This document shows positions 1 to 56,799 of a stretch of DNA of 56,799 nt, in pieces. Position 1 is the first letter of the stretch, and each line of letters begins with the position of its first letter. Source of the stretch: Herpetosiphonaceae bacterium (GTDB lineage: Bacteria; Chloroflexota; Chloroflexia; Chloroflexales; Herpetosiphonaceae); the NCBI GenBank assembly GCA_013538855.1, contig JABXJS010000117.1, forward strand, positions 1-56,799. The letters run 5' to 3'. The position numbers were made by a program, and so were the translations under genes. The notes under the pieces are model-generated. The model searched no databases. It was not told the DNA's origin and saw only the letters and a program-made list of their open reading frames with translations.

Positions 1-31
1 CATCATAGAGGACGTTTATGCGTTAAGCCAA

Positions 32-60
32 TTGGCTCAGGTTTGAGATTCGTGTGTAAT
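32..60 (+). promoter_or_regulatory. candidate sigma-70 promoter upstream of greA
   Basis: TTGGCT at 32-37 and TGTAAT at 55-60 are separated by 17 nt. If used, the transcript would have a leader of about 130 nt before greA, and that leader would contain the hairpin and U-tract at 142-167. The assignment is by eye from consensus only. Confidence 0.35.
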
Positions 61-141
61 AGGCGCAAATACTGCTAAATCAACTAGCAACAGTGGTTAA
101 TAGCTTTCCGGGTTACCCACCACGAGATAGCTCGGGCGCTG

Positions 142-167
142 ACTGAGAAATCGTTCTCAGTTTTTTT
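142..167 (+). terminator. intrinsic terminator or attenuator just before greA
   Basis: The arms ACTGAGAA (142-149) and TTCTCAGT (154-161) pair perfectly across the loop ATCG and run straight into seven T residues (161-167). It ends 30 nt before the greA start codon. It either ends an upstream transcript outside the window or acts as an attenuator in the greA leader. E. coli greA is known to have a prematurely terminated leader RNA (GraL), so the second reading has precedent, though not in this phylum. Confidence 0.75.
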
Positions 168-197
168 CGTTTATATTCCTTTTGAGGCGCAAATTAT

Positions 198-668
198 ATG
201 ACGGACAAGCCGATCTATTTAACAAAAGAAGGCCGCATAAAGCTAGAGGCGGAGCTAGAAGAGCTGGAAACCGTCGGTCGCCGCGATGTGGCCGAGCGCA
301 TCCGCCAGGCGAAAGAGCTAGGCGATATCTCTGAAAGCGGAGAGTACGAAGACGCAAAAAATAAACAGGCGTTTCTCGAAGGGCGCATCCGCGAAATTCG
401 TAACATTCTTATGAATGCGCAGATGATCGATGAAGAAACGTCAGATAACCGCGAAGTGCGCATGGGCTCCTCGGTTACCATCCGCTATGAGGATGGCGAG
501 GAGGAAACATGGATGCTCGTTGGTGCCGCTGAGGCAAGCCCTCGCAATGGTAAAATTTCAAATGAGTCGCCGATCGGCAGCGCGCTGCTCGGCAAGCGCT
601 TGCGCTCCAAAGTCACCGTCGACACACCCAACGGCCCCACGAAAATCACAATTGTGAAAATCGGGTAG
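198..668 (+). CDS. greA: transcription elongation factor GreA
   Basis: This 156-residue protein has the standard length and layout of GreA: an N-terminal antiparallel coiled coil (about residues 8-75) and a C-terminal FKBP-like domain. GreA binds the RNA polymerase secondary channel and stimulates cleavage of backtracked transcripts. The coiled-coil tip carries [13 protein letters not shown], with acidic residues D43 and E46 that coordinate the catalytic magnesium in the family (usual form GDLSENAEY). The start is an ATG preceded by GAGGCG. It lies 101 bp before lysS on the same strand, probably in one transcription unit. Confidence 0.96.
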
Positions 669-731
669 CCTGCCAATCTCAACTGCGGAGTCTTCGCCCA
701 CTTAAACTGATTGTGTTTGTTCTACCAGTGT

Positions 732-757
732 GCCGTCGTCATAGCTATGACGGCGGC
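732..757 (+). promoter_or_regulatory. hairpin in the lysS translation initiation region
   Basis: GCCGTCGTCATA (732-743) pairs with TATGACGGCGGC (746-757) through 12 positions with one G-U wobble. The stem ends 12 nt before the lysS ATG at 770 and would cover any Shine-Dalgarno-like bases there. The only purine-rich stretch left is TTGAGAA. It has no T-rich tail, so it does not look like an intrinsic terminator, and no T-box consensus is visible. Confidence 0.5.
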
Positions 758-769
758 TTGAGAATACTC

Positions 770-2275
770 ATGGAGTTAAACGATCTACAACAGACGCGCT
801 ACACGAAGCTCCAGGCTTTGCAGGAGCAGGGCTTCGAACCCTACCCGGCGCGTGTGCCCGCCCGCACCCACACGCTGAACGAGCTGCGCGAGCAGTTTGT
901 GGCCCTTGAGGCGGCCGGCACCGTCGTCACCGTCATGGGTCGTATTCGCCAGCGCCGCGTGATGGGCAAGTCGGCCTTCGTGCAGCTTGCCGATGCCAAC
1001 GGTGGCTTTCAGGCCTTTTTCAGCAAGCGCGATATCGGCGACGAGCCGTACAAGCGCTTTATCGACGCCTCTGACCTCGGCGATATCATCGCGGTGAGCG
1101 GCACGCTCTTTGTGACCAAAATGGGCGAGCCAACGGTCGCTGTTCAGGAGTGGACGCTGCTCTCCAAGGCGATCACCCCGCCGCCGGATAAGCGCGAGGG
1201 CCAGTTTAGCGACAGCGAGGCGCGCCACCGCCAGCGCTACATCGATCTGATGGCCAACCCCGAGGTGCGCGATATTTTTCGCATCCGTGCGCGCTTAATT
1301 AGTGCGCTGCGCCGCTATCTCGATGACCAGGGCTTCCTTGAGGTCGAGACGCCAGTGCTGCAGTCGCTCTATGGCGGCGCTGCTGCGCGTCCTTTTGTGA
1401 CTCATCATAATCAGCTGCACCAGGATCTCTACCTGCGCATCGCCACCGAGCTGTACCTCAAGCGGCTGATCGTCGGTGATATGGAAAAGGTCTATGAGAT
1501 CGGCAAGGATTTTCGCAACGAGGGCGTTGATCGCTTCCACAACCCCGAGTTCACCATGCTTGAGGTCTATCAAGCCTACGCCGACTATACCACGATGATG
1601 GACTTGACTGAGGCCATGGTCGTCTTTGCCGCCCAAGCGGTGTTTGGCACGCTTCAGCTCGACTATCAGGGCACCACGATTGATCTCACGCCGCCGTGGC
1701 CGCGTATCTCGATGCGCGCTGCCATTCAGCAGGCGACAAGTATCGATATCGCCGCTGAGGATACGCTGGAGACACTCCAGGCAGCGATCAAGGCCGCCAA
1801 TCTGCGCGTTGACCTGCATCCAACCTGGGCGAAACAGGTCGATGAGCTGTTTAGTGAGTATGTCGAGGATGGCCTCGTGCAGCCGACATTTATCACCGAT
1901 TACCCCCGGGCGCTGTCGCCGCTGGCCAAGCGCAAGCCCGCTGATCCGAACTTCGTCGAGCGCTTCGAGCTGTTTATGATCGGCTCCGAGATGGCCAACG
2001 CCTTTACCGAGCTGAACGATCCCTTCGATCAAGAGCAGCGCTTTTTAGAGCAGGGCCGCGACTACGCCGCCGGCGATGAAGAGGCCATGCAGATGGACTT
2101 GGACTACTTGGAGGCGCTGAAGGTGGGTATGCCCCCGACTGGCGGCCTTGGCGTAGGTGTTGATCGTTTGGCAATGCTCTTCACCAACCAAACGACCATT
2201 CGCGAGGTGATTCTCTTCCCGCACCTGCGCAAAGTTAAGGAGGCGGCCAGCTCTGCCGCCGAAGGAGGTGCGTAA
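770..2275 (+). CDS. lysS: lysyl-tRNA synthetase, class II
   Basis: The 501-residue protein has the N-terminal OB-fold anticodon-binding domain (about 40-150, with the segment [19 protein letters not shown]) and a class II catalytic core. Motif 2 is visible as [18 protein letters not shown] and motif 3 as [13 protein letters not shown] near the C-terminus. It charges tRNA-Lys with lysine in the cytoplasm. An upstream GTG at 713 would add 19 residues that read through the hairpin at 732-757 and match nothing in the family, so the ATG at 770 is preferred. The stop codon overlaps the next start by one base (TAATG). Confidence 0.96.
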
Positions 2276-2490
2276 TGCCACGGTCATTAGTCATCGAGCG
2301 CGAAAATTTGCCGAAGGTGGTCCAGGGCTGGCTCGATGCCATTGGCCTCGATGACCACGCCGATGTCGAGCTGGTCTTTACCGAGGGTGAGCTGGTGCTG
2401 CGCCGCCCGCTCAGCCCAGAGCTGCGCCAGTGGGCCAAAAGCATCGTCGACTCCTATGATCGCGAGTTTCAGTCGTTGATAAATCTGTAG
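2275..2490 (+). CDS. small AbrB/MazE-like protein, putative antitoxin
   Basis: This 71-residue protein begins at the ATG overlapping the lysS stop (TAATG), so it is probably translated by re-initiation after lysS; a GGAGG lies just before. Residues 1-45 resemble the swapped-hairpin AbrB/MazE fold (LPKVVQGWLDAIGLDDHADVELVFTEGELVLRRP, quoted here only in outline: the ELVFTEGELVLRRP strand pair is the best match). The charged helical tail could be the toxin-binding part. It sits 65 bp before a Doc-like gene, which is the usual order in an addiction pair. The family assignment is by pattern only. Confidence 0.5.
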   Translation: MPRSLVIERENLPKVVQGWLDAIGLDDHADVELVFTEGELVLRRPLSPELRQWAKSIVDSYDREFQSLINL

Positions 2491-2513
2491 CTCCACGCTC
2501 CGATACTCTATGG

Positions 2514-2519
2514 TATGAT
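2514..2519 (+). promoter_or_regulatory. -10-like element before the Doc-like gene
   Basis: TATGAT at 2514-2519 lies 36 nt before the Doc-like start. No convincing -35 box is seen at the right distance. It could give the toxin-like gene a promoter separate from the lysS-antitoxin transcript. Confidence 0.25.
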
Positions 2520-2555
2520 GCGGGCGGTAAGCGACCTGCCCAACCGAGGAAGAGC

Positions 2556-2957
2556 ATGTACTATTTAACACGCGATGATCTGCTTGATCTCCATGGGTAT
2601 GTTGTCGAGCGCTTCGGCGGTCGGCTTGGTCTCAATAGCCACGATCGGCTGTTGAGCCTGATCGCATCGCCAGCGCAAACAATGTTTGGTCAAGAGCTGT
2701 ATGCAACGCTGGCCGATAAAGCCGCAGCGCTGGCCTTTGCGCTGGTCAAAAATCGGCCCTTTCGCTCTGGCAACGAGGCGACCGCTCTGCTGGCCGTGCT
2801 GCGCTTTGCTGAGTGCAATGGGCAGCGCTTAGATGATCCAGCCCAGCTTGCTGCTGAGCTGCGGGCGACCGCCTGCTCAGAGCGCGAGCAGCCTGAGCTG
2901 GCCGAGTGGCTGAGCGCGCACCTGCATGCCGACGAATCAACATCCTTGGAATCATAA
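2556..2957 (+). CDS. Doc-family (Fic fold) protein with degenerate active site
   Basis: The 133-residue protein follows the Doc (COG3654-type) pattern throughout: YLTRDDLLDLHGYVVERFGG at the N-terminus, a central FGQELYATLADKAAALAFAL, then the Fic loop. Active Doc and Fic proteins carry HPFxDGNKR or H-x-F-x-D-A-N-K in that loop. Here residues 67-75 read RPFRSGNEA, so the catalytic His is Arg, the metal-binding Asp is Ser, and the phosphate-binding Lys and Arg are Glu and Ala. Kinase or AMP-transferase activity is therefore unlikely. The frame is intact and has a good ribosome binding site (GAGGAAGAGC). It may be a neutralised toxin kept for binding or regulation. Confidence 0.8.
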   Translation: MYYLTRDDLLDLHGYVVERFGGRLGLNSHDRLLSLIASPAQTMFGQELYATLADKAAALAFALVKNRPFRSGNEATALLAVLRFAECNGQRLDDPAQLAAELRATACSEREQPELAEWLSAHLHADESTSLES

Positions 2958-2966
2958 GGAGCTACC

Positions 2967-4010
2967 ATGGAGCGACGCACGGTTCTGATTACTGGTGTGG
3001 CTGGTCGGTGGGGCCGCCGCTTGGCCCGCCAGCTGGTGAAGTTTCCGATTGTGCGCGTGCTCGGGCTAGATATTCGTCAGCCCGAGCGCCCAGTCGATGG
3101 GGTCGAGTATATCGAGGCGGATCTGCGCAACCCGCTGCTGGTCGAGCTGCTGCGTACCGAGCAGGTCGAGGCAATTTTGCATATGGTCTTCGCCTCTGGT
3201 CTCGATCAGCGCGGAACACAGCTCTCAGCGGAGGATGCGTTCCAGATCAATGTGATGGGCACCATGGAGGTGCTGGCTGCGGCCCATGCCGCTGGTGTGC
3301 GGCAAGTGGTGCTGAAGAGCACCACGATGGTGTATGGGGCGCGCTTTAACAACCCGCTCTACCTCAACGAAGATGCGCCGCTACACGGCCAGGAGGGCAT
3401 GCCGAGCCTGCGCCAGCGCTATGAGATCGAAAAGTATGTGGCCGATTTTCGGCGCAATCACGATCTGCACATCGCTGTGCTGCGCTTTCCGGGCATCATC
3501 GGCAAATCCGGTGCCTCATCGCTGATGCAGTACCTGGGCCAGCCAACCCCCCCGATGCTGCTAGGCTTCGATCCGCTGTTTCAGGCAGTCCACGAGGCCG
3601 ATGTGATCGGCTCCGTGCTGCACGCCATGGCCAATGGCGCAAACGGCGTGTTCAACGTTGCCGCCGATGGCGTGATGCCTCTCTCGCGTATGATTCGCCA
3701 GGTCGGCCATCTCCCGCTGCCTATCCTGCACCCGCTGGCCTATAATCTTCAGCGCGTGCCTGGCGTGAAAAAGAATCCGCTGCTGCGCCGTGCTGTGCCC
3801 TTCGATCTGGATTTCTTGCGCTATCAGTGGGTTGCTGACACGAGCAAAATGCACACCGAACTAGAATATACGCCACAGTACACCCTCGATGAAGCCGTCG
3901 AGGATTTCCGCGGTGCGCTGCGCCTTAAGCGCTATGCAGATGTGCTGCCCCGCCGTTCTCTGTCGAATGGTATCCGTGCGTTTTTGAGCCGCTCTGGAAC
4001 GGCTGAGTAG
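2967..4010 (+). CDS. NAD-dependent epimerase/dehydratase (extended SDR family)
   Basis: The 347-residue protein has an N-terminal Rossmann fold with the nucleotide motif GVAGRWGRRLA (residues 10-20), the acidic turn LGLDIR, and an active-site YEIEK (Y-x-x-x-K) near residue 153, preceded by a KSTTMVYG segment supplying the catalytic Ser/Thr. Its substrate is probably a nucleotide sugar or similar diol, but cannot be read from sequence. It begins 9 bp after the Doc-like gene (AAGGAGCTACC) and ends 8 bp before the acyltransferase. Mycobacteria carry a comparable epimerase-acyltransferase neighbour pair (Rv0501/Rv0502), which supports a shared envelope-lipid role. Confidence 0.85.
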   Translation: MERRTVLITGVAGRWGRRLARQLVKFPIVRVLGLDIRQPERPVDGVEYIEADLRNPLLVELLRTEQVEAILHMVFASGLDQRGTQLSAEDAFQINVMGTMEVLAAAHAAGVRQVVLKSTTMVYGARFNNPLYLNEDAPLHGQEGMPSLRQRYEIEKYVADFRRNHDLHIAVLRFPGIIGKSGASSLMQYLGQPTPPMLLGFDPLFQAVHEADVIGSVLHAMANGANGVFNVAADGVMPLSRMIRQVGHLPLPILHPLAYNLQRVPGVKKNPLLRRAVPFDLDFLRYQWVADTSKMHTELEYTPQYTLDEAVEDFRGALRLKRYADVLPRRSLSNGIRAFLSRSGTAE

Positions 4011-4018
4011 GAGTTGTC

Positions 4019-5347
4019 ATGACTGAACAGGAAAATCCCAAACGCCGACGGCGCGCACGTGCTGAGGAGGTCAATGGATCTGAGCCGCAGTCGCCAGCCA
4101 CTCGGCCCGTTGAAACCATGGTCGATGTGACCGATGCGCCAGCTAGCGCTGATGTGTTGCCCGCCACCCTCGATGCTGCCACCGTGCAGCTGGTCGATGA
4201 GTCCGCCGCTACGCACGAATCCGCTGAGCCTGCGCTAACCGAAACTCCAATCGAGGTGAAAAACTTGGATCAGCCTGCAACACCTGCGCAAGCCCGCATC
4301 GACTCTTTGCTTGAGGCCCTGGAGGCTGAGATTCGCTCTATGCCCGCCGCCGACGAGGAGCGCCAGGGCGCAATCGCCGAGGTGATCCACCTGATTCGCG
4401 CTTCGATCACGCGCTGGCCCAAGAAGGTGCTCGAGGGCGTGGTCTCCACGCTGCGCGCCAATATCAAGAGCGATTATCTCGATGCGGATTTCTGGAAGGG
4501 CATTGCGCTTGTGCTGCGCTATCAGCTCGATGCCAATGTCGATATGCTGCGCCGCCGCTGGAATGGCGACTATGCCGTCGATGAGTTTGGCCTCGACTAT
4601 GAGCTGGTGCAGCTGACTATTCCGCTGCTCACGTTCTTGTACCGCAAGTACTGGCGCGTCGAGGCCCGTGGCCTGGAACACGTGCCCGATGATCAGCGCG
4701 CGCTGCTGGTGTGCAATCACTCCGGCGTGCTGCCCTGGGATGGCGCCATGGTTGGCGCGGCGCTGTACTTCGATCATCCCGCTGGACGCATTTTGCGCAA
4801 TCTGCACCTGAGCTGGTTCTCATCGCTGCCTTTTGTGGCCCCGCTGCTATCGCGGCTTGGCCAGGTGCAGGCGCTGCCCGCCAACGCCGAGCGCCTGCTC
4901 GAGCGCGATGAGCTGGTCGGTGTGTTTCCCGAGGGCCTCAAGGGCGTCGGCAAGCTGTTCCGTGATCGCTATAAGCTGGCTCGCTTTGGCCGCGGCGGCT
5001 TTGTGAAGGTCGCTGTGAAAACCGGCGCGCCCATTATTCCTGTCGCCATCGTCGGCGGCGAGGAGATCCATCCGAACTTGTACAATGTGAAGCCAGTGGC
5101 TAAGCTGCTGGGCTTCCCGTACTTCCCGATTACGCCAACCTTCCCCATCCTTGGGCCGCTCGGGCTGATCCCGCTGCCAAGCAAGTGGTACATTACCTTC
5201 TGCGAGCCGATCGAGACGGCACACTTGGGCAGCGAGCGCGCCGAGGACCCGCTGCTGATCTCACAGCTCACCGAGCAGGTGCGCTCCACCATCCAGAGCA
5301 CGATCTTGGAGGTGCTTAAGGAGCGGCCCGGCGTCTTCGTCGGCTAA
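4019..5347 (+). CDS. PlsC-type lysophospholipid acyltransferase
   Basis: The 442-residue protein has a disordered, acidic Ala/Pro-rich N-terminus (about 1-85), a helical region (90-205) and a PlsC acyltransferase domain (about 210-430). The catalytic block NHSGVLPWDGAM near residue 233 is a variant of the family NHxxxxD motif, and FPEGLKG near residue 303 is the second signature block. It should transfer acyl chains to a glycerol- or lysophospholipid at the cytoplasmic membrane. The long N-terminal extension and NHSG variant match the Rv0502-like subgroup. TAGGAG precedes the ATG, and it is co-oriented with and close to the epimerase. Confidence 0.85.
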   Translation: MTEQENPKRRRRARAEEVNGSEPQSPATRPVETMVDVTDAPASADVLPATLDAATVQLVDESAATHESAEPALTETPIEVKNLDQPATPAQARIDSLLEALEAEIRSMPAADEERQGAIAEVIHLIRASITRWPKKVLEGVVSTLRANIKSDYLDADFWKGIALVLRYQLDANVDMLRRRWNGDYAVDEFGLDYELVQLTIPLLTFLYRKYWRVEARGLEHVPDDQRALLVCNHSGVLPWDGAMVGAALYFDHPAGRILRNLHLSWFSSLPFVAPLLSRLGQVQALPANAERLLERDELVGVFPEGLKGVGKLFRDRYKLARFGRGGFVKVAVKTGAPIIPVAIVGGEEIHPNLYNVKPVAKLLGFPYFPITPTFPILGPLGLIPLPSKWYITFCEPIETAHLGSERAEDPLLISQLTEQVRSTIQSTILEVLKERPGVFVG

Positions 5348-5380
5348 CCGCTGCTGCCGCTACAATCACGGCGCGATTCT

Positions 5381-5414
5381 TGCAAGTCCCATGGCAGATG
5401 CTATGGGACTTGCA
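5381..5414. repeat. perfect 12-bp inverted repeat before the GT20 gene
   Basis: TGCAAGTCCCAT (5381-5392) and ATGGGACTTGCA (5403-5414) are exact reverse complements around a 10-nt loop. It lies 34 nt after the acyltransferase stop and about 150 nt before the GT20 start. No T-run follows on the plus strand, so it may be an operator or a terminator lacking a U-tract. The surrounding 5348-5566 stretch is locally AT-richer than its neighbours. Confidence 0.6.
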
Positions 5415-5566
5415 TGTTAATAGTACACTAGTAGGTAGTGCACAATTTTTAATGAATGACGTAGGCGTACATTTTCCTAGTAAGCCAGCGCTTTGGCCTG
5501 CTTGCAAAATGTGTGCCTTTGTGTGTGATTGTGCATACACTGAGGTAGTCTGGAAAAGGGGAGGCT

Positions 5567-7156
5567 ATGCTAGATCCGAGTTTATTACGCGTCGTTGAAG
5601 CTCAGGCTGAGCATCTACAGAGGATCAGCGCTGAGCTTTTTGCTGACCACACCTTGATTCTGGCGTCCAACCGCGGGCCGGTTGAGTACACGATGACGGA
5701 TCGGGGTCTGGAGGGGCATCGCGGTTCTGGTGGGTTGGTCACAGCAATGAGCGCGATTGGCAAGTACGTCAGTCCGCGCTGGGTGGCCGCCGCGATGAGC
5801 GAGGGCGATCGCGTGATGGCGCAGACAGCTGGTGAGACGGCGCTACATTGGGAGCACGAGGCCTCGCAGTTTGATCTGCGGTTTATTACGATTGAGCCTG
5901 AGATGTATCAGGCCTACTATGGCACTGTGAGCAATCCGCTGCTCTGGTTTTTGCAGCACTATATGTGGGATGCGCCACGCACTCCACTGATCGACGAGAC
6001 CATCTGGGCGGCTTGGCGTGACTACAAGGCGGTCAATCGGCTCTTCGCCGCTGCAATTGCCGAGGAGGTTGAGCACGCACCGCAAGCCCCGATTGTGATG
6101 CTGCACGATTATCACTTGTACTATGTGCCCGCCTACTTGCGTCAGCACGAGCTGCCGGCGGATAGCTGCATCACGTTTTTCTTGCATATCCCTTGGCCTG
6201 GCCCCGATTATTGGTCGCTGCTGCCGCAGGAGATGCGCTTGGAGGTGCTTGAGTCACTGACAAAGTGCGATATTTTAGGCTTTCAGACCCATCGCTACCT
6301 GCGCAACTTTTTGAACACCTGTCTGGCCTACTTGCCTGATGCACAGATCGACTATAACCAGAATCGGATTGTGTGCCAAGGACACACAACGCACCTCAAG
6401 GCCTATCCTATCTCGATTGATGTTCAGTCAGTGATCGATCTGGGCAACTCGCTTGATGTGCGCTCGTTTCGCCAGCGCCTGCGCCCCTACACGGGCGATC
6501 AGACGATTGTGCGCATCGACCGTGTTGAGCCGTCGAAAAACATCGTGCGGGGATTCAAAGCCTTTGAGCTGCTGCTAGAGCGCTATCCGGAGTATATCGG
6601 CCGCGTGAAGTTTATGGCCATCTTGGTGCCTTCGCGCCTCGGCGTGGAGGAGTACCAGCGCTACCTTGAGGAGATCATGGTCGTGACTGGCTGGATTAAC
6701 ACCCGCTATGGCAACGAGGAGTGGCAGCCAGTCGAGCTGATCGTCGGCGAGAACTATCCGCGCGCCATCGCCGCCATGCAGATGTACGATGTGCTGCTGG
6801 TCAATCCGCTCATCGATGGCATGAACTTGGTCGCCAAGGAGGGCGCGACCGTCAATGAGCGCGGCGGTGTCTTGGTGCTCTCTGAAGGCGCTGGCGTCGC
6901 CGAGCAGCTCAGCGATCACGCGCTGATTATCTCACCAACCGATATCGTGGGCACCATGGAGGCGCTGCGCCAGGCGCTCGAGATGTCACCGACCGAGCGC
7001 CACGAGCGCGCGCTGGCCCTGCGCGAGGAGGTGATCCGCGAGGATCTGTCCATGTGGCTGGCCCACCAGTTTCGCGATGTGCAGCGGCTGCTTGAGCAGC
7101 GCGCTAGTGCTACACGCAAGGCGCTGCCGCTGGTCGAACAGGAGACAAGCGCCTAG
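5567..7156 (+). CDS. GT20 glycosyltransferase, trehalose-6-phosphate synthase-like
   Basis: The 529-residue protein covers a full GT20 (OtsA) fold. It shows SNRGPVEY and RGSGGLVTAM at the N-terminus (donor phosphate loop), HDYHLYYVPAYLR and FFLHIPWP (acceptor site), GFQTHRYLRNFL, RIDRVEPSKNIVRGFKAFE and LVNPLIDGMNLVAKE (donor-binding C-terminal half). It should transfer glucose from a nucleotide sugar to a sugar phosphate, giving trehalose-6-phosphate or a related osmolyte. The SKNIVRG form resembles actinobacterial GT20 proteins rather than E. coli OtsA, so the exact acceptor is uncertain. No OtsB phosphatase lies beside it. The start follows AAGGGGAGGCT, and a strong terminator follows the stop. 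Confidence 0.85.
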   Translation: MLDPSLLRVVEAQAEHLQRISAELFADHTLILASNRGPVEYTMTDRGLEGHRGSGGLVTAMSAIGKYVSPRWVAAAMSEGDRVMAQTAGETALHWEHEASQFDLRFITIEPEMYQAYYGTVSNPLLWFLQHYMWDAPRTPLIDETIWAAWRDYKAVNRLFAAAIAEEVEHAPQAPIVMLHDYHLYYVPAYLRQHELPADSCITFFLHIPWPGPDYWSLLPQEMRLEVLESLTKCDILGFQTHRYLRNFLNTCLAYLPDAQIDYNQNRIVCQGHTTHLKAYPISIDVQSVIDLGNSLDVRSFRQRLRPYTGDQTIVRIDRVEPSKNIVRGFKAFELLLERYPEYIGRVKFMAILVPSRLGVEEYQRYLEEIMVVTGWINTRYGNEEWQPVELIVGENYPRAIAAMQMYDVLLVNPLIDGMNLVAKEGATVNERGGVLVLSEGAGVAEQLSDHALIISPTDIVGTMEALRQALEMSPTERHERALALREEVIREDLSMWLAHQFRDVQRLLEQRASATRKALPLVEQETSA

Positions 7157-7179
7157 CGCTACTGGGGCTACTGTGTGGC

Positions 7180-7220
7180 TGGGCCGGTGCAACCTCGCGG
7201 CTGCACCGGCCCAACTTTTA
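7180..7220 (+). terminator. intrinsic terminator after the GT20 gene
   Basis: TGGGCCGGTGCA (7180-7191) and TGCACCGGCCCA (7202-7213) pair perfectly over 12 bp with a 10-nt loop, followed by ACTTTTA. It lies 23 nt after the stop. Confidence 0.8.
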
Positions 7221-7231
7221 GCTTGCTCCGG

Positions 7232-7261
7232 TTGGCGCTTGCCCGCTGTGCGGCGTATAAT
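7232..7261 (+). promoter_or_regulatory. candidate promoter of the 164-residue protein gene
   Basis: TTGGCG (7232-7237) and a consensus TATAAT (7256-7261) are separated by 18 nt. The start codon follows at 7292, and the preceding terminator isolates this as a monocistronic unit. Confidence 0.65.
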
Positions 7262-7291
7262 ACCTAACACTATGTATCAGAGAGGTGCTCT

Positions 7292-7786
7292 ATGGACCCA
7301 AGCCTGTGGATCGGATCAATTACCAGTTTGTTTACGTCATTCGTATCGTATCGGATCAGCAAAGAGCAGGCGCGTCAGCAGGCGCTGCCTGTCCCCGCAG
7401 CCGCGCCCGAGGTGGCGCAGGGCGAGCAGATCTACGCTCTGATCCAGCAAAGCGCCAAGCTTCAGCCAGCGGCGCAGGGCCTGCTGCAAGCCTTTGAGGC
7501 CAGTCCATCGCACTATCTGCTAAGCGGCCTAGAGCAGCTGCTGCGTGAGCGGCTGGACGACCCGGATTTTCGCGCTGAGCTGCTCAAGCTTGTGCCGCAG
7601 CAGCCCGCCGCCGATGTCCAGGTGAACTTTGGCTCAGATAATCAGTTCCATGGGTCAAATGTGGCTGTGGGCAACAAGGGATCGGTGGTTCAAGGCGCAA
7701 CCTCGATCACAGGCGGCACCGTCAATGGCCCGGTGACTGGCGTCAATACTGGCTCGATCACCTGGAACGGCAAGCCAACCGAGTAG
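7292..7786 (+). CDS. small protein of unknown function with Gly/Asn-rich C-terminal repeats
   Basis: I do not recognise a named family. The 164-residue protein starts with a short hydrophobic helix (LWIGSITSLFTSFVSYRI), continues with a helical stretch (about 45-105, containing RERLDDPDFRAELLKLVPQQ), and ends in about 55 residues rich in Gly, Asn, Ser and Val (NFGSDNQFHGSNVAVGNKG and onward) that look like short beta-strand repeats. Similar helix-plus-Gly/Asn-strand layouts occur in actinobacterial hypothetical proteins and beside bacterial STAND-type NTPases, but no NTPase lies next to it here. AGAGGTGCT precedes the ATG. It has its own promoter and terminator. Confidence 0.7.
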   Translation: MDPSLWIGSITSLFTSFVSYRISKEQARQQALPVPAAAPEVAQGEQIYALIQQSAKLQPAAQGLLQAFEASPSHYLLSGLEQLLRERLDDPDFRAELLKLVPQQPAADVQVNFGSDNQFHGSNVAVGNKGSVVQGATSITGGTVNGPVTGVNTGSITWNGKPTE

Positions 7787-7803
7787 CCGCCGAAGCGGTC
7801 TGC

Positions 7804-7835
7804 GCGCCCGTGCTGGCAGCTGCTAGCACGGGCGC
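7804..7835. terminator. bidirectional hairpin between convergent genes
   Basis: GCGCCCGTGCT (7804-7814) and AGCACGGGCGC (7825-7835) form a perfect 11-bp stem. It lies 18 nt after the plus-strand gene and 7 nt after the end of the minus-strand protease gene. Only a short T-run (GTTTAA) follows on the plus strand. Confidence 0.65.
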
Positions 7836-7841
7836 ACGTGT

Positions 7842-8720
7842 TTAAGCCACATCGGGCTGGAGCAGATCGAAGGCCACGTTGAGCGTGGTGGCCTGTGTGC
7901 CCCGCTGAATGCGCAGCGGCAGCGGACGCTGACGATCATGATTGAACACGGCCCAGCGCAGCGCATGTGGCTCGGCCAGCGGCTGATCATTGGCCGCTAA
8001 CAGAACGTCACCAACCAGCAGTCCCGCGTGTGCGGCGACACTGTCGGGCACCACATCGGTAACGAGCAGCGCTGGCTGGGCCTGGCGGCGGCTGGGACCA
8101 ACCAGCACTTGTTGGAGTGTCACCCCTAGCTGTGGCGCTGCGTTTGTGCTGACAGCGATGAACTGCTCGGCGATGTGCGCCGGAATAGCCACGCTGAGGT
8201 CGCCGCCAAAGATCATGGCGTTGATGCCGATAACTTCGCCGTGCGCATTGAGCAGCGGGCCGCCAGAGTTGCCTGGTGCGAGGCGCACATCAGAGCGGAG
8301 GTACTCGGTTTGCGCTGAGCGCCATGGTGTGCTGATCGTGCCCGTGCCGCTGATAATGCCCATTGTGGTGACGTTGCGAATGCCCCACGGGTGCCCGATC
8401 GCCAGCACAAGCTCGCCAACCCGCACCGACTGCGAGTTGCCGATCACTGCTGCTGGCAGATCGTCGGCGCTAACCTGGAGAATCGCTAGATCGAGCACCG
8501 GATCGCTCGCTATAACCTCGGCGGCAAGGGTTTGGCTGGCGTTGGTCTCAACGCTTACCTCGCGCTGGCCAGCAATGACGTGATGATTTGTAATGAGTAG
8601 TCCGTCGCGACGCCAGATAATCCCCGAGCCTGCTCCGCGCTGGCCGCTGCGAATCTGCACAACGCTGGCCTGTGCTGTCGCCACGAGCGTGGCGAGCGCT
8701 GCATCTAGTGTGTTGGTCAT
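7842..8720 (-). CDS. trypsin-like serine protease with PDZ domain (HtrA/Deg family)
   Basis: The 292-residue protein has an S1C protease domain (about 12-190) with the full triad: H47 in TNHHV, D77 in DPVLDLAIL and S152 in APGNSGGPL. A single PDZ domain follows (about 200-285). Deg proteases degrade or chaperone misfolded proteins. Unlike most HtrA proteins it shows no signal peptide or N-terminal membrane anchor, so it may act in the cytoplasm, or be exported by a route I cannot see. AGAGGTGGGCC precedes the ATG. It stands alone between convergent and divergent neighbours. Confidence 0.88.
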   Translation of the reverse strand: MTNTLDAALATLVATAQASVVQIRSGQRGAGSGIIWRRDGLLITNHHVIAGQREVSVETNASQTLAAEVIASDPVLDLAILQVSADDLPAAVIGNSQSVRVGELVLAIGHPWGIRNVTTMGIISGTGTISTPWRSAQTEYLRSDVRLAPGNSGGPLLNAHGEVIGINAMIFGGDLSVAIPAHIAEQFIAVSTNAAPQLGVTLQQVLVGPSRRQAQPALLVTDVVPDSVAAHAGLLVGDVLLAANDQPLAEPHALRWAVFNHDRQRPLPLRIQRGTQATTLNVAFDLLQPDVA

Positions 8721-8836
8721 GGCCCACCTCTTTTTACTAACAAAGCATGATCGCTGCTTCTGCTCGCAGTGTAGCGGAGAGCGCTTGTCATAACATCACC
8801 TGTCTGGGCAGGGCGCACCCTGCCCGCTTGTCCAGG

Positions 8837-8842
8837 TATAAT
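8837..8842 (+). promoter_or_regulatory. -10 element of the polytopic membrane protein gene
   Basis: TATAAT at 8837-8842 includes the first bases of the upstream in-frame ATG at 8841. That makes initiation at 8841 unlikely and supports the ATG at 8874. No good -35 is visible. Confidence 0.5.
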
Positions 8843-8873
8843 GAAGCCCCGAATTGTGCCTGTTGAGGATGCT

Positions 8874-10820
8874 ATGGATAGACTGTCGGGTCAACAACGG
8901 AGGCTACGCTGGGCTGTGCTTGCTGGCGCTATGCTGCTTGGCGTGCTGACTGTCGGGCTACAGCGTGCGCCGCTCCACTGGCGGCTGCCTGTCGATGCCA
9001 GCCTGCGCCCAGATCAGATCGATGCGATCTGGGAGCCGGAGACAGCGCCCTCTGGCGTTTATCGCTGGACACAGGCGCACACCACGATCCATCTGCCGCC
9101 CTTGGTCGCGCTAACGACCCTGTGGGTACGTGCAGCAACCACAACGCCGCTCACGCTTACGCTTGGCGCGTATGCGCTGCAGGCGGTGGCGGAGCCGGAA
9201 CTACGGCAGCTGGTGGTGTATGTGCCGCCGCGCACAGCGCAGCTTCAGCTCCACTCGGCAACGTTTCGTGCCAGCGGCGATGGTCGTGAGCTTGGCGTTA
9301 TTCTGGAAACAAGCGGCTTGTCTGGGCGCTGGTCGGGGCAGGCGCTGTGGTCTTGGGCCGGGGTGTGGTTGGCGCTGCTGCCGCTGTTGCTTGCGCTGGC
9401 GGTTGGCGCACGCTGGCCCGCCGCACTTGGTGCGACGAGCCTTGGGCTGCTGCTGCTCGCCGTACTCATTCAGGTGCAGGGGGCATGGCTGCTGGCCGAC
9501 GGCGCCACGCTGCTCGCGTGCCTGGCAGCGGCGGGCTACCTGCTGCGCCAGCTTCGCGCATATTTGCCAGCCTTTGGGCTGCCGTTGGCTGGCACAGTGC
9601 TGCTGGCTGTAGCGCTGGCTGGTGCCGGTCTGTGGTCGCCGCTGTGGGCTTGGGGTGTGCAGCCAATTCTTGCACTGCCAGCCTGGGTGCATACGCTGCT
9701 GCCGCCGCTCCTGCTGCTGTTCGGCGCACTGCTAACGCACACTGGTTTGCCGTCGCTGCCGCCGCTGCCGCGCTGGGTCTGGGTGCTGGCGAGCGCCGCG
9801 CTGCTGGCTGGGCTGGGCTTGCTTGCTCCCGTGGCCCAGCCCGACGGCGATGGGCTGACCATTCTTGGCTACATCGAGAGCGGTATGCACGTTCACTGGA
9901 AGCAGCCGCTGGATTTCTGGCTTCACGCCGTCACCTACGATCTGCTGCGCCTGTTCGGTGGCGATGCGCGCCAGAGCTATGCGATCTGGGCGGCGCTGGC
10001 TGGCGCAGGCTATGGCGCGGCGGCTGGTGCGTGCGCTTGGGCGTGGGGCCGCACGCTGTGGCGGCGGCTAGCGATCTGGCTGGCGCTGCTTGGCGGTGGC
10101 GGTATGATTTTGTTTGCTGGCTATGTTGAGAGCTATGCGCTGGTTACAACATCCCTGCTGGCGTATGCCTGGGCGGCTTGGCGCGCACTAGAGGCCGAGG
10201 GGCCGCCCTGGCTGGCAGGTGTGTTTTTAGGATGCGCCATTGTGCTGCATCCGCTGGCGCTGTGGGCGCTGCCAACCGTGCTTGTGTGGATCGTGCGGCG
10301 CGATAGGCGTGCGATCGTCCAGCTCGTCTTAGCGCTGGTCCTGCCGCTGCTGATCGTTGTAGTGGGCTTTAGCCTTGCTGGGCATGGGCCATGGACGATC
10401 GGTCAACATAAAGATGCGCCTGGCGGCTACGACGGTGGCCTGTTCGTGCCGCTGCGTGCCGCCAACGGAGCGAGCGAGCGCTATACGCTCTTTGCGCTAG
10501 CCCATGGGCGTGCGTGGCTCAATGTGCTGCTGCTCGCGGCCCCAGCCTTGCTCACCACTCTCTCCTGGCGCGGGCGCTCGCGGTTCGCCGCTTGGTTGCT
10601 GCTGGCGCTTGGCGGTGCGCTGCTGTGGTCGTTCCTGTGGAACCCCGATCTGGGGCCACAGCAGGATTGGGACTTGTTCTCGGTGGCTGGCCTGCCGATT
10701 CTTATCGCCAGCGCTTGGGCCATACGCCACTTGCCACAGCGTGTCGCCTTGGCGCTTGCGCCTGCCTGGACTGGCCTGCCGATTCTGCATCTGCTCGGGT
10801 GGTGGAGCGCACATCGCTAG
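8874..10820 (+). CDS. large polytopic membrane protein of unknown function
   Basis: The protein is about 648 residues. It has one N-terminal membrane helix (about 10-30), a predicted extracytoplasmic segment of about 130 residues with strand-like patterning, then many hydrophobic segments from about residue 160 to the end. The loop PDGDGLTILGYIESG near residue 335, followed by HWKQPLDFWLH, lies between membrane helices, an arrangement reminiscent of GT-C glycosyltransferases. I cannot identify a catalytic motif with certainty. The start chosen (8874) has GAGGATGCT before it; the in-frame ATG at 8841 overlaps the -10 box. It is probably a membrane sugar transferase or related protein, but this is a guess. 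Confidence 0.7.
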   Translation: MDRLSGQQRRLRWAVLAGAMLLGVLTVGLQRAPLHWRLPVDASLRPDQIDAIWEPETAPSGVYRWTQAHTTIHLPPLVALTTLWVRAATTTPLTLTLGAYALQAVAEPELRQLVVYVPPRTAQLQLHSATFRASGDGRELGVILETSGLSGRWSGQALWSWAGVWLALLPLLLALAVGARWPAALGATSLGLLLLAVLIQVQGAWLLADGATLLACLAAAGYLLRQLRAYLPAFGLPLAGTVLLAVALAGAGLWSPLWAWGVQPILALPAWVHTLLPPLLLLFGALLTHTGLPSLPPLPRWVWVLASAALLAGLGLLAPVAQPDGDGLTILGYIESGMHVHWKQPLDFWLHAVTYDLLRLFGGDARQSYAIWAALAGAGYGAAAGACAWAWGRTLWRRLAIWLALLGGGGMILFAGYVESYALVTTSLLAYAWAAWRALEAEGPPWLAGVFLGCAIVLHPLALWALPTVLVWIVRRDRRAIVQLVLALVLPLLIVVVGFSLAGHGPWTIGQHKDAPGGYDGGLFVPLRAANGASERYTLFALAHGRAWLNVLLLAAPALLTTLSWRGRSRFAAWLLLALGGALLWSFLWNPDLGPQQDWDLFSVAGLPILIASAWAIRHLPQRVALALAPAWTGLPILHLLGWWSAHR

Positions 10821-10886
10821 CAGATTCTGCTAAAATATGGCTATGCGCCTACAACATCTTGTGTGGCGCGCTACAAAGGAGGAGCT

Positions 10887-11366
10887 ATGGGCTTTCTAGA
10901 CAATCTCCGTGACACACTTTCGCAGGGCGCTGAGCGCGTGAAGTTCGAGACCGATAAGATTCAGCGCACTGGCCGTCTCCGCAACGAGATCAACGATCTT
11001 CAGCAGCAAATTGCCACCAACTTCGGCCAGCTTGGTCAGCGCGCCTACGAGCTAAACAAGCAGGGCACGCTCGATGCCCCCGAGGTTGCCAGCATTGTCC
11101 AGCTCATCGACGAGCTACAGGGCCGCTTGAGCGCTACACAGCAGCAGCTCGAGCAGGCGCAAAATGAGCAGTATGAGGCCCAGCAGCAGCAGTCTGCGCC
11201 ACCGGCCCCACCGCTGCAGCAGATTCCATTTGATGCCAACGCGCAGGATCAGCCAACCGCTCCGACCGCTGTTGACGCTGGCCCGTACGCCTGCTCACAG
11301 TGTGGCACGCAGCTGTCGCCTGATGCCGCGTTCTGCCCTAACTGCGGCAAAAACCTGAACGCATGA
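10887..11366 (+). CDS. coiled-coil protein with C-terminal zinc ribbon
   Basis: The 159-residue protein starts GFLDNLRDTLSQGAERVKFE, has a long helical coiled-coil region (about 5-105), a Gln/Pro-rich linker, and a C-terminal zinc ribbon with two Cys pairs (YACSQCGTQL and AFCPNCGKNL). Such proteins are common in Chloroflexota and Firmicutes and are mostly unassigned. The ATG at 10887 has an excellent AAAGGAGGAGCT before it, so the GTG at 10863 is rejected. A TAAAAT preceded by TGC at 10831-10836 is a plausible -10. Its stop overlaps the aminotransferase start (ATGA), implying translational coupling. Confidence 0.85.
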   Translation: MGFLDNLRDTLSQGAERVKFETDKIQRTGRLRNEINDLQQQIATNFGQLGQRAYELNKQGTLDAPEVASIVQLIDELQGRLSATQQQLEQAQNEQYEAQQQQSAPPAPPLQQIPFDANAQDQPTAPTAVDAGPYACSQCGTQLSPDAAFCPNCGKNLNA

Positions 11367-12712
11367 TGCGCGGCACCGATCTTCCCGCTGTGTCCATGCC
11401 GCTGCCCGGCCCGCAGTCGCAGGCTCTGCTGGAGCGCCTTGGCCGCGCTGAGGCCCCGAGCTTAACCTTGCCCGGCGGGGTGGTGTGGGCCGAGGCGCTT
11501 GGCGCAAACGTCGTGGATGTCGATGGCAACCGCTTCATTGATCTCTCGGCAGCCTTTGGCGTCGCTGGTGTTGGCCATCGTAATCCCCAGGTCGTGGCGG
11601 CGGTCGCAGCCCAAAGTCAGCAGCTTTTACACGGCATGGGCGATGTGTACGCCAATCAGGCGCGCGTCGAGCTGGTCGAACTCCTTGCTCGACGCGCGCC
11701 TGTGAGCGATGCGCGCGTGTTTCTGGCCGGCGGTGGTGCCGAGGCTGTCGAGATCGCGATCAAAACCGCGACGCTGGCGACTGGCCGCCCTGGCATCCTG
11801 GCCTGGACTGGCGCATACCATGGCCTCACCTTCGGTGCGCTGGCACCGACCAGTCGGGCTGCTTTCCGCACGCCTTTTGCCGCCCACCTGTCGCCGCTCG
11901 TCGTGCGCGCGCCCTACCCGTACCCGTATCGCTGGCCCGGCGACGACCCGGCGACCGAGTCGCTCGCGCAGGCCGAGGCGCTGATCCGGTCTGGCGATCC
12001 GGTGCAGATTGGCGCGATCATCGTCGAGCCGATCCAGGGCCGTGAGGGTGAGATTATTCCGCCGCCTGGTTGGCTCGCGCGCCTGCGCGACCTCTGTGAC
12101 GCCTACAATGTGCTGCTGATCGCCGATGAGATTTTCACCGGCTGGGGGCGCACTGGCCGCTGGTGGGGCGTCGATCATGAGGCGGTGCGCCCAGATCTGA
12201 TCTGTGTCGGTAAGGGCATGACCGGCGGGCTGCCGCTGGCGGCATGCATCGGTCGCGCTGCGCTGATGGAGGCGTGGCGCGTTCAGGGGGAGCCGCTGCA
12301 TACGGCGACATTTATGGGCAATCCGGTGAGCTGCGCGGCGGCGCTGGCGGCGATCAGCACACTGCAGGAGCAGAACCTTATCGAGCGCTCTGCCGCCCTC
12401 GGCGCGCACATCCTCGACCGGCTTACGCGCTTCGCGGCGACGTGCCCGCTCGTGGGTGAGGTGCGCGGGCGTGGCCTCATGATCGGCGTGGAGCTTGTTG
12501 CTGATCCCGAGACGCGCACACCTGCTCCGGAGGCCGCCGCCGCTGTGGTCGCACGCTTACAGCAGGCTGGCGTGCTGATCTTAGCTGGCGGTATGTATGG
12601 CAATGTGCTGAGCATCACGCCGCCGTTTGTGATCAGCGCAGAGCAGGTTGACTACGCCCTCGCTGCGCTGACGTCCAGCTTGGCGGATGTGAGCGCGGCG
12701 CAGCACAGCTAG
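11363..12712 (+). CDS. class III PLP-dependent aminotransferase
   Basis: The 449-residue protein follows the class III aminotransferase fold (ornithine, GABA and acetylornithine aminotransferases). It shows DVDGNRFIDLSAAFGVAGVG in the N-terminal domain, the phosphate-site segment AGGGAEAVEIAIK, the YHG-like GAYHGLTFGAL, the cofactor Asp in LLIADEIFTGWGRTG, and the Schiff-base Lys in CVGKGMTGGLPLAA (near residue 284). The amino donor cannot be fixed by eye. The start overlaps the zinc-ribbon stop by 4 bp. Its last ~105 coding bases are duplicated downstream (see the repeat entry). Confidence 0.88.
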   Translation: MMRGTDLPAVSMPLPGPQSQALLERLGRAEAPSLTLPGGVVWAEALGANVVDVDGNRFIDLSAAFGVAGVGHRNPQVVAAVAAQSQQLLHGMGDVYANQARVELVELLARRAPVSDARVFLAGGGAEAVEIAIKTATLATGRPGILAWTGAYHGLTFGALAPTSRAAFRTPFAAHLSPLVVRAPYPYPYRWPGDDPATESLAQAEALIRSGDPVQIGAIIVEPIQGREGEIIPPPGWLARLRDLCDAYNVLLIADEIFTGWGRTGRWWGVDHEAVRPDLICVGKGMTGGLPLAACIGRAALMEAWRVQGEPLHTATFMGNPVSCAAALAAISTLQEQNLIERSAALGAHILDRLTRFAATCPLVGEVRGRGLMIGVELVADPETRTPAPEAAAAVVARLQQAGVLILAGGMYGNVLSITPPFVISAEQVDYALAALTSSLADVSAAQHS

Positions 12713-12740
12713 ATTAACCGCAGGTGTAGGCATCCTAAAA
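12607..12740. repeat. tandem duplication, copy 1 (aminotransferase 3' end)
   Basis: This copy holds the last ~105 coding bases of the aminotransferase gene and 28 bases beyond the stop, ending CATCCTAAAA. It includes the left arm CGCAGGTGTAGG (12719-12730) of a terminator hairpin but not the right arm. Confidence 0.85.
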
Positions 12741-12749
12741 TGGCGCTAG

Positions 12750-12882
12750 GCTGAGCATCACGCCGCCGTTTGTGATCAGCGCTGAGCAGGTTGACGCCGC
12801 CGCGCCGCGCTGACGGCCAGCTTAGCGGACGTGAGCGCGGCGCAGCACAGCTAGATTAACCGCAGGTGTAGGCATCCTAAAA
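12750..12882. repeat. tandem duplication, copy 2 (non-coding aminotransferase fragment)
   Basis: It repeats 12607-12740 with scattered substitutions and a few small indels, including loss of the codons around YALAALTSS. It retains the TAG stop and flanking bases and is followed by the terminator's right arm. It has no start codon or frame of its own. Confidence 0.85.
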
Positions 12883-12895
12883 CCCTACGCCTGCG
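12861..12895. terminator. bidirectional terminator hairpin
   Basis: CGCAGGTGTAGG (12861-12872) pairs with CCTACGCCTGCG (12884-12895) over 12 positions with one G-U pair. It lies between the aminotransferase (+) and the GNAT gene (-), ending 6 nt from the GNAT stop. The left arm belongs to copy 2 of the duplication. Confidence 0.65.
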
Positions 12896-12901
12896 TTGTG
12901 C

Positions 12902-13405
12902 TTAAGCGCCAGCGTTTTGAAAGGCTGGCGCGTACTCGATCAGCCCTCCGCTGGCTGGTGCGCTGCCGCCAGGCAGGATCACGATTTGGAACGCGTCGCT
13001 GTTGTCGTAGATGTTGGTGAGGCCGTAGGCGCTGGCCGGTGTGAAGCCAAAGCGCTGGTAGTAGCGGGGGTTGCCAAGCAAAATAATCCACTCGTAGCCT
13101 GCTTGCGCACTCGCCGCAAGCGCCGCCTGCATCAGCTGTGATCCCACGCTCTGGCCCTGGCACTCTGGCACAACGCCGATTGGCCCTAGGCCGAGACCCG
13201 CAGTCGGCTGGCCCGCTAGGCGGATTGGGCTGAGCGCCACATGGCCGACGCAGCGCCCGTCGATCTCGGCAACGATGCTGATCGTCAGGTCGCCGTCCGC
13301 CCGCAGCAGCTCGACGATCCGTGCCTCCTCTGGGTGTGGAAAAGCCGCTTGCTGCACGGCGTCGATGGCGGATGCGTCACCAGGCTGCTCAAAACGAATA
13401 TCCAT
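12902..13405 (-). CDS. GNAT-family N-acetyltransferase (YhbS-like)
   Basis: The 167-residue protein has the GNAT core: a strand DGRCVGHVALSP, then motif A as LGLGPIGVVPECQGQSVGS, whose Q/GxxGx loop binds acetyl-CoA pyrophosphate, and a late strand-loop with NPRYYQRFGFTPA typical of the YhbS subgroup. The acceptor substrate is unknown. AAAGGAGTTCC precedes the ATG. It lies on the same strand as queG but 116 bp upstream of it, so it is probably not tightly coupled. Confidence 0.87.
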   Translation of the reverse strand: MDIRFEQPGDASAIDAVQQAAFPHPEEARIVELLRADGDLTISIVAEIDGRCVGHVALSPIRLAGQPTAGLGLGPIGVVPECQGQSVGSQLMQAALAASAQAGYEWIILLGNPRYYQRFGFTPASAYGLTNIYDNSDAFQIVILPGGSAPASGGLIEYAPAFQNAGA

Positions 13406-13521
13406 GGAACTCCTTTCGCGTTATTGTGCCCATTCCACATAGATACTCAGATTAGCACAAGCGCTGTGGACTACTATCCGTCAGAAGACGCTGGTTGCGG
13501 CTGGCCTTTTGGCGCACGGCG

Positions 13522-14652
13522 CTACGTCAGCTCGCTCTGCACCTCAGGATCAGTCTCGACGCTACGGCGCTGCGCGATAAGCTGCTCGGCCTGTGGGCCA
13601 CCGATCTGGCGCACGGCCCACGCTGCATGGCCACGAACAAGCGCGCTGCTGTCCGCAAGCAGCGGCGCTAGCAGCGGCAAAACCTGTGGATCGCCCCAGT
13701 TGCCAGCGGCGACGCAGGCGTTGCGCACCAGGCGGTCGCGCTTGAGCCGCTGCAGCGGCGTACCGGCGAAGCGCTCGGCAAACGTCGCTGGCGTGAGCTG
13801 TAGCAGGTCGCTGAGCGCAGGTGCCGCGCGGTCAAGGTTGATCGGAAAGAGCGCGGCCTCGCTGGTTGGCAGCGCGAACTTCTGCCATGGGCACACCTCC
13901 TGGCACACATCGCAGCCCAGCACCCAGTTGCCCATCAGCGGGCGTAGCTCGCGCTCGATCACGCCTTTGTTCTCGATCGTTAGGTACGAGATGCAGCGGC
14001 GGGCGTCGAGCACATATGGCTCGGGAAACGCTTGGGTCGGGCAGGCAACTTGGCAGCGTGTGCACGAGCCGCACATTGTCGCACGCTGCGGCTGATCGTA
14101 CTCGTCAAACACGGCATCGGTGAGCAGCTCGCCGAGGAAAAAGTACGAGCCGCGGCGCGGATTGATCAGCAGGGTGTTTTTGCCGATAAACCCTAGCCCG
14201 GCCTGATAGCCGTGGGAGCGCTCGATGACTGCTCCGGTGTCGACATATACGCGCTGCTGCACAGCGGCGGTGCTTTGGCCCTGCAGCCAGCTGGCGAGGT
14301 CTTCGAGCCGCGGTGTCATCAGCTCGTGGTAGTCGACGCCCCAGGCATAGGCGGCGATGCGCCCACGTGAGCGGTCGTTGGCGATGGCGGCGGGCAGATC
14401 GAGCGTGCGGTAGTCTAGCCCCACCAGCACGAGCGAGCGCACGCCGGGCAAAATAACGTTCAAATCTTGGCGGCGGGCAAGCCGATCCGGCCGTGCCAGA
14501 TAGCCCATCGCTGCGTGCATACCTTGCTTAATCCAGCGCAGATAGGCGTCCAGGTGTGGCGCTGGCGCTGCTTGCACAACGCCAACGAGGTTGAATCCGC
14601 GCGCGTGTGCGGCGGCCTTCAACGCTTGAGTGGAGAAAACTGGCTGATCCAT
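13522..14652 (-). CDS. queG: epoxyqueuosine reductase QueG
   Basis: The 376-residue protein matches QueG, the cobalamin- and iron-sulfur-dependent enzyme that reduces epoxyqueuosine to queuosine in the tRNA anticodon. The N-terminal cobalamin domain contains VYVDTGAVIERSHGYQAGLG (D139 aligns with the family's catalytic Asp). Two [4Fe-4S] clusters are supplied by CGSCTRCQVACP (C194, C197, C200, C204) and C220 with CDVCQEVCP (C247, C250, C254). A HEAT-like helical tail (about 315-365) is the tRNA-binding extension. GAGAGAGCCA precedes the ATG. No other queuosine gene is nearby. Confidence 0.93.
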   Translation of the reverse strand: MDQPVFSTQALKAAAHARGFNLVGVVQAAPAPHLDAYLRWIKQGMHAAMGYLARPDRLARRQDLNVILPGVRSLVLVGLDYRTLDLPAAIANDRSRGRIAAYAWGVDYHELMTPRLEDLASWLQGQSTAAVQQRVYVDTGAVIERSHGYQAGLGFIGKNTLLINPRRGSYFFLGELLTDAVFDEYDQPQRATMCGSCTRCQVACPTQAFPEPYVLDARRCISYLTIENKGVIERELRPLMGNWVLGCDVCQEVCPWQKFALPTSEAALFPINLDRAAPALSDLLQLTPATFAERFAGTPLQRLKRDRLVRNACVAAGNWGDPQVLPLLAPLLADSSALVRGHAAWAVRQIGGPQAEQLIAQRRSVETDPEVQSELT

Positions 14653-14835
14653 TGGCTCTCTCTGACGCAGCGGCTCTGCGCCTGGCTGCGTGTTGCTTCA
14701 TTCGCTATCGATGTTGGATGGACGCTGGGCGGCTGTACGGCGCGTGTAGGCTAGGCCATTCGCGCATACTTCTCACCTTAGTGACTGCTCGGTGTGTACT
14801 CTGCGCTGGCAGGCGCGGCTTGAGTGCGCGTACGT

Positions 14836-14931
14836 TTGTGGATGCAGCGCGCAGCATGCTCGCTGGCGTGTGCTGCACCAGTGCTGGGCTGTGCTGGCCC
14901 GCCCGTGGCCAACCAGACGCTCCTAGCAAGC
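14836..14931. repeat. direct repeat unit 1 (~95 bp)
   Basis: It begins TTGTGGATGCAGCGCG and ends near CCTAGCAAGCGG. It matches 14952-15045 closely at both ends (GCATGCTCGCTGGCGTG and GTGGCCAACCAGAC), with a diverged middle. Confidence 0.75.
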
Positions 14932-14951
14932 GGCAGCGACAGCCACTGTGC

Positions 14952-15045
14952 TTGTGGATGCAGCGCGCCGCATGCTCGCTGGCGTGAGCTGTACCCGTGT
15001 CGTCAGTGGACGCCCGCTCGTGGCCAACCAGACACTTCTAGCAAA
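14952..15045. repeat. direct repeat unit 2 (~95 bp)
   Basis: Second copy of the 14836 unit at a period of 116 bp. Both ends are conserved, while the middle differs by substitutions and small indels. It lies directly downstream of the ECF ATPase stop on the minus strand. Confidence 0.75.
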
Positions 15046-15066
15046 TGACGGTGTTTCAGCGGCTGA

Positions 15067-16713
15067 CTAGGCTTGATCGCGAGCAGCGAGCATAGGCAGC
15101 TGTGCGAGCACCTCGGCGACGGTGAGCCAGCCGCTGCCAGGGAAGAGCTTGCCCACCTGGGTTGAGAACAGCAGCGAGTCGCCGAGCACGCTGGCGGTGG
15201 AGCCTGTCACAACCACTTCGCCCTCGCCGAGCAGCACGACATGCTGCGCGCACAGCGCTACGAACTCCACATCGTGGGTCACGACGAGCACCGCCCGGCC
15301 GTGCTCGGCCTGCACCTTGAGCAGATCGGCCAGCATCTGCTTTGCGGCATAGTCGAGGCCGCGTGTTGGCTCATCGAGCAGCAGGATGCGTGGCTGAGCC
15401 ACCAGAATCGCAGCCAGCGCAGCGCGCCCTGCCTCGCCGCCAGAGAGGTCGCGCGGGTGGCGCATGGCGCAGTGGCCAATGCCAAGCTCGGCGAGCGTCT
15501 GCTGAATGTGCGCGTGATCCAGCGGCAGCCCATGGTTGCGCAGGGTAAACTCCAACTCCTCGATCAAGGTCGTGTGAAAAAGCAGGTCGCCAGGATTCTG
15601 TGGCACATAGCCGATGGTCTTTGCCAGCTCCTCGACTGGCTGCTTGCTGATTGAGCGCCCGTGGAGCTGCACCTGCCCGCTATCGGGCTGCTGGAGGCCA
15701 ACGAGATGCCGCAGCAGCGTGGTCTTGCCGGAGCCGTTGCGGCCCATCAGGGCCACAATTTCGCCAGCATGCAGCCGCAGATCAACGCCGCGCAGCGCCG
15801 GAACGTGGCCGTAGCTTTTGGAGAGCTTGCGCGCCTCCAGCAGCAGCGCTTGGCTGGCTGGCTCTGGCTGTGCGGCTGGTGGCAGCGTCAGTGCGCGGCT
15901 CCAGCGGCGGCCCTCCTTGATGGTCAGCGGCAGCGGGTGCCAATCGAGCGCTCGGCCCAGCGCGCTCAGTGGTGGCGGCTCTGGCATCTGCGCAAGCACG
16001 CTGCGTGGCGTATCCAGCCTGAAGCTTCGATTAGCGGCACCGCCTGGTAGCCAGAGGATGCGATCAACGTACTGGACCACGCGCTCGAGCCGATGCTCGG
16101 AGAGCACAATCGTCAGGCCCAGATCGGCGTTGAGCTTTTGTAGCGCTGTGAGCACCTCCTCGGCGGTATGCGGATCGAGCTGTGATGTTGGCTCATCAAG
16201 CACCAGGATGCGCGGCTGAACCGTGAGCGCAGCGGCGATTGCTACCCGCTGCCGCTCACCGCCGGAGAGGGTGCTGAGCTGGCGATGGCGCAGGTGCGCG
16301 ATCTCAACCTGATCGAGGGCCTCTTCAATCCGCCGCCGCATGAGCGTTTGTGGCAGCCCAGCGTTCTCCATGGCAAAGGCCAGCTCGTCCTCAACAACCT
16401 CCACGACAAACTGCGCATCAGGGTCTTGGAAGACAAAGCCGACGGTATGCGCTAGCTCGCGCGGGTGGGTGGAGCGGGTATCGTGGTCGGCAACGAGGGC
16501 CTGCCCGCTCCACTCGCCGCCATAGAAGTGTGGCACGAGGCCGTTGATGGCGCGCAGCAGGGTGGACTTGCCGCTGCCTGAAGGCCCGCAGACGAGGATA
16601 AACTCGCCCTCGTTGATCGTCAGGGTCACGTGGGCCAGCGTTGGCTGGTGGGTATCGGGATAGCGGTAGCTGACGGCCTTGAAGGCGATGATCGCCGGCT
16701 CGGACGGCGTCAT
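15067..16713 (-). CDS. double ABC ATPase of ECF/CbiO type
   Basis: The 548-residue protein is two ABC ATPase domains in one chain. Domain 1 has Walker A GPSGSGKST (43-51), signature LSGGE (149-153) and Walker B ILVLDE (169-174); domain 2 has GRNGSGKTT (about 321-329), LSGGEAGRAAL and ILLLDEP. This is the fused EcfA/EcfA' layout of energy-coupling factor transporters for vitamins or metals (CbiO/YkoD-like). ECF systems also need an EcfT and a substrate-binding S-component; neither lies next to it, so the substrate is unknown. The start overlaps the stop of the small membrane protein gene by 4 bp. Confidence 0.87.
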   Translation of the reverse strand: MTPSEPAIIAFKAVSYRYPDTHQPTLAHVTLTINEGEFILVCGPSGSGKSTLLRAINGLVPHFYGGEWSGQALVADHDTRSTHPRELAHTVGFVFQDPDAQFVVEVVEDELAFAMENAGLPQTLMRRRIEEALDQVEIAHLRHRQLSTLSGGERQRVAIAAALTVQPRILVLDEPTSQLDPHTAEEVLTALQKLNADLGLTIVLSEHRLERVVQYVDRILWLPGGAANRSFRLDTPRSVLAQMPEPPPLSALGRALDWHPLPLTIKEGRRWSRALTLPPAAQPEPASQALLLEARKLSKSYGHVPALRGVDLRLHAGEIVALMGRNGSGKTTLLRHLVGLQQPDSGQVQLHGRSISKQPVEELAKTIGYVPQNPGDLLFHTTLIEELEFTLRNHGLPLDHAHIQQTLAELGIGHCAMRHPRDLSGGEAGRAALAAILVAQPRILLLDEPTRGLDYAAKQMLADLLKVQAEHGRAVLVVTHDVEFVALCAQHVVLLGEGEVVVTGSTASVLGDSLLFSTQVGKLFPGSGWLTVAEVLAQLPMLAARDQA

Positions 16714-16988
16714 TCGTCGTCCTCAGCATACTCATCGTCGTTGTTGTCGTTGATGCCGTAGCGCTCAGCGAGTGTAGGCACATCGCGCCCACGGAGGATG
16801 CGCACGATCTCGTCGTCGCGCTTCTGATAGGCCAGCTTATCGTTGTAGCTGGCGACACGGCGGTCAAACTCATAGTCATCGTCGGAGCGATTGGTCTCCT
16901 GATCCCAGTAGCGCTGGAGCAGGCGCGGGATGACCACGATCATGCCCACGAAGATGACCCCCATTAGCAAAAGAACAACAGCATTCAT
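16710..16988 (-). CDS. small single-pass membrane protein with acidic tail
   Basis: The 92-residue protein has one N-terminal membrane helix (about 3-24: VVLLLMGVIFVGMIVVIP), a charged helical cytoplasmic part, and a very acidic C-terminus (NDDEYAEDDE). I do not recognise a family. It overlaps the ECF ATPase start (ATGA), so the two are translationally coupled and it may be a subunit or regulator of that transporter. It is too small to be an EcfT or S-component. GGGGAGACTACT precedes the ATG. Confidence 0.8.
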   Translation of the reverse strand: MNAVVLLLMGVIFVGMIVVIPRLLQRYWDQETNRSDDDYEFDRRVASYNDKLAYQKRDDEIVRILRGRDVPTLAERYGINDNNDDEYAEDDE

Positions 16989-17012
16989 AGTAGTCTCCCC
17001 TAGTCTAGGAGA

Positions 17013-17018
17013 ATTATA
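17013..17018 (-). promoter_or_regulatory. -10 element of the small membrane protein/ECF ATPase operon
   Basis: On the minus strand this reads TATAAT preceded by TGC, the form repeated before several genes in the window. It lies 25 nt before the start at 16988. Confidence 0.55.
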
Positions 17019-17041
17019 GCACGTTGGTTCGTCTGGGCAGC

Positions 17042-17075
17042 AAAAGCCCGTGTCATCACGTGGATAACACGGGCT
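17042..17075 (-). terminator. intrinsic terminator after etfA
   Basis: On the minus strand AGCCCGTGT and ACACGGGCT (17067-17075 and 17045-17053) form a 9-bp stem followed by TTTTG. It begins 24 nt after the etfA stop. Confidence 0.75.
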
Positions 17076-17099
17076 GGCTGTTGGATTGCTAGTGCTGAT

Positions 17100-18077
17100 T
17101 TAGCGTCCGGTTTTCGCTTTAACCTCTTCGGTGAGCGCAGGCAGCACATCATTGACATCGCCGACGATCCCATAGGTTGCGACCTTGAAGATCGGTGCCT
17201 CGGGGTCTTTGTTGATGGCGACGATGGTGTTCGATGAGCGCATACCGGCGAGGTGCTGAATGGCACCGGAGATACCGCAGGCCATATATAGCTTTGGCGC
17301 AACGGTCTTGCCGGTCTGTCCCACCTGACGCTCGTAGGGCACCCAGCCTGCATCGACGATGGCGCGCGATGCGCCGTGGGTGCCGCCGAGGACCCGTGCT
17401 AGCTCGGGGATAAGCTTCTCGTAGTTCTCTGGCGAACCCATGCCGCGGCCGCCGGAGACGATCACCATCGCATCGGCCAGGTTAACCGCGCCGGTGCGCT
17501 GCTCGACATTGCGAACTTTGGTGCGAATCTCAGTTTGCGGCATCGCCACATTGATGGTCTCGCCGCTGCCGGCTGCATCGAGCGGCTGGCCGACTTGACG
17601 GCGCACCGATACGATCATCGGCCGCTCGGAGCCAAAGGTTAGCGCGTTGATAACGTTCGCGCCGTGTGATGGGCGCACCGCCTGCACAGCGCCGCCCTCG
17701 ATGCTCACGCCGGTGACATCGGGTGCGAGGCCCGTGCCAAGCTCGGCGGCCAGCGCGCCGGTGAAGTCGCGCATCTGCAGCGAAGAGCCGGTCAGCAGCA
17801 CCTCGGGCTGGTGCGCCTCGATGGCGGCCTTGGCCGCAGCGACATAGCCATCGGTGGTGTAGGAGGCTAGCGCTGCATCGTCGACAACGTACACGTTGCC
17901 AGCTCCGGCAGCACGCGCCTGCTCGACGAGGCCGCTTACATTGCTGCCGAGCACAAGGCCGGCGAGCGACTGGCCCAGTCCATCGGCAAGCTCTTTGCCC
18001 TTGCCGAGCAACTCTTTCGTGATCGGAGCAATCTCACCGTTCTTGTGCTCGATCAATACCCAAACGCCATGTGCCAT
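17100..18077 (-). CDS. etfA: electron transfer flavoprotein, alpha subunit
   Basis: The 325-residue protein has the N-terminal ETF domain and the C-terminal FAD-binding domain. FAD contacts are visible in VSGGRGMGSPENY, QVGQTGKTVAPKLYMACGIS and INKDPEAPIFKVATYGIVGD-type segments. With EtfB it forms the heterodimer that takes electrons from acyl-CoA dehydrogenases and passes them to ETF:quinone oxidoreductase. It lies 60 bp downstream of etfB on the same strand with its own GCGAGG ribosome binding site and ends before a terminator, so etfBA is a two-gene operon. An acyl-CoA dehydrogenase is encoded 3 kb away. Confidence 0.95.
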   Translation of the reverse strand: MAHGVWVLIEHKNGEIAPITKELLGKGKELADGLGQSLAGLVLGSNVSGLVEQARAAGAGNVYVVDDAALASYTTDGYVAAAKAAIEAHQPEVLLTGSSLQMRDFTGALAAELGTGLAPDVTGVSIEGGAVQAVRPSHGANVINALTFGSERPMIVSVRRQVGQPLDAAGSGETINVAMPQTEIRTKVRNVEQRTGAVNLADAMVIVSGGRGMGSPENYEKLIPELARVLGGTHGASRAIVDAGWVPYERQVGQTGKTVAPKLYMACGISGAIQHLAGMRSSNTIVAINKDPEAPIFKVATYGIVGDVNDVLPALTEEVKAKTGR

Positions 18078-18137
18078 AGTTGCATACCTCGCTTGATTAA
18101 ACTCAATCTCGCAGCCTCCCAGAGGTGCGAAGATCTG

Positions 18138-18911
18138 CTACAGAATTTGCGACTCGATCAGCTTTTGCACGAGTTCCTTGACCTGGGTCTGCACATCGCC
18201 GGAGAGAATCTCTCCCGATGGCCGTGGCGGCGGCGGGGTGCGCTTGGCGATGTTGATTGTGCCGCCGAGGCTATCGGCGCTGAGGCCGAGATCGCTTAGC
18301 GTCCAGGTTGGGATCGGCTGCTTGCTGACTTTGCGGATCTTCAGCAGCGAGGGATAGCGTGGCTCGTTCAGATCTTTAACTGCCGTTATCACAACGGGCA
18401 GCGAGGCTTCGACCGTTTCGAGGGTGTCTTCTAGCGCGCGATCAACCACAATCTGCGAGTCTGTCAGCTCGTGAACCTTAAAGACGTAGGTGAGCTGTGG
18501 CCAGCCAAGGAAGCGGGCCAGGGCTGGGCCAAACTGCCCAGTCTCATCGTCGGTGCTCTGCTTGCCGCAGAAGACGATGTTGACATCGCCGAGCTTCTGG
18601 ATGGCGGCGGCCACAACTTTCGCGGCACCCTGCGCACCAACCTGGCCCAGTGAGTCGTCGTTGATCAAGATGGCCTCGTTCGCACCCATGGCCAGCGCTT
18701 TCTTGAGCGAGTCCGTGGCGTCATCGGGGCCGAGGCTGATCACGGTAACTTTGCCATCGTTCTTCTCGGCCCACTGCAGAGCCTCTTCAATGGCGTATTC
18801 ATCGAACAGATTGATGATCGGGGTGATGCCGGAGGCGTCAATGGTGGTGTCGGAGTTGATCTTGACGCTGTTTTGTTCGGGCACTTGCTTGACACAAACA
18901 ACTGCGTGCAT
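18138..18911 (-). CDS. etfB: electron transfer flavoprotein, beta subunit
   Basis: The 257-residue protein matches EtfB: it starts MHAVVCVKQVPEQNSVKIN, has NLFDEYAIEEALQW, the AMP-binding-type segment STDDETGQFGPALA and the conserved DLNEPRYPSLLKI loop, which in EtfB contacts dehydrogenase partners. It is the first gene of the etfBA operon. GGAGGTTCACTGA precedes the ATG, and a TATAAT lies about 70 nt upstream. The TDDETGQ form is the classic (non-bifurcating) type, in line with a beta-oxidation role, though bifurcation cannot be excluded by eye. Confidence 0.95.
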   Translation of the reverse strand: MHAVVCVKQVPEQNSVKINSDTTIDASGITPIINLFDEYAIEEALQWAEKNDGKVTVISLGPDDATDSLKKALAMGANEAILINDDSLGQVGAQGAAKVVAAAIQKLGDVNIVFCGKQSTDDETGQFGPALARFLGWPQLTYVFKVHELTDSQIVVDRALEDTLETVEASLPVVITAVKDLNEPRYPSLLKIRKVSKQPIPTWTLSDLGLSADSLGGTINIAKRTPPPPRPSGEILSGDVQTQVKELVQKLIESQIL

Positions 18912-18977
18912 TCAGTGAACCTCCAGTGGTCTATGATGAGTGGCTTCGTTGCCACGTATAAGTGGCGTCGTATCGTC

Positions 18978-18983
18978 ATTATA
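18978..18983 (-). promoter_or_regulatory. -10 element of the etfBA operon
   Basis: On the minus strand this reads TATAAT with TGC in front, 67 nt before the etfB start. No strong -35 is seen at 16-18 nt. Confidence 0.5.
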
Positions 18984-19036
18984 GCATGAAATGACGCACT
19001 GCGTAAATTTATACGCTTGCGCCGATATTCATGGGT

Positions 19037-21208
19037 TTAGCGTTGAACCGTTGGTAGAAAGACGAGTATATCGGCTTTCACGAACGTTGCGGTATAGGCG
19101 TCGTCAGCTGCCGGAGCCATAATCGTGTGCTGCGCCGATTGATCATCACTCCAGCGCTGCCAGCGCCACCAGCCATCGACGTTGGCCTGCAGCGGTGCGT
19201 TGATGGTCAGCTGCTGGCCTTGCCAGGCGGTCAGCGTGGTGGGACTCGTGACAGCCGCTGCTTCAACCTGAAGCTGCAAGCCCGCTGGCTGCGTATCGAA
19301 CGTCAGATCCACTGCATTTGGCAGCAAGGTCTGGGTCACCATGGTTGTGGTGTTGTTCGAGTCGGTGGCGCTGGCCTGTAGCTCTAGATAGCTGTTGGAT
19401 GCCGCCAGCAGATCCTCTGGCGCAGGGGCCGCGAACTGGAAACTATCGGTCATCGGCACGGTCAAGAACGGGTGGGTGTGCGTATCGTGGTGCAGCACAA
19501 CCACGAGCGTCAGATTGGCCGCACCGAGCGGGCCATCCTCTTGGTCGGTTGCGCTCGCCGAGAATGTAACCATCTGCCCGACGGCGAAGCGCGTGCTTGG
19601 TGCCGGGCTGGTGATCGTCACGTCCGGCGGCGTATTGCCCGCTGGCTGCACAGTGATGTTCTGCGTGGCCGGGCTAGAGTCCAGGCCCGCCGGATCGCGG
19701 ACGACCAGTGTGGCTTGGAAGGTGCCATCGCTGCTGTAGGTATGATTGATGGTGCTTGTCGTGGTTGACACTGGCGCAGTGCCATCGCCAAAGCTCCAGA
19801 TATACTGGAGTGCGCCGCTCTCTGGATCGCTGCTGGCGCTGGCGTCGAAGCTCACGTTGAGCGGTGCCGCGCCGCTGCTCGGCTGCGCGGTAAAGCTGGC
19901 CGTGGGCGGCTGGTTGCCGCTGCCGGTGTAGCGGATGCGCCGAATCTGGCCGCCGTTGGAGTAGGTTGTGTAGTACAGCGCCTGCGTTGCGCCAAAGGGA
20001 CCGAAGTCAAGGCTCACAGCGCCGCCAAGACCAGTGGCGAACTCTGTGGCGCTCCATGTTGGCCCGCTCTGCTCTAGCACGAACATCTTGCCACACACAT
20101 AGTCGCTGAACAGGTAGACGCCGTTGTACTGACTCGGCCACACGCCGTTGGGCACAAAGGCCCCGCCAGTAATCGAGTTGCAGTTGATAAATGGCGCGCC
20201 AGAGCCAGAGCCGTGCTCATACTCAAAGATCGGATCAACCATGTTCGGCGGTGTTGGACTACACGGTCCCTGGGTGTTGTTGGTGAGTGTGCCCTCGCGA
20301 CAGTTCCAGCCGTAGTCGCTGCCAGCCACACCGGCGTCGATTTCCTCACGAATGTTCTGTCCAACATCATTAATAAAGATGCGGGTGGTTGGACTGTTCG
20401 GGTCGAGCGTGATGCGGAACGGGTTGCGCAGGCCCCAGGCCCAGGTTTCCTGGCAGTGGTTGCCTGGATTGCCAAACCCGTCGTCGGCGCACGCGGTTGT
20501 GCCAGCGCCAAGGAACGGGTTATCGCTTGGCACAGAGCCATCGGGATTGATGCGCAGCACCTTGCCGGTCAGCACGTGCTTATCGCGTGCGGCGTCGTTG
20601 GCCCCAGCGGAGCCGCTGTAGTCATCGCCGGTGGCGTAGTCGCGGCCGCCATCGCCGATGGTGATGTAGAGCTTGCCGTCTTTGCCAAACAGCAGATCGC
20701 CGGCGTTGTGGTTGCCATTGGGCGATGGCATTCCATCGACCAGCACCTGCTCGGACGCCGAGTCAACGCTATTGTTGTCGCCGAGCACAAAGCGCGATAC
20801 GCGGTTGACCGGCGTGTCGGCTGGTGCGCTGCCCGTCTTGTGGGTGCAGTTGGTCGGCGTATCGTTGAACTTGTTGAACGTGTAGTAGAGATAGATATAG
20901 TGGTTCGTGGCGAAGTTTGGGTCAACCTCAACGCCAAGCAGGCCGCGCTCGAAGTCGCTGCAGACGCGATTGTCCAGGCTCAGTGCTGGAGTCGGCAGGA
21001 GTGAGCCGTTTTGCACAACCCGCAGCTGCCCACTTTGCTGCGTGATCAGCATTCTGCCGTCAGGTGTCCAGTTCAAGTCTGTCGGTGCTGTGACCGACGT
21101 AACCAGCTCATCGACAAAATCTGCCGGGACAGCGCGCGCGCGAGCTTGTGACGCAAGCGGCAGGATGAGCGCTCCAATCAGCGCTAGAAGCAACCATTGT
21201 TTTGCCAT
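19037..21208 (-). CDS. secreted PQQ-type sugar dehydrogenase with PKD domain
   Basis: The 723-residue protein has a Sec signal peptide (MAKQWLLLALIGALILPLAS). A glucose/sorbosone dehydrogenase-type six-bladed propeller follows (about 25-425), recognised by GRMLITQQSGQLRVV, ERGLLGVEVDPNF, NHNAGDLLFGKDGKLYITIG, AWGLRNPFRITLDP and DAGVAGSDYGWNCREG. Next come a PKD domain (about 435-525, YIWSFGDGTAPV) and beta-rich modules, ending in FLPTVQR. Family members oxidise aldose sugars with PQQ, though many are uncharacterised. The ATG at 21208 is chosen over 21235 because GGGAGGTTCTC precedes it and it opens the signal peptide. Confidence 0.87.
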   Translation of the reverse strand: MAKQWLLLALIGALILPLASQARARAVPADFVDELVTSVTAPTDLNWTPDGRMLITQQSGQLRVVQNGSLLPTPALSLDNRVCSDFERGLLGVEVDPNFATNHYIYLYYTFNKFNDTPTNCTHKTGSAPADTPVNRVSRFVLGDNNSVDSASEQVLVDGMPSPNGNHNAGDLLFGKDGKLYITIGDGGRDYATGDDYSGSAGANDAARDKHVLTGKVLRINPDGSVPSDNPFLGAGTTACADDGFGNPGNHCQETWAWGLRNPFRITLDPNSPTTRIFINDVGQNIREEIDAGVAGSDYGWNCREGTLTNNTQGPCSPTPPNMVDPIFEYEHGSGSGAPFINCNSITGGAFVPNGVWPSQYNGVYLFSDYVCGKMFVLEQSGPTWSATEFATGLGGAVSLDFGPFGATQALYYTTYSNGGQIRRIRYTGSGNQPPTASFTAQPSSGAAPLNVSFDASASSDPESGALQYIWSFGDGTAPVSTTTSTINHTYSSDGTFQATLVVRDPAGLDSSPATQNITVQPAGNTPPDVTITSPAPSTRFAVGQMVTFSASATDQEDGPLGAANLTLVVVLHHDTHTHPFLTVPMTDSFQFAAPAPEDLLAASNSYLELQASATDSNNTTTMVTQTLLPNAVDLTFDTQPAGLQLQVEAAAVTSPTTLTAWQGQQLTINAPLQANVDGWWRWQRWSDDQSAQHTIMAPAADDAYTATFVKADILVFLPTVQR

Positions 21209-21250
21209 GAGAACCTCCCTACACCTGACGTGCATGACGGCAGAACTTAG

Positions 21251-21284
21251 CCGCTCGCCAAGCCTATGCGGACTTGGCGAGCGG
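21251..21284. terminator. perfect 12-bp hairpin between acyl-CoA dehydrogenase and sugar dehydrogenase
   Basis: CCGCTCGCCAAG (21251-21262) and CTTGGCGAGCGG (21273-21284) pair exactly around a 10-nt loop. On the minus strand it lies 20 nt after the acyl-CoA dehydrogenase stop and 43 nt before the next start. It lacks a clear U-tract. Confidence 0.6.
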
Positions 21285-21303
21285 TGCGCTGCTTACGATC
21301 GAT

Positions 21304-22551
21304 CTATTCTGCGTTCCAGAAATCTTCATCGTAGGCGGGCAGCTCACAGCGCAGTGGCTTGGAGACGCGATCTTCCAAGGCAAAGTCAGCCTGCAGCAGC
21401 TCTTGTAGCTCGCGGGTGCCCTCATAGATGATTGCGCCGCGGCTATTGCGCAGGTAGCGCTCGACCGGATACTCATCGCTGAAGCCGTATGCGCCGTGAA
21501 TTTGGATGGCATCATTGGCGGCGTTGAAGCTCTCGACGGTTGCATGCCACTTGGCCAGGGTTGTCTCGCGGGTATTGCGGATGCCCTGATTCTTGAGCCA
21601 GCCTGCGCGGTAGCAGAGCATGCGCGCCGTCTCAAGATTAAGCACCATATGGCTGATCATGCGCTTGACCAGCTGGTGGTCGGCGATGGGCTTGCCAAAG
21701 GTCTCGCGCTCCTTGGCGTAGCGCAGCGATGCCTCTAGGCTGGCTTGGATGAGACCGGTTGCGCCTGAGGCCACCGTATAGCGACCATTGTCTAGCGCAG
21801 TCATAGCAATTTTGAAGCCCTCGCCCTCTTCGCCGAGGCGGTTGGCGACTGGCACGCGCACATTGTTGAAGACGACGCTGCCAGTGTTGCCTGCGCGCAC
21901 GCCGAGCTTGCCGTGGATCGGGCTGGTGCTGACGCCGTCCATGGTGCGCTCGACCAGGAAGGCGGTCATGCCGCGCTGGCGCTTGGACTTGTCGGTGTAG
22001 GCGACGACCAAGAAGTGATCGGCCAAATCCGACAGGCTGATCCAGGTTTTTTCGCCGTTGAGAACGTAGTGATCGCCCTCGCGGACCGCCGTGGACTGCA
22101 TGCCGGCCACATCGGTGCCAGCGTTTGGCTCCGTGAGGCAGTAGGCCGCGATTTTCTCACCGGTAGCCTGGGGCTTCAAGAATTTTTGCTTTTGTTCCTC
22201 GGTGCCCCACTGAAACACGGCCAGCGAGTTGAGGCCGGTGTGCACGCTCAGCACCACGCGCAGCGCCGTATCGACGCGCTCAAGCTCCTCGCAGACGACA
22301 GCGAGCGCGAGGTAGTCGAAGCCTGCGCCGCCATAGCGCTGGGGGATGCAAACGCCTAGGAAGCCAAGCTCGCCCATGCGTTTAATGATTGGCAGCATGT
22401 GCTCGGCGACGCCGGTCTCGTGTGCGCCAGCGCGATCCCACTCGCGGATGTAGGGCGCAACCTCTTTTTCCGCGAAGTCGCGCACAGTCTTGCGCAGCAT
22501 ATCGTGCTGCTCGTTAAGAAAAAAGCCGTAGTTAGCCGTCCAGTCAATCAT
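21304..22551 (-). CDS. acyl-CoA dehydrogenase
   Basis: The 415-residue protein is a full acyl-CoA dehydrogenase: N-terminal helical domain (about 10-130), beta domain with AAYCLTEPNAGTDVAG and EKTWIS (FAD contacts), and C-terminal helical domain with RETFGKPIADHQLV. The catalytic base is the Glu in IYEGTRELQ near residue 384, the position used by short- and medium-chain enzymes. It oxidises acyl-CoA to enoyl-CoA and hands electrons to ETF, encoded on the same strand 2.4 kb downstream. Chain-length preference cannot be told from sequence alone. AAGGACTGAG precedes the ATG. Confidence 0.93.
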   Translation of the reverse strand: MIDWTANYGFFLNEQHDMLRKTVRDFAEKEVAPYIREWDRAGAHETGVAEHMLPIIKRMGELGFLGVCIPQRYGGAGFDYLALAVVCEELERVDTALRVVLSVHTGLNSLAVFQWGTEEQKQKFLKPQATGEKIAAYCLTEPNAGTDVAGMQSTAVREGDHYVLNGEKTWISLSDLADHFLVVAYTDKSKRQRGMTAFLVERTMDGVSTSPIHGKLGVRAGNTGSVVFNNVRVPVANRLGEEGEGFKIAMTALDNGRYTVASGATGLIQASLEASLRYAKERETFGKPIADHQLVKRMISHMVLNLETARMLCYRAGWLKNQGIRNTRETTLAKWHATVESFNAANDAIQIHGAYGFSDEYPVERYLRNSRGAIIYEGTRELQELLQADFALEDRVSKPLRCELPAYDEDFWNAE

Positions 22552-22678
22552 GTGGTCTCAGTCCTTATGGTAATGTCAACTACTCTGTCGCCCCATTGCG
22601 GCAGAGGTAGGCACACGATAACATAAAATCGCGCCTGTGCAAAATACGTTCAAACCTAATTAGCAAGCGGCCATGGAG

Positions 22679-23119
22679 TTAATATCCAGCGTCGATTTGC
22701 GCCTCTAATTTTTGACGTAGCTCCTCGGAGACGCGCATATACACTCCGCGGCCCTCGGCGACGACGGTGCCATCGGGGAGCTGGGCAAAGCCTTCTAGCT
22801 CCAGCGCACGGCCGCGATCACGCACGATGGTGCCAATGAATGTCAGCGGCTGGTCGATTGGGGCGGGCTGACGGTAGCGCACCTCAAGACGGCCGGTCAT
22901 GGTCCACGCATCAACTAAAAAGCCAGCGCGGCCAATTGTCTCATCGAGCACCGTGGCGATGATGCCGCCGTGCACGAAGCCAGGCCAGCCCTGATGCTCG
23001 GCGGTGGGCTGGAAGGTGGTGGTGACACGATTATCTTCAACGTAGAAATCGAGCTTCAGGCCATGGGGGTTTGCCTTGCCACAGACAAAGCAGGCCTGCG
23101 AGTCGAGCTGTTGATTCAT
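22679..23119 (-). CDS. PaaI-type hotdog thioesterase
   Basis: The 146-residue protein has an N-terminal CFVCGKANPHGLKL segment and a hotdog domain with HGGIIATVLDETIG (residues 50-63), the family's active-site helix, where the Asp/Glu pair at 59-60 is the likely catalytic acid. It should hydrolyse acyl-CoA thioesters; the two-Cys N-terminal signature marks a common bacterial subgroup whose substrate is not settled. It lies 127 bp upstream of the acyl-CoA dehydrogenase on the same strand and has its own -10 box. Confidence 0.87.
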   Translation of the reverse strand: MNQQLDSQACFVCGKANPHGLKLDFYVEDNRVTTTFQPTAEHQGWPGFVHGGIIATVLDETIGRAGFLVDAWTMTGRLEVRYRQPAPIDQPLTFIGTIVRDRGRALELEGFAQLPDGTVVAEGRGVYMRVSEELRQKLEAQIDAGY

Positions 23120-23152
23120 GAGTGCTCCTTTGTGATGGTTCTAACAGTGTGG

Positions 23153-23158
23153 ATTATA
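23153..23158 (-). promoter_or_regulatory. -10 element of the thioesterase gene
   Basis: The minus strand reads TATAAT with TGC before it, 34 nt before the start at 23119. It is divergent from the asparaginase promoter 34 bp away. Confidence 0.55.
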
Positions 23159-23191
23159 GCATGCCGCCCCTTGCTACTGACAGTAGTTAGC

Positions 23192-23220
23192 TTGACATGT
23201 GCAGCGCTATCGCCTATAGT
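23192..23220 (+). promoter_or_regulatory. near-consensus promoter of the asparaginase gene
   Basis: TTGACA (23192-23197) and TATAGT (23215-23220) are 17 nt apart, the best sigma-70-type match in the window. The start codon is at 23263. Confidence 0.8.
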
Positions 23221-23262
23221 GCAAATCTGCTCCCTTCCCCTTACTAGCACTGGAGTCGCGCC

Positions 23263-24231
23263 ATGAAAAACGTTGTTGTGATCACGACAGGTGGCACAAT
23301 TTCAACCAAACGGGGACCGCAGTTTAGCGGCGCAGTTCCTCTTTTAAAAGGTGATGATTTTCTCGCGATGTTGCCACGTGGTGAGTACAACGTCTCGTTT
23401 CACGATTTTACCAACCTGCCGAGCAGCCATATTACACCGGCGATGAGCCTGGATCTCGCGCAGCGTATCAGCGGCATGCTGCTTGGCGACGATGTTGATG
23501 GTGTGGTTGTGACTCATGGCACCGACACGCTTGAAGAGAGCACATACCTGTGTGATCTGGTGATCGAGTCGCCGAAGCCGGTCGTGTTCACTGGCTCGAT
23601 GCGCATTGCCACCGATGTGGGCTACGATGGCGTCTCGAACTTGATGGGCGCGATTCGTGCAGCGGCGGCGGAGCAGTGTCGCGACCTGGGGGTGCTGGTG
23701 GCCTTCAATGATCGGCTATTTGCGGCGAGCGCGGTGCAGAAGGTACACTCGCAGGCTGTCGATGCCTTCGACGCCCCTGGCATTGGCCCCCTCGGTATGC
23801 TCACCGGCAATACTGTGCGCGTGCACACGCGACCAGCGCAGCGTCAGTTTATTCCCTGCTCGCGGCTTGCCGAGCGCGTTGATCTCATTGTTGCAACGCA
23901 GGGCGCAGATGACCGCCAGCTGCGCGCCTCAATTGATACCAATGCCGCAGGCATCGTGATTGCTGCATTTGGCGGTGGGCGGGTGCCGCCATGGTGGCTG
24001 CCGACAATTCAGGAGGCGCTGACGCGGCGCATTCCTGTTGTTGTGACGACGCGCTGCCTGCAGGGCATCTGCTATGATGAGTACGGCTATGTTGGCGAGT
24101 ACCACGACCTCAAGCGGCTTGGCGTGCTATTCGCTCAAAATCTCTCGCCGGTGAAGGCGCGGATTAAGCTGATGGTGGCGCTCGGCAGCAATCCGCACCC
24201 GCAGGAGCTGCGCGAGTGGTTTGCTGAGTAA
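23263..24231 (+). CDS. L-asparaginase (bacterial type I/II fold)
   Basis: The 322-residue protein has both threonine motifs of the family: TTGGTI at residues 8-13 (nucleophile T12) and HGTDTLEE at 85-92 (T87, D88), plus TGSMRI and a Lys in AVQKVHSQ that completes the relay. It hydrolyses asparagine to aspartate and ammonia. There is no signal peptide, so it is cytoplasmic. It is a single gene with a strong promoter on one side and a hairpin shared with the convergent sigma factor gene on the other. Side activity on glutamine cannot be judged. Confidence 0.92.
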   Translation: MKNVVVITTGGTISTKRGPQFSGAVPLLKGDDFLAMLPRGEYNVSFHDFTNLPSSHITPAMSLDLAQRISGMLLGDDVDGVVVTHGTDTLEESTYLCDLVIESPKPVVFTGSMRIATDVGYDGVSNLMGAIRAAAAEQCRDLGVLVAFNDRLFAASAVQKVHSQAVDAFDAPGIGPLGMLTGNTVRVHTRPAQRQFIPCSRLAERVDLIVATQGADDRQLRASIDTNAAGIVIAAFGGGRVPPWWLPTIQEALTRRIPVVVTTRCLQGICYDEYGYVGEYHDLKRLGVLFAQNLSPVKARIKLMVALGSNPHPQELREWFAE

Positions 24232-24255
24232 CGCCGCATAGCAGCCTAAAGAGGC

Positions 24256-24285
24256 AACGGGATGGATCAGTTGATCCATCCCGTT
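24256..24285. terminator. bidirectional hairpin between asparaginase and sigma factor genes
   Basis: AACGGGATGGATCA (24256-24269) and TGATCCATCCCGTT (24272-24285) are exact reverse complements with a 2-nt centre. It lies 24 nt after the asparaginase stop and 43 nt after the sigma gene's 3' end. Confidence 0.7.
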
Positions 24286-24328
24286 CCTGTGTGCGGCTGA
24301 AGCTTGCCCACCCAGCCGATGCGGCGAC

Positions 24329-25366
24329 CTACTCTAGGTAGGCGCGGAGATGCTGGCCGACGTCGGGCTGGCGCAGGTGGCGCATGGCCTCGGCCTCGAT
24401 CTGGCGCGTGCGCTCGCGCGTGATGCCGAACTCGGCGCCAACTTCCTCGAGCGTGCGGCGCTTGCCATCGGAGAGGCCGTAGCGCATAGCCAAGATCTGG
24501 CGCTCGCGATCCGGCAGCTGTGACAGGGCATCGTGCAGCTCGTCGAGCAGCATGGTGCGCGTTGCTTGCTCGAGCGGTGCTTCAAGATTATCATCGGCCA
24601 AAAATTCGCCGACGCGGCCCTGCCCGTCCTTGCCCACAGGCTGCTCGAGCGAGATTGGCTGGACGGCGGCGTTGAGCATACGCTTAATCTTGCGCATGCT
24701 GACGCCGAGCGCGTCGGCCAGCTCCTCAGGTGTTGGCTCGCGCTGGAGCGCCTGCTCGAGCTGATAGGCGACCTTGCGCATCTGGGCGATGGATTCGCTG
24801 AGGTGCACCGGCAGCCGGATTGTGCGGCTCTGCTCGGCGATCGCCCGTGTGACCGCCTGGCGAATCCACCAGGTAGCGTAGGTTGAGAAGCGATTGCCTT
24901 TGCGGTAATCGAACTTCTCGACGGCGCGCATCAGACCAATGTTGCCCTCTTGGATCAAGTCCATAAAGGACATGTGGTTGCCGATGTACTTTTTGGCGAC
25001 ACTCACCACAAGGCGTAGGTTGGCCTGTGTGAGCCGACGACGAGCCTCTTCGCCCTGCTGCGCTTGGCGCACGAGGCGTGTGCGCTCGTCCCAGGGGAAG
25101 GTTTTATCGGAGTTGAGCAGCTGCTCGGCTTTACGCCCAGCCTCAATTGCCTTGGCTAGCTCGACCTCTTCCTCGGCTGTGAGCAGATTGACCTCGCCGA
25201 TCTCGCGCAGGTACATCTGCACAGAGTCCTCCAGCGTCTCGGCGTGAAGGGTTTTACGGCGGCGTGACGCCATATCTTCCTGCTCTTGCTCGCCGCCGAA
25301 CGTGTCGTTTGCCCACGCCGCATCGTACATAGTATCTCGACTCTGTATGTTTTGTTTTTTCATCAT
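24329..25366 (-). CDS. RNA polymerase sigma factor, primary-like (RpoD/SigA family)
   Basis: The 345-residue protein has a short region 1.2 ([21 protein letters not shown]), region 2 with [34 protein letters not shown] and [17 protein letters not shown] (-10 recognition and melting), region 3, and region 4 with [15 protein letters not shown] and the helix-turn-helix [20 protein letters not shown] (-35 recognition). It lacks a long N-terminal region 1.1, so it may be a compact SigA or a group 2 factor. The ribosome binding site is weak (GAGTTGATGC). The leader is about 210 nt, and a palindrome overlaps the promoter. Confidence 0.92.
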
Positions 25367-25580
25367 GCATCAACTCGCAACCAGGCATGTGCCTGAACAA
25401 ACTCGTTCGTTTTCCGGCGTTGAGAACATAAACTTGACTTACTATGAAATATACGTGTTAAGTTCGTGAAGCGGATGTCTCATCGACGCATGTGGTAAGC
25501 AAGTTCTACGCCAGCACCGCGATACCCAGCAGATAAGTGTTTTGTTGCACTCCTTCTCCACGAGGCAACCCGTGGGCCTT

Positions 25581-25609
25581 AGTATAGCAGGTATATTGAT
25601 AACTATCAA
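25581..25609 (-). promoter_or_regulatory. promoter of the sigma factor gene with overlapping palindrome
   Basis: On the minus strand TTGATA (25609-25604) and TATACT (25586-25581, preceded by TGC) are 17 nt apart. The -35 hexamer is one half of the inverted repeat TTGATA-AC-TATCAA (25596-25609), so a dimeric repressor bound there would block the promoter. The transcript would have a leader of about 210 nt. Confidence 0.6.
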
Positions 25610-25770
25610 TACACGCGGAACATGTGTTCATGAATGTTCATAGGCGATTAACGTGCTAGGATGTGGAGTGGAGGTAGTCTTAAAGACTAGCCGCTTCGGT
25701 AGAGGTTGATGCAGCGCTTAGGTGTGAGTATGGGGGGAGCAGAAAAATTTACGAAGACTTAAGATACCTA

Positions 25771-25799
25771 TTGCAAACGCTAAACCCATCCGCTATAAT
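25771..25799 (+). promoter_or_regulatory. consensus-like promoter reading antisense into rpmB
   Basis: TTGCAA (25771-25776) and TATAAT (25794-25799) are 17 nt apart. Transcription would begin in the hairpin at 25800-25839 and run antisense through rpmB toward the Asp23-like gene at 26218. Confidence 0.55.
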
Positions 25800-25839
25800 G
25801 CGTTGCGGTCAACAGCCCAGGCTGTGGTGACCGCAACGC
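25800..25839. terminator. long hairpin at the 3' end of rpmB
   Basis: GCGTTGCGGTCA (25800-25811) pairs exactly with TGACCGCAACGC (25828-25839), and ACAGCC/GGCTGT can extend the stem inward. It lies 19 nt after the rpmB stop on the minus strand and has no clear U-tract. On the plus strand it would be the 5' end of the transcript from 25771-25799. Confidence 0.6.
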
Positions 25840-25858
25840 CAGCGGCAAAACCGAAGCA

Positions 25859-26041
25859 TTAGCGGTCTTTGTACATGGTACGCATGTAGCGTGTGCTGAC
25901 CTTCATGCGCTTCATTTGGCCATCGACTTCGACCCACGCCCACTGAATATTGGGCTTCCAAGAGCGCTTGGTGCGGTTCTTGGCGTGGCTCACGTTATTT
26001 CCAAATGAGCGCTTCTTGCCGGTCATCTGGCAAACAGCCAT
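25859..26041 (-). CDS. rpmB: 50S ribosomal protein L28
   Basis: The 60-residue basic protein matches L28: it starts [22 protein letters not shown]-like, continues with [18 protein letters not shown] and ends [10 protein letters not shown]. It is a large-subunit protein. TAGGAGG lies 10 nt before the ATG and is partly inside the palindrome CCTATAGCTATAGG. It is a single-gene unit with its own promoter (26104-26132) and a 3' hairpin, divergent from the Asp23-like gene. Confidence 0.93.
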
Positions 26042-26051
26042 CGGTATACCT

Positions 26052-26065
26052 CCTATAGCTATAGG
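26052..26065 (-). promoter_or_regulatory. palindrome covering the rpmB Shine-Dalgarno
   Basis: CCTATAGCTATAGG is an exact 14-bp palindrome whose last bases are the start of the AGGAGG ribosome binding site of rpmB. It could act as an operator or as a weak RNA hairpin limiting initiation. Confidence 0.4.
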
Positions 26066-26103
26066 TAGAATCCACGTTAAAAGTGGTAGTGCAAATGCAC
26101 CTG

Positions 26104-26132
26104 ACTATACCATAGGACGCGCATGCGAGCAA
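26104..26132 (-). promoter_or_regulatory. promoter of rpmB
   Basis: On the minus strand TTGCTC (26132-26127) and TATAGT (26109-26104) are 17 nt apart, with the start codon about 60 nt downstream. Confidence 0.6.
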
Positions 26133-26217
26133 GGTGTCTCGACGAGGGCTGATATACCACACCTGGATTGTGTGTATGGTCGGCAATTGCCTGCCATTTC
26201 TTTTTTAGGAGCAGACT

Positions 26218-26679
26218 GTGAACGGAAAAAATGTGCTGGCGAATGTTCGTCAGACAGCTGCGGGGCGGATAGAGGTCTCCTCTCGCGCCATCGCCACCAC
26301 AGTTGCACAGGCGGTTACCCGCTGCTATGGTGTGGTGGGCATGGCACCCAAAAATCTACGCGACAGTGTGGCCAATGTCCTGCGGCCAGAAGATCAATAT
26401 AAAGGCATCGATGTGCATATTAACGCCGAACAGGTGACGATTGACCTGTATGTGGTGATTGAGTATGGTACGCGAATTGCCACTGTTGCCCGTAATATTA
26501 TGGAGAATGTGCACTATGCAGTCGAGCAGGCCTTAGGCAAAACCTCGACCACGGTTAATGTGCATGTTCAGGCGCTACGCATTGAGAAAGTGGCCGATGC
26601 CGAGAGCCAAGGCGGCCGCTGGCGACGATTTGGTACGATGGGAGGCTTGCGTGGACAGCGCGACGAATCAACCAATTGA
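26218..26679 (+). CDS. Asp23/Gls24 family protein (DUF322)
   Basis: The 153-residue protein starts at a GTG preceded by TTAGGAGCAGACT. It has the Asp23 pattern: GRIEVSSRAIATTVAQAVTR near the start, GVVGMAPKN, then ITIDLYVVIEYG-like strands (VTIDLYVVIEYGTRI) and the NVHVQALRIE C-terminal strand. These proteins are often encoded just before a DhaL-type kinase gene, as here, and in Firmicutes are linked to the envelope and fatty acid metabolism. Its 3' end overlaps fakA by 29 bp, so the two are translationally coupled. Confidence 0.88.
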   Translation: MNGKNVLANVRQTAAGRIEVSSRAIATTVAQAVTRCYGVVGMAPKNLRDSVANVLRPEDQYKGIDVHINAEQVTIDLYVVIEYGTRIATVARNIMENVHYAVEQALGKTSTTVNVHVQALRIEKVADAESQGGRWRRFGTMGGLRGQRDESTN

Positions 26680-28288
26680 TGGACGAACGCTGCTGAATGC
26701 GTTTCAAGCGGCAGCGACATGGTTTGCGTCCAATGTTCAACATGTCAACGCGCTCAATGTCTTTCCTGTCCCCGACGGTGATACCGGTACCAATATGAAT
26801 CTGACGCTGCAGGCCGCGCTCAAGGACGTGCAGCCCGATGGCAACGCTGGCGTGGTGGCCGAGCGCGTCTACCGTGGTGCGCTGATGGGCGCACGTGGTA
26901 ACTCGGGCGTGATTCTCTCGCAGATTTTGCGCGGGCTGGCCCACGGCATGGCTGGTCAGGCCACAATTACGCCAACAACGCTGGTGAATGCCCTTGAGCA
27001 GGCCGCGCAGACCGCCTATAAAGCCGTGATCAAGCCGGTTGAAGGCACCATGCTCACCGTCATTCGCGAGACCAGCGAGACGGCGCGGGCGGCATTCCAT
27101 GCTGATATGAGCTGGGGCGATCTGCTGAGCGTTGTGCTGCAAGGTGCCCGCGACTCGGTCGATCGCACGCCAACCCTGATGAAGCTGCTGCGTGATGCTG
27201 GCGTTGTCGACTCAGGCGGTGAGGGTTTGTTCGTGCTGTTTGAAGGGGTGACCGCCTATGCGCGGGGCGAAGTGCTGGAGCAAAAGGCCAGCCCGAGCGA
27301 TACGTTTGCCATGGCCTTTGATGATGTGCACAGCGACGATGATTTTGGCTACTGCACCAACTTTATGATTGAGGGCAGCGCCATTCCCTACGAGCAGGTG
27401 CGCACAACCCTGGCCGATATGGGCACCTCGGTGGTTGCTGTTGGCGATGAAACATTGGTTAAGGTGCATCTGCACACGCTGCGGCCTGGCGATGCGCTGA
27501 ACTACGCCGTTCAGTGGGGCAGCCTGAGCGCAATTGAGATCACCAACATGGATAATCAGCGCCGTGACTTACACGCGGCCAGCGGGCAGGCCACAGCTGT
27601 GGCGGAGCCAGAGCCGCCGACCACCGAGGTCACCGATGTTGGCGTTGTTGCGGTGGTGCCCGGCGATGGCTTCCGGCGCATCTTCCGCTCCTTGAATGTT
27701 GGCGCAGTCGTTACCGGCGGCCAGACGATGAACCCCTCCATCCAAGATTTGGTTGAGGCGGTTCAGGCGCTGCCGCAAGATACGGTGGTGATCTTGCCCA
27801 ACAACAGCAATGTAATTCTGGCAGCGCAGCAGGCCGCCCAGCTGACCCAAAAACGTCTTTATGTGCTGCCAACCAAGACGGTGCCGCAGGGCATGGCCGC
27901 GATGTTCGCCTTCAACTATGCCCTCGATGTCGAGGCCAATGTCGAGGCGATGCAGCGGGCGATCAGCAGCGTCACAACTGCTGAGATCACCACCGCCGTG
28001 CGCGACGCCAATGTGAACGGTATTGATGTGCGCGATGGGCAGACCATCGGCCTACTCGATGGCACGCTGGTCGAATCCGCTGATGATCCCACAGCCGTAA
28101 TCGATCAGGTGCTTGAGCGCATGGAACTCGATGCGCATGAGATTATCACCATCTACTATGGTGAGCAGTGCTCTGAGGACCAAGCGCAGACGCTGGCAGA
28201 GCATATCGCCACGCTGTACCCCGAGATTGATGTTGAGGTGCAGAGCGGCGGACAACCATTTTATGATTACATTCTTTCGGCAGAGTAA
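26651..28288 (+). CDS. fakA: fatty acid kinase catalytic subunit FakA (DhaL/YloV family)
   Basis: The 545-residue protein has an N-terminal DhaL kinase domain (about 1-200) with NVFPVPDGDTGTNMNLTL, whose acidic residues bind Mg-ATP, and GALMGARGNSGVILSQILRG. The middle domain contains DDFGYCTNFMIEG, and the C-terminal DegV-like part carries VAVVPGDGFRRIF and NNSNVILAAQQA. It phosphorylates fatty acids presented by FakB, feeding acyl-phosphate to phospholipid synthesis. The GTG at 26651 is chosen because GGGAGGCTTGC precedes it and the protein then starts as in homologues. Two fakB genes follow directly. Confidence 0.92.
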   Translation: MDSATNQPIDGRTLLNAFQAAATWFASNVQHVNALNVFPVPDGDTGTNMNLTLQAALKDVQPDGNAGVVAERVYRGALMGARGNSGVILSQILRGLAHGMAGQATITPTTLVNALEQAAQTAYKAVIKPVEGTMLTVIRETSETARAAFHADMSWGDLLSVVLQGARDSVDRTPTLMKLLRDAGVVDSGGEGLFVLFEGVTAYARGEVLEQKASPSDTFAMAFDDVHSDDDFGYCTNFMIEGSAIPYEQVRTTLADMGTSVVAVGDETLVKVHLHTLRPGDALNYAVQWGSLSAIEITNMDNQRRDLHAASGQATAVAEPEPPTTEVTDVGVVAVVPGDGFRRIFRSLNVGAVVTGGQTMNPSIQDLVEAVQALPQDTVVILPNNSNVILAAQQAAQLTQKRLYVLPTKTVPQGMAAMFAFNYALDVEANVEAMQRAISSVTTAEITTAVRDANVNGIDVRDGQTIGLLDGTLVESADDPTAVIDQVLERMELDAHEIITIYYGEQCSEDQAQTLAEHIATLYPEIDVEVQSGGQPFYDYILSAE

Positions 28289-28320
28289 ATGCTGCCGAAG
28301 ATGAGGAGTTTTTGTTGGTT

Positions 28321-29169
28321 ATGGCACGCGTCAAAATAATGACTGATAGCACTGCTGATCTGCCTGCCGACTTAGTCCAAGAGCTGAATATCACCGTTGT
28401 GCCTAGCTATATCCACTTCGGTGATCAGACGTTCCGGGCGGGAGTCGATATTACCAATGAGCAGTTCTATCGGCGACTTGCTGAAGGAGGGCCGTACCCG
28501 TACACGTCATCGCCGCCTCCAAGTGTTTTTGAGCAGTACTATCGCCAGTTCTCGCGCGAATACGAGGGCGTTCTGTCGATTCATCTCTCGCATAAGTTCA
28601 GCAGCATCTTTAAGTCGGCGACCATGGCTCGCGACAAGCTGCCTGCTTCGCTGACGCGCGTTGAGGTTATCGATAGCACCTCCACGTCGCTGGGGCTGGG
28701 GTTGATTGTGCTGGCGGCGGCGCGTGCGGCTCAGGCGGGTGGTTCGGTTGAAGAGGTGCATCGGATTGTGATGCACATGATTCAGCACACGCATGTGGTG
28801 TTTTTTGTTGACTCGATCGAGTACCTGGAGCGCAGCGGGCGACTGTCGCAGGCGACGGCAATGCTTGGCTCAATGCAGCGGATCAAGCCGCTGTTGATTC
28901 TTGATGAAGGCGAGATTGTGCCGTATGATCGCACACGCACCCGTGCGAAGGCGATCGAGGGCCTGTTTACCTTTATCGAGGACTTTCCCAATGTTGAGCA
29001 GGTTGCGATTATGCATAGCACGACGCCCGACGATGTCGAGAAGCTGCTTGAGAAGATCGATCCGATTTTTCCGCGCGAGCGGGTGATGGTGGCTGAGTAT
29101 GGGCCGACCCTAGGCGTACACCTTGGCCCTAATACCATGGGCGTGGCTGTCTATGAAGGCTATGAATAA
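28321..29169 (+). CDS. fakB: fatty-acid-binding DegV protein (FakB type), copy 1
   Basis: The 282-residue protein is a DegV-fold fatty acid carrier. It starts ARVKIMTDSTADLPADLV (DSTADL is the family hallmark), has IHLSHKFSSIFKSA and EVIDSTSTSLGLGL, a YLERSGRLSQ loop and a C-terminal GPTLGVHLGPNTMGVA. FakB holds a fatty acid so that FakA can phosphorylate it. Starts at 28312 and 28315 (TTG) are possible because AGGAG lies close to them; the ATG at 28321 gives the usual N-terminus. It lies 32 bp after fakA and 9 bp before copy 2. Confidence 0.9.
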   Translation: MARVKIMTDSTADLPADLVQELNITVVPSYIHFGDQTFRAGVDITNEQFYRRLAEGGPYPYTSSPPPSVFEQYYRQFSREYEGVLSIHLSHKFSSIFKSATMARDKLPASLTRVEVIDSTSTSLGLGLIVLAAARAAQAGGSVEEVHRIVMHMIQHTHVVFFVDSIEYLERSGRLSQATAMLGSMQRIKPLLILDEGEIVPYDRTRTRAKAIEGLFTFIEDFPNVEQVAIMHSTTPDDVEKLLEKIDPIFPRERVMVAEYGPTLGVHLGPNTMGVAVYEGYE

Positions 29170-29178
29170 GGAGGCTTT

Positions 29179-30015
29179 GTGACTATTCTTGTAACTGATA
29201 GCACCGCTGATATTCCGTCGGTGCTGGCGAAGTCGTTGGACATCCATGTTATTCCACTAACAGTGAACTTTGGTACGCAGTCGTTTGCTGATGGTGTCGA
29301 GATTACCAACGATCAGTTTTATAGTAAACTAGCCAGCTCCGATGCGCTGCCCACCACCTCGCAGCCAGCGGTCGGAGCCTTCAAGGAGCTGTACGAGCGC
29401 TTGGGCGCCAACGGCGAGCCGATTGTGTCCATCCACATCGCCGGTGAGCTGAGCGGCACGATTCGCTCGGCGCAGCAGGCCGCTGCGCTGCTGCCGGATC
29501 AGGATATTCGCATCATCGACTCGCGCAGCACCACGATGTCGCTTGGCTGGCCGACGGTGCTCGCAGCGCGCGCAGCCAAAGCAGGCAAGCCAGTCGATGA
29601 AATCGAGGCGCTGGTGCACGATACGATCGGCCGCACGCGCCTGCTGGCCATGCTCGACACGCTGCGCTACCTGGAGAAAGGCGGCCGCATTGGCCGCACG
29701 CGCGCGCTGCTCGGGACACTGCTGAGCGTTAAGCCGATCATTGATGTGCGCGACGGCGAGATCTTTCCTTTCGAGCAGGTGCGCACCAAGAAGAAGGCGC
29801 TGGCGCGCTTGATCGCGGTGGCCGAGGAGCTTGGCCCGTTCGATGAGCTGTGTGTGCTGCACTCGCGCTCCGAAGATGAGGCGCGCGCCCTGGCTCAGCA
29901 GCTCAGCCACATCCAGCCGGTCGATCAGATCGTCATCGCTGAGATTGGCGCGGTGGTGGGCACACATGTTGGCCCTGGCGCGCTTGGGTTCACAGGAGTG
30001 CAGAAGAAAGCGTAG
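29179..30015 (+). CDS. fakB: fatty-acid-binding DegV protein (FakB type), copy 2
   Basis: The 278-residue paralogue starts at a GTG with AAGGAGGCTTT before it. It shows TDSTADIPSVLAKSL, SIHIAGELSGTIRSAQQ, RIIDSRSTTMSLGW, YLEKGGRIGRT and AVVGTHVGPGALGFTG. The binding-pocket segments differ from copy 1 throughout, as expected if the two carriers prefer different fatty acids (known for FakB1 and FakB2 in Staphylococcus). It is the last gene of the Asp23-fakA-fakB-fakB operon and is followed by a terminator. Confidence 0.9.
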   Translation: MTILVTDSTADIPSVLAKSLDIHVIPLTVNFGTQSFADGVEITNDQFYSKLASSDALPTTSQPAVGAFKELYERLGANGEPIVSIHIAGELSGTIRSAQQAAALLPDQDIRIIDSRSTTMSLGWPTVLAARAAKAGKPVDEIEALVHDTIGRTRLLAMLDTLRYLEKGGRIGRTRALLGTLLSVKPIIDVRDGEIFPFEQVRTKKKALARLIAVAEELGPFDELCVLHSRSEDEARALAQQLSHIQPVDQIVIAEIGAVVGTHVGPGALGFTGVQKKA

Positions 30016-30038
30016 CGCTGCTAGCACGCAGACGCAGC

Positions 30039-30070
30039 AGGCGAGGTCGCAACGGGCCTCGCCTTTCTTC
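30039..30070 (+). terminator. intrinsic terminator after the fak operon
   Basis: AGGCGAGG (30039-30046) pairs with CCTCGCCT (30057-30064) around a 10-nt loop, followed by TTCTTC. It lies 23 nt after the second fakB stop. Confidence 0.75.
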
Positions 30071-30084
30071 ATCTGAGGTCTTGG

Positions 30085-32580
30085 GTGAGTACTATGGGTG
30101 TTGTTGCGAAACAGGAGATTATTGAGCTGGGCAAGCTGCTAGCTGCTGAGGCCGAGGCCGACTTTGCCGATACGGCCGCTCCCGCTGGCTTGACGGCCTT
30201 TTTGCGCGAGTGGCAGACGACGGCGCAGGCGGCCCTGCACGAGCCAGCTGTGCGCGCTGTGCTCGATGCGCTCGATGGCTACTCGGATATGGTCCACGCT
30301 GAGCGCGAGGCGCGCCTGATGGTGGCGCTGGAGCGGCTGCGCGATCTATTTCGCCAGCCACCGCCGCGGCTGCAGGCCGATGCACCAACCATGCCCGCGC
30401 CTGATCTGAGCACGCCGCTGAAGCAGATCGCCGGTATTGGTGCTGCAACCGCGCGCTCATTTGCCAGATTGGGTGTTCACAGCGTCGAAGATTTGCTCTA
30501 TCATATTCCGCATCGCTACGATGACTACACGAAGCGCAAGCAGATCGCTGACTTAACGGTTGGCGAGGTCGAAACGGTCGTGGCGCAGATTGAGCAGGTC
30601 AAAACCTTTACAGCCAAGAGCCGCCAAGGCGTCGAGGTGGTTGTTGGCGATGAGAGCGGCATTCTGCGCGCCTCGTGGTTTCGGGGGCACTGGATGGCGC
30701 GGCAGTTTCGCACCGGCGCGCTGATTGTGCTCAGCGGCAAAGTAACGATCTTCCGCGATCAGAAGACCATGACGAATGCGCAGTGGGAGCCATTCGCCGA
30801 AGATGAGCTGATCCACACTGGCCGACTGGTGCCGGTGCATCCTTTAACGAAGGGCCTGCATGACCGCAATGCGCGCACCGTGATCAAGCAGGTCGTCGAC
30901 GCAGCGACACCGGGCATGCCCGATCCGCTGCCGGTTGAGCTGCGTGATCGCGCCGGACTGCTGCCGCTGGGCGTGGCTATCGCCCAGATCCACTTCCCCG
31001 ATAGCTGGCCGCTGCTTACACGCGCACGCCAGCGCCTGGGCTTTGATGAGTTCCTGTACATTCAGCTGGGCGTGCTGCGGCGCAAAAAGCTGTATCAGGG
31101 CACCAGCGGCCATCCAGTCAGCCCGAATGACGAGCTGCATAGCGCCTTTCTGGAGTCGCTGCCGTTTCAGCTGACTGGCGCACAGCAGCGTGCTATCCGC
31201 GAGATTCGCAGCGATATGAGCCAGTCGGTGCCCATGGCCCGACTTGTGCAGGGTGATGTGGGATCAGGTAAAACCGTTGTTGCAGCAGCGGCGCTGGTTC
31301 AGGCAGTGGCGGCAGGCTTCCAGGGTGCCCTTATGGCTCCAACCGAAATCTTAGCCGAGCAGCACTATCGTGGTTTAAAACAAATTTTAGGCCAGGTTAA
31401 TCTGCCCAATCGGCGCGCTGCGGAGCCACAGGACTGGCGCAGCCGCCAGGATGACAAGCGCCGCGAGCGCTTGGCCGAGATTAAGCAGCTGTTGCTGATG
31501 ACCGACGATGTCACGCCTGCCACTGGTATCCGCGTGGCGCTGCTCACGGGCAGCCTCAAGGCCCGCCAGCGCCGCGAGGCCCTGAAGCTGATCGCCGATG
31601 GCGAGGTTGATATCGTGATCGGCACACACGCGCTGATCCAAGACGCCGTTGACTTTCAAGCGCTGGGGCTGGCGGTGGTCGATGAGCAGCACCGCTTTGG
31701 GGTCGAGCAGCGCGAGGCGCTCAAGCGCAAGGGGTTTAATCCGCATCTGCTGGTGATGACAGCCACGCCAATTCCGCGCTCGCTGGCGCTGACGATCTAT
31801 GGCGACCTCGATGTCTCGGTGATTGACGAGCGCCCGCCAGGCCGCCAGCCAATCCAGACGCGCTGGATTCGCTCGACCGAGCGCGCGAAGGCCTACAAGC
31901 ACCTGCGGCGCGAGATCGGCAAAGGCCGCCAGGCATTTGTGATCTGCCCACTCGTCGAGGAAAGCGAAAAGCTGGAGGATGTTAAGGCGGCGGTCGAGGA
32001 GCACGAGCTGCTTCAGCATGAAGTGTTTCCCGACCTGCGCGTTGGCTTGATCCACGGCCGCATGACCTCGAACGAAAAAGACACAGTGATGACGCAGTTT
32101 CGTGACCGTGAGTTCGACATCCTTGTGGCTACCGCGGTGGTTGAGGTAGGCATCGACATTCCCAATGCCACCACGATTGTCATCGAGGGTGCCGAGCGCT
32201 TCGGCCTCGCCCAGCTGCACCAGTTTCGCGGCCGCGTCGGACGCGGCGAGCATCAGTCCTACTGTATTCTCATCAGCGATAAAGACGACAACGAGGTGAC
32301 AGCAACGCGGCTAACGGCCATGGAAGAGAGCGAAGACGGTTTCCGTCTAGCGGAGATCGATCTTGAGCTACGTGGCCCTGGTGAGTTCTTTGGGCACAGG
32401 CAGAGCGGCACCCCAGACCTGAAGGTCGCCCGTTTGGCTGACACGCGCTTGCTCCATGCCGCACGGATCGAGGCCGAGCGTATACTGCGCATCGATCCTG
32501 ATCTGGAGCACCCAGATCATTCTCTGTTGAAGGCCAACCTAGAGCGCTTCTGGGCTGCCGCCGCTGCGGAGGCGAACTAG
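30085..32580 (+). CDS. recG: ATP-dependent DNA helicase RecG
   Basis: The 831-residue protein has an N-terminal wedge/OB domain (about 115-280, with GIGAATARSFARLGVHSVED and VVGDESGILRASWFRG) and the helicase core. Walker A is GDVGSGKTVVA near residue 390, motif II is the RecG-type DEQHRFG near 533, motif III is TATPIPRSL, and motif VI lies in QFRGRVGRGEHQSYC. RecG remodels stalled forks and Holliday junctions. An extra ~100-residue N-terminal helical region precedes the wedge. Start GTG 30085 has TGAGG at good spacing; ATG 30094 is the alternative. Confidence 0.95.
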   Translation: MSTMGVVAKQEIIELGKLLAAEAEADFADTAAPAGLTAFLREWQTTAQAALHEPAVRAVLDALDGYSDMVHAEREARLMVALERLRDLFRQPPPRLQADAPTMPAPDLSTPLKQIAGIGAATARSFARLGVHSVEDLLYHIPHRYDDYTKRKQIADLTVGEVETVVAQIEQVKTFTAKSRQGVEVVVGDESGILRASWFRGHWMARQFRTGALIVLSGKVTIFRDQKTMTNAQWEPFAEDELIHTGRLVPVHPLTKGLHDRNARTVIKQVVDAATPGMPDPLPVELRDRAGLLPLGVAIAQIHFPDSWPLLTRARQRLGFDEFLYIQLGVLRRKKLYQGTSGHPVSPNDELHSAFLESLPFQLTGAQQRAIREIRSDMSQSVPMARLVQGDVGSGKTVVAAAALVQAVAAGFQGALMAPTEILAEQHYRGLKQILGQVNLPNRRAAEPQDWRSRQDDKRRERLAEIKQLLLMTDDVTPATGIRVALLTGSLKARQRREALKLIADGEVDIVIGTHALIQDAVDFQALGLAVVDEQHRFGVEQREALKRKGFNPHLLVMTATPIPRSLALTIYGDLDVSVIDERPPGRQPIQTRWIRSTERAKAYKHLRREIGKGRQAFVICPLVEESEKLEDVKAAVEEHELLQHEVFPDLRVGLIHGRMTSNEKDTVMTQFRDREFDILVATAVVEVGIDIPNATTIVIEGAERFGLAQLHQFRGRVGRGEHQSYCILISDKDDNEVTATRLTAMEESEDGFRLAEIDLELRGPGEFFGHRQSGTPDLKVARLADTRLLHAARIEAERILRIDPDLEHPDHSLLKANLERFWAAAAAEAN

Positions 32581-32599
32581 GTCTAGGAAGGAGGGTCCG

Positions 32600-33256
32600 A
32601 TGTCCCGTGAACGCTTTGAGCAAAAGCTACGTGATCTACAGGCGGATTTACTGCGTTTGGGGGCGTTGGTTGAGCGTGCAATCGGTAACTCCGTGCGCTG
32701 CCTGAAAGATCAAGACTCTGAGCAGGCGCGGCAGGTGATCAGCGACGATAACGTGATTGATCGGGCGCAGTACGATCTGGAGGAGAACGCGCTCAAACTG
32801 ATCGCCACCCAGCAGCCCATGGCCGGCGATCTGCGCGCGATCAGCGCCGCAATCTCCATCGCCAGCGAGCTGGAGCGCATGGGCGACTATGCCGAGGGCA
32901 TCGCGGAGATCACGCTGCGTCTAGAGGGCACGCCGCTGCTGAAGCCACTCGTCGATATCCCACGCATGGCTGTCTTGGCGCAAGAGATGGTGCGGGCGGC
33001 GCTCGATGCCTACACCCACCACGATGCTGCCGCCGCTGGCGAGCTGGGCCAGCGCGATGACGCTGTCGATGCGCTGACCGGCAAGGTGCAGACCGAGCTG
33101 ATCAATCTGATGATCCAGAATCCCACGACAGTTGAGCAGGCCACGAGCCTGCTGTACGTTGTCCATAACCTAGAGCGGATCGCAGATCGGGCGACCAACA
33201 TCGGCGAGCGGGTGATTTTCATGGTAACTGGACAGATCCTCGATTTAAATGAATAG
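32600..33256 (+). CDS. phoU: PhoU-family phosphate signalling protein, copy 1
   Basis: The 218-residue protein is two PhoU three-helix repeats. The metal-binding E-x-x-x-D style motifs are visible as ELERMGDYAEGI in repeat 1 and NLERIADRATNIGE in repeat 2. PhoU links the Pst transporter to PhoR-type kinases and represses the phosphate regulon when phosphate is plentiful. GGAAGGAGGGTCCG precedes the ATG. It overlaps no gene but is 10 bp before a second phoU. No pst or phoBR gene is within the window. Confidence 0.92.
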   Translation: MSRERFEQKLRDLQADLLRLGALVERAIGNSVRCLKDQDSEQARQVISDDNVIDRAQYDLEENALKLIATQQPMAGDLRAISAAISIASELERMGDYAEGIAEITLRLEGTPLLKPLVDIPRMAVLAQEMVRAALDAYTHHDAAAAGELGQRDDAVDALTGKVQTELINLMIQNPTTVEQATSLLYVVHNLERIADRATNIGERVIFMVTGQILDLNE

Positions 33257-33266
33257 GAGGTGCCCA

Positions 33267-33950
33267 ATGCGCACACGCCAAGCCTTTGATGGACAACTGG
33301 ACGAGCTCCACGAGAGTTTGTTCCGCATTGGGACGATGGTCGAGGCCGCTTTGGGAGCGGCAATTGAGGCGCTGCAGAACCACAACGATGAGCTGGCCCT
33401 GCAGGTGATCAAGAGCGATGAGAGCATCAATCAGGCCGTCAACGATCTGCACGACTATATCATCCACCTGATCGCCACCCAGCAGCCAGCCGCCCGCGAT
33501 CTGCGGCGGGTCAGCGTGGCGCTGAATCTGCTGCCTGAGCTAGAGCGCATGGGCGACCACGCGGCGACGATCTGCAAGCTCCAGCGGCGCATGGCCGCCC
33601 GGCCAGCCTATGTGCCCGTCGAGGGATTGCCCGAGGAGCTGCGCTCGGTGATCACCGAGATGAGCCGCCGCACCTTCGAAATCTTGCACGCGGGCCTGGA
33701 GGCACTGCGGGCGCGCGATCGCACCTTCGCCGAGCGCGTGGTCGTGATGGACGATGCGATCGATCATCTGTACTCGCAGATGTTTAGCGCGACCATCCAT
33801 CTTGTGCAGCACCAGCCCGATCTGGCCGATGAGGCCGTGCATCTGCTGACGCTGACGCACAATCTGGAGCGCATCGGTGATCGCGTGACCAACGTTGCCG
33901 AGCAGATTGTCTACCTGACAACTGGCGAGCTGGTGGAGTTGAACTACTGA
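33267..33950 (+). CDS. phoU: PhoU-family phosphate signalling protein, copy 2
   Basis: The 227-residue paralogue has ELERMGDHAATICKLQRRM in repeat 1 and NLERIGDRVTNVAEQI in repeat 2. It shares the overall fold with copy 1 but differs through most of its surface. The ATG at 33267 has TAGGAGGTGCCCA before it, so the in-frame ATG at 33249, inside copy 1's end, is rejected. Its stop overlaps the Nif3-family start by one base (TGATG). The pair might form a heterodimer or answer to different partners. Confidence 0.9.
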   Translation: MRTRQAFDGQLDELHESLFRIGTMVEAALGAAIEALQNHNDELALQVIKSDESINQAVNDLHDYIIHLIATQQPAARDLRRVSVALNLLPELERMGDHAATICKLQRRMAARPAYVPVEGLPEELRSVITEMSRRTFEILHAGLEALRARDRTFAERVVVMDDAIDHLYSQMFSATIHLVQHQPDLADEAVHLLTLTHNLERIGDRVTNVAEQIVYLTTGELVELNY

Positions 33951-34711
33951 TGCAGCTACGTGAACTAACCGCTTATCTCGATACCTTTCTGAACCACAGT
34001 CGCTTTAGCGATAGCTCGCTCAACGGCCTGCAGGTTGAGGGCCGGGCCACGGTGCAGACAGTGGCCCTCGCCGTCGATGCTGCCCAGGCCACGATTGAGC
34101 AGGCTATCGCCGCCGACGCCGACCTGCTGCTGACGCACCATGGCCTGTTCTGGGGCCGCCCGGTGCCGATCACCGGCATGCTTGGGCGGCGCATTGGGGC
34201 GCTGCTGCGCGCCGGTCTCTCGCTGTATGTGTCGCACCTGCCGCTGGATGCGCATCCCACGGTCGGCAACAACGCCGTGCTGGTGCGCGCGCTGGGCCTT
34301 GCAGACCCGCAGCCGTTTGGCGAGTATCGCGGCAACAGCATCGGCTTTATCGCCAGCAGCGCCGAGCCGCTGAGCCTGGAGGCGCTGCTGGCGCGCATCC
34401 ACGAGCGCCTGGGCACGCCACAGGCGGAGCTGCGAGTGTGGGGCCAGCGCGAGCAGCCGATCAAAAAAATTGGCATTATCTCCGGCGGCGCGGCCAACAA
34501 CATCGAGGACGCCATCGCCGCTGGCTGCGACGCCTACATCACCGGCGAGCCAAACTATGGCGCGATCTTCCCCGCCGTCGAGGATGGCGTGCCGCTGATC
34601 TGTGCTGGGCACTACTACACCGAGACCGGCGGCGTGCAGGCGCTCGGCGCGCATCTGGAGCAGGAGTTTGGGCTGCGCACGCTGTTTTTGCCGGGGCCAG
34701 TCGGGCTGTAG
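33950..34711 (+). CDS. Nif3-like dinuclear metal centre protein
   Basis: The 253-residue protein matches the NIF3/YbgI/YqfO family: SLNGLQVEGRATVQTVALAV, the metal-binding LLTHHGLFWG, SHLPLDAHPTVGNNAVLV, GIISGGAANNIEDAIAAG and the second metal site near GHYYTETGGVQALGAHLE. Members form ring-shaped hexamers with a two-metal site; some are annotated as GTP cyclohydrolase I type 2, but the reaction is not settled. It is the short form without the PII-like insert. It is coupled to phoU copy 2 by a 1-bp overlap. Confidence 0.9.
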   Translation: MQLRELTAYLDTFLNHSRFSDSSLNGLQVEGRATVQTVALAVDAAQATIEQAIAADADLLLTHHGLFWGRPVPITGMLGRRIGALLRAGLSLYVSHLPLDAHPTVGNNAVLVRALGLADPQPFGEYRGNSIGFIASSAEPLSLEALLARIHERLGTPQAELRVWGQREQPIKKIGIISGGAANNIEDAIAAGCDAYITGEPNYGAIFPAVEDGVPLICAGHYYTETGGVQALGAHLEQEFGLRTLFLPGPVGL

Positions 34712-34749
34712 CGTCGGTCAGGGCTGAGCCTCGGGCGAGGGCCGTGTGG

Positions 34750-34755
34750 TATAAT
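34750..34755 (+). promoter_or_regulatory. -10 element of dnaN
   Basis: A consensus TATAAT lies 62 nt before the dnaN ATG. No good -35 is seen. It suggests dnaN has its own promoter rather than depending on the phoU-nif3 transcript. Confidence 0.5.
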
Positions 34756-34817
34756 AGCAGGCCGAATTCACCGTATTGCCGCCATCAACGGCGGCCCACA
34801 AGGAGCAGCTTCAGCGT

Positions 34818-35960
34818 ATGCGACTAGCGTGTTTACAAGAAAATCTAAAGCGCGGATTGGCGATTGTGGGTCACGCTGTCGCCAGCCGCTCGACGTTGCC
34901 TGTGCTCTCGAATATCTTGCTGGCGACCGAGAACGGCCGCCTCAAGCTCGCCGGCAATAACCTGGAGATCGGCATCACCGCGTTGACAGGGGCGAAAGTT
35001 GCCGAGGATGGCGCGATCACTGTGCCAGCCAAGCTGCTGGCCGACCTGATCGGCAATCTGCCCAACGACACCGTTGACCTCGAGGTCGATGCGCGCACCC
35101 AAACGCTGAATGTGCAGTGTCGTGGCACGCGCGCCGCAATTAAGGGCATCGACGCCGATGAGTTCCCGACCCTGCCCACCTTGAGCGGCCAGGCCGAGCC
35201 GCTGGCGCTGCTGCCGCCCGATCTGCTGCGCGAGGTCATCGGCCAGGTGGTGGTCGCCGCCGCCGACGAGCACACCAACCCCATTTTGCAGGGCGTGCTC
35301 ATCCGGCTCAATGGCACCCAGGCGATCTTCGCCGCCATCGATGGCTATCGGCTGGCGGTGCGCTCGTTTGAGCTGCCCGAGCCGGTGCGCGAGGACCTTG
35401 AGCTGGTGATCCCGGCCAAAGCCCTCGCCGAGCTAGGCCGCACGGTTGGCGATAGCGATAGCGCGGTGGCGCTGTATGTCACCGGCAACGGCGGCCAGGT
35501 CATCTTCCACACCGACACGGTCGATTTTGTGTCGCGGGTCATCGAGGGCAAGTTCCCAGACTACGAGCGCTTTGTGCCGCCGCCGTCCTCCGATATGACG
35601 CGCACGGTGATGACCACCGCCGAGGCGCTCAAGGCCGTCAAGCGCGTGGCGCTGTTCTCGCAGCAGGCTGGCAATATCGTGACGCTGACGATGACGCCCG
35701 GCGATGCTGGCGCGCCTGGCAAGCTGACGCTCACGGCCAACGCCGCCGAGGTCGGCGAGAGCACCGAGGAGATCGACGCGCTGATCGAGGGCGAGGGCGG
35801 CAAGCTGGCCCTCAACGTGCGCTACCTGCAAGAGGCGCTGAGTTCGATCACCGCCGACCAGGTGGCCCTGGAGAGCCAGACGCCCAACTCGCCCGGCGTC
35901 TTCAAGCCCATCGGTGGCCCCGACTACCTGCACCTCGTCATGCCGATGCGCATTCCCTAA
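34818..35960 (+). CDS. dnaN: DNA polymerase III beta subunit (sliding clamp)
   Basis: The 380-residue protein has the three clamp domains. Visible landmarks are the N-terminal MRLACLQENLKRGLAIVGHA, ASRSTLPVLSNILLAT, DEFPTLP in domain 1-2, AIDGYRLAVRSFELP in domain 2, EGKFPDYERFVPP in domain 3, and the C-terminal VMPMRIP, the last strand of the fold. It tethers the replicase to DNA. The ATG at 34818 gives the family N-terminus; the longer frame from 34776 is rejected. No dnaA or recF is adjacent, which is the usual dnaN setting, so this may be a relocated or second clamp gene. Confidence 0.93.
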   Translation: MRLACLQENLKRGLAIVGHAVASRSTLPVLSNILLATENGRLKLAGNNLEIGITALTGAKVAEDGAITVPAKLLADLIGNLPNDTVDLEVDARTQTLNVQCRGTRAAIKGIDADEFPTLPTLSGQAEPLALLPPDLLREVIGQVVVAAADEHTNPILQGVLIRLNGTQAIFAAIDGYRLAVRSFELPEPVREDLELVIPAKALAELGRTVGDSDSAVALYVTGNGGQVIFHTDTVDFVSRVIEGKFPDYERFVPPPSSDMTRTVMTTAEALKAVKRVALFSQQAGNIVTLTMTPGDAGAPGKLTLTANAAEVGESTEEIDALIEGEGGKLALNVRYLQEALSSITADQVALESQTPNSPGVFKPIGGPDYLHLVMPMRIP

Positions 35961-35991
35961 CTTTACGGCGCTAGGGCAGACAAACAAGCCA

Positions 35992-36073
35992 GGGCGCTTC
36001 CCAGGCTCGCTAGGGCTGCGCCCGCCACTGGCAGATGGACTGTAGGAAATGGGGTGCTTGCCAAGCCTGCTAG
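35992..36073. repeat. pair of diverged 22-bp direct repeats after dnaN
   Basis: A unit starting GGGCGCTTCCCAGGC at 35992 recurs as GGGTGCTTGCCAAGC at 36052, both ending in CTAG, at an exact 60-bp period. Origin unknown. Confidence 0.35.
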
Positions 36074-36083
36074 ACAATCGTTG

Positions 36084-36110
36084 GGCGGCGCTCAGCAGCG
36101 CCGCCGTTTA
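36084..36110 (+). terminator. intrinsic terminator after dnaN
   Basis: GGCGGCGCT (36084-36092) and AGCGCCGCC (36097-36105) pair exactly across the loop CAGC, followed by GTTTAG. It lies about 120 nt after the dnaN stop and before the antitoxin gene. Confidence 0.65.
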
Positions 36111-36147
36111 GTGTTCTGCATGACACTCGTACTTTAAGGAGTGTAGA

Positions 36148-36396
36148 ATGTATACCTTAACCCTACACGCCCGAGTCGATCATGGCACCTTACGGATTGA
36201 CACACCGATACACGTTCCTGCTGAGGTGCCTGATGGCGACCATGAAATTGTGATTGCAATTGCTAGTGCGACCCTCCCACCGCAACTCATGGCATGGCCT
36301 GAGAGATTTTTTGAGGATACCTATGGATCATTGGCGAGTGATCCTATCGAGCGTGCTGACCAAGGCACATTTGAAGTGCGAGAGCCACTCGGATGA
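36148..36396 (+). CDS. antitoxin-like protein of a VapBC-type pair
   Basis: The 82-residue protein starts MYTLTLHARVDHGTLRID and contains VPDGDHEIVIAI, a pattern seen in small DUF104/AF2212-like antitoxins. The C-terminal half is charged and probably wraps the toxin. AAGGAGTGTAGA precedes the ATG. The stop overlaps the next ATG (ATGA), the coupling normal for toxin-antitoxin pairs, but the downstream toxin is broken. The frame itself is intact. Confidence 0.7.
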   Translation: MYTLTLHARVDHGTLRIDTPIHVPAEVPDGDHEIVIAIASATLPPQLMAWPERFFEDTYGSLASDPIERADQGTFEVREPLG

Positions 36397-36598
36397 TTTA
36401 TCTGCTGTATCGTTTGATGACCGGGCGGCAGGTGAGTACGGGCGTATTCGTGCCGATCTCACGGCAAAAGGAATACCAATTGGCCCAAATGATCTGATGA
36501 TTGCGGCCATTGCTCTGTCTCAGAGCTTGATACTGGTCACTCACAATACTCAAGAATTTAATCGGATTGCTGGACTGCACATCGACGATTGGGAATAA
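36393..36598 (+). pseudogene. vapC: vapC remnant with an internal deletion
   Basis: After the ATGA overlap the sequence encodes MIYLL, the normal start of a VapC PIN toxin (usually MIYLLDTN). It then jumps, in another frame, to VSFDDRAAGEYGRIRADL and on to IPIGPNDLMIAAIALSQSLILVTHNTQEFNRIAGLHIDDWE-like C-terminal sequence, a standard VapC second half. About 65-70 residues holding the first catalytic Asp and the Glu are missing, and the two parts are out of frame. Read from its own ATG, the frame stops after about 28 codons. It cannot make an active nuclease. Confidence 0.8.
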
Positions 36599-36617
36599 GC
36601 GCGACTCTCATGCCTTA

Positions 36618-36650
36618 AAGCGACTGATCTTTTGATCGGTCGCTTTTGGG
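36618..36650 (+). terminator. intrinsic terminator after the antitoxin/vapC remnant
   Basis: AAGCGACTGATC (36618-36629) pairs with GATCGGTCGCTT (36634-36645) over 12 positions with one G-U pair and the loop TTTT, followed by TTGGGTTT. It lies 19 nt after the remnant's stop. Confidence 0.8.
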
Positions 36651-36828
36651 TTTAACTGGGGCTGGATACGCTGGCCGCTGGGGTGGCTTGGCCCGCCTTG
36701 CGCTGCTTGATGCGTTGGGCGGATGTAGCTCAATCTGCTGAAACATGCCGCTGTGCTAGGGGTAGGTGGTGCGGTGTTGGGGTTGGCGCTGGTGTTATTC
36801 GTCCGTTCTCCGTTGGTGCTCTGCGGGG

Positions 36829-36850
36829 ACCCACACGCTAGCGTGTGGGT
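36829..36850. promoter_or_regulatory. perfect 22-bp palindrome, operator-like
   Basis: ACCCACACGCT (36829-36839) is followed directly by its exact reverse complement AGCGTGTGGGT (36840-36850). There is no loop, so it is more like a dimer-binding site than an RNA hairpin. No promoter or gene start is nearby. Confidence 0.45.
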
Positions 36851-37028
36851 GGACTGCGGGTGGCTCAGCATTGGGCTTGATCAGCTGGATCGGGCTTGAG
36901 CTGCGCCAAGCTGCTGACCTGCTGGCGGTCTTGGGCGGCTCGCTGCTGCTCGCGCTGCCGCGCTAGCGGTGGGCTGATGCTGTCGGCAGCAGTGTGTGGC
37001 CCCATGGGGCTGGGTGGCGGCGCTCGGC

Positions 37029-37592
37029 TCAATCAGCCGCTAGCTTTTGCAGTACGCGTTGGGCGTCTAGCGCCAGCTCGCTGTCGCCTTGCGCGATGGC
37101 GCTGAGCTGCGGGATCGCCTCTGTAAGCTGGAGTTGCTCCACAAGATTTACTGCTTGTTCTTGAACGTCTAAGGAGCGACTTTGTAATGCGTATAGAATG
37201 AGATCGCGGTACTGGCTTCCACCGTGCGCTGCAAGCACCTGGATAAAAATCCAGCTGGTATGGTCATGCTGCTGCTGGATGGCAGTGATCATGGTCGGAA
37301 TGTACACTGGATCAAAATACCGCCCCATCCAGCCGCTCAAGTTGCGCTGCAGGAGCATACACCCTTCGTGGTAGGCTTGACAGATTTCTGCTGGCGTTAG
37401 GTGCGGCAAGATACGAAGAATAGTGGTATGACATTCGCTCGCCTGCTTCATTGCATGGATACGCAAAGCGCGCTGCTTAACCACTTCATCTTCGGACATG
37501 GTATCGATCGTGGCGATACATTCAGGTGAAGGAAAAATATAGTCTTCAATAGTTCTATATAGAGCATTATATTTTTCAAGTTTAGGATTCAT
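37029..37592 (-). CDS. helical-repeat protein of unknown function
   Basis: I do not recognise a named family. The 187-residue protein is almost wholly helical; its last ~60 residues look like HEAT-type repeats (AVNLVEQLQLTEAIPQLSAI then GDSELALDAQRVLQKLA), a scaffold for protein binding. The start at 37592 (MNPKLEKYN) has GGGAAAGGCAG upstream and is preferred over 37643. It is AT-richer and less biased in codons than the giant gene upstream of it on the same strand, so it may have a separate origin. Confidence 0.7.
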   Translation of the reverse strand: MNPKLEKYNALYRTIEDYIFPSPECIATIDTMSEDEVVKQRALRIHAMKQASECHTTILRILPHLTPAEICQAYHEGCMLLQRNLSGWMGRYFDPVYIPTMITAIQQQHDHTSWIFIQVLAAHGGSQYRDLILYALQSRSLDVQEQAVNLVEQLQLTEAIPQLSAIAQGDSELALDAQRVLQKLAAD

Positions 37593-37843
37593 AGAACGCT
37601 GCCTTTCCCGCGATTGAGCGCAAGTTGAGTATACAACGCGCACTGTAGATTGCCACCATCTGGCGACGCAGTGCTAACGCAACGGCTACGCCATCGCACG
37701 GCGGCGGCGGGGCGCGGCCAGCAGGCGACGGGGAAAACGACGGGCGGGAACAGACGGGCTGCGGCTACGGCGTGGGGGCCTGCGGGTAAGCACGGCGCAG
37801 TGGTTCGACATAATGAGCTTGCTGCGGTGGCGGCTAAAACTCC

Positions 37844-37874
37844 AGCGGCCACCCAATAGGCTTGGGTGGCCGCT
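37844..37874 (-). terminator. terminator hairpin after the giant gene
   Basis: AGCGGCCACCCAA (37844-37856) and TTGGGTGGCCGCT (37862-37874) are exact 13-bp reverse complements with a 5-nt loop. On the minus strand the stem is followed by GGAGTTTTAG. It begins 15 nt after the giant gene's stop. Confidence 0.75.
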
Positions 37875-37889
37875 GCGTGACCGGCGGAG

Positions 37890-40800
37890 CTAGTTACAGG
37901 TAAAGTGGCCGGGGTTGTCGGGATGGGCCGGATGCGAGTTGTGGCGGGCATCGCGCGGGAAGACCATCGCCACCTCGTTGTAGCCGGAGGCGTGCTGGTT
38001 GCTGGCGTCGATGACACCGGCACCCTCGGCGAGGTCCTGCACGAAGCGGATCACGCTGGGGCTGTGGCCGCGGGTGATCACGCCCTCGCCGTAGGCACCG
38101 GGGCAGGTGTAGTAGACGTTGTAGGCACCAACCCAGTCGAGCAGGCGGTCGCCGGGCACCGGGCCAGGGCCGCCGACGTCGGCCTGGAGCGCGTCTTGGT
38201 CCCAGCCGCCGTAGATGGTGTCGAAGCCCTGATAGTTATCGACGCTGCCATAGGTGAACCAGGACTGCGGGTCGCGGCCTGGGCGCGGCTTGACATCGAG
38301 GTTGTCGTCGCCATAGCCGCCCCAGATCCAGTCGCTGTCGCGGCCGCCCCAGACCACATCGTTGTCGTCGCCGCCGAAGACGACGTCGTTGTCGACAGTG
38401 GCAGGGAGGTTGAGGCCGCCGTCGCCGTTGATGATGTCGGCACCGGGGCCGCCGTGGACGCTGTCGTGGCCGTCGCCGCCGAGCATAATGTCATCGCCGC
38501 TGGCGACGGGCTTGTCGAAGGCGTACTGCTCGACGAGGCGGGTGAGCGTGCCCTCGGCGAAGATGGTGGCGCTGAGGAACGGCGCGTTGGTCTCGATGAC
38601 CTCTTCGCGCGAGCCGTTCTCCAGGCGATTGGTGATCTTGCCGAGGTCGCCGAGCATGGCGTCCTCGCCAGTGTTGCCCTCCATGTAGTCGTTGCCGCGC
38701 TGGCCGTACATATCGTCGTGGCCGTCGTTGCCCTGCATGTAGTCGTCGCCAAACGCGCCGTTCTGCTGGGGCGTGGTGACCATATCGGTCTCGCGGACCA
38801 CGAGGTCGAAGGCGAGCGTGCCGCCGACGATGCGCTGCCAGCGGCCCTTGGCATCGAGCGGGCGGGTGATGCTGGCGCTATCGCCGAGCATGACATCGCC
38901 ATCGTTGCCGCCGTGCATTATATCGGCACCGTCGGCCATGTTGGAGGGTTTGACCGCGCTGCCGATCACGCCGTTGCCGGACGAGTAGCCGCCGATCATA
39001 TCGTCCTGGCCGTCGTCGCCGAACAGCAGGTCTTGGCCGTGGTTGCCCTCCATGTAGTCGTCCTCGGAGCCGCCGTGCAGCTCGTCGCCGAGCCAGGCGG
39101 CGTCCTCGTCGACCTGGCCGTCGAGGTCGTTGTCGATGCCATCGGCGGGATCGGCCTGGTCGGCGGGCTGAGCGCCGTTGCCCTGGCCGAACAGCTGGTC
39201 GCGGCCAGCGTCGCCGAACATGGTGTCGCCGCCGCTGAGGCTGGTTGAGGGCTGGTTGCCGTTGGCGCTGGCGATGTCGTAGAGCGTGATCGAGCGCTTG
39301 ACGATATCAACGGCATCGGCGGCGAAGGTCTGGCGCTGCCAGTGGCTGGCGCTGTCGAGCGGGCGCTCGATGGAGCCGTTGTCGCCAAGCATGATGTCGG
39401 CGTCGGCGTTGCCGTGCATCAGGTCGCGGCCATCGGTGAGGCCCGCCTGCGTGGTGCCGCCGAGCATGTCGTCCTGGCCGGCGTTGCCGTCCATGGTATC
39501 GCTGCCGTGGTTGCCCTCCATGAAGTCGTCGCCGGAGCCGCCGGACATCGTGTCGTCAGCGCCCTGGCCGTACATCAGGTCGTCGTCGGCGTCGCCGTAG
39601 AGCGAGTCGCCGCCGCTGACGAGCGGGCCAGCAGCGGAGTCGAGGTCGCGCAGGATGCGGCGCTCGTGCTGGATGCCGTCGTTGAAGATGTTGGACTGCC
39701 ACTGGCCATCGACCAGCGTGCGGGCGATGACGGCGTTGTCGCCGGCGATCACATCGAAGCCGGCATTGCCGTGGATGGTGTCGTTGGCGTCGAGGCGGCC
39801 ATCGGAGCCGCTCGGGCCGTCGGTGTTGATGCGGCCAGTGCCGCCGACCATATCGTCGTTGTCGGCGTCGCCGTTCATGGTGTCGCTGGCGGCGTTGCCT
39901 TCCATGTAGTCATCGCCGGAGCCGCCGGACATGAGGTCGTCAGCGCCCTGGCCGTACATCAGGTCGGCGCTGCCCTCGCCAAAGAGGGTGTCGCCGCCGC
40001 TGGTGCCGCTGGCTGCGGGCTGGTCGGCGGTGCCGACATCGTAGAGGAAGAGCGTGCGCATGTAGCTAGCGTTGAAGGTGTTGACCTGCCAGTGCCCGCC
40101 GCTGAGCGGGCGCAGGATGGTGGCATTGTCGCCAGCGATCACGTCGAAGTCGTTGGGCAGGTCGGAGGCGTGATCAGCGCCGTAGATCGTGTCGGCACCG
40201 TCGCGGCGGCCATCGACAGCGGAGCTAGGATCGTCGCTGATGACGCGGCCCGAGCCGCCGATGAGGTCGTCCTGGTCGGCGTTGCCGAAGATCGTATCGT
40301 TGCCGTCGTTGCCCTCGATGTAGTCATCGCCGGAGCCGCCGGAGATGGTTTCATCGCCGCCCTGGCCATAGACCACATCGTGGCTGCCCTCGCCGTAGAG
40401 CTCGTCGGCGGCGTTGGTGCCCGGCGCGGCGGGCGCGCTGGCGGTGGCGACATCGTAGAGCGTGATCGAGCGGCGGATGACATTGCTCGCCTCGGGGGCG
40501 AAGTTGTCGAAGATCCATGCGCCGCCGCTGAGCGGGCGCAGGATGGTGGCGTTGTCGCCAGCGATCACATCGAAGTCGCTGGGCAGGTCGGCGGAGTTGC
40601 TGCCGCCGAAGATCAGGTCGGAGCCATCGAGGCGGCCATCGACCGCGCTAGCTGGATCGGCGCTGGTGCTGCGGCCGGAGCCGCCGATGAGGTCGTCCTG
40701 GCCGGAATCGCCGTAGATGCGATCAGCGCCGGCGTTGCCCTCGGCGTAGTCGTCGCCGGGGCCAGCGTGGATGAGGTCGTCAGCGCCCTGGCCATACAGC

Positions 40801-43800
40801 ACATCGAAGCCGTTCTCGCCGAAGAGTTGGTCGGCGGCGCTGGTGCTCGGATCAGGCGCGAACGTCGTGGTGGCGACATCGTAGAGCGTGGTCGAGCGGC
40901 GGATGACGCTGACGCCGGGGGCCAGCGCGTCGCTGATCCACTGGCCGCCGCTGAGCGGACGGCTGATGGCGGCATTGTCGCCGGCGAGCACGTCGGCGTC
41001 GTCGTTGAGCAGGCCGAGGTGATCGCCGCCCCACAGCTCGTCGGCACCGTCGGCAGCGCCGCTGGTGCTGGAGCCGCCGATGAGATCGTCCTGGCCAGCG
41101 TAGCCGATCAGCAGGTCGGCGTCCTGGTTGCCCTCCAGGTAGTCGTCGCCGGCGTGGCCGTGGAGGTCATCGTTGGCGGGGCCGCCGTAGAGGCGGTCGT
41201 TGCCGAAGTTGCCATAGAGCGTGTCGGGGCCGCCGATGGTCGGGTCGAGCAGGGTGATGACGCGGGTCTGCGAGCCATCGAAGGTGTTGACCGCGCCAGT
41301 GCGCACGATGGTGGCGTTATCGCCGGCGAGCACGTCGTGGTCGTCGTTGCCAGTGATGATGTCGCGGCCATCGGCAGCGCCGCTGGTGCTAGAGCCGCCG
41401 ATGAGGTCATCTTGGCCAAGGCCGCCGTAGAGCGTATCGTTGCTCTGGTTGCCCTCGGCGTAGTCGTCGCCGTCATCGCCGTAGATGGTGTCCTTCTCGG
41501 GGCCGCCGAAGATGCGGTCGTTGTCCTCGTCGCCGTGGAGCGTGTCGCCGCCGCCGATGGTTGGATCGAGCAGGGTGACGCTGCGGCGGGTGGAGCCATC
41601 GACTTCAGTGCCGCCAGGGCGGGTGATCGTGGCGTTATCGCCGGCGAGCACATCGTGGCCAGCGTTGCCGTTGATCACGTCGGCGGCATCGGGCGTGCCG
41701 GGCGCTGACGAGCCGCCGATGAGGTCGTCCTGACCAGCATCGCCGAAGAGGGTGTCGGCGTCCTCGTTGCCCTCAAGATAGTCATCGTCGAGGCCGCCGC
41801 GCAGCGTGTCGGCCCCAGCGTTGCCGAACATGCGGTCGTTGCCGCTGTCGCCAAAGAGGGTATCGGCGTCGGCGTTGCCGGAGAGCGTGTCGGCGTCATC
41901 GCCGCCGCGCAGGGTGTCGTCGCCGCCGTTGCCGGAGATGGTATCGGCGCCAGCGTCGCCGAAGAGCTGGTCTGCGCCGCCCTCGCCGAAGATCACGTCG
42001 CTGCCATCGCGGCCGTGGATGGTATCGGCGTCGCCGCTGGTCTCGGAGACGCTGACGGAGGTGGCGTCGAGCTGACCGGCTGGGCGGTTGACGGTACCGT
42101 CATCGCCGAGCAGGTAGTCGCGGCCGGTGCCGCCGTCGATGCTGTCGGAGCCGGAGCCGCCGGAGATGTCGTCGTTGTCGCCATCGCCGAACAGGCTATC
42201 GGCACCGCCGAGGCCGAAGATGTCGTCATCGCCGCCGCGGCCGTGGATCGTATCGGGGCCGGAGCCGCCGAAGAGGCGGTCGTTGCCATCGCTGGCGGTG
42301 ATCGCCGTGCCGCGCTGTTTTTTGGCGCTGATGCGGAAGACGCCATTGGTTGCGCCGTTGGCAGGCGCGTCGCCGTCGATGGTGTCCGCGCCGCTGTTGC
42401 CGCAGATGGTGTCGTCGCCATCTTCGCCAACGAGCGTGTCGTCGCCAGCGCCGCCGATGATCGTGTCGTTGTCGAAGCCGCCGGTGATCGTGTCGTTGCC
42501 GCCGCTGGCCGCGCCCTCATCGGTGCAGGCGAGCACCTCATCGCCGTACAGCGTGTCGTCGCCGAAGCCGCCGTCGATGTCGTCGTTGCCAGTGCCGCCG
42601 ATGATCGTATCGCCGAGGTCGGGGTTGTTGCCGGGGCTGGTCGGCGTGTTGGAGCCGGGGCCGCCGTTGAGCGAGTCATCGCCAGCGTTGCCGTTGAGCG
42701 TATCTGCGCCAGCGCCGCCGAGGATCACGTCATTGCCGTCGCCGCCGCTGAGGGTGTCGTCGCCGATCTCGCCGGAGAGCACATCGTCGTCGGCGTCGCC
42801 GTTGATGGTGTCGTTGCCGCCGCCGCCGTTGAGGCTATCGGAGCCAGCGCCACCGTTGAGCAGGTCGGCTCCTGCGCCGGTCTTGAAGCTGTCGTTGCCA
42901 TCGCCGCCGTTGAACTCAGCGCGGGCGGTGAACGGAATCGTGTTGCCGTCGGGATCGACGCCAGCCTCAAGCGAGATCGAGTCGTCGCCGTCGTCGGCGT
43001 TGGCGATGATCTTGCCGCCGGCGGAGATCGTCTCCTCCTCGTAGGCCCCGAAGGCCGAGATCGAGAACTTGGTGCCCTCAGCGTTGAGCTGGCGGACCAC
43101 AAAGGACTCGTTGATCTCGTCGGTGAGGATGTGGCGCGCGTCGCGGCGCGCCTGCGACCCCATGTTGAGCACGAGATTGCCGTTCTGTACTGTCGCCAGG
43201 TCGGGCTGCGGTGGCGAGCACGAGTGTGAGAAGTCGAGCAGCACGACGTTGGCGATCTTGATGCGGAACGTCTTGCTGAAGAACGAGAAGCCGACGCGCA
43301 CAAAGGCGTTGAGGAAGGCTTCGAGCCGCCCGGACACATCGAAGAGGCAGATCGGATTTTGCAGCTTGTCGAAGATCTCCTCGATGCGCAGCTTGCCGTC
43401 TGGGTCGGGCGAGTCGTTGAGGTTGAGATCGACGGTGAGGCGGATGCCGCCCTCGACGCCTGCGGCCACGATGACCGCGTCGAGCGCCGCCGAGGCCGAG
43501 ACGGTGCCGATGAGGCTAATCTCGGGCACATCGACGCCGTTGGCATCGAGATCGTCGATGAAGATGCCGTCGAAGAGATGCACGCCCGACGAGCCATTCT
43601 GCAGCACCTTGCGCAGGCCCGAGGTGTCGTAGCCGATGGCGAAGCGCCCGCGCACCTCCACCGAGCCGGCCAGGCCGATCGAGATCGGGATGGGGCCGAC
43701 GAAGATTGGGCCGAAGGTGTAGCTGAGGCCAGCGGCAGCGCGCAGCGTTCCGGCATCGTAGCGGATCAGCGTTACGTCCTTGCCCATCAGCACGCCGAAG

Positions 43801-46800
43801 ATCTCAGTGGCGCTGTCGAGGAAGGGGAAGCTGAGTCCATCGACGCCAAACGCGCCGTGGGTGGCGGTGACGTTGGCGACGCCGTCGATGCGCGGCAGGT
43901 CGGGTCGCAGCGTGTTGCCCTCGATATCGTTGAGCAGATCGGTGCGCGGCTGCGGATCGCTGACGAGATCGCCGGCGCGATCTGGCGTGAGCGGGCCGCC
44001 CTTCGCCAGCTGCTTGTTGACCTTGAACGCCTCGGCGACCGTGCTGAGCGGAATCATCACGTTGGTATTGCCAGAGGGCAGATTGTTGATGAAGCTGATC
44101 AGCTGGATCAGGCGGTTGATCAGCGTCAGATCGTTGCTGGAGACCGCCTGGATAAGCGACATCAGCGAGATATCGTCCCCGCCGACAAGGTGGCTCAGAT
44201 CGGACAAGACGGGCAGCGGCGCGCGCAGCGTGTCGATGACTGGCTGCAGCGGCCCAGTGACCTTCTTGATCTCGCGCACAATCGGCGTGAGGTACTTGCT
44301 GATGAAGCTGCCGAGGTCAAGATACAGGTTCTTGAAGTCGATGTTGGTCGGTGTGGTCTGCGACGGCACATCGCCGACGCCCCAGCTCCAGTTGAGATGG
44401 AAGCTGCCGAGGATGCTTGGGAAGCCCGCCGACTGGTCGCGGAAGCCGGTGCGCACGCGCAGATCGACGTTGGCGTCGGCCTGGAGGCCAAAGTCCAGCC
44501 CGCCAGAGCCGTTGAGCAGCTGCGGGATGGTCAGGCGGTCGCCGCTCGACGAGGTGAGGTTGGTGGTGCCGAGCAGCGTCAGCTTGGTGCGGTCGTCGTC
44601 GGTGCTGGCGGTGGAGCCGTTGTCGTCGGCACCGTCGCGGATGTTGACCTCGAGGAAGCCAAGCTCGCCAAGCAGACAGCGATTCGGCGAGTAGTTGAGC
44701 AGCTCGTTGGGCGCGCTGCTGACCGGATCGTTGATGGGATCGCAGGCCGCTTGGTTCTCGCCCAGGGCTGCCGATGCGCCGATCTGTAGCTCGGGTGCGT
44801 CGTGGTCGGTGCCGCCAGCCACGAGGTACGGGCCTTCGTTGCGGCTGAGGCCGAAGTCGAGCAGCAGCCGCCAGCCGGCGTTGATGGCGATCGCGCCCTC
44901 GCTGCGCAGCGGCAGGCCCGGCAGACCGATGTTGAACGGCACGGTCAAGCCATCGAGGCAGTCGCTGGTGCTACAGCCCTGGCTCGGCACGCCAGCTGGG
45001 GCGAGGCCCTGGCCAACCGCGAAGGTTACGCGCAGGTCGCTGATGCTGGTGAGCTGGTCGCCGTCGGCGCAGGGTGCGCTGCCGCAGGTGGCGATCACGC
45101 GCACGTCGTCGAGATCAACGGCGCTGCCATCGCTGCCCCAGCTTGAGCTAAGCAGCAGCTTGGCGCTGGAGCCAGGGCCGAGCGCCTCGTAGAGCTTGGT
45201 CTGCGCCAGCAGCTGGAGATCGAGCGGATCAACGTCGCCGTCGCTGTCCTGGTCGGCCACGGCCTTGAGCTGTGCGCCGAGGTTAGCTAGCGGGGTGACG
45301 ACATAGGTGTTGAGCGTCTCAACAATATCGGCACCAGCGTCGAGCGCGTCGCCAAGCAGCGGCAGGCTGGTGTTGGCCGCGCCGCCCTCCAGCAGCACTT
45401 GCAGCTTGGTGAGCAGCTTGGGCAGCGACTGCAGCAGCAGGTCCCAATCGAGCAGCGAGTTGGCGATCTGATCGAGCAGGTCGGCCGGGAGGTACACCTG
45501 CCAGTTGGATGGTGCCGCGAGATCAGGCGCGACCATGCCCAGGTCGCCAAGGTAGGTGTTGTTGAGGCCCATGGCCAGGTGGACGCAGGCGTCGCCAGTC
45601 AGCGAGATCGGCAGCGTGGTGGAGCCGTAGTCGCCGCTGGTGATCGGGCCGCAGTCGTTGGGGTTGGTCGGGCCGCCAAGGTCGGCGCTGAGGCCGCTGA
45701 TGTACTGGCTGAACGTGAACGTCTGGTTATTGGGCGTGCTGTCGCTGGTGCTGTTGTTCAGCGTGAACTTCGCGCCGATCTTCGCCGCGCCAGCGCCGGG
45801 CTGCACGCCAGCGGTGCCGGAGTCGGTATCGACGCTCGTGCCCAGCGCGATGGTCAGCGGGCCGATGTTGGCATCGAGGTTGAGATCAACCGACGACACG
45901 CCAGCGGAGAGAATCACGCCAGTGGTATCGACCACAACGATGCTGTTGGCGTCGAACTTCGGCCGCAGCGGGATGGCGAGGTCGAGCTGGGCGTTGGCGG
46001 CATAGTCAACATTGAGCATGCTGTTCGAGCTAACGCCGATCAGGTCGGGGTTGCTGGTGCCCAGGTCGATGTTGATCGGCACCTGCGTGGGCGTGACGAC
46101 CTGCGAGCTCGCGGTGCAGTCGGGGTTGCTCTGCGTGCAGATGCCGTAGCCCAGGCGCACGACGAGGTCTTTGGTGCCATCGCCACTGGTGCTGCCAGGC
46201 GCGGGCAGATCGGCCAGCTCAAGGCCGAAGGCGCTGGCGGGCAGGCCCAGCGTGTCCTCGATCAGCACCTCCAGGTCCTGCAGCGAGGTGGGCAGCCCGT
46301 CGATGCCCTGGAGCGAGGCCACGTGTGTGCCGCCGGAGCCGCTGAAGCGCAGGTGGACGTTGAAGTCGCTGCCGGCGTAGGCTTTGGCGTTCGGGCGGCC
46401 CGTGTTGATTACAAAGGCGGCGTTGGCCGTGGGGTTCTTGCCGATGGTCGCCAGCACGCTGTTGTCATTGTCCAGCGGCGCGCTGCCGGGGCGCGTGACC
46501 AGCGGCAGGTAAGCCTGGTGGTCGGCGGTGGGAATCACGCTTGCTGGGCGCAGCATAAACGGCTGGCTGGTGGCAGCGTTGCGGCTGAGCGCCGTGCCGC
46601 CGGTGATGGTCCACTCGCCATCAAGCACCTTGCGCTGATTGGTGCGCGCCTGGCAGTAGATCACCGTGCCATCGTTCAAGGCCGAGATGTCGCCGCTGGG
46701 CGGGTTGGTGTCCTTGGTGCCGCAGAGAATTTGGGCGGCGGACTGACCCTGGCGAATCTGCTGGATGGCCGACTTCAGGTTGCGGAACTGGGCCAGCAAA

Positions 46801-49325
46801 TCTTTGGGGCTGATGCCGATGATCGGCAGCGGCTTGGTGAGGGCGGAGGTCGCCGCATCGCCGCCGGTGAGTGAGTCGATCAGGTCGGCGATGGTCTCCA
46901 GGTTGTCGAGGATCACGTTGAGCAGCGCCAGCGGATTGCCATCGACGCTGTACTCATCGTTGGTGTCCCAGTCGTTCTCTGCGCCGCCAGTGAGCTGACA
47001 GACCAGCGTGGTGTTGGTCAGGCTGACGATGGTGCAGCTGGAGCCGTCGGTGACGTTGCGCAGCTTCGCGCCCTCAAGGCCGGCGATCTGGGTAAAGTTT
47101 TTGCTGCCGTCGGTGAGCGTGGCGGCGTTGCTGCTGCCGCTGTGCTTGCCGCTGGTGCCGGGGTTAAGGTCGAGCACCTTCAGGTTCTGGTTGAAGGCGG
47201 CGTCGGCGGTGACCGCTGGTCGGCCGCTGGTGATGTCGGGCCAGCTGATGCCCACGCGGCCACCGGCGAGCGTCACCGGCGGGCTGCCGATGCTGGTCGT
47301 GACGGAGATGCCGCCGGACATGCGGATGTTGACATCGGCGTCGAGGTAGGTGCTGGGGTTCTGCAGCAGCTGGCGCACCTGCACGGCGTCGGTCACGGCT
47401 GGGCGGTTGACCAGCTGGATGCCACCGACGGGCGGCACAATGTTGACGCCGAGCATTGGTGCGCCAGCGTTGGCTGGGGCGACCACAAAGGCGGCGTTGT
47501 CGCTGCTGTTGGCTCCGGCATCGCCGACAGCCTTGATTTTCAAGAAGCCCAGGCGGCCTTCAAGCGCCACATTGGCGCTGACGCTGGTGTTGGCGCTGAG
47601 CTCGTACTCGCCAGCGCCGCTGCGCACCTTGATGAAGAAGCGATCGGCGGTGGTGCCGCCGGGGATGTGGCTGACATCGGGATCGAGCAGCACGCCGAAG
47701 GTCAGGTCGAGCGTGAGCTGTGATGGGTAGATGCTCGCGCTCGCGCCGCTGCTTGGGCTGAGGCCGATCAGGTTGGTCGCCGTGCGCAGCTGATCGCCGA
47801 AGTTCAGCTGAAGGGTCTTGGTTGGCGCGTCAAATGATTTAGTCAGATGGTAGGTCAGCGCGGTGGTATCCACATCGTAGGCCACCGAGCCGCTGAGGCC
47901 GGCCAGATCGATGAGCTTGTCGAGCAGCTCCTGGGCGGTCTCGAAGCGCTGCTGCACGGTGTGGCTCGCGCCGTTGACGTCAACATATGTGACCTCAACC
48001 TGCGGCCGACCTGGGCTGGTCAGCGTAAACTGCACATTGCGGTTGGGGTTGGTGCCGACCGTATCGGTGAAGGGGCCGCTGGAGTTCAGCGTGCCGTTGC
48101 CGATGGTCCAGGTGGCGCTGCTGGCGTTGGTCAGGCTGACGGCCTGGCAGTAGACCGTCGCGCCAGCGGGCAGCGCGGCCACCGCGCCTTGCGGCGGATC
48201 GGTGTCGCTGGTGCCGCAGACAAGCGCCGCATCGCCCTGCTGATGCACAAAGTCGATCAGCGGCCCGGCCAGATCGAGTACATCGCTGAGCTTGCCCTGC
48301 AGGAACGGCAGGTCAGGGCTGGCCAGGCTTTCCAGGTTCATCAGGCTGGCGACAAGCTGGCTGAGGCCGTTGAGCACATCGGTGGGGCTGACGCTGGTGA
48401 AGTCGATCAGGCTGCCGAAGTCCAGCGTTGGCAGGTTGAAGCCATCGGCCAGCGAGGCGTCGGCGAAGGTGAGCGTCTTATCGGGGCTGCCGCTGATCAG
48501 CGTGGTGTCGATGTTGAGCGTGGCCGCCACATCGTTGCCGGGCTGGTCGACGACGCTGAGGTTGATCAGGTCGCCGATGGCGGTGCTGCTCCACTCATCG
48601 CGCGTGATGCGGCCGTTGCCGTCGGGATCGACCATAGTCAGGTCGAAGCGCGTGTTGAGCGTGGCCGAGCCATCGACGCTGACATCGGTGAAGCCAAGCT
48701 GGGCCACGAACGCGCCGATGGCGGCGTTGGCGTTGACCGACAGCTGAAACGCTGGCACGTTGGCCAGGTAGAAGGCGAGGCTGCTGTTGGGGTTGCTGGT
48801 ATCGAGACGGAAATGAAATGAAGAAAAGAGCTGCAAGCCCAAGGTGAAGCTGCCATTTTCCAGCGTAATGTCGTCTTGATTAAGCGCAAACGGTGCATTG
48901 AGCGTGTGCTGCAGCGTGACGCTGAAGTTGACATCGACCAGCGCGCCGCTGCTGGGGCCAACGCTGACGTTGCTGAAGGTCACGGTGATGCCGCCGTAGG
49001 TGCCGGAGGCGTTGGTGATGGCGTCGGCAAGGTCTTGGTAGGCGGCGTCAAGTGGTAGATTGTCGAGCGCGAGCTTCAGCGAGTCGCTAAAGATCGAGCT
49101 GAGATTGAGCGCCGACGGGTCAATCGGACTGAGACTGGTCAGGGGCAGTGCCGCTGCCAGCCCATCAAGATCACCAAGCTGATTGAGCGTCAGGCTGAAG
49201 TCCTGTAGCCCGTTGGCTAAGGCCAGCACGTCATCAACTTCGGCGGCGTAGCTGTGCCGGGGCAGGGCGCTGGCTAGCATCAGCATGAGAAGCAGGGCCG
49301 AAAATACTCGGCTTATACGCTGCAT
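37890..49325 (-). CDS. giant secreted RTX-repeat protein (3,811 residues)
   Basis: Start 49325 is chosen because GAAGGAGGCACC precedes it and a Sec signal peptide follows (MQRISRVFSALLLMLMLAS, cleavage after HSYA). Residues ~30-2130 are beta-rich modules with an EF-hand-like loop (DPDGNGRITRDEW, ~232), two Cys modules (CGTSDTDPP ~365, CGTKDTNPP ~863), YLPLVTR (~937) and a dockerin-like DQDSDGDVDPLDLQLL (~1356). From ~2137, RTX nonapeptides (GGxGxDxLx, such as GGAGADTLNGNAGDDSLNG) continue to ~3680. From ~2400 they lie inside about ten larger repeats, each with an AGDNATILRPLSGG-like segment. The last ~130 residues are unique. It probably binds calcium at the cell surface as an adhesin or matrix protein. 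It has a Sec signal rather than a type I secretion setting. Confidence 0.9.
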   Translation of the reverse strand: MQRISRVFSALLLMLMLASALPRHSYAAEVDDVLALANGLQDFSLTLNQLGDLDGLAAALPLTSLSPIDPSALNLSSIFSDSLKLALDNLPLDAAYQDLADAITNASGTYGGITVTFSNVSVGPSSGALVDVNFSVTLQHTLNAPFALNQDDITLENGSFTLGLQLFSSFHFRLDTSNPNSSLAFYLANVPAFQLSVNANAAIGAFVAQLGFTDVSVDGSATLNTRFDLTMVDPDGNGRITRDEWSSTAIGDLINLSVVDQPGNDVAATLNIDTTLISGSPDKTLTFADASLADGFNLPTLDFGSLIDFTSVSPTDVLNGLSQLVASLMNLESLASPDLPFLQGKLSDVLDLAGPLIDFVHQQGDAALVCGTSDTDPPQGAVAALPAGATVYCQAVSLTNASSATWTIGNGTLNSSGPFTDTVGTNPNRNVQFTLTSPGRPQVEVTYVDVNGASHTVQQRFETAQELLDKLIDLAGLSGSVAYDVDTTALTYHLTKSFDAPTKTLQLNFGDQLRTATNLIGLSPSSGASASIYPSQLTLDLTFGVLLDPDVSHIPGGTTADRFFIKVRSGAGEYELSANTSVSANVALEGRLGFLKIKAVGDAGANSSDNAAFVVAPANAGAPMLGVNIVPPVGGIQLVNRPAVTDAVQVRQLLQNPSTYLDADVNIRMSGGISVTTSIGSPPVTLAGGRVGISWPDITSGRPAVTADAAFNQNLKVLDLNPGTSGKHSGSSNAATLTDGSKNFTQIAGLEGAKLRNVTDGSSCTIVSLTNTTLVCQLTGGAENDWDTNDEYSVDGNPLALLNVILDNLETIADLIDSLTGGDAATSALTKPLPIIGISPKDLLAQFRNLKSAIQQIRQGQSAAQILCGTKDTNPPSGDISALNDGTVIYCQARTNQRKVLDGEWTITGGTALSRNAATSQPFMLRPASVIPTADHQAYLPLVTRPGSAPLDNDNSVLATIGKNPTANAAFVINTGRPNAKAYAGSDFNVHLRFSGSGGTHVASLQGIDGLPTSLQDLEVLIEDTLGLPASAFGLELADLPAPGSTSGDGTKDLVVRLGYGICTQSNPDCTASSQVVTPTQVPINIDLGTSNPDLIGVSSNSMLNVDYAANAQLDLAIPLRPKFDANSIVVVDTTGVILSAGVSSVDLNLDANIGPLTIALGTSVDTDSGTAGVQPGAGAAKIGAKFTLNNSTSDSTPNNQTFTFSQYISGLSADLGGPTNPNDCGPITSGDYGSTTLPISLTGDACVHLAMGLNNTYLGDLGMVAPDLAAPSNWQVYLPADLLDQIANSLLDWDLLLQSLPKLLTKLQVLLEGGAANTSLPLLGDALDAGADIVETLNTYVVTPLANLGAQLKAVADQDSDGDVDPLDLQLLAQTKLYEALGPGSSAKLLLSSSWGSDGSAVDLDDVRVIATCGSAPCADGDQLTSISDLRVTFAVGQGLAPAGVPSQGCSTSDCLDGLTVPFNIGLPGLPLRSEGAIAINAGWRLLLDFGLSRNEGPYLVAGGTDHDAPELQIGASAALGENQAACDPINDPVSSAPNELLNYSPNRCLLGELGFLEVNIRDGADDNGSTASTDDDRTKLTLLGTTNLTSSSGDRLTIPQLLNGSGGLDFGLQADANVDLRVRTGFRDQSAGFPSILGSFHLNWSWGVGDVPSQTTPTNIDFKNLYLDLGSFISKYLTPIVREIKKVTGPLQPVIDTLRAPLPVLSDLSHLVGGDDISLMSLIQAVSSNDLTLINRLIQLISFINNLPSGNTNVMIPLSTVAEAFKVNKQLAKGGPLTPDRAGDLVSDPQPRTDLLNDIEGNTLRPDLPRIDGVANVTATHGAFGVDGLSFPFLDSATEIFGVLMGKDVTLIRYDAGTLRAAAGLSYTFGPIFVGPIPISIGLAGSVEVRGRFAIGYDTSGLRKVLQNGSSGVHLFDGIFIDDLDANGVDVPEISLIGTVSASAALDAVIVAAGVEGGIRLTVDLNLNDSPDPDGKLRIEEIFDKLQNPICLFDVSGRLEAFLNAFVRVGFSFFSKTFRIKIANVVLLDFSHSCSPPQPDLATVQNGNLVLNMGSQARRDARHILTDEINESFVVRQLNAEGTKFSISAFGAYEEETISAGGKIIANADDGDDSISLEAGVDPDGNTIPFTARAEFNGGDGNDSFKTGAGADLLNGGAGSDSLNGGGGNDTINGDADDDVLSGEIGDDTLSGGDGNDVILGGAGADTLNGNAGDDSLNGGPGSNTPTSPGNNPDLGDTIIGGTGNDDIDGGFGDDTLYGDEVLACTDEGAASGGNDTITGGFDNDTIIGGAGDDTLVGEDGDDTICGNSGADTIDGDAPANGATNGVFRISAKKQRGTAITASDGNDRLFGGSGPDTIHGRGGDDDIFGLGGADSLFGDGDNDDISGGSGSDSIDGGTGRDYLLGDDGTVNRPAGQLDATSVSVSETSGDADTIHGRDGSDVIFGEGGADQLFGDAGADTISGNGGDDTLRGGDDADTLSGNADADTLFGDSGNDRMFGNAGADTLRGGLDDDYLEGNEDADTLFGDAGQDDLIGGSSAPGTPDAADVINGNAGHDVLAGDNATITRPGGTEVDGSTRRSVTLLDPTIGGGDTLHGDEDNDRIFGGPEKDTIYGDDGDDYAEGNQSNDTLYGGLGQDDLIGGSSTSGAADGRDIITGNDDHDVLAGDNATIVRTGAVNTFDGSQTRVITLLDPTIGGPDTLYGNFGNDRLYGGPANDDLHGHAGDDYLEGNQDADLLIGYAGQDDLIGGSSTSGAADGADELWGGDHLGLLNDDADVLAGDNAAISRPLSGGQWISDALAPGVSVIRRSTTLYDVATTTFAPDPSTSAADQLFGENGFDVLYGQGADDLIHAGPGDDYAEGNAGADRIYGDSGQDDLIGGSGRSTSADPASAVDGRLDGSDLIFGGSNSADLPSDFDVIAGDNATILRPLSGGAWIFDNFAPEASNVIRRSITLYDVATASAPAAPGTNAADELYGEGSHDVVYGQGGDETISGGSGDDYIEGNDGNDTIFGNADQDDLIGGSGRVISDDPSSAVDGRRDGADTIYGADHASDLPNDFDVIAGDNATILRPLSGGHWQVNTFNASYMRTLFLYDVGTADQPAASGTSGGDTLFGEGSADLMYGQGADDLMSGGSGDDYMEGNAASDTMNGDADNDDMVGGTGRINTDGPSGSDGRLDANDTIHGNAGFDVIAGDNAVIARTLVDGQWQSNIFNDGIQHERRILRDLDSAAGPLVSGGDSLYGDADDDLMYGQGADDTMSGGSGDDFMEGNHGSDTMDGNAGQDDMLGGTTQAGLTDGRDLMHGNADADIMLGDNGSIERPLDSASHWQRQTFAADAVDIVKRSITLYDIASANGNQPSTSLSGGDTMFGDAGRDQLFGQGNGAQPADQADPADGIDNDLDGQVDEDAAWLGDELHGGSEDDYMEGNHGQDLLFGDDGQDDMIGGYSSGNGVIGSAVKPSNMADGADIMHGGNDGDVMLGDSASITRPLDAKGRWQRIVGGTLAFDLVVRETDMVTTPQQNGAFGDDYMQGNDGHDDMYGQRGNDYMEGNTGEDAMLGDLGKITNRLENGSREEVIETNAPFLSATIFAEGTLTRLVEQYAFDKPVASGDDIMLGGDGHDSVHGGPGADIINGDGGLNLPATVDNDVVFGGDDNDVVWGGRDSDWIWGGYGDDNLDVKPRPGRDPQSWFTYGSVDNYQGFDTIYGGWDQDALQADVGGPGPVPGDRLLDWVGAYNVYYTCPGAYGEGVITRGHSPSVIRFVQDLAEGAGVIDASNQHASGYNEVAMVFPRDARHNSHPAHPDNPGHFTCN
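38620..42120. repeat. higher-order repeats inside the giant gene
   Basis: About ten copies of a 107-168 residue unit (roughly 320-505 bp) occur in series. Each has an LGD/AGDNA-x-I-x-R segment, a variable stretch often containing LYDVAT, several RTX nonapeptides with YGQGADD and GGSGDDYMEGN, and a closing QDDLIGGS. Copies near 40.15 and 40.57 kb are almost identical over tens of bases, indicating recent duplication; outer copies are more diverged. Confidence 0.85.
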
Positions 49326-49360
49326 GGTGCCTCCTTCATCAGGTCGTTCAAAACGCAAAG

Positions 49361-49383
49361 AGTCTGACATAAACTGTCAGACT
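49361..49383. promoter_or_regulatory. operator-like inverted repeat upstream of the giant gene
   Basis: AGTCTGACA (49361-49369) and TGTCAGACT (49375-49383) are exact reverse complements around TAAAC. The repeat lies 36-58 bp upstream of the giant gene's ATG, in or next to where its promoter or early leader must be. Confidence 0.5.
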
Positions 49384-49517
49384 TGCCAGACCAACCTTGG
49401 GAGTTTTTCACACAGCATGGTGGCGCTTCAGGCACTGCTGCCAAACCAGCCTGAGCGACACAAAAAACCCACGAGCTTCTATCGACTTACGGCGGATATA
49501 CCGCAGCGACAGGCGGT

Positions 49518-49558
49518 TTGGGGCGCAACCCCAAGCCCCCGGCAGGGTTTGACCCTGC
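49518..49558. repeat. REP-like two-hairpin element, copy 1
   Basis: TTGGGG-CGCAA-CCCCAA (49518-49534) and GCAGGG-TTTGA-CCCTGC (49542-49558) are two adjacent hairpins joined by a C-rich linker. The second hairpin recurs in diverged form at 49809-49829, and the GGGG-loop-CCCC plus CCCCC arrangement resembles the repeat at the window's right end. Confidence 0.55.
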
Positions 49559-49808
49559 ATTCAGATGCAAAATACGCACATCTGGTAGTAGCCGACATGC
49601 AATGCAGTTCGGCGCTGTGGGCTAAATTTTTGGCTACTGTTGAGGGTGGAGTGTAGTGTGGATAGGTGAATGGACCGTAGCCTAAAGTACTATGATTGGA
49701 TAGGAGCTATGATAGCAGAGTTGTTCATATATTGCAATGATTAATCGCCTTCTATCAGTCCAGGGGGCCGACACGGTGCGGGCGGAGTTGGGTCGCAGCG
49801 CCACGCTC

Positions 49809-49829
49809 CCGGCAGGGTTGCATCCTGCA
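49809..49829. repeat. REP-like element, diverged copy 2
   Basis: CCGGCAGGGTTGCATCCTGCA matches the core of copy 1 (CCGGCAGGGTTTGACCCTGCA) with the hairpin arms GCAGG/CCTGC kept. Confidence 0.5.
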
Positions 49830-49883
49830 CCCAGGTTAGGGGCTGTTTTAAACAGTATTCTTGGGCAGTGCAAGTGCACAACT

Positions 49884-49923
49884 AAAAACACAACGCCTGC
49901 TCGTATGGCAGCAAGCAGGCGTT
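49884..49923 (-). terminator. intrinsic terminator after the GH13 gene
   Basis: AACGCCTGCT (49892-49901) and AGCAGGCGTT (49914-49923) form a 10-bp stem. On the minus strand it is followed by GTGTTTTTAG. It lies about 80 nt after the GH13 stop. Confidence 0.75.
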
Positions 49924-50002
49924 GGCTGTGTTAGGAGAGACCGATTGTTAATCAGTACTATAGCTGATGCCTCTTAACCATTTCTTACTGAGGATTAAGC
50001 GT

Positions 50003-51664
50003 TTATTGATTGTGGCTCGGCGCAGAGTGCGGGTGATCGTCGAGCCGGAACCAGCGATAGCCGTAGCCCTCCAGCTCAAGCGTGGTCGAGTTGTGCTCCA
50101 GCTTGCGATACTGCTTATCGCCAAGCAGGTCGTTGAGCTGCCTGGCGTTGTAGTCGCTCAGATCGAGCGTGATCGTGCAGTCCTTATCGGCCAGGTTGTG
50201 CACCGCAACCACGGTGCGGCTGTTCCAGGTACAGGCGTGGGCAAAGACGGCCGGGTGTCCAGTGTCGATGATGGCGCAGCCGCCGCGGCCAAACTCGGGG
50301 CACTCCTTGCGTGCGCGGATGGCACGCTCCATCCAGTTAAACAGCGAGTCCGGGTCGCGGCGCTGATCGGCCACATTGACCTCGTTGGCATAGCTGTACG
50401 GGCCAGCGTCGATCACCGGGCGCACCAGCCCGTCGCGCGGCGCATCGGAGAAGCCGGCATTTTTGGTGTCGGTCCACTGCATCGGCGTGCGCACGCTGTT
50501 GCGCTGATCAAGCGACAGATCGTCGCCCATGCCGATCTCCTCGCCATAGCGCAGCACTGGCGTCCCTGGCAGCGTCCACATCAGGCTGTAGGCCAGGCGC
50601 AGGCGGCGCTGGTCGCCAGCGAGCATCGGCGGCAGGCGGCGGCGAATACCGCGATTGTAGATCTGCATGGTCTCCTTTGGCCCAAACTGCTCAAAGACAA
50701 ACTGGCGATCCTTCTCGCTCAGCCGCCCGAGATCTAGCTCGTCGTGGTTGCGCAGGAAGTTGGCCCACTGGCAGCTCTTGGGAATGCCCGGCGTTGCCTG
50801 CATGCAGTCGATGATCGGCTGCGCTGATTGGCGCGCCAGGGCGAGGAAGATGTTCTGGTTGAGCAAGAAGTTAAAGATCATGGTCATGCGGTGGCCTTCG
50901 CCGAAGTACTGGTCGATCTTGTCGAACGGCACGTTGGCCTCGGCCAGCATGATCGCATCGCCGCGCCGCCAGGTCAGGAAGTCGTCGAACTCACCGAGAT
51001 ACTCGTACATGTCGCCCTGCTGGCCGTCGGTGCCCTTCATCTCGATCAGGAACGGCGCTGCATCGACGCGAAAGCCCGACACGCCCAGCTCCAGCCAGAA
51101 GCCCATGATGCGCATGATCTCGGCGCGCACCGCCGGGTTGCTGATGTTGAGGTCCGGCTGATACTTGTAGAAGCGGTGAAAGTAGAACAGCTGCGCCTCG
51201 GTGTCGTAGGTCCATGTGGACTCCTGCACGCCAGGAAAGACCATGCCCTGGTCGGCGTCGGCGGGCTTCTCCTTCGACCAGATGTAGTAGTCGCGGTAGG
51301 GCGAGTCCGGGTTGCTGCGGGCGGCCTGGAACCACGGGTGCTGATCGGAGGTGTGGTTGACCACCAGGTCGATCAGCACGCGAATGCCGCGCTCCTGGGC
51401 GGCGTGGATGAACTCTACGAAGTCGCCAAGGGTGCCCAGGCGCGCGTCGACGCCGTAGTAGTCGGTGATGTCGTAGCCGTTGTCGCGGTTGGGCGAGGGA
51501 TAGAATGGCAGCAGCCAGACGCAGGTGATGCCTAGCCCTGCCAGATAGTCGAGGCGGCTGGTCAAGCCAGGAAAGTCGCCAATTCCATCGCCATTGGAGT
51601 CTTGAAATGTTTCAACGTCGAGCGAATAGATGCACGCGCGCTTGTACCACCAATCGGGCTGCAT
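50003..51664 (-). CDS. GH13 enzyme, trehalose synthase (TreS)-like
   Basis: The 553-residue protein is a full (beta/alpha)8 GH13 enzyme. Region I is DLVVNHTSD (99-107), the nucleophile is D201 in GFRVDAAPF, the acid/base is E242 in MLAEANV, and the third acid is D308 in FLRNHDELD. The start WWYKRACIYSLDVETFQDSN and the segments NGYDITDYYGVD and RRLPPMLAGD resemble trehalose synthases, which interconvert maltose and trehalose. Other GH13 activities remain possible. It has no maltokinase fusion or signal peptide. AAGGAGGCCCAACT precedes the ATG. Confidence 0.82.
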   Translation of the reverse strand: MQPDWWYKRACIYSLDVETFQDSNGDGIGDFPGLTSRLDYLAGLGITCVWLLPFYPSPNRDNGYDITDYYGVDARLGTLGDFVEFIHAAQERGIRVLIDLVVNHTSDQHPWFQAARSNPDSPYRDYYIWSKEKPADADQGMVFPGVQESTWTYDTEAQLFYFHRFYKYQPDLNISNPAVRAEIMRIMGFWLELGVSGFRVDAAPFLIEMKGTDGQQGDMYEYLGEFDDFLTWRRGDAIMLAEANVPFDKIDQYFGEGHRMTMIFNFLLNQNIFLALARQSAQPIIDCMQATPGIPKSCQWANFLRNHDELDLGRLSEKDRQFVFEQFGPKETMQIYNRGIRRRLPPMLAGDQRRLRLAYSLMWTLPGTPVLRYGEEIGMGDDLSLDQRNSVRTPMQWTDTKNAGFSDAPRDGLVRPVIDAGPYSYANEVNVADQRRDPDSLFNWMERAIRARKECPEFGRGGCAIIDTGHPAVFAHACTWNSRTVVAVHNLADKDCTITLDLSDYNARQLNDLLGDKQYRKLEHNSTTLELEGYGYRWFRLDDHPHSAPSHNQ

Positions 51665-51814
51665 AGTTGGGCCTCCTTGTCTATCACATCACAAACAACC
51701 TTACGCCAGCAGGTGGCGCAGGTAGCTCTGCTGCTGCTTCTATCAATTTACGGGCCACACGCCTGTGGCAGCCCAGACGGCAGCGTGGAGGCGGCACATT
51801 GGGCGCTGCTCTGG

Positions 51815-51820
51815 TATCAT
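51815..51820 (+). promoter_or_regulatory. -10-like element before nadK
   Basis: TATCAT at 51815-51820 lies 34 nt before the nadK ATG. No clear -35 is seen. Confidence 0.3.
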
Positions 51821-51853
51821 GCACGCGGGCTTTTCAACAACAGGGAGTGCTGC

Positions 51854-52681
51854 ATGCAAACAATCGGCGTTATCTACAACCCCTTGGCGGAGCGCACACA
51901 GGTGGCCGGTGAGGCTTTGGTAGCCTGGATCAAGGACAATGGGATGCAGGCGTGGCTGGGCACATCGCAGAGCGGGCGCGAGCAGCCCGAGCTGGTGGCC
52001 AGCAGCGATCTGCTGGTGCCGCTTGGCGGCGATGGCACGGTGCTGCGCACGGCACGCTTGGCCATTCCCCACGATATTCCTATCCTCGGCGTGGCCATGG
52101 GCCACCTGAGCTTTATGGCCGAGGTGACGCTAGAGGAGGTGCGCCCGGCCCTGCTGCGCCTCCAGGCTGGCGAGGGCTGGTACGATCTGCGCACGCTGAT
52201 CGAGACGCGCCTCATTCGCGCTGGCGCTGAGCTGATGCACGAGATCGCCCTCAACGAGGTGCTGCTGGCCCGCACCGAGATGGCGCGCATCGTCAAGGTC
52301 GATGTGCAGATCGATCAGATGCCGGTCACCACCTACCACGCCGACGGCGTGATTGTCTCCACGGCCACTGGCTCTACGGCCTACGCCCTCGCCGCCGGCG
52401 GCCCGCTGATCGACCCGCGCTCCGACGCGCTGCTGCTGGTGCCGGTCGCGGCCCATCTCACCAACATCCCCGCCCTGGTGCTGCCGCCCGACGCGCTGAT
52501 CGCCTGGTGCCTGCGCTCGTACTACCCCGCCGCGCTCAGCATCGACGGCCAGTCATCCTACAACCTAGAGCCAGAGGATGTGATCACCGTCCAGCGCTCG
52601 CAGCGCTGCTGCCGCTTCGCCCGCGTCCACTCGCGCTCGCACTTCTACGAGACACTGGCCCGCCGCCTGCGCCGCGAGTGA
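51854..52681 (+). CDS. nadK: NAD kinase
   Basis: The 275-residue protein has LGGDGTVLRTARL near residue 57 (the GGDGT ATP-binding and catalytic motif), the Gly-rich second block DGVIVSTATGSTAYALAAGG and VAAHLTNIPALVLP toward the C-terminus. It phosphorylates NAD to NADP. The usual GVNLGRLGFL-type segment is GVAMGHLSFM here, a mild departure. An in-frame extension to 51602 would add 84 residues overlapping the divergent GH13 gene and is rejected; CAGGGAG precedes the chosen ATG. Confidence 0.93.
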   Translation: MQTIGVIYNPLAERTQVAGEALVAWIKDNGMQAWLGTSQSGREQPELVASSDLLVPLGGDGTVLRTARLAIPHDIPILGVAMGHLSFMAEVTLEEVRPALLRLQAGEGWYDLRTLIETRLIRAGAELMHEIALNEVLLARTEMARIVKVDVQIDQMPVTTYHADGVIVSTATGSTAYALAAGGPLIDPRSDALLLVPVAAHLTNIPALVLPPDALIAWCLRSYYPAALSIDGQSSYNLEPEDVITVQRSQRCCRFARVHSRSHFYETLARRLRRE

Positions 52682-52870
52682 GGCCGCCCGCTTGTAGCTT
52701 GTATGCTGCTGCTATGCGTCGTTTCTTCTGCCGCTGTGTGCCGACTGTAGGAGCGGCTATGTGCCATCTGCTGGCCGCCTCGGCTGGGGCTGCTCGCGGC
52801 GTGCTGGCAACCAGTGCGCCGCTGCTGCGTACAGCTTGGGGTATCAAGCGCGGAAGCGAAAGGAGCGGCT

Positions 52871-53116
52871 ATGGATCTGCTTGCTGGCGTGTTGGTCACG
52901 CTGTTGGCGGCGGCCAGTGTCTGGTTTGCCTTTACAGAAAAATTTGACTGGCACTCTGACTATAATGCGCTGTGGGCGCGCATGGGCTTTGCAGGCGCAG
53001 TGATGCTGGCCATCCAGGTGACCCACGCCGCCGCTGTGAGCCTACTGTTTTCGGTGCTCGGGCTGGCGGCAGCGGTGCTGCTGGTGCATGGTGGCTGGGT
53101 CTGGTATAAGCACTAG
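52871..53116 (+). CDS. small three-helix membrane protein
   Basis: The 81-residue protein has three hydrophobic segments (DLLAGVLVTLLAAASVWFAF, GFAGAVMLAIQVTHAAAV and SLLFSVLGLAAAVLLVHGG) with a short acidic loop between the first two. I do not recognise the family. The ATG at 52871 has AAAGGAGCGGCT in front, which decides the start against 52814. It lies between nadK and the STAS gene on the same strand. Confidence 0.7.
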   Translation: MDLLAGVLVTLLAAASVWFAFTEKFDWHSDYNALWARMGFAGAVMLAIQVTHAAAVSLLFSVLGLAAAVLLVHGGWVWYKH

Positions 53117-53226
53117 TTTATTGAGGATGCTCAGCGCTGCGGCTGGCGCAGGCCCGTGAGTCACAGAGTCGGGCTACGCCAGCCGCTCGTCGTTCGGGAT
53201 TGCTTAGCGCCTGGGTTGGGTCTGCA

Positions 53227-53245
53227 TTAGGACTTGCGGTCCTAA
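53227..53245 (+). terminator. small hairpin after the small membrane protein gene
   Basis: TTAGGAC (53227-53233) and GTCCTAA (53239-53245) pair over 7 bp with the loop TTGCG. No T-run follows, so termination is uncertain. Confidence 0.35.
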
Positions 53246-53322
53246 CACACTGCACGCTCAGACTACGAACATCCCCCGTAGGTGGGGCAGTGTAGGTGAT
53301 ATGCGCCCTGGGCATCTTGTGC

Positions 53323-53328
53323 TATGAT
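53323..53328 (+). promoter_or_regulatory. -10-like element before the STAS gene
   Basis: TATGAT preceded by TGC, 39 nt before the ATG at 53367. No strong -35 is seen. Confidence 0.35.
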
Positions 53329-53366
53329 TGAGGCTTGTGACCCCCCTGTGAGCTTGAGGGCCTGGC

Positions 53367-54458
53367 ATGAGTGATGTCAATTCGCTGCGCCAACGCTTAT
53401 TTACTGTGGCGCATACAGATGAAGATGTGCGGCGGCGCGGGCGGATTATCATCGGCCTCTCGATCACGTTTGTCGCGCTGAGCCTTGTCTTTGGCTTTTT
53501 GGGGCTGTTTCAGTCCGCTTGGCTGCGCGTGGCTGGCACAATGGCTGTGTGCTCGCTGATCTTCCTGAGCTGCATCTGGCTGGCGCGCAGTGGCACGGTC
53601 GCCCGCGCCGCGTGGGTGCTGCTGGCTGGCATGGTGGCCGTGCTGATTGTCGCACCGCTGCTGGCCGGGCGGCTGGCTGCAACCCCGTTCTTCTTTGCTA
53701 TTCCGGTGTTTGTGGCGATGCTGACGCTGCGACCGTCGCAGATTGGCGGTGGCCTTGTGCTGACGCTTGGCGGCCTCGCACTGCTGTTCTTCTCTAGCGC
53801 CAGCATGCAGAACGACAACGTGCCAATCACCGAGGTGTTTGTGCTTGGCGGCATGCTGTGCATCGTTATTGCTGGTCTCGGCTACGTCAGCGCCCAAATC
53901 ACCTCGCGGGCTGTGACCAAGTCGCAGGCGGTCGCCGCCGAGATGCGGCAGGTGCTCCAGGTGCTAGAGCGCGAGCGCACCTCGCTGGGGAAGCGCGTCG
54001 CCGAGCGCACGGTCGAGCTACAGAACAACCTGGTCGCGACACGCCAGCTGGCCGATGAGCAGTCCAGCCTGCTGCAGCAGCTCGAAGCGCAGCGCACGGT
54101 TATTCGCAACCTGAGCGTGCCCATTTTGCCGGTATCGCAGCGCACGCTGGTGGTGCCGCTCGTCGGCGTGCTCGATCAGGACCGTCTGAACCACCTGCAG
54201 GCGGCGGTGCTAGAGAACATCTCCGCGCACTCGGCGCGCTCGATCTTGCTCGATGTGACTGGCGTGCCGGTGATCGATGCCGAGGTGGCCGCCGGGCTTG
54301 TGCGCACTATCCGCGCCGCTGGCCTGCTGGGCGCGCGTGCCGCCTTGATCGGCGTGCGTCCCGAGGTGGCCCAGGCGCTGGTGAGCATCGGTGCCGAGCT
54401 GGACGATGTGGTCACGTATAGCAACCTCCAGTCGGCGCTGGAGCAGCGCACGCGCTAG
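53367..54458 (+). CDS. membrane-bound RsbR-type STAS-domain protein
   Basis: The 363-residue protein has about six membrane helices (residues 27-180), a coiled coil (about 185-250) and a C-terminal STAS domain (about 255-355). The STAS part carries the RsbR-type sequence ILLDVTGVPVIDAEVAAGLV and ALIGVRPEVAQALVSIGAEL. Soluble RsbR proteins build the stressosome and are phosphorylated on Ser/Thr; here the sensor part is a membrane domain instead of a globin-like one. Neither an RsbT-type kinase nor an RsbS is adjacent. TTGAGGGCCTGGC precedes the ATG. Confidence 0.85.
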   Translation: MSDVNSLRQRLFTVAHTDEDVRRRGRIIIGLSITFVALSLVFGFLGLFQSAWLRVAGTMAVCSLIFLSCIWLARSGTVARAAWVLLAGMVAVLIVAPLLAGRLAATPFFFAIPVFVAMLTLRPSQIGGGLVLTLGGLALLFFSSASMQNDNVPITEVFVLGGMLCIVIAGLGYVSAQITSRAVTKSQAVAAEMRQVLQVLERERTSLGKRVAERTVELQNNLVATRQLADEQSSLLQQLEAQRTVIRNLSVPILPVSQRTLVVPLVGVLDQDRLNHLQAAVLENISAHSARSILLDVTGVPVIDAEVAAGLVRTIRAAGLLGARAALIGVRPEVAQALVSIGAELDDVVTYSNLQSALEQRTR

Positions 54459-54557
54459 CTGTAACTCCCCTGATCCGCTGGTATACCCGCTTTTCTCGCT
54501 TGATTACGCTGCTGCCATTGTGTCGGCGGCGTGTTTTGTTGCCCCCCGGCGCAGACT

Positions 54558-54903
54558 GGCACGGCTGCGGCGACGCTGGGCGGTGCGGCAAACAACGCGG
54601 CGCTGGACATCACCACGCGGCTGCGGCTACGGACGGCGGTTGCGCGAGCAGGCTGGCACGGCTGCGGCCACGCTGGGCGGTGCGGCAAACAACGCAGGGC
54701 TGGACATCACCACGCGGCTGCGGCTACGGACGGCGGTTGCGCGAGCAGGCTGGCACGGCTGCGGCGACGCTGGGCGATGCGGCAAACAACGAGGCGCTGG
54801 ACATCACCACGCGGCTGCGGCTACGGACGGCAGGTGCGCGTGGCGGCTGGCACGGCTGCGGCGACGCTGGGCGGTGCGGCAAACAACGCGGGGCTGGACA
54901 TCC
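54558..54903. repeat. 97-bp tandem repeat array (three full units, one partial)
   Basis: Units start at 54558, 54655, 54752 and 54849, each with GGCACGGCTGCGGC, at an exact 97-bp period. The first three are full length and differ at only a few positions; the fourth stops matching at about 54903. As 97 is not a multiple of 3, a frame reading through shifts phase at every unit, and all the long frames here are artefacts of that. It fills most of the 539-bp gap (54459-54997); the rest shows a hairpin and no gene. Confidence 0.92.
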
Positions 54904-54945
54904 GAACACGTTGCTGCTTGTTGGGGTGTGGAGAGGTGTGTAAGC

Positions 54946-54976
54946 AGCGCCCTGGAATATTGGCATCCAGGGCGCT
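54946..54976. terminator. perfect 11-bp hairpin at the crotonase 3' end
   Basis: AGCGCCCTGGA (54946-54956) and TCCAGGGCGCT (54966-54976) pair exactly around a 9-nt loop. It lies 21 nt after the crotonase stop on the minus strand. It has no U-tract. Confidence 0.6.
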
Positions 54977-54997
54977 TGTGGCTGTAGGGGATGCGAA

Positions 54998-55780
54998 CTA
55001 CTTGCCCTGCCACTCGGGCTTGCGCCGCTCGAGGAAGGCCGTCGTGCCCTCCTTGCAGTCCTCGGTGGCGGTGAGGTGGCCGAACAGCGCTTGCTCCAGC
55101 TGAATCGCGTCGCGCAGCGGCATCTCGGAGCCGGCGTTGAGCAGGCGCTTGGCCGCCGCCGTGGCCAGCGGTGCATTGTTGCCGATGGTTAGCGCCAGCT
55201 TGCGCGCCTCGGCCATCAGCTCCTCGGCGGGGTAGACCTTCTGCACGATGCCCAGGCGCAGCGCTTCGTCGGCGCTGATGCGCTCGCCGGTCATCACCAG
55301 GTACTTGGCCATGCTGGTGCCGACAATGCGCTGCAGCCGCAGTGCGCCGCCCCAGCCTGGAATCAGGCCCAGGTTGACCTCGGGCAGCCCCAGCTGAGCG
55401 TTGGTGCTGGCCACGCGAATATCGCAGCCGAGCGCCAGCTCCAGGCCACCGCCGAGCGCATAGCCGTTGATCGCGGCGATGGTGACCTTGTTCATGGCCG
55501 CGATCTGATCGAAGACGCCGTGCAGCGACTGCGAGGTTTGCATGCCCTGCATGGACGATGTGATATGGTTGATCTCGCTGATGTCCGCGCCGGCCACAAA
55601 TGCCTTCTCGCCTGCGCCAGTGATGATCAGGGCGCGGATGGCGCTGTCGGCGGCTATCTCGTCGATGGCCTGGCCGATCTCGCGGATGGTGGCGGCGTTG
55701 AGCGCATTGAGCGCCTTGGGCCGATTGACGCTGAGGATCGCCAGACTGTCCTCGCGCTCCAGCAAAATATTCTCGTACAC
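54998..55780 (-). CDS. enoyl-CoA hydratase (crotonase family)
   Basis: The 260-residue protein has the crotonase pattern: NRPKALNALNAATIREI, the oxyanion-hole segment AFVAGADISE, AINGYALGGGLELALGCDIR and LGLPEVNLGLIPGWGG. Both catalytic glutamates are present (in GGGLELAL and LPEVNLG). It hydrates enoyl-CoA to 3-hydroxyacyl-CoA. It starts at a GTG with AAAGGAGCAAGGC before it, only 15 bp after the 3-hydroxyacyl-CoA dehydrogenase gene, so the two form an operon for consecutive steps. Confidence 0.93.
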   Translation of the reverse strand: MYENILLEREDSLAILSVNRPKALNALNAATIREIGQAIDEIAADSAIRALIITGAGEKAFVAGADISEINHITSSMQGMQTSQSLHGVFDQIAAMNKVTIAAINGYALGGGLELALGCDIRVASTNAQLGLPEVNLGLIPGWGGALRLQRIVGTSMAKYLVMTGERISADEALRLGIVQKVYPAEELMAEARKLALTIGNNAPLATAAAKRLLNAGSEMPLRDAIQLEQALFGHLTATEDCKEGTTAFLERRKPEWQGK

Positions 55781-55795
55781 GCCTTGCTCCTTTGC

Positions 55796-56647
55796 TTACT
55801 CGTAGTCGTAGAAGCCCTTGCCCGACTTGCGCCCGAGGTGGCCGGCCAGCACCATGCGGCGCAGCAGCGGCGGCGGGGCGAAGCGCGGCTCGCGGAACTC
55901 CTCGAACATAATGTTGGCGATGTAGTAGGTGGTGTCGATGCCCACGAAGTCCAGCAGCGTCAGCGGCCCCATCGGGTGGCCGCAGCCGAGCTGCATGCCC
56001 AGGTCGATGTCCTCGCGGGTGGCGATGCCGCTCTCGAGCACGCGCACGGCGTCGAGCAGGTAGGGCACCAGCAGGCGATTGACGATGAAGCCGGTGCTGT
56101 CGCGGGTCTCGATCGGCGTCTTGCCGAGGGCGAGGGTGAACTCTTTGAGCGTGGCGACGGTGGCATCGCTGGTGGTGATGGCGCGCACGATCTCGACGAG
56201 CTTCATCACAGGCACGGGGTTGAAGAAGTGCAGGCCAGCGAAGCGATCTGGGCGCTTGGTGGTGGCGGCCATCTCCATAATCGTCAGCGACGATGTGTTC
56301 GAGGCGAAGACCGTCGACTCGGGGCAGATGCCGTCGAGCGTGCTGAACACCTCGCGCTTGGCGTCGATGTTCTCGACGATCGCCTCAATGATAATGTCGC
56401 AGTCGCGCAGATCGCTGAGGTCGGTGGTGGGCTGGAGGCGGCTGAGCGCTGCGGCGCGGTCGTCCTCGCTGAGCTTGCCCTTTTTTACGTCCTTGCTGAG
56501 GATCGCGTCGATGCGGCCCATGCCGCGCTCTAGCGCCGCCTGCTCAACCTCGCGCACGACGGTGGTAAAGCCAGACTGCGCGCAGACCTGGGCGATGCCA
56601 GCGCCCATCAGCCCGCAGCCAATCACGCCAACTTTGTTGATCTCCAT
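55796..56647 (-). CDS. hbd: 3-hydroxybutyryl-CoA (3-hydroxyacyl-CoA) dehydrogenase
   Basis: The 283-residue protein starts with a Rossmann NAD site (KVGVIGCGLMGAGIAQVCA), followed by SNTSSLTI, the catalytic His in AGLHFFNPVPVMKLVE with its Glu partner, and GFIVNRLLVPYLLDA. The C-terminal dimerisation domain ends GRKSGKGFYDY. It oxidises 3-hydroxyacyl-CoA to 3-ketoacyl-CoA (or the reverse in butanoate/PHB-type metabolism). AAAGGAGCTACCG precedes the ATG, with a TATAAT upstream. It is the first gene of the two-gene operon with crotonase. Confidence 0.94.
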   Translation of the reverse strand: MEINKVGVIGCGLMGAGIAQVCAQSGFTTVVREVEQAALERGMGRIDAILSKDVKKGKLSEDDRAAALSRLQPTTDLSDLRDCDIIIEAIVENIDAKREVFSTLDGICPESTVFASNTSSLTIMEMAATTKRPDRFAGLHFFNPVPVMKLVEIVRAITTSDATVATLKEFTLALGKTPIETRDSTGFIVNRLLVPYLLDAVRVLESGIATREDIDLGMQLGCGHPMGPLTLLDFVGIDTTYYIANIMFEEFREPRFAPPPLLRRMVLAGHLGRKSGKGFYDYE

Positions 56648-56689
56648 CGATCGGTAGCTCCTTTATGCTGCAAAAGTTTGCCGCCGTCC

Positions 56690-56695
56690 ATTATA
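56690..56695 (-). promoter_or_regulatory. -10 element of the hbd-crotonase operon
   Basis: The minus strand reads TATAAT with TGC in front, 43 nt before the hbd start. The -35 would fall beside the repeat at 56706. Confidence 0.5.
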
Positions 56696-56705
56696 GCAGG
56701 TGGTG

Positions 56706-56735
56706 GCGCGGGGTGATCCCCGGAACCCCCAGGCC
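56706..56735. repeat. 30-bp REP-like repeat, copy 1
   Basis: It starts GCGCGGGGTGATCCCC and ends GGAACCCCCAGGCC. GGGG/CCCC form a small hairpin. Copy 2 is 64 bp further on with one difference. Confidence 0.75.
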
Positions 56736-56769
56736 AGTGGCCGTGCCGCCGCTGTGCCCACGGACGGTA

Positions 56770-56799
56770 GCGCGGGGTGGTCCCCGGAACCCCCAGGCC
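56770..56799. repeat. 30-bp REP-like repeat, copy 2 (at window end)
   Basis: Identical to copy 1 except GATCCCC becomes GGTCCCC. It ends exactly at the window's last base, so the array may continue beyond. Confidence 0.75.

Follow-up and report, generated by a model that had tools for sequence, protein, structure and literature searches.

In a bacterium of the family Herpetosiphonaceae (Chloroflexota), a sigma-70-type promoter motif lies beyond the far end of rpmB, the gene of ribosomal protein L28, and points through it toward the divergent operon asp23-fakA-degV-degV-recG. This motif is probably the main housekeeping promoter of the operon (we put the probability at roughly 0.7), and it would give the operon mRNA a leader of about 0.4 kb antisense to rpmB. 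Judged by comparison of related sequences, the far-side promoter with its predicted antisense leader is a lineage-specific, conserved arrangement of the excludon type. We analysed a stretch of 56,799 nucleotides (contig JABXJS010000117.1, assembly GCA_013538855.1), called the window below. Its genome belongs to the family of Herpetosiphon, but to a different genus. The locus contains the following features:

24329–25366, minus strand: gene of the sigma-70 family, the left neighbour
25771–25776, plus strand: −35 element TTGCAA
25794–25799, plus strand: −10 element TATAAT, 17-nt spacer from the −35 element
25800–25839: inverted repeat that overlaps the predicted start, read as the rpmB terminator region
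25806–26217, plus strand: predicted leader of the asp23-operon mRNA, its start predicted from sequence
25859–26041, minus strand: rpmB, ribosomal protein L28 (PF00830)
26104–26132, minus strand: promoter-like site of rpmB itself, TTGCTC-17-TATAGT, pointing toward the antisense promoter
26218–26679, plus strand: asp23, first gene of the operon (PF03780)
26651–28288, plus strand: fakA-like gene (PF13684, PF02734), start codon provisional
28312–29169, plus strand: degV, first copy (PF02645)
29179–30015, plus strand: degV, second copy (PF02645)
30085–32580, plus strand: recG (PF17191, RecG wedge; PF19833, RecG domain 3)

An earlier note on this DNA had described a TTGCAA-17-TATAAT motif pointing at the 3' side of rpmB. 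We confirmed it at 25771–25799 on the plus strand, from where it points through rpmB. On both strands of the whole window, TTGNNN-(16–18)-TATAAT has two matches, this site and one at 7232. In the complete genome (6.3 Mb), the pattern TTGCN{18,20}TATAAT was found 52 times, versus 5 times for the backward control. Thus, about nine in ten of these matches are above chance. The site therefore combines a TTGNNN element, a spacer of 16–18 nt, a TATAAT element and an occurrence above chance, as is characteristic of a sigma-70-type promoter. A longer pattern that extends from the −35 element to 9 nt past the −10 element had a single match in each of eight of the nine genomes of the same family. The search covered 82 genomes, and the 73 outside the family gave no match.

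We surveyed the surroundings of rpmB across the phylum. A locus was considered linked when asp23, fakA, degV or recG lay to the right of rpmB on the plus strand within 3 kb. On the plus strand, the region from 400 nt before the rpmB stop to about 40 nt beyond it was scanned for the strict motif TTGNNN-(16–18)-TATAAT, which would miss weaker promoters. The order is understood here as the grouping of the genome collection surveyed; NCBI places Herpetosiphon in a separate order, Herpetosiphonales. Eight genomes of the order with rpmB matches were left out of the survey (G029, G033, G037, G042, G054, G056, G058 and G078). It turned out that 58 of the 61 linked loci of the order, where rpmB is divergent from the operon, carry the promoter 3' of rpmB. 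These 58 loci span all four families of the order and 27 genera, as counted by the genus labels of the collection. The promoter was found in none of the 25 unlinked rpmB loci of the order, one of which (L091) offers just 114 nt 3' of rpmB. Since the loci are related by descent, the survey counts are not independent. Elsewhere in the surveyed loci, the strict motif occurs 7 times in 455,916 bp on both strands. The spacer is 17 nt in 53 of the positive loci and 18 nt in five, and the fourth position of the −35 element is C in 54 of the 58, the TTG itself being fixed by the definition of the scan. The three linked loci of the order without the strict motif are L016, L114 and L105, the last with 89 nt of sequence there. 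In L016, which lacks a full far-side promoter, the rpmB-degV gap is 369 nt, much longer than in its genus mates, and contains repeat-like sequence. Leader and gap lengths end at the BLAST hit instead of the start codon. Outside the order, the promoter was found in 1 of 18 linked and 0 of 6 unlinked loci of the same class, and in 0 of 17 linked and 0 of 3 unlinked loci of other classes. The rpmB-operon pair itself is common there (18 of 24 fetched loci in the same class, 17 of 20 in other classes). The comparison therefore suggests that the pair is probably the ancestral state, to which the order probably added the far-side promoter later.

The comparison of loci indicates that the promoter follows the operon rather than rpmB, and for this reason the operon promoter is the best-supported reading of the motif. 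We examined five genomes of the order in which rpmB is missing ahead of the operon, and in three of them (G046, G053 and G073) the promoter was present upstream of the operon. It lies at 2591 with the asp23 match starting from 2779 in the first of the corresponding loci (L138), at 3977 with degV at 4303 in the second (L139), and at 3463 with degV at 3667 in the third (L140). In the remaining two genomes, G036 and G070 of one genus, the promoter was not found upstream of the operon. In the leaders of L139 and L140, just ahead of degV, a GGCCAG-type hairpin precedes a plus-strand T-run, and the two might form an attenuator. The gene beyond the promoter varies (a sigma factor, a class IV aminotransferase, an ABC ATPase, a Ham1 family gene), and the promoter is constant. 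In the window, the sigma-70-family gene at this place has a promoter-like site of its own, TTGATA-17-TATACT at 25609–25581 with TG preceding the −10 element; in related loci, a comparable site can be read at the same place. The earlier note had offered the real promoter of the fak operon with an excludon-like leader as one of three possibilities, and the distribution of the motif over linked and unlinked loci argues for this one.

The other two possibilities were an antisense regulator of rpmB and an unannotated small RNA. An antisense RNA dedicated to the regulation of rpmB, ending short of the operon, would be complementary to rpmB over its full length, and it is beside rpmB that the promoter stands in 58 of the 61 linked loci of the order. 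However, at all 25 rpmB loci of the order that are not next to the operon the promoter is missing, and in three of the five genomes without rpmB in front it is kept upstream of the operon. T-runs that could end such an RNA on the plus strand are also scarce: at least five T in the 10 nt after the hairpin were found in 4 of 61 loci. We consider this explanation quite improbable. A short structured small RNA from 25806 to the hairpin is more doubtful still, even though in Herpetosiphonaceae the predicted start falls at the beginning of the inverted repeat and both arms of the repeat are largely kept. Downstream of the start, families differ in sequence, and the hairpin stands at variable distances from the start. 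In three loci (L020–L022), the hairpin is beyond the promoter as seen from rpmB, so that the start has no hairpin after it, which argues against a small RNA. At the gathering score, Rfam gave no matches in the window and none in 14 related loci.

The hairpin itself is more likely the rpmB terminator region, which the leader would read in reverse. Its arms, 25800–25814 and 25825–25839, are 93% complementary. The earlier note had assumed a stable hairpin at the very start of the RNA. The plus strand does fold there, at −15.4 kcal/mol for the first hairpin of an RNA starting near 25806; yet this is unexceptional against shuffled sequences (z −1.0), and with this start the left arm would lose about 6 nt at its outer end, which lie upstream of the 5' end, so the hairpin would be incompletely contained in the RNA. 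The minus-strand version of the region, by contrast, is exceptional against shuffles (z −3.5). When the best hairpin was sought within 150 nt 3' of rpmB, it stood between the promoter and the gene in 53 of 58 loci. On the rpmB side of the hairpin, 25 of 61 loci have at least five T in 12 nt, a wider window than the 10 nt used on the plus side. Since this U-tract is weak in Herpetosiphonaceae, we infer the terminator there rather than read it directly. That the hairpin stabilises the 5' end of the RNA was also considered, an idea weakened by its variable distance from the start in other families and by L020–L022, where it does not follow the start. In the family of Chloroflexus, in many of the loci L012–L032, the terminator hairpin of rpmB hardly varies (GGCCAG.GTCC ... 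GGACACTGGCC), a conservation beyond what a terminator needs. In several genera, the −10 element adjoins the terminator hairpin, and the whole motif might be taken for a chance by-product of the terminator tail with no promoter at all. We rejected this, and regard it as extremely unlikely, because the −35 element and the 17-nt spacing are conserved too and because the promoter is on the opposite side of the hairpin in L020–L022. The genomes that keep the promoter without rpmB and the unlinked rpmB loci that lack it speak against a by-product as well.

Another promoter in the gap between rpmB and asp23 could be the main driver of the operon, with the far-side site minor or second. Herpetosiphonaceae gaps do contain weak sites (7–8 of 12), and because of them a second promoter is possible. 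Sites of at least 9 of 12 are commoner outside the order, in 12 of 18 linked loci of the same class and 6 of 17 of other classes. In the order, however, plus-strand gap sites of this quality occur in 6 of 61 loci, and many gaps are just 80–160 nt long and are occupied by rpmB's own promoter. On balance, it is unlikely that a gap promoter is the main one. The rpmB promoter has an equivalent in 59 of the 61 linked loci of the order, and two promoter motifs thus face each other across rpmB.

If the far-side motif is the operon promoter, the operon mRNA would start near 25806, 3' of the divergent rpmB. We infer that transcription would continue from there into asp23. The leader of about 0.4 kb would read through the hairpin at 25800–25839 and would be antisense to the rpmB promoter and the complete rpmB gene. 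Being untranslated, it might be terminated early by Rho. The overlap may couple the expression of L28 and the operon through polymerase collision and cutting by RNase III. It is conceivable, as a tentative suggestion, that the full overlap makes the two units mutually exclusive and links ribosome assembly with membrane-lipid and DNA-repair genes throughout the order, and that rpmB has been retained inside the leader by selection from the base of the order onward.

Two known arrangements resemble this one (PMC7154746). In excludons of the long 5' UTR type in Listeria, a long operon leader runs antisense through a divergent neighbour. In the noncontiguous operon menE-menC-MW1733-ytkD-MW1731 of S. 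aureus, an opposite-strand gene lies wholly inside the operon transcript. In both, the units interfere with each other via collision and RNase III (PMC7154746). By its geometry, in the window and in 58 of the 61 linked loci of the order, the rpmB-operon case belongs with the excludons of the 5' overlap type. Like them, the predicted RNA would be both mRNA and antisense RNA; the comparison is one of promoter geometry alone. It differs from the excludons described there in that the entire neighbour gene and its promoter would lie inside the leader, and in that the neighbour is a ribosomal protein gene. With the noncontiguous operon it shares an opposite-strand gene wholly inside the predicted operon transcript. 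In contrast to that operon, rpmB is in the predicted leader ahead of the first gene, and to the left of rpmB there is no operon gene, but the sigma-70-family gene on the minus strand. In the literature searches made, we found no earlier description of an operon promoter on the far side of rpmB.

Antisense promoters are mostly regarded as noise with little conservation. The promoter studied here occurs in 27 genera, at 58 of 61 linked loci of the order, and follows the operon, and it is thus a clean test case for selection on antisense leaders. The results suggest that, in this order, the promoter of this operon should be looked for on the far side of rpmB.

Outside the order, a different site was noticed on the near side. 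In six of the 18 linked loci of the same class (L061, L062, L063, L065, L069 and L070), the gap carries TTTACG-17-TATNAT on the plus strand, 14–27 nt upstream of rpmB, which is a candidate promoter of the operon there.
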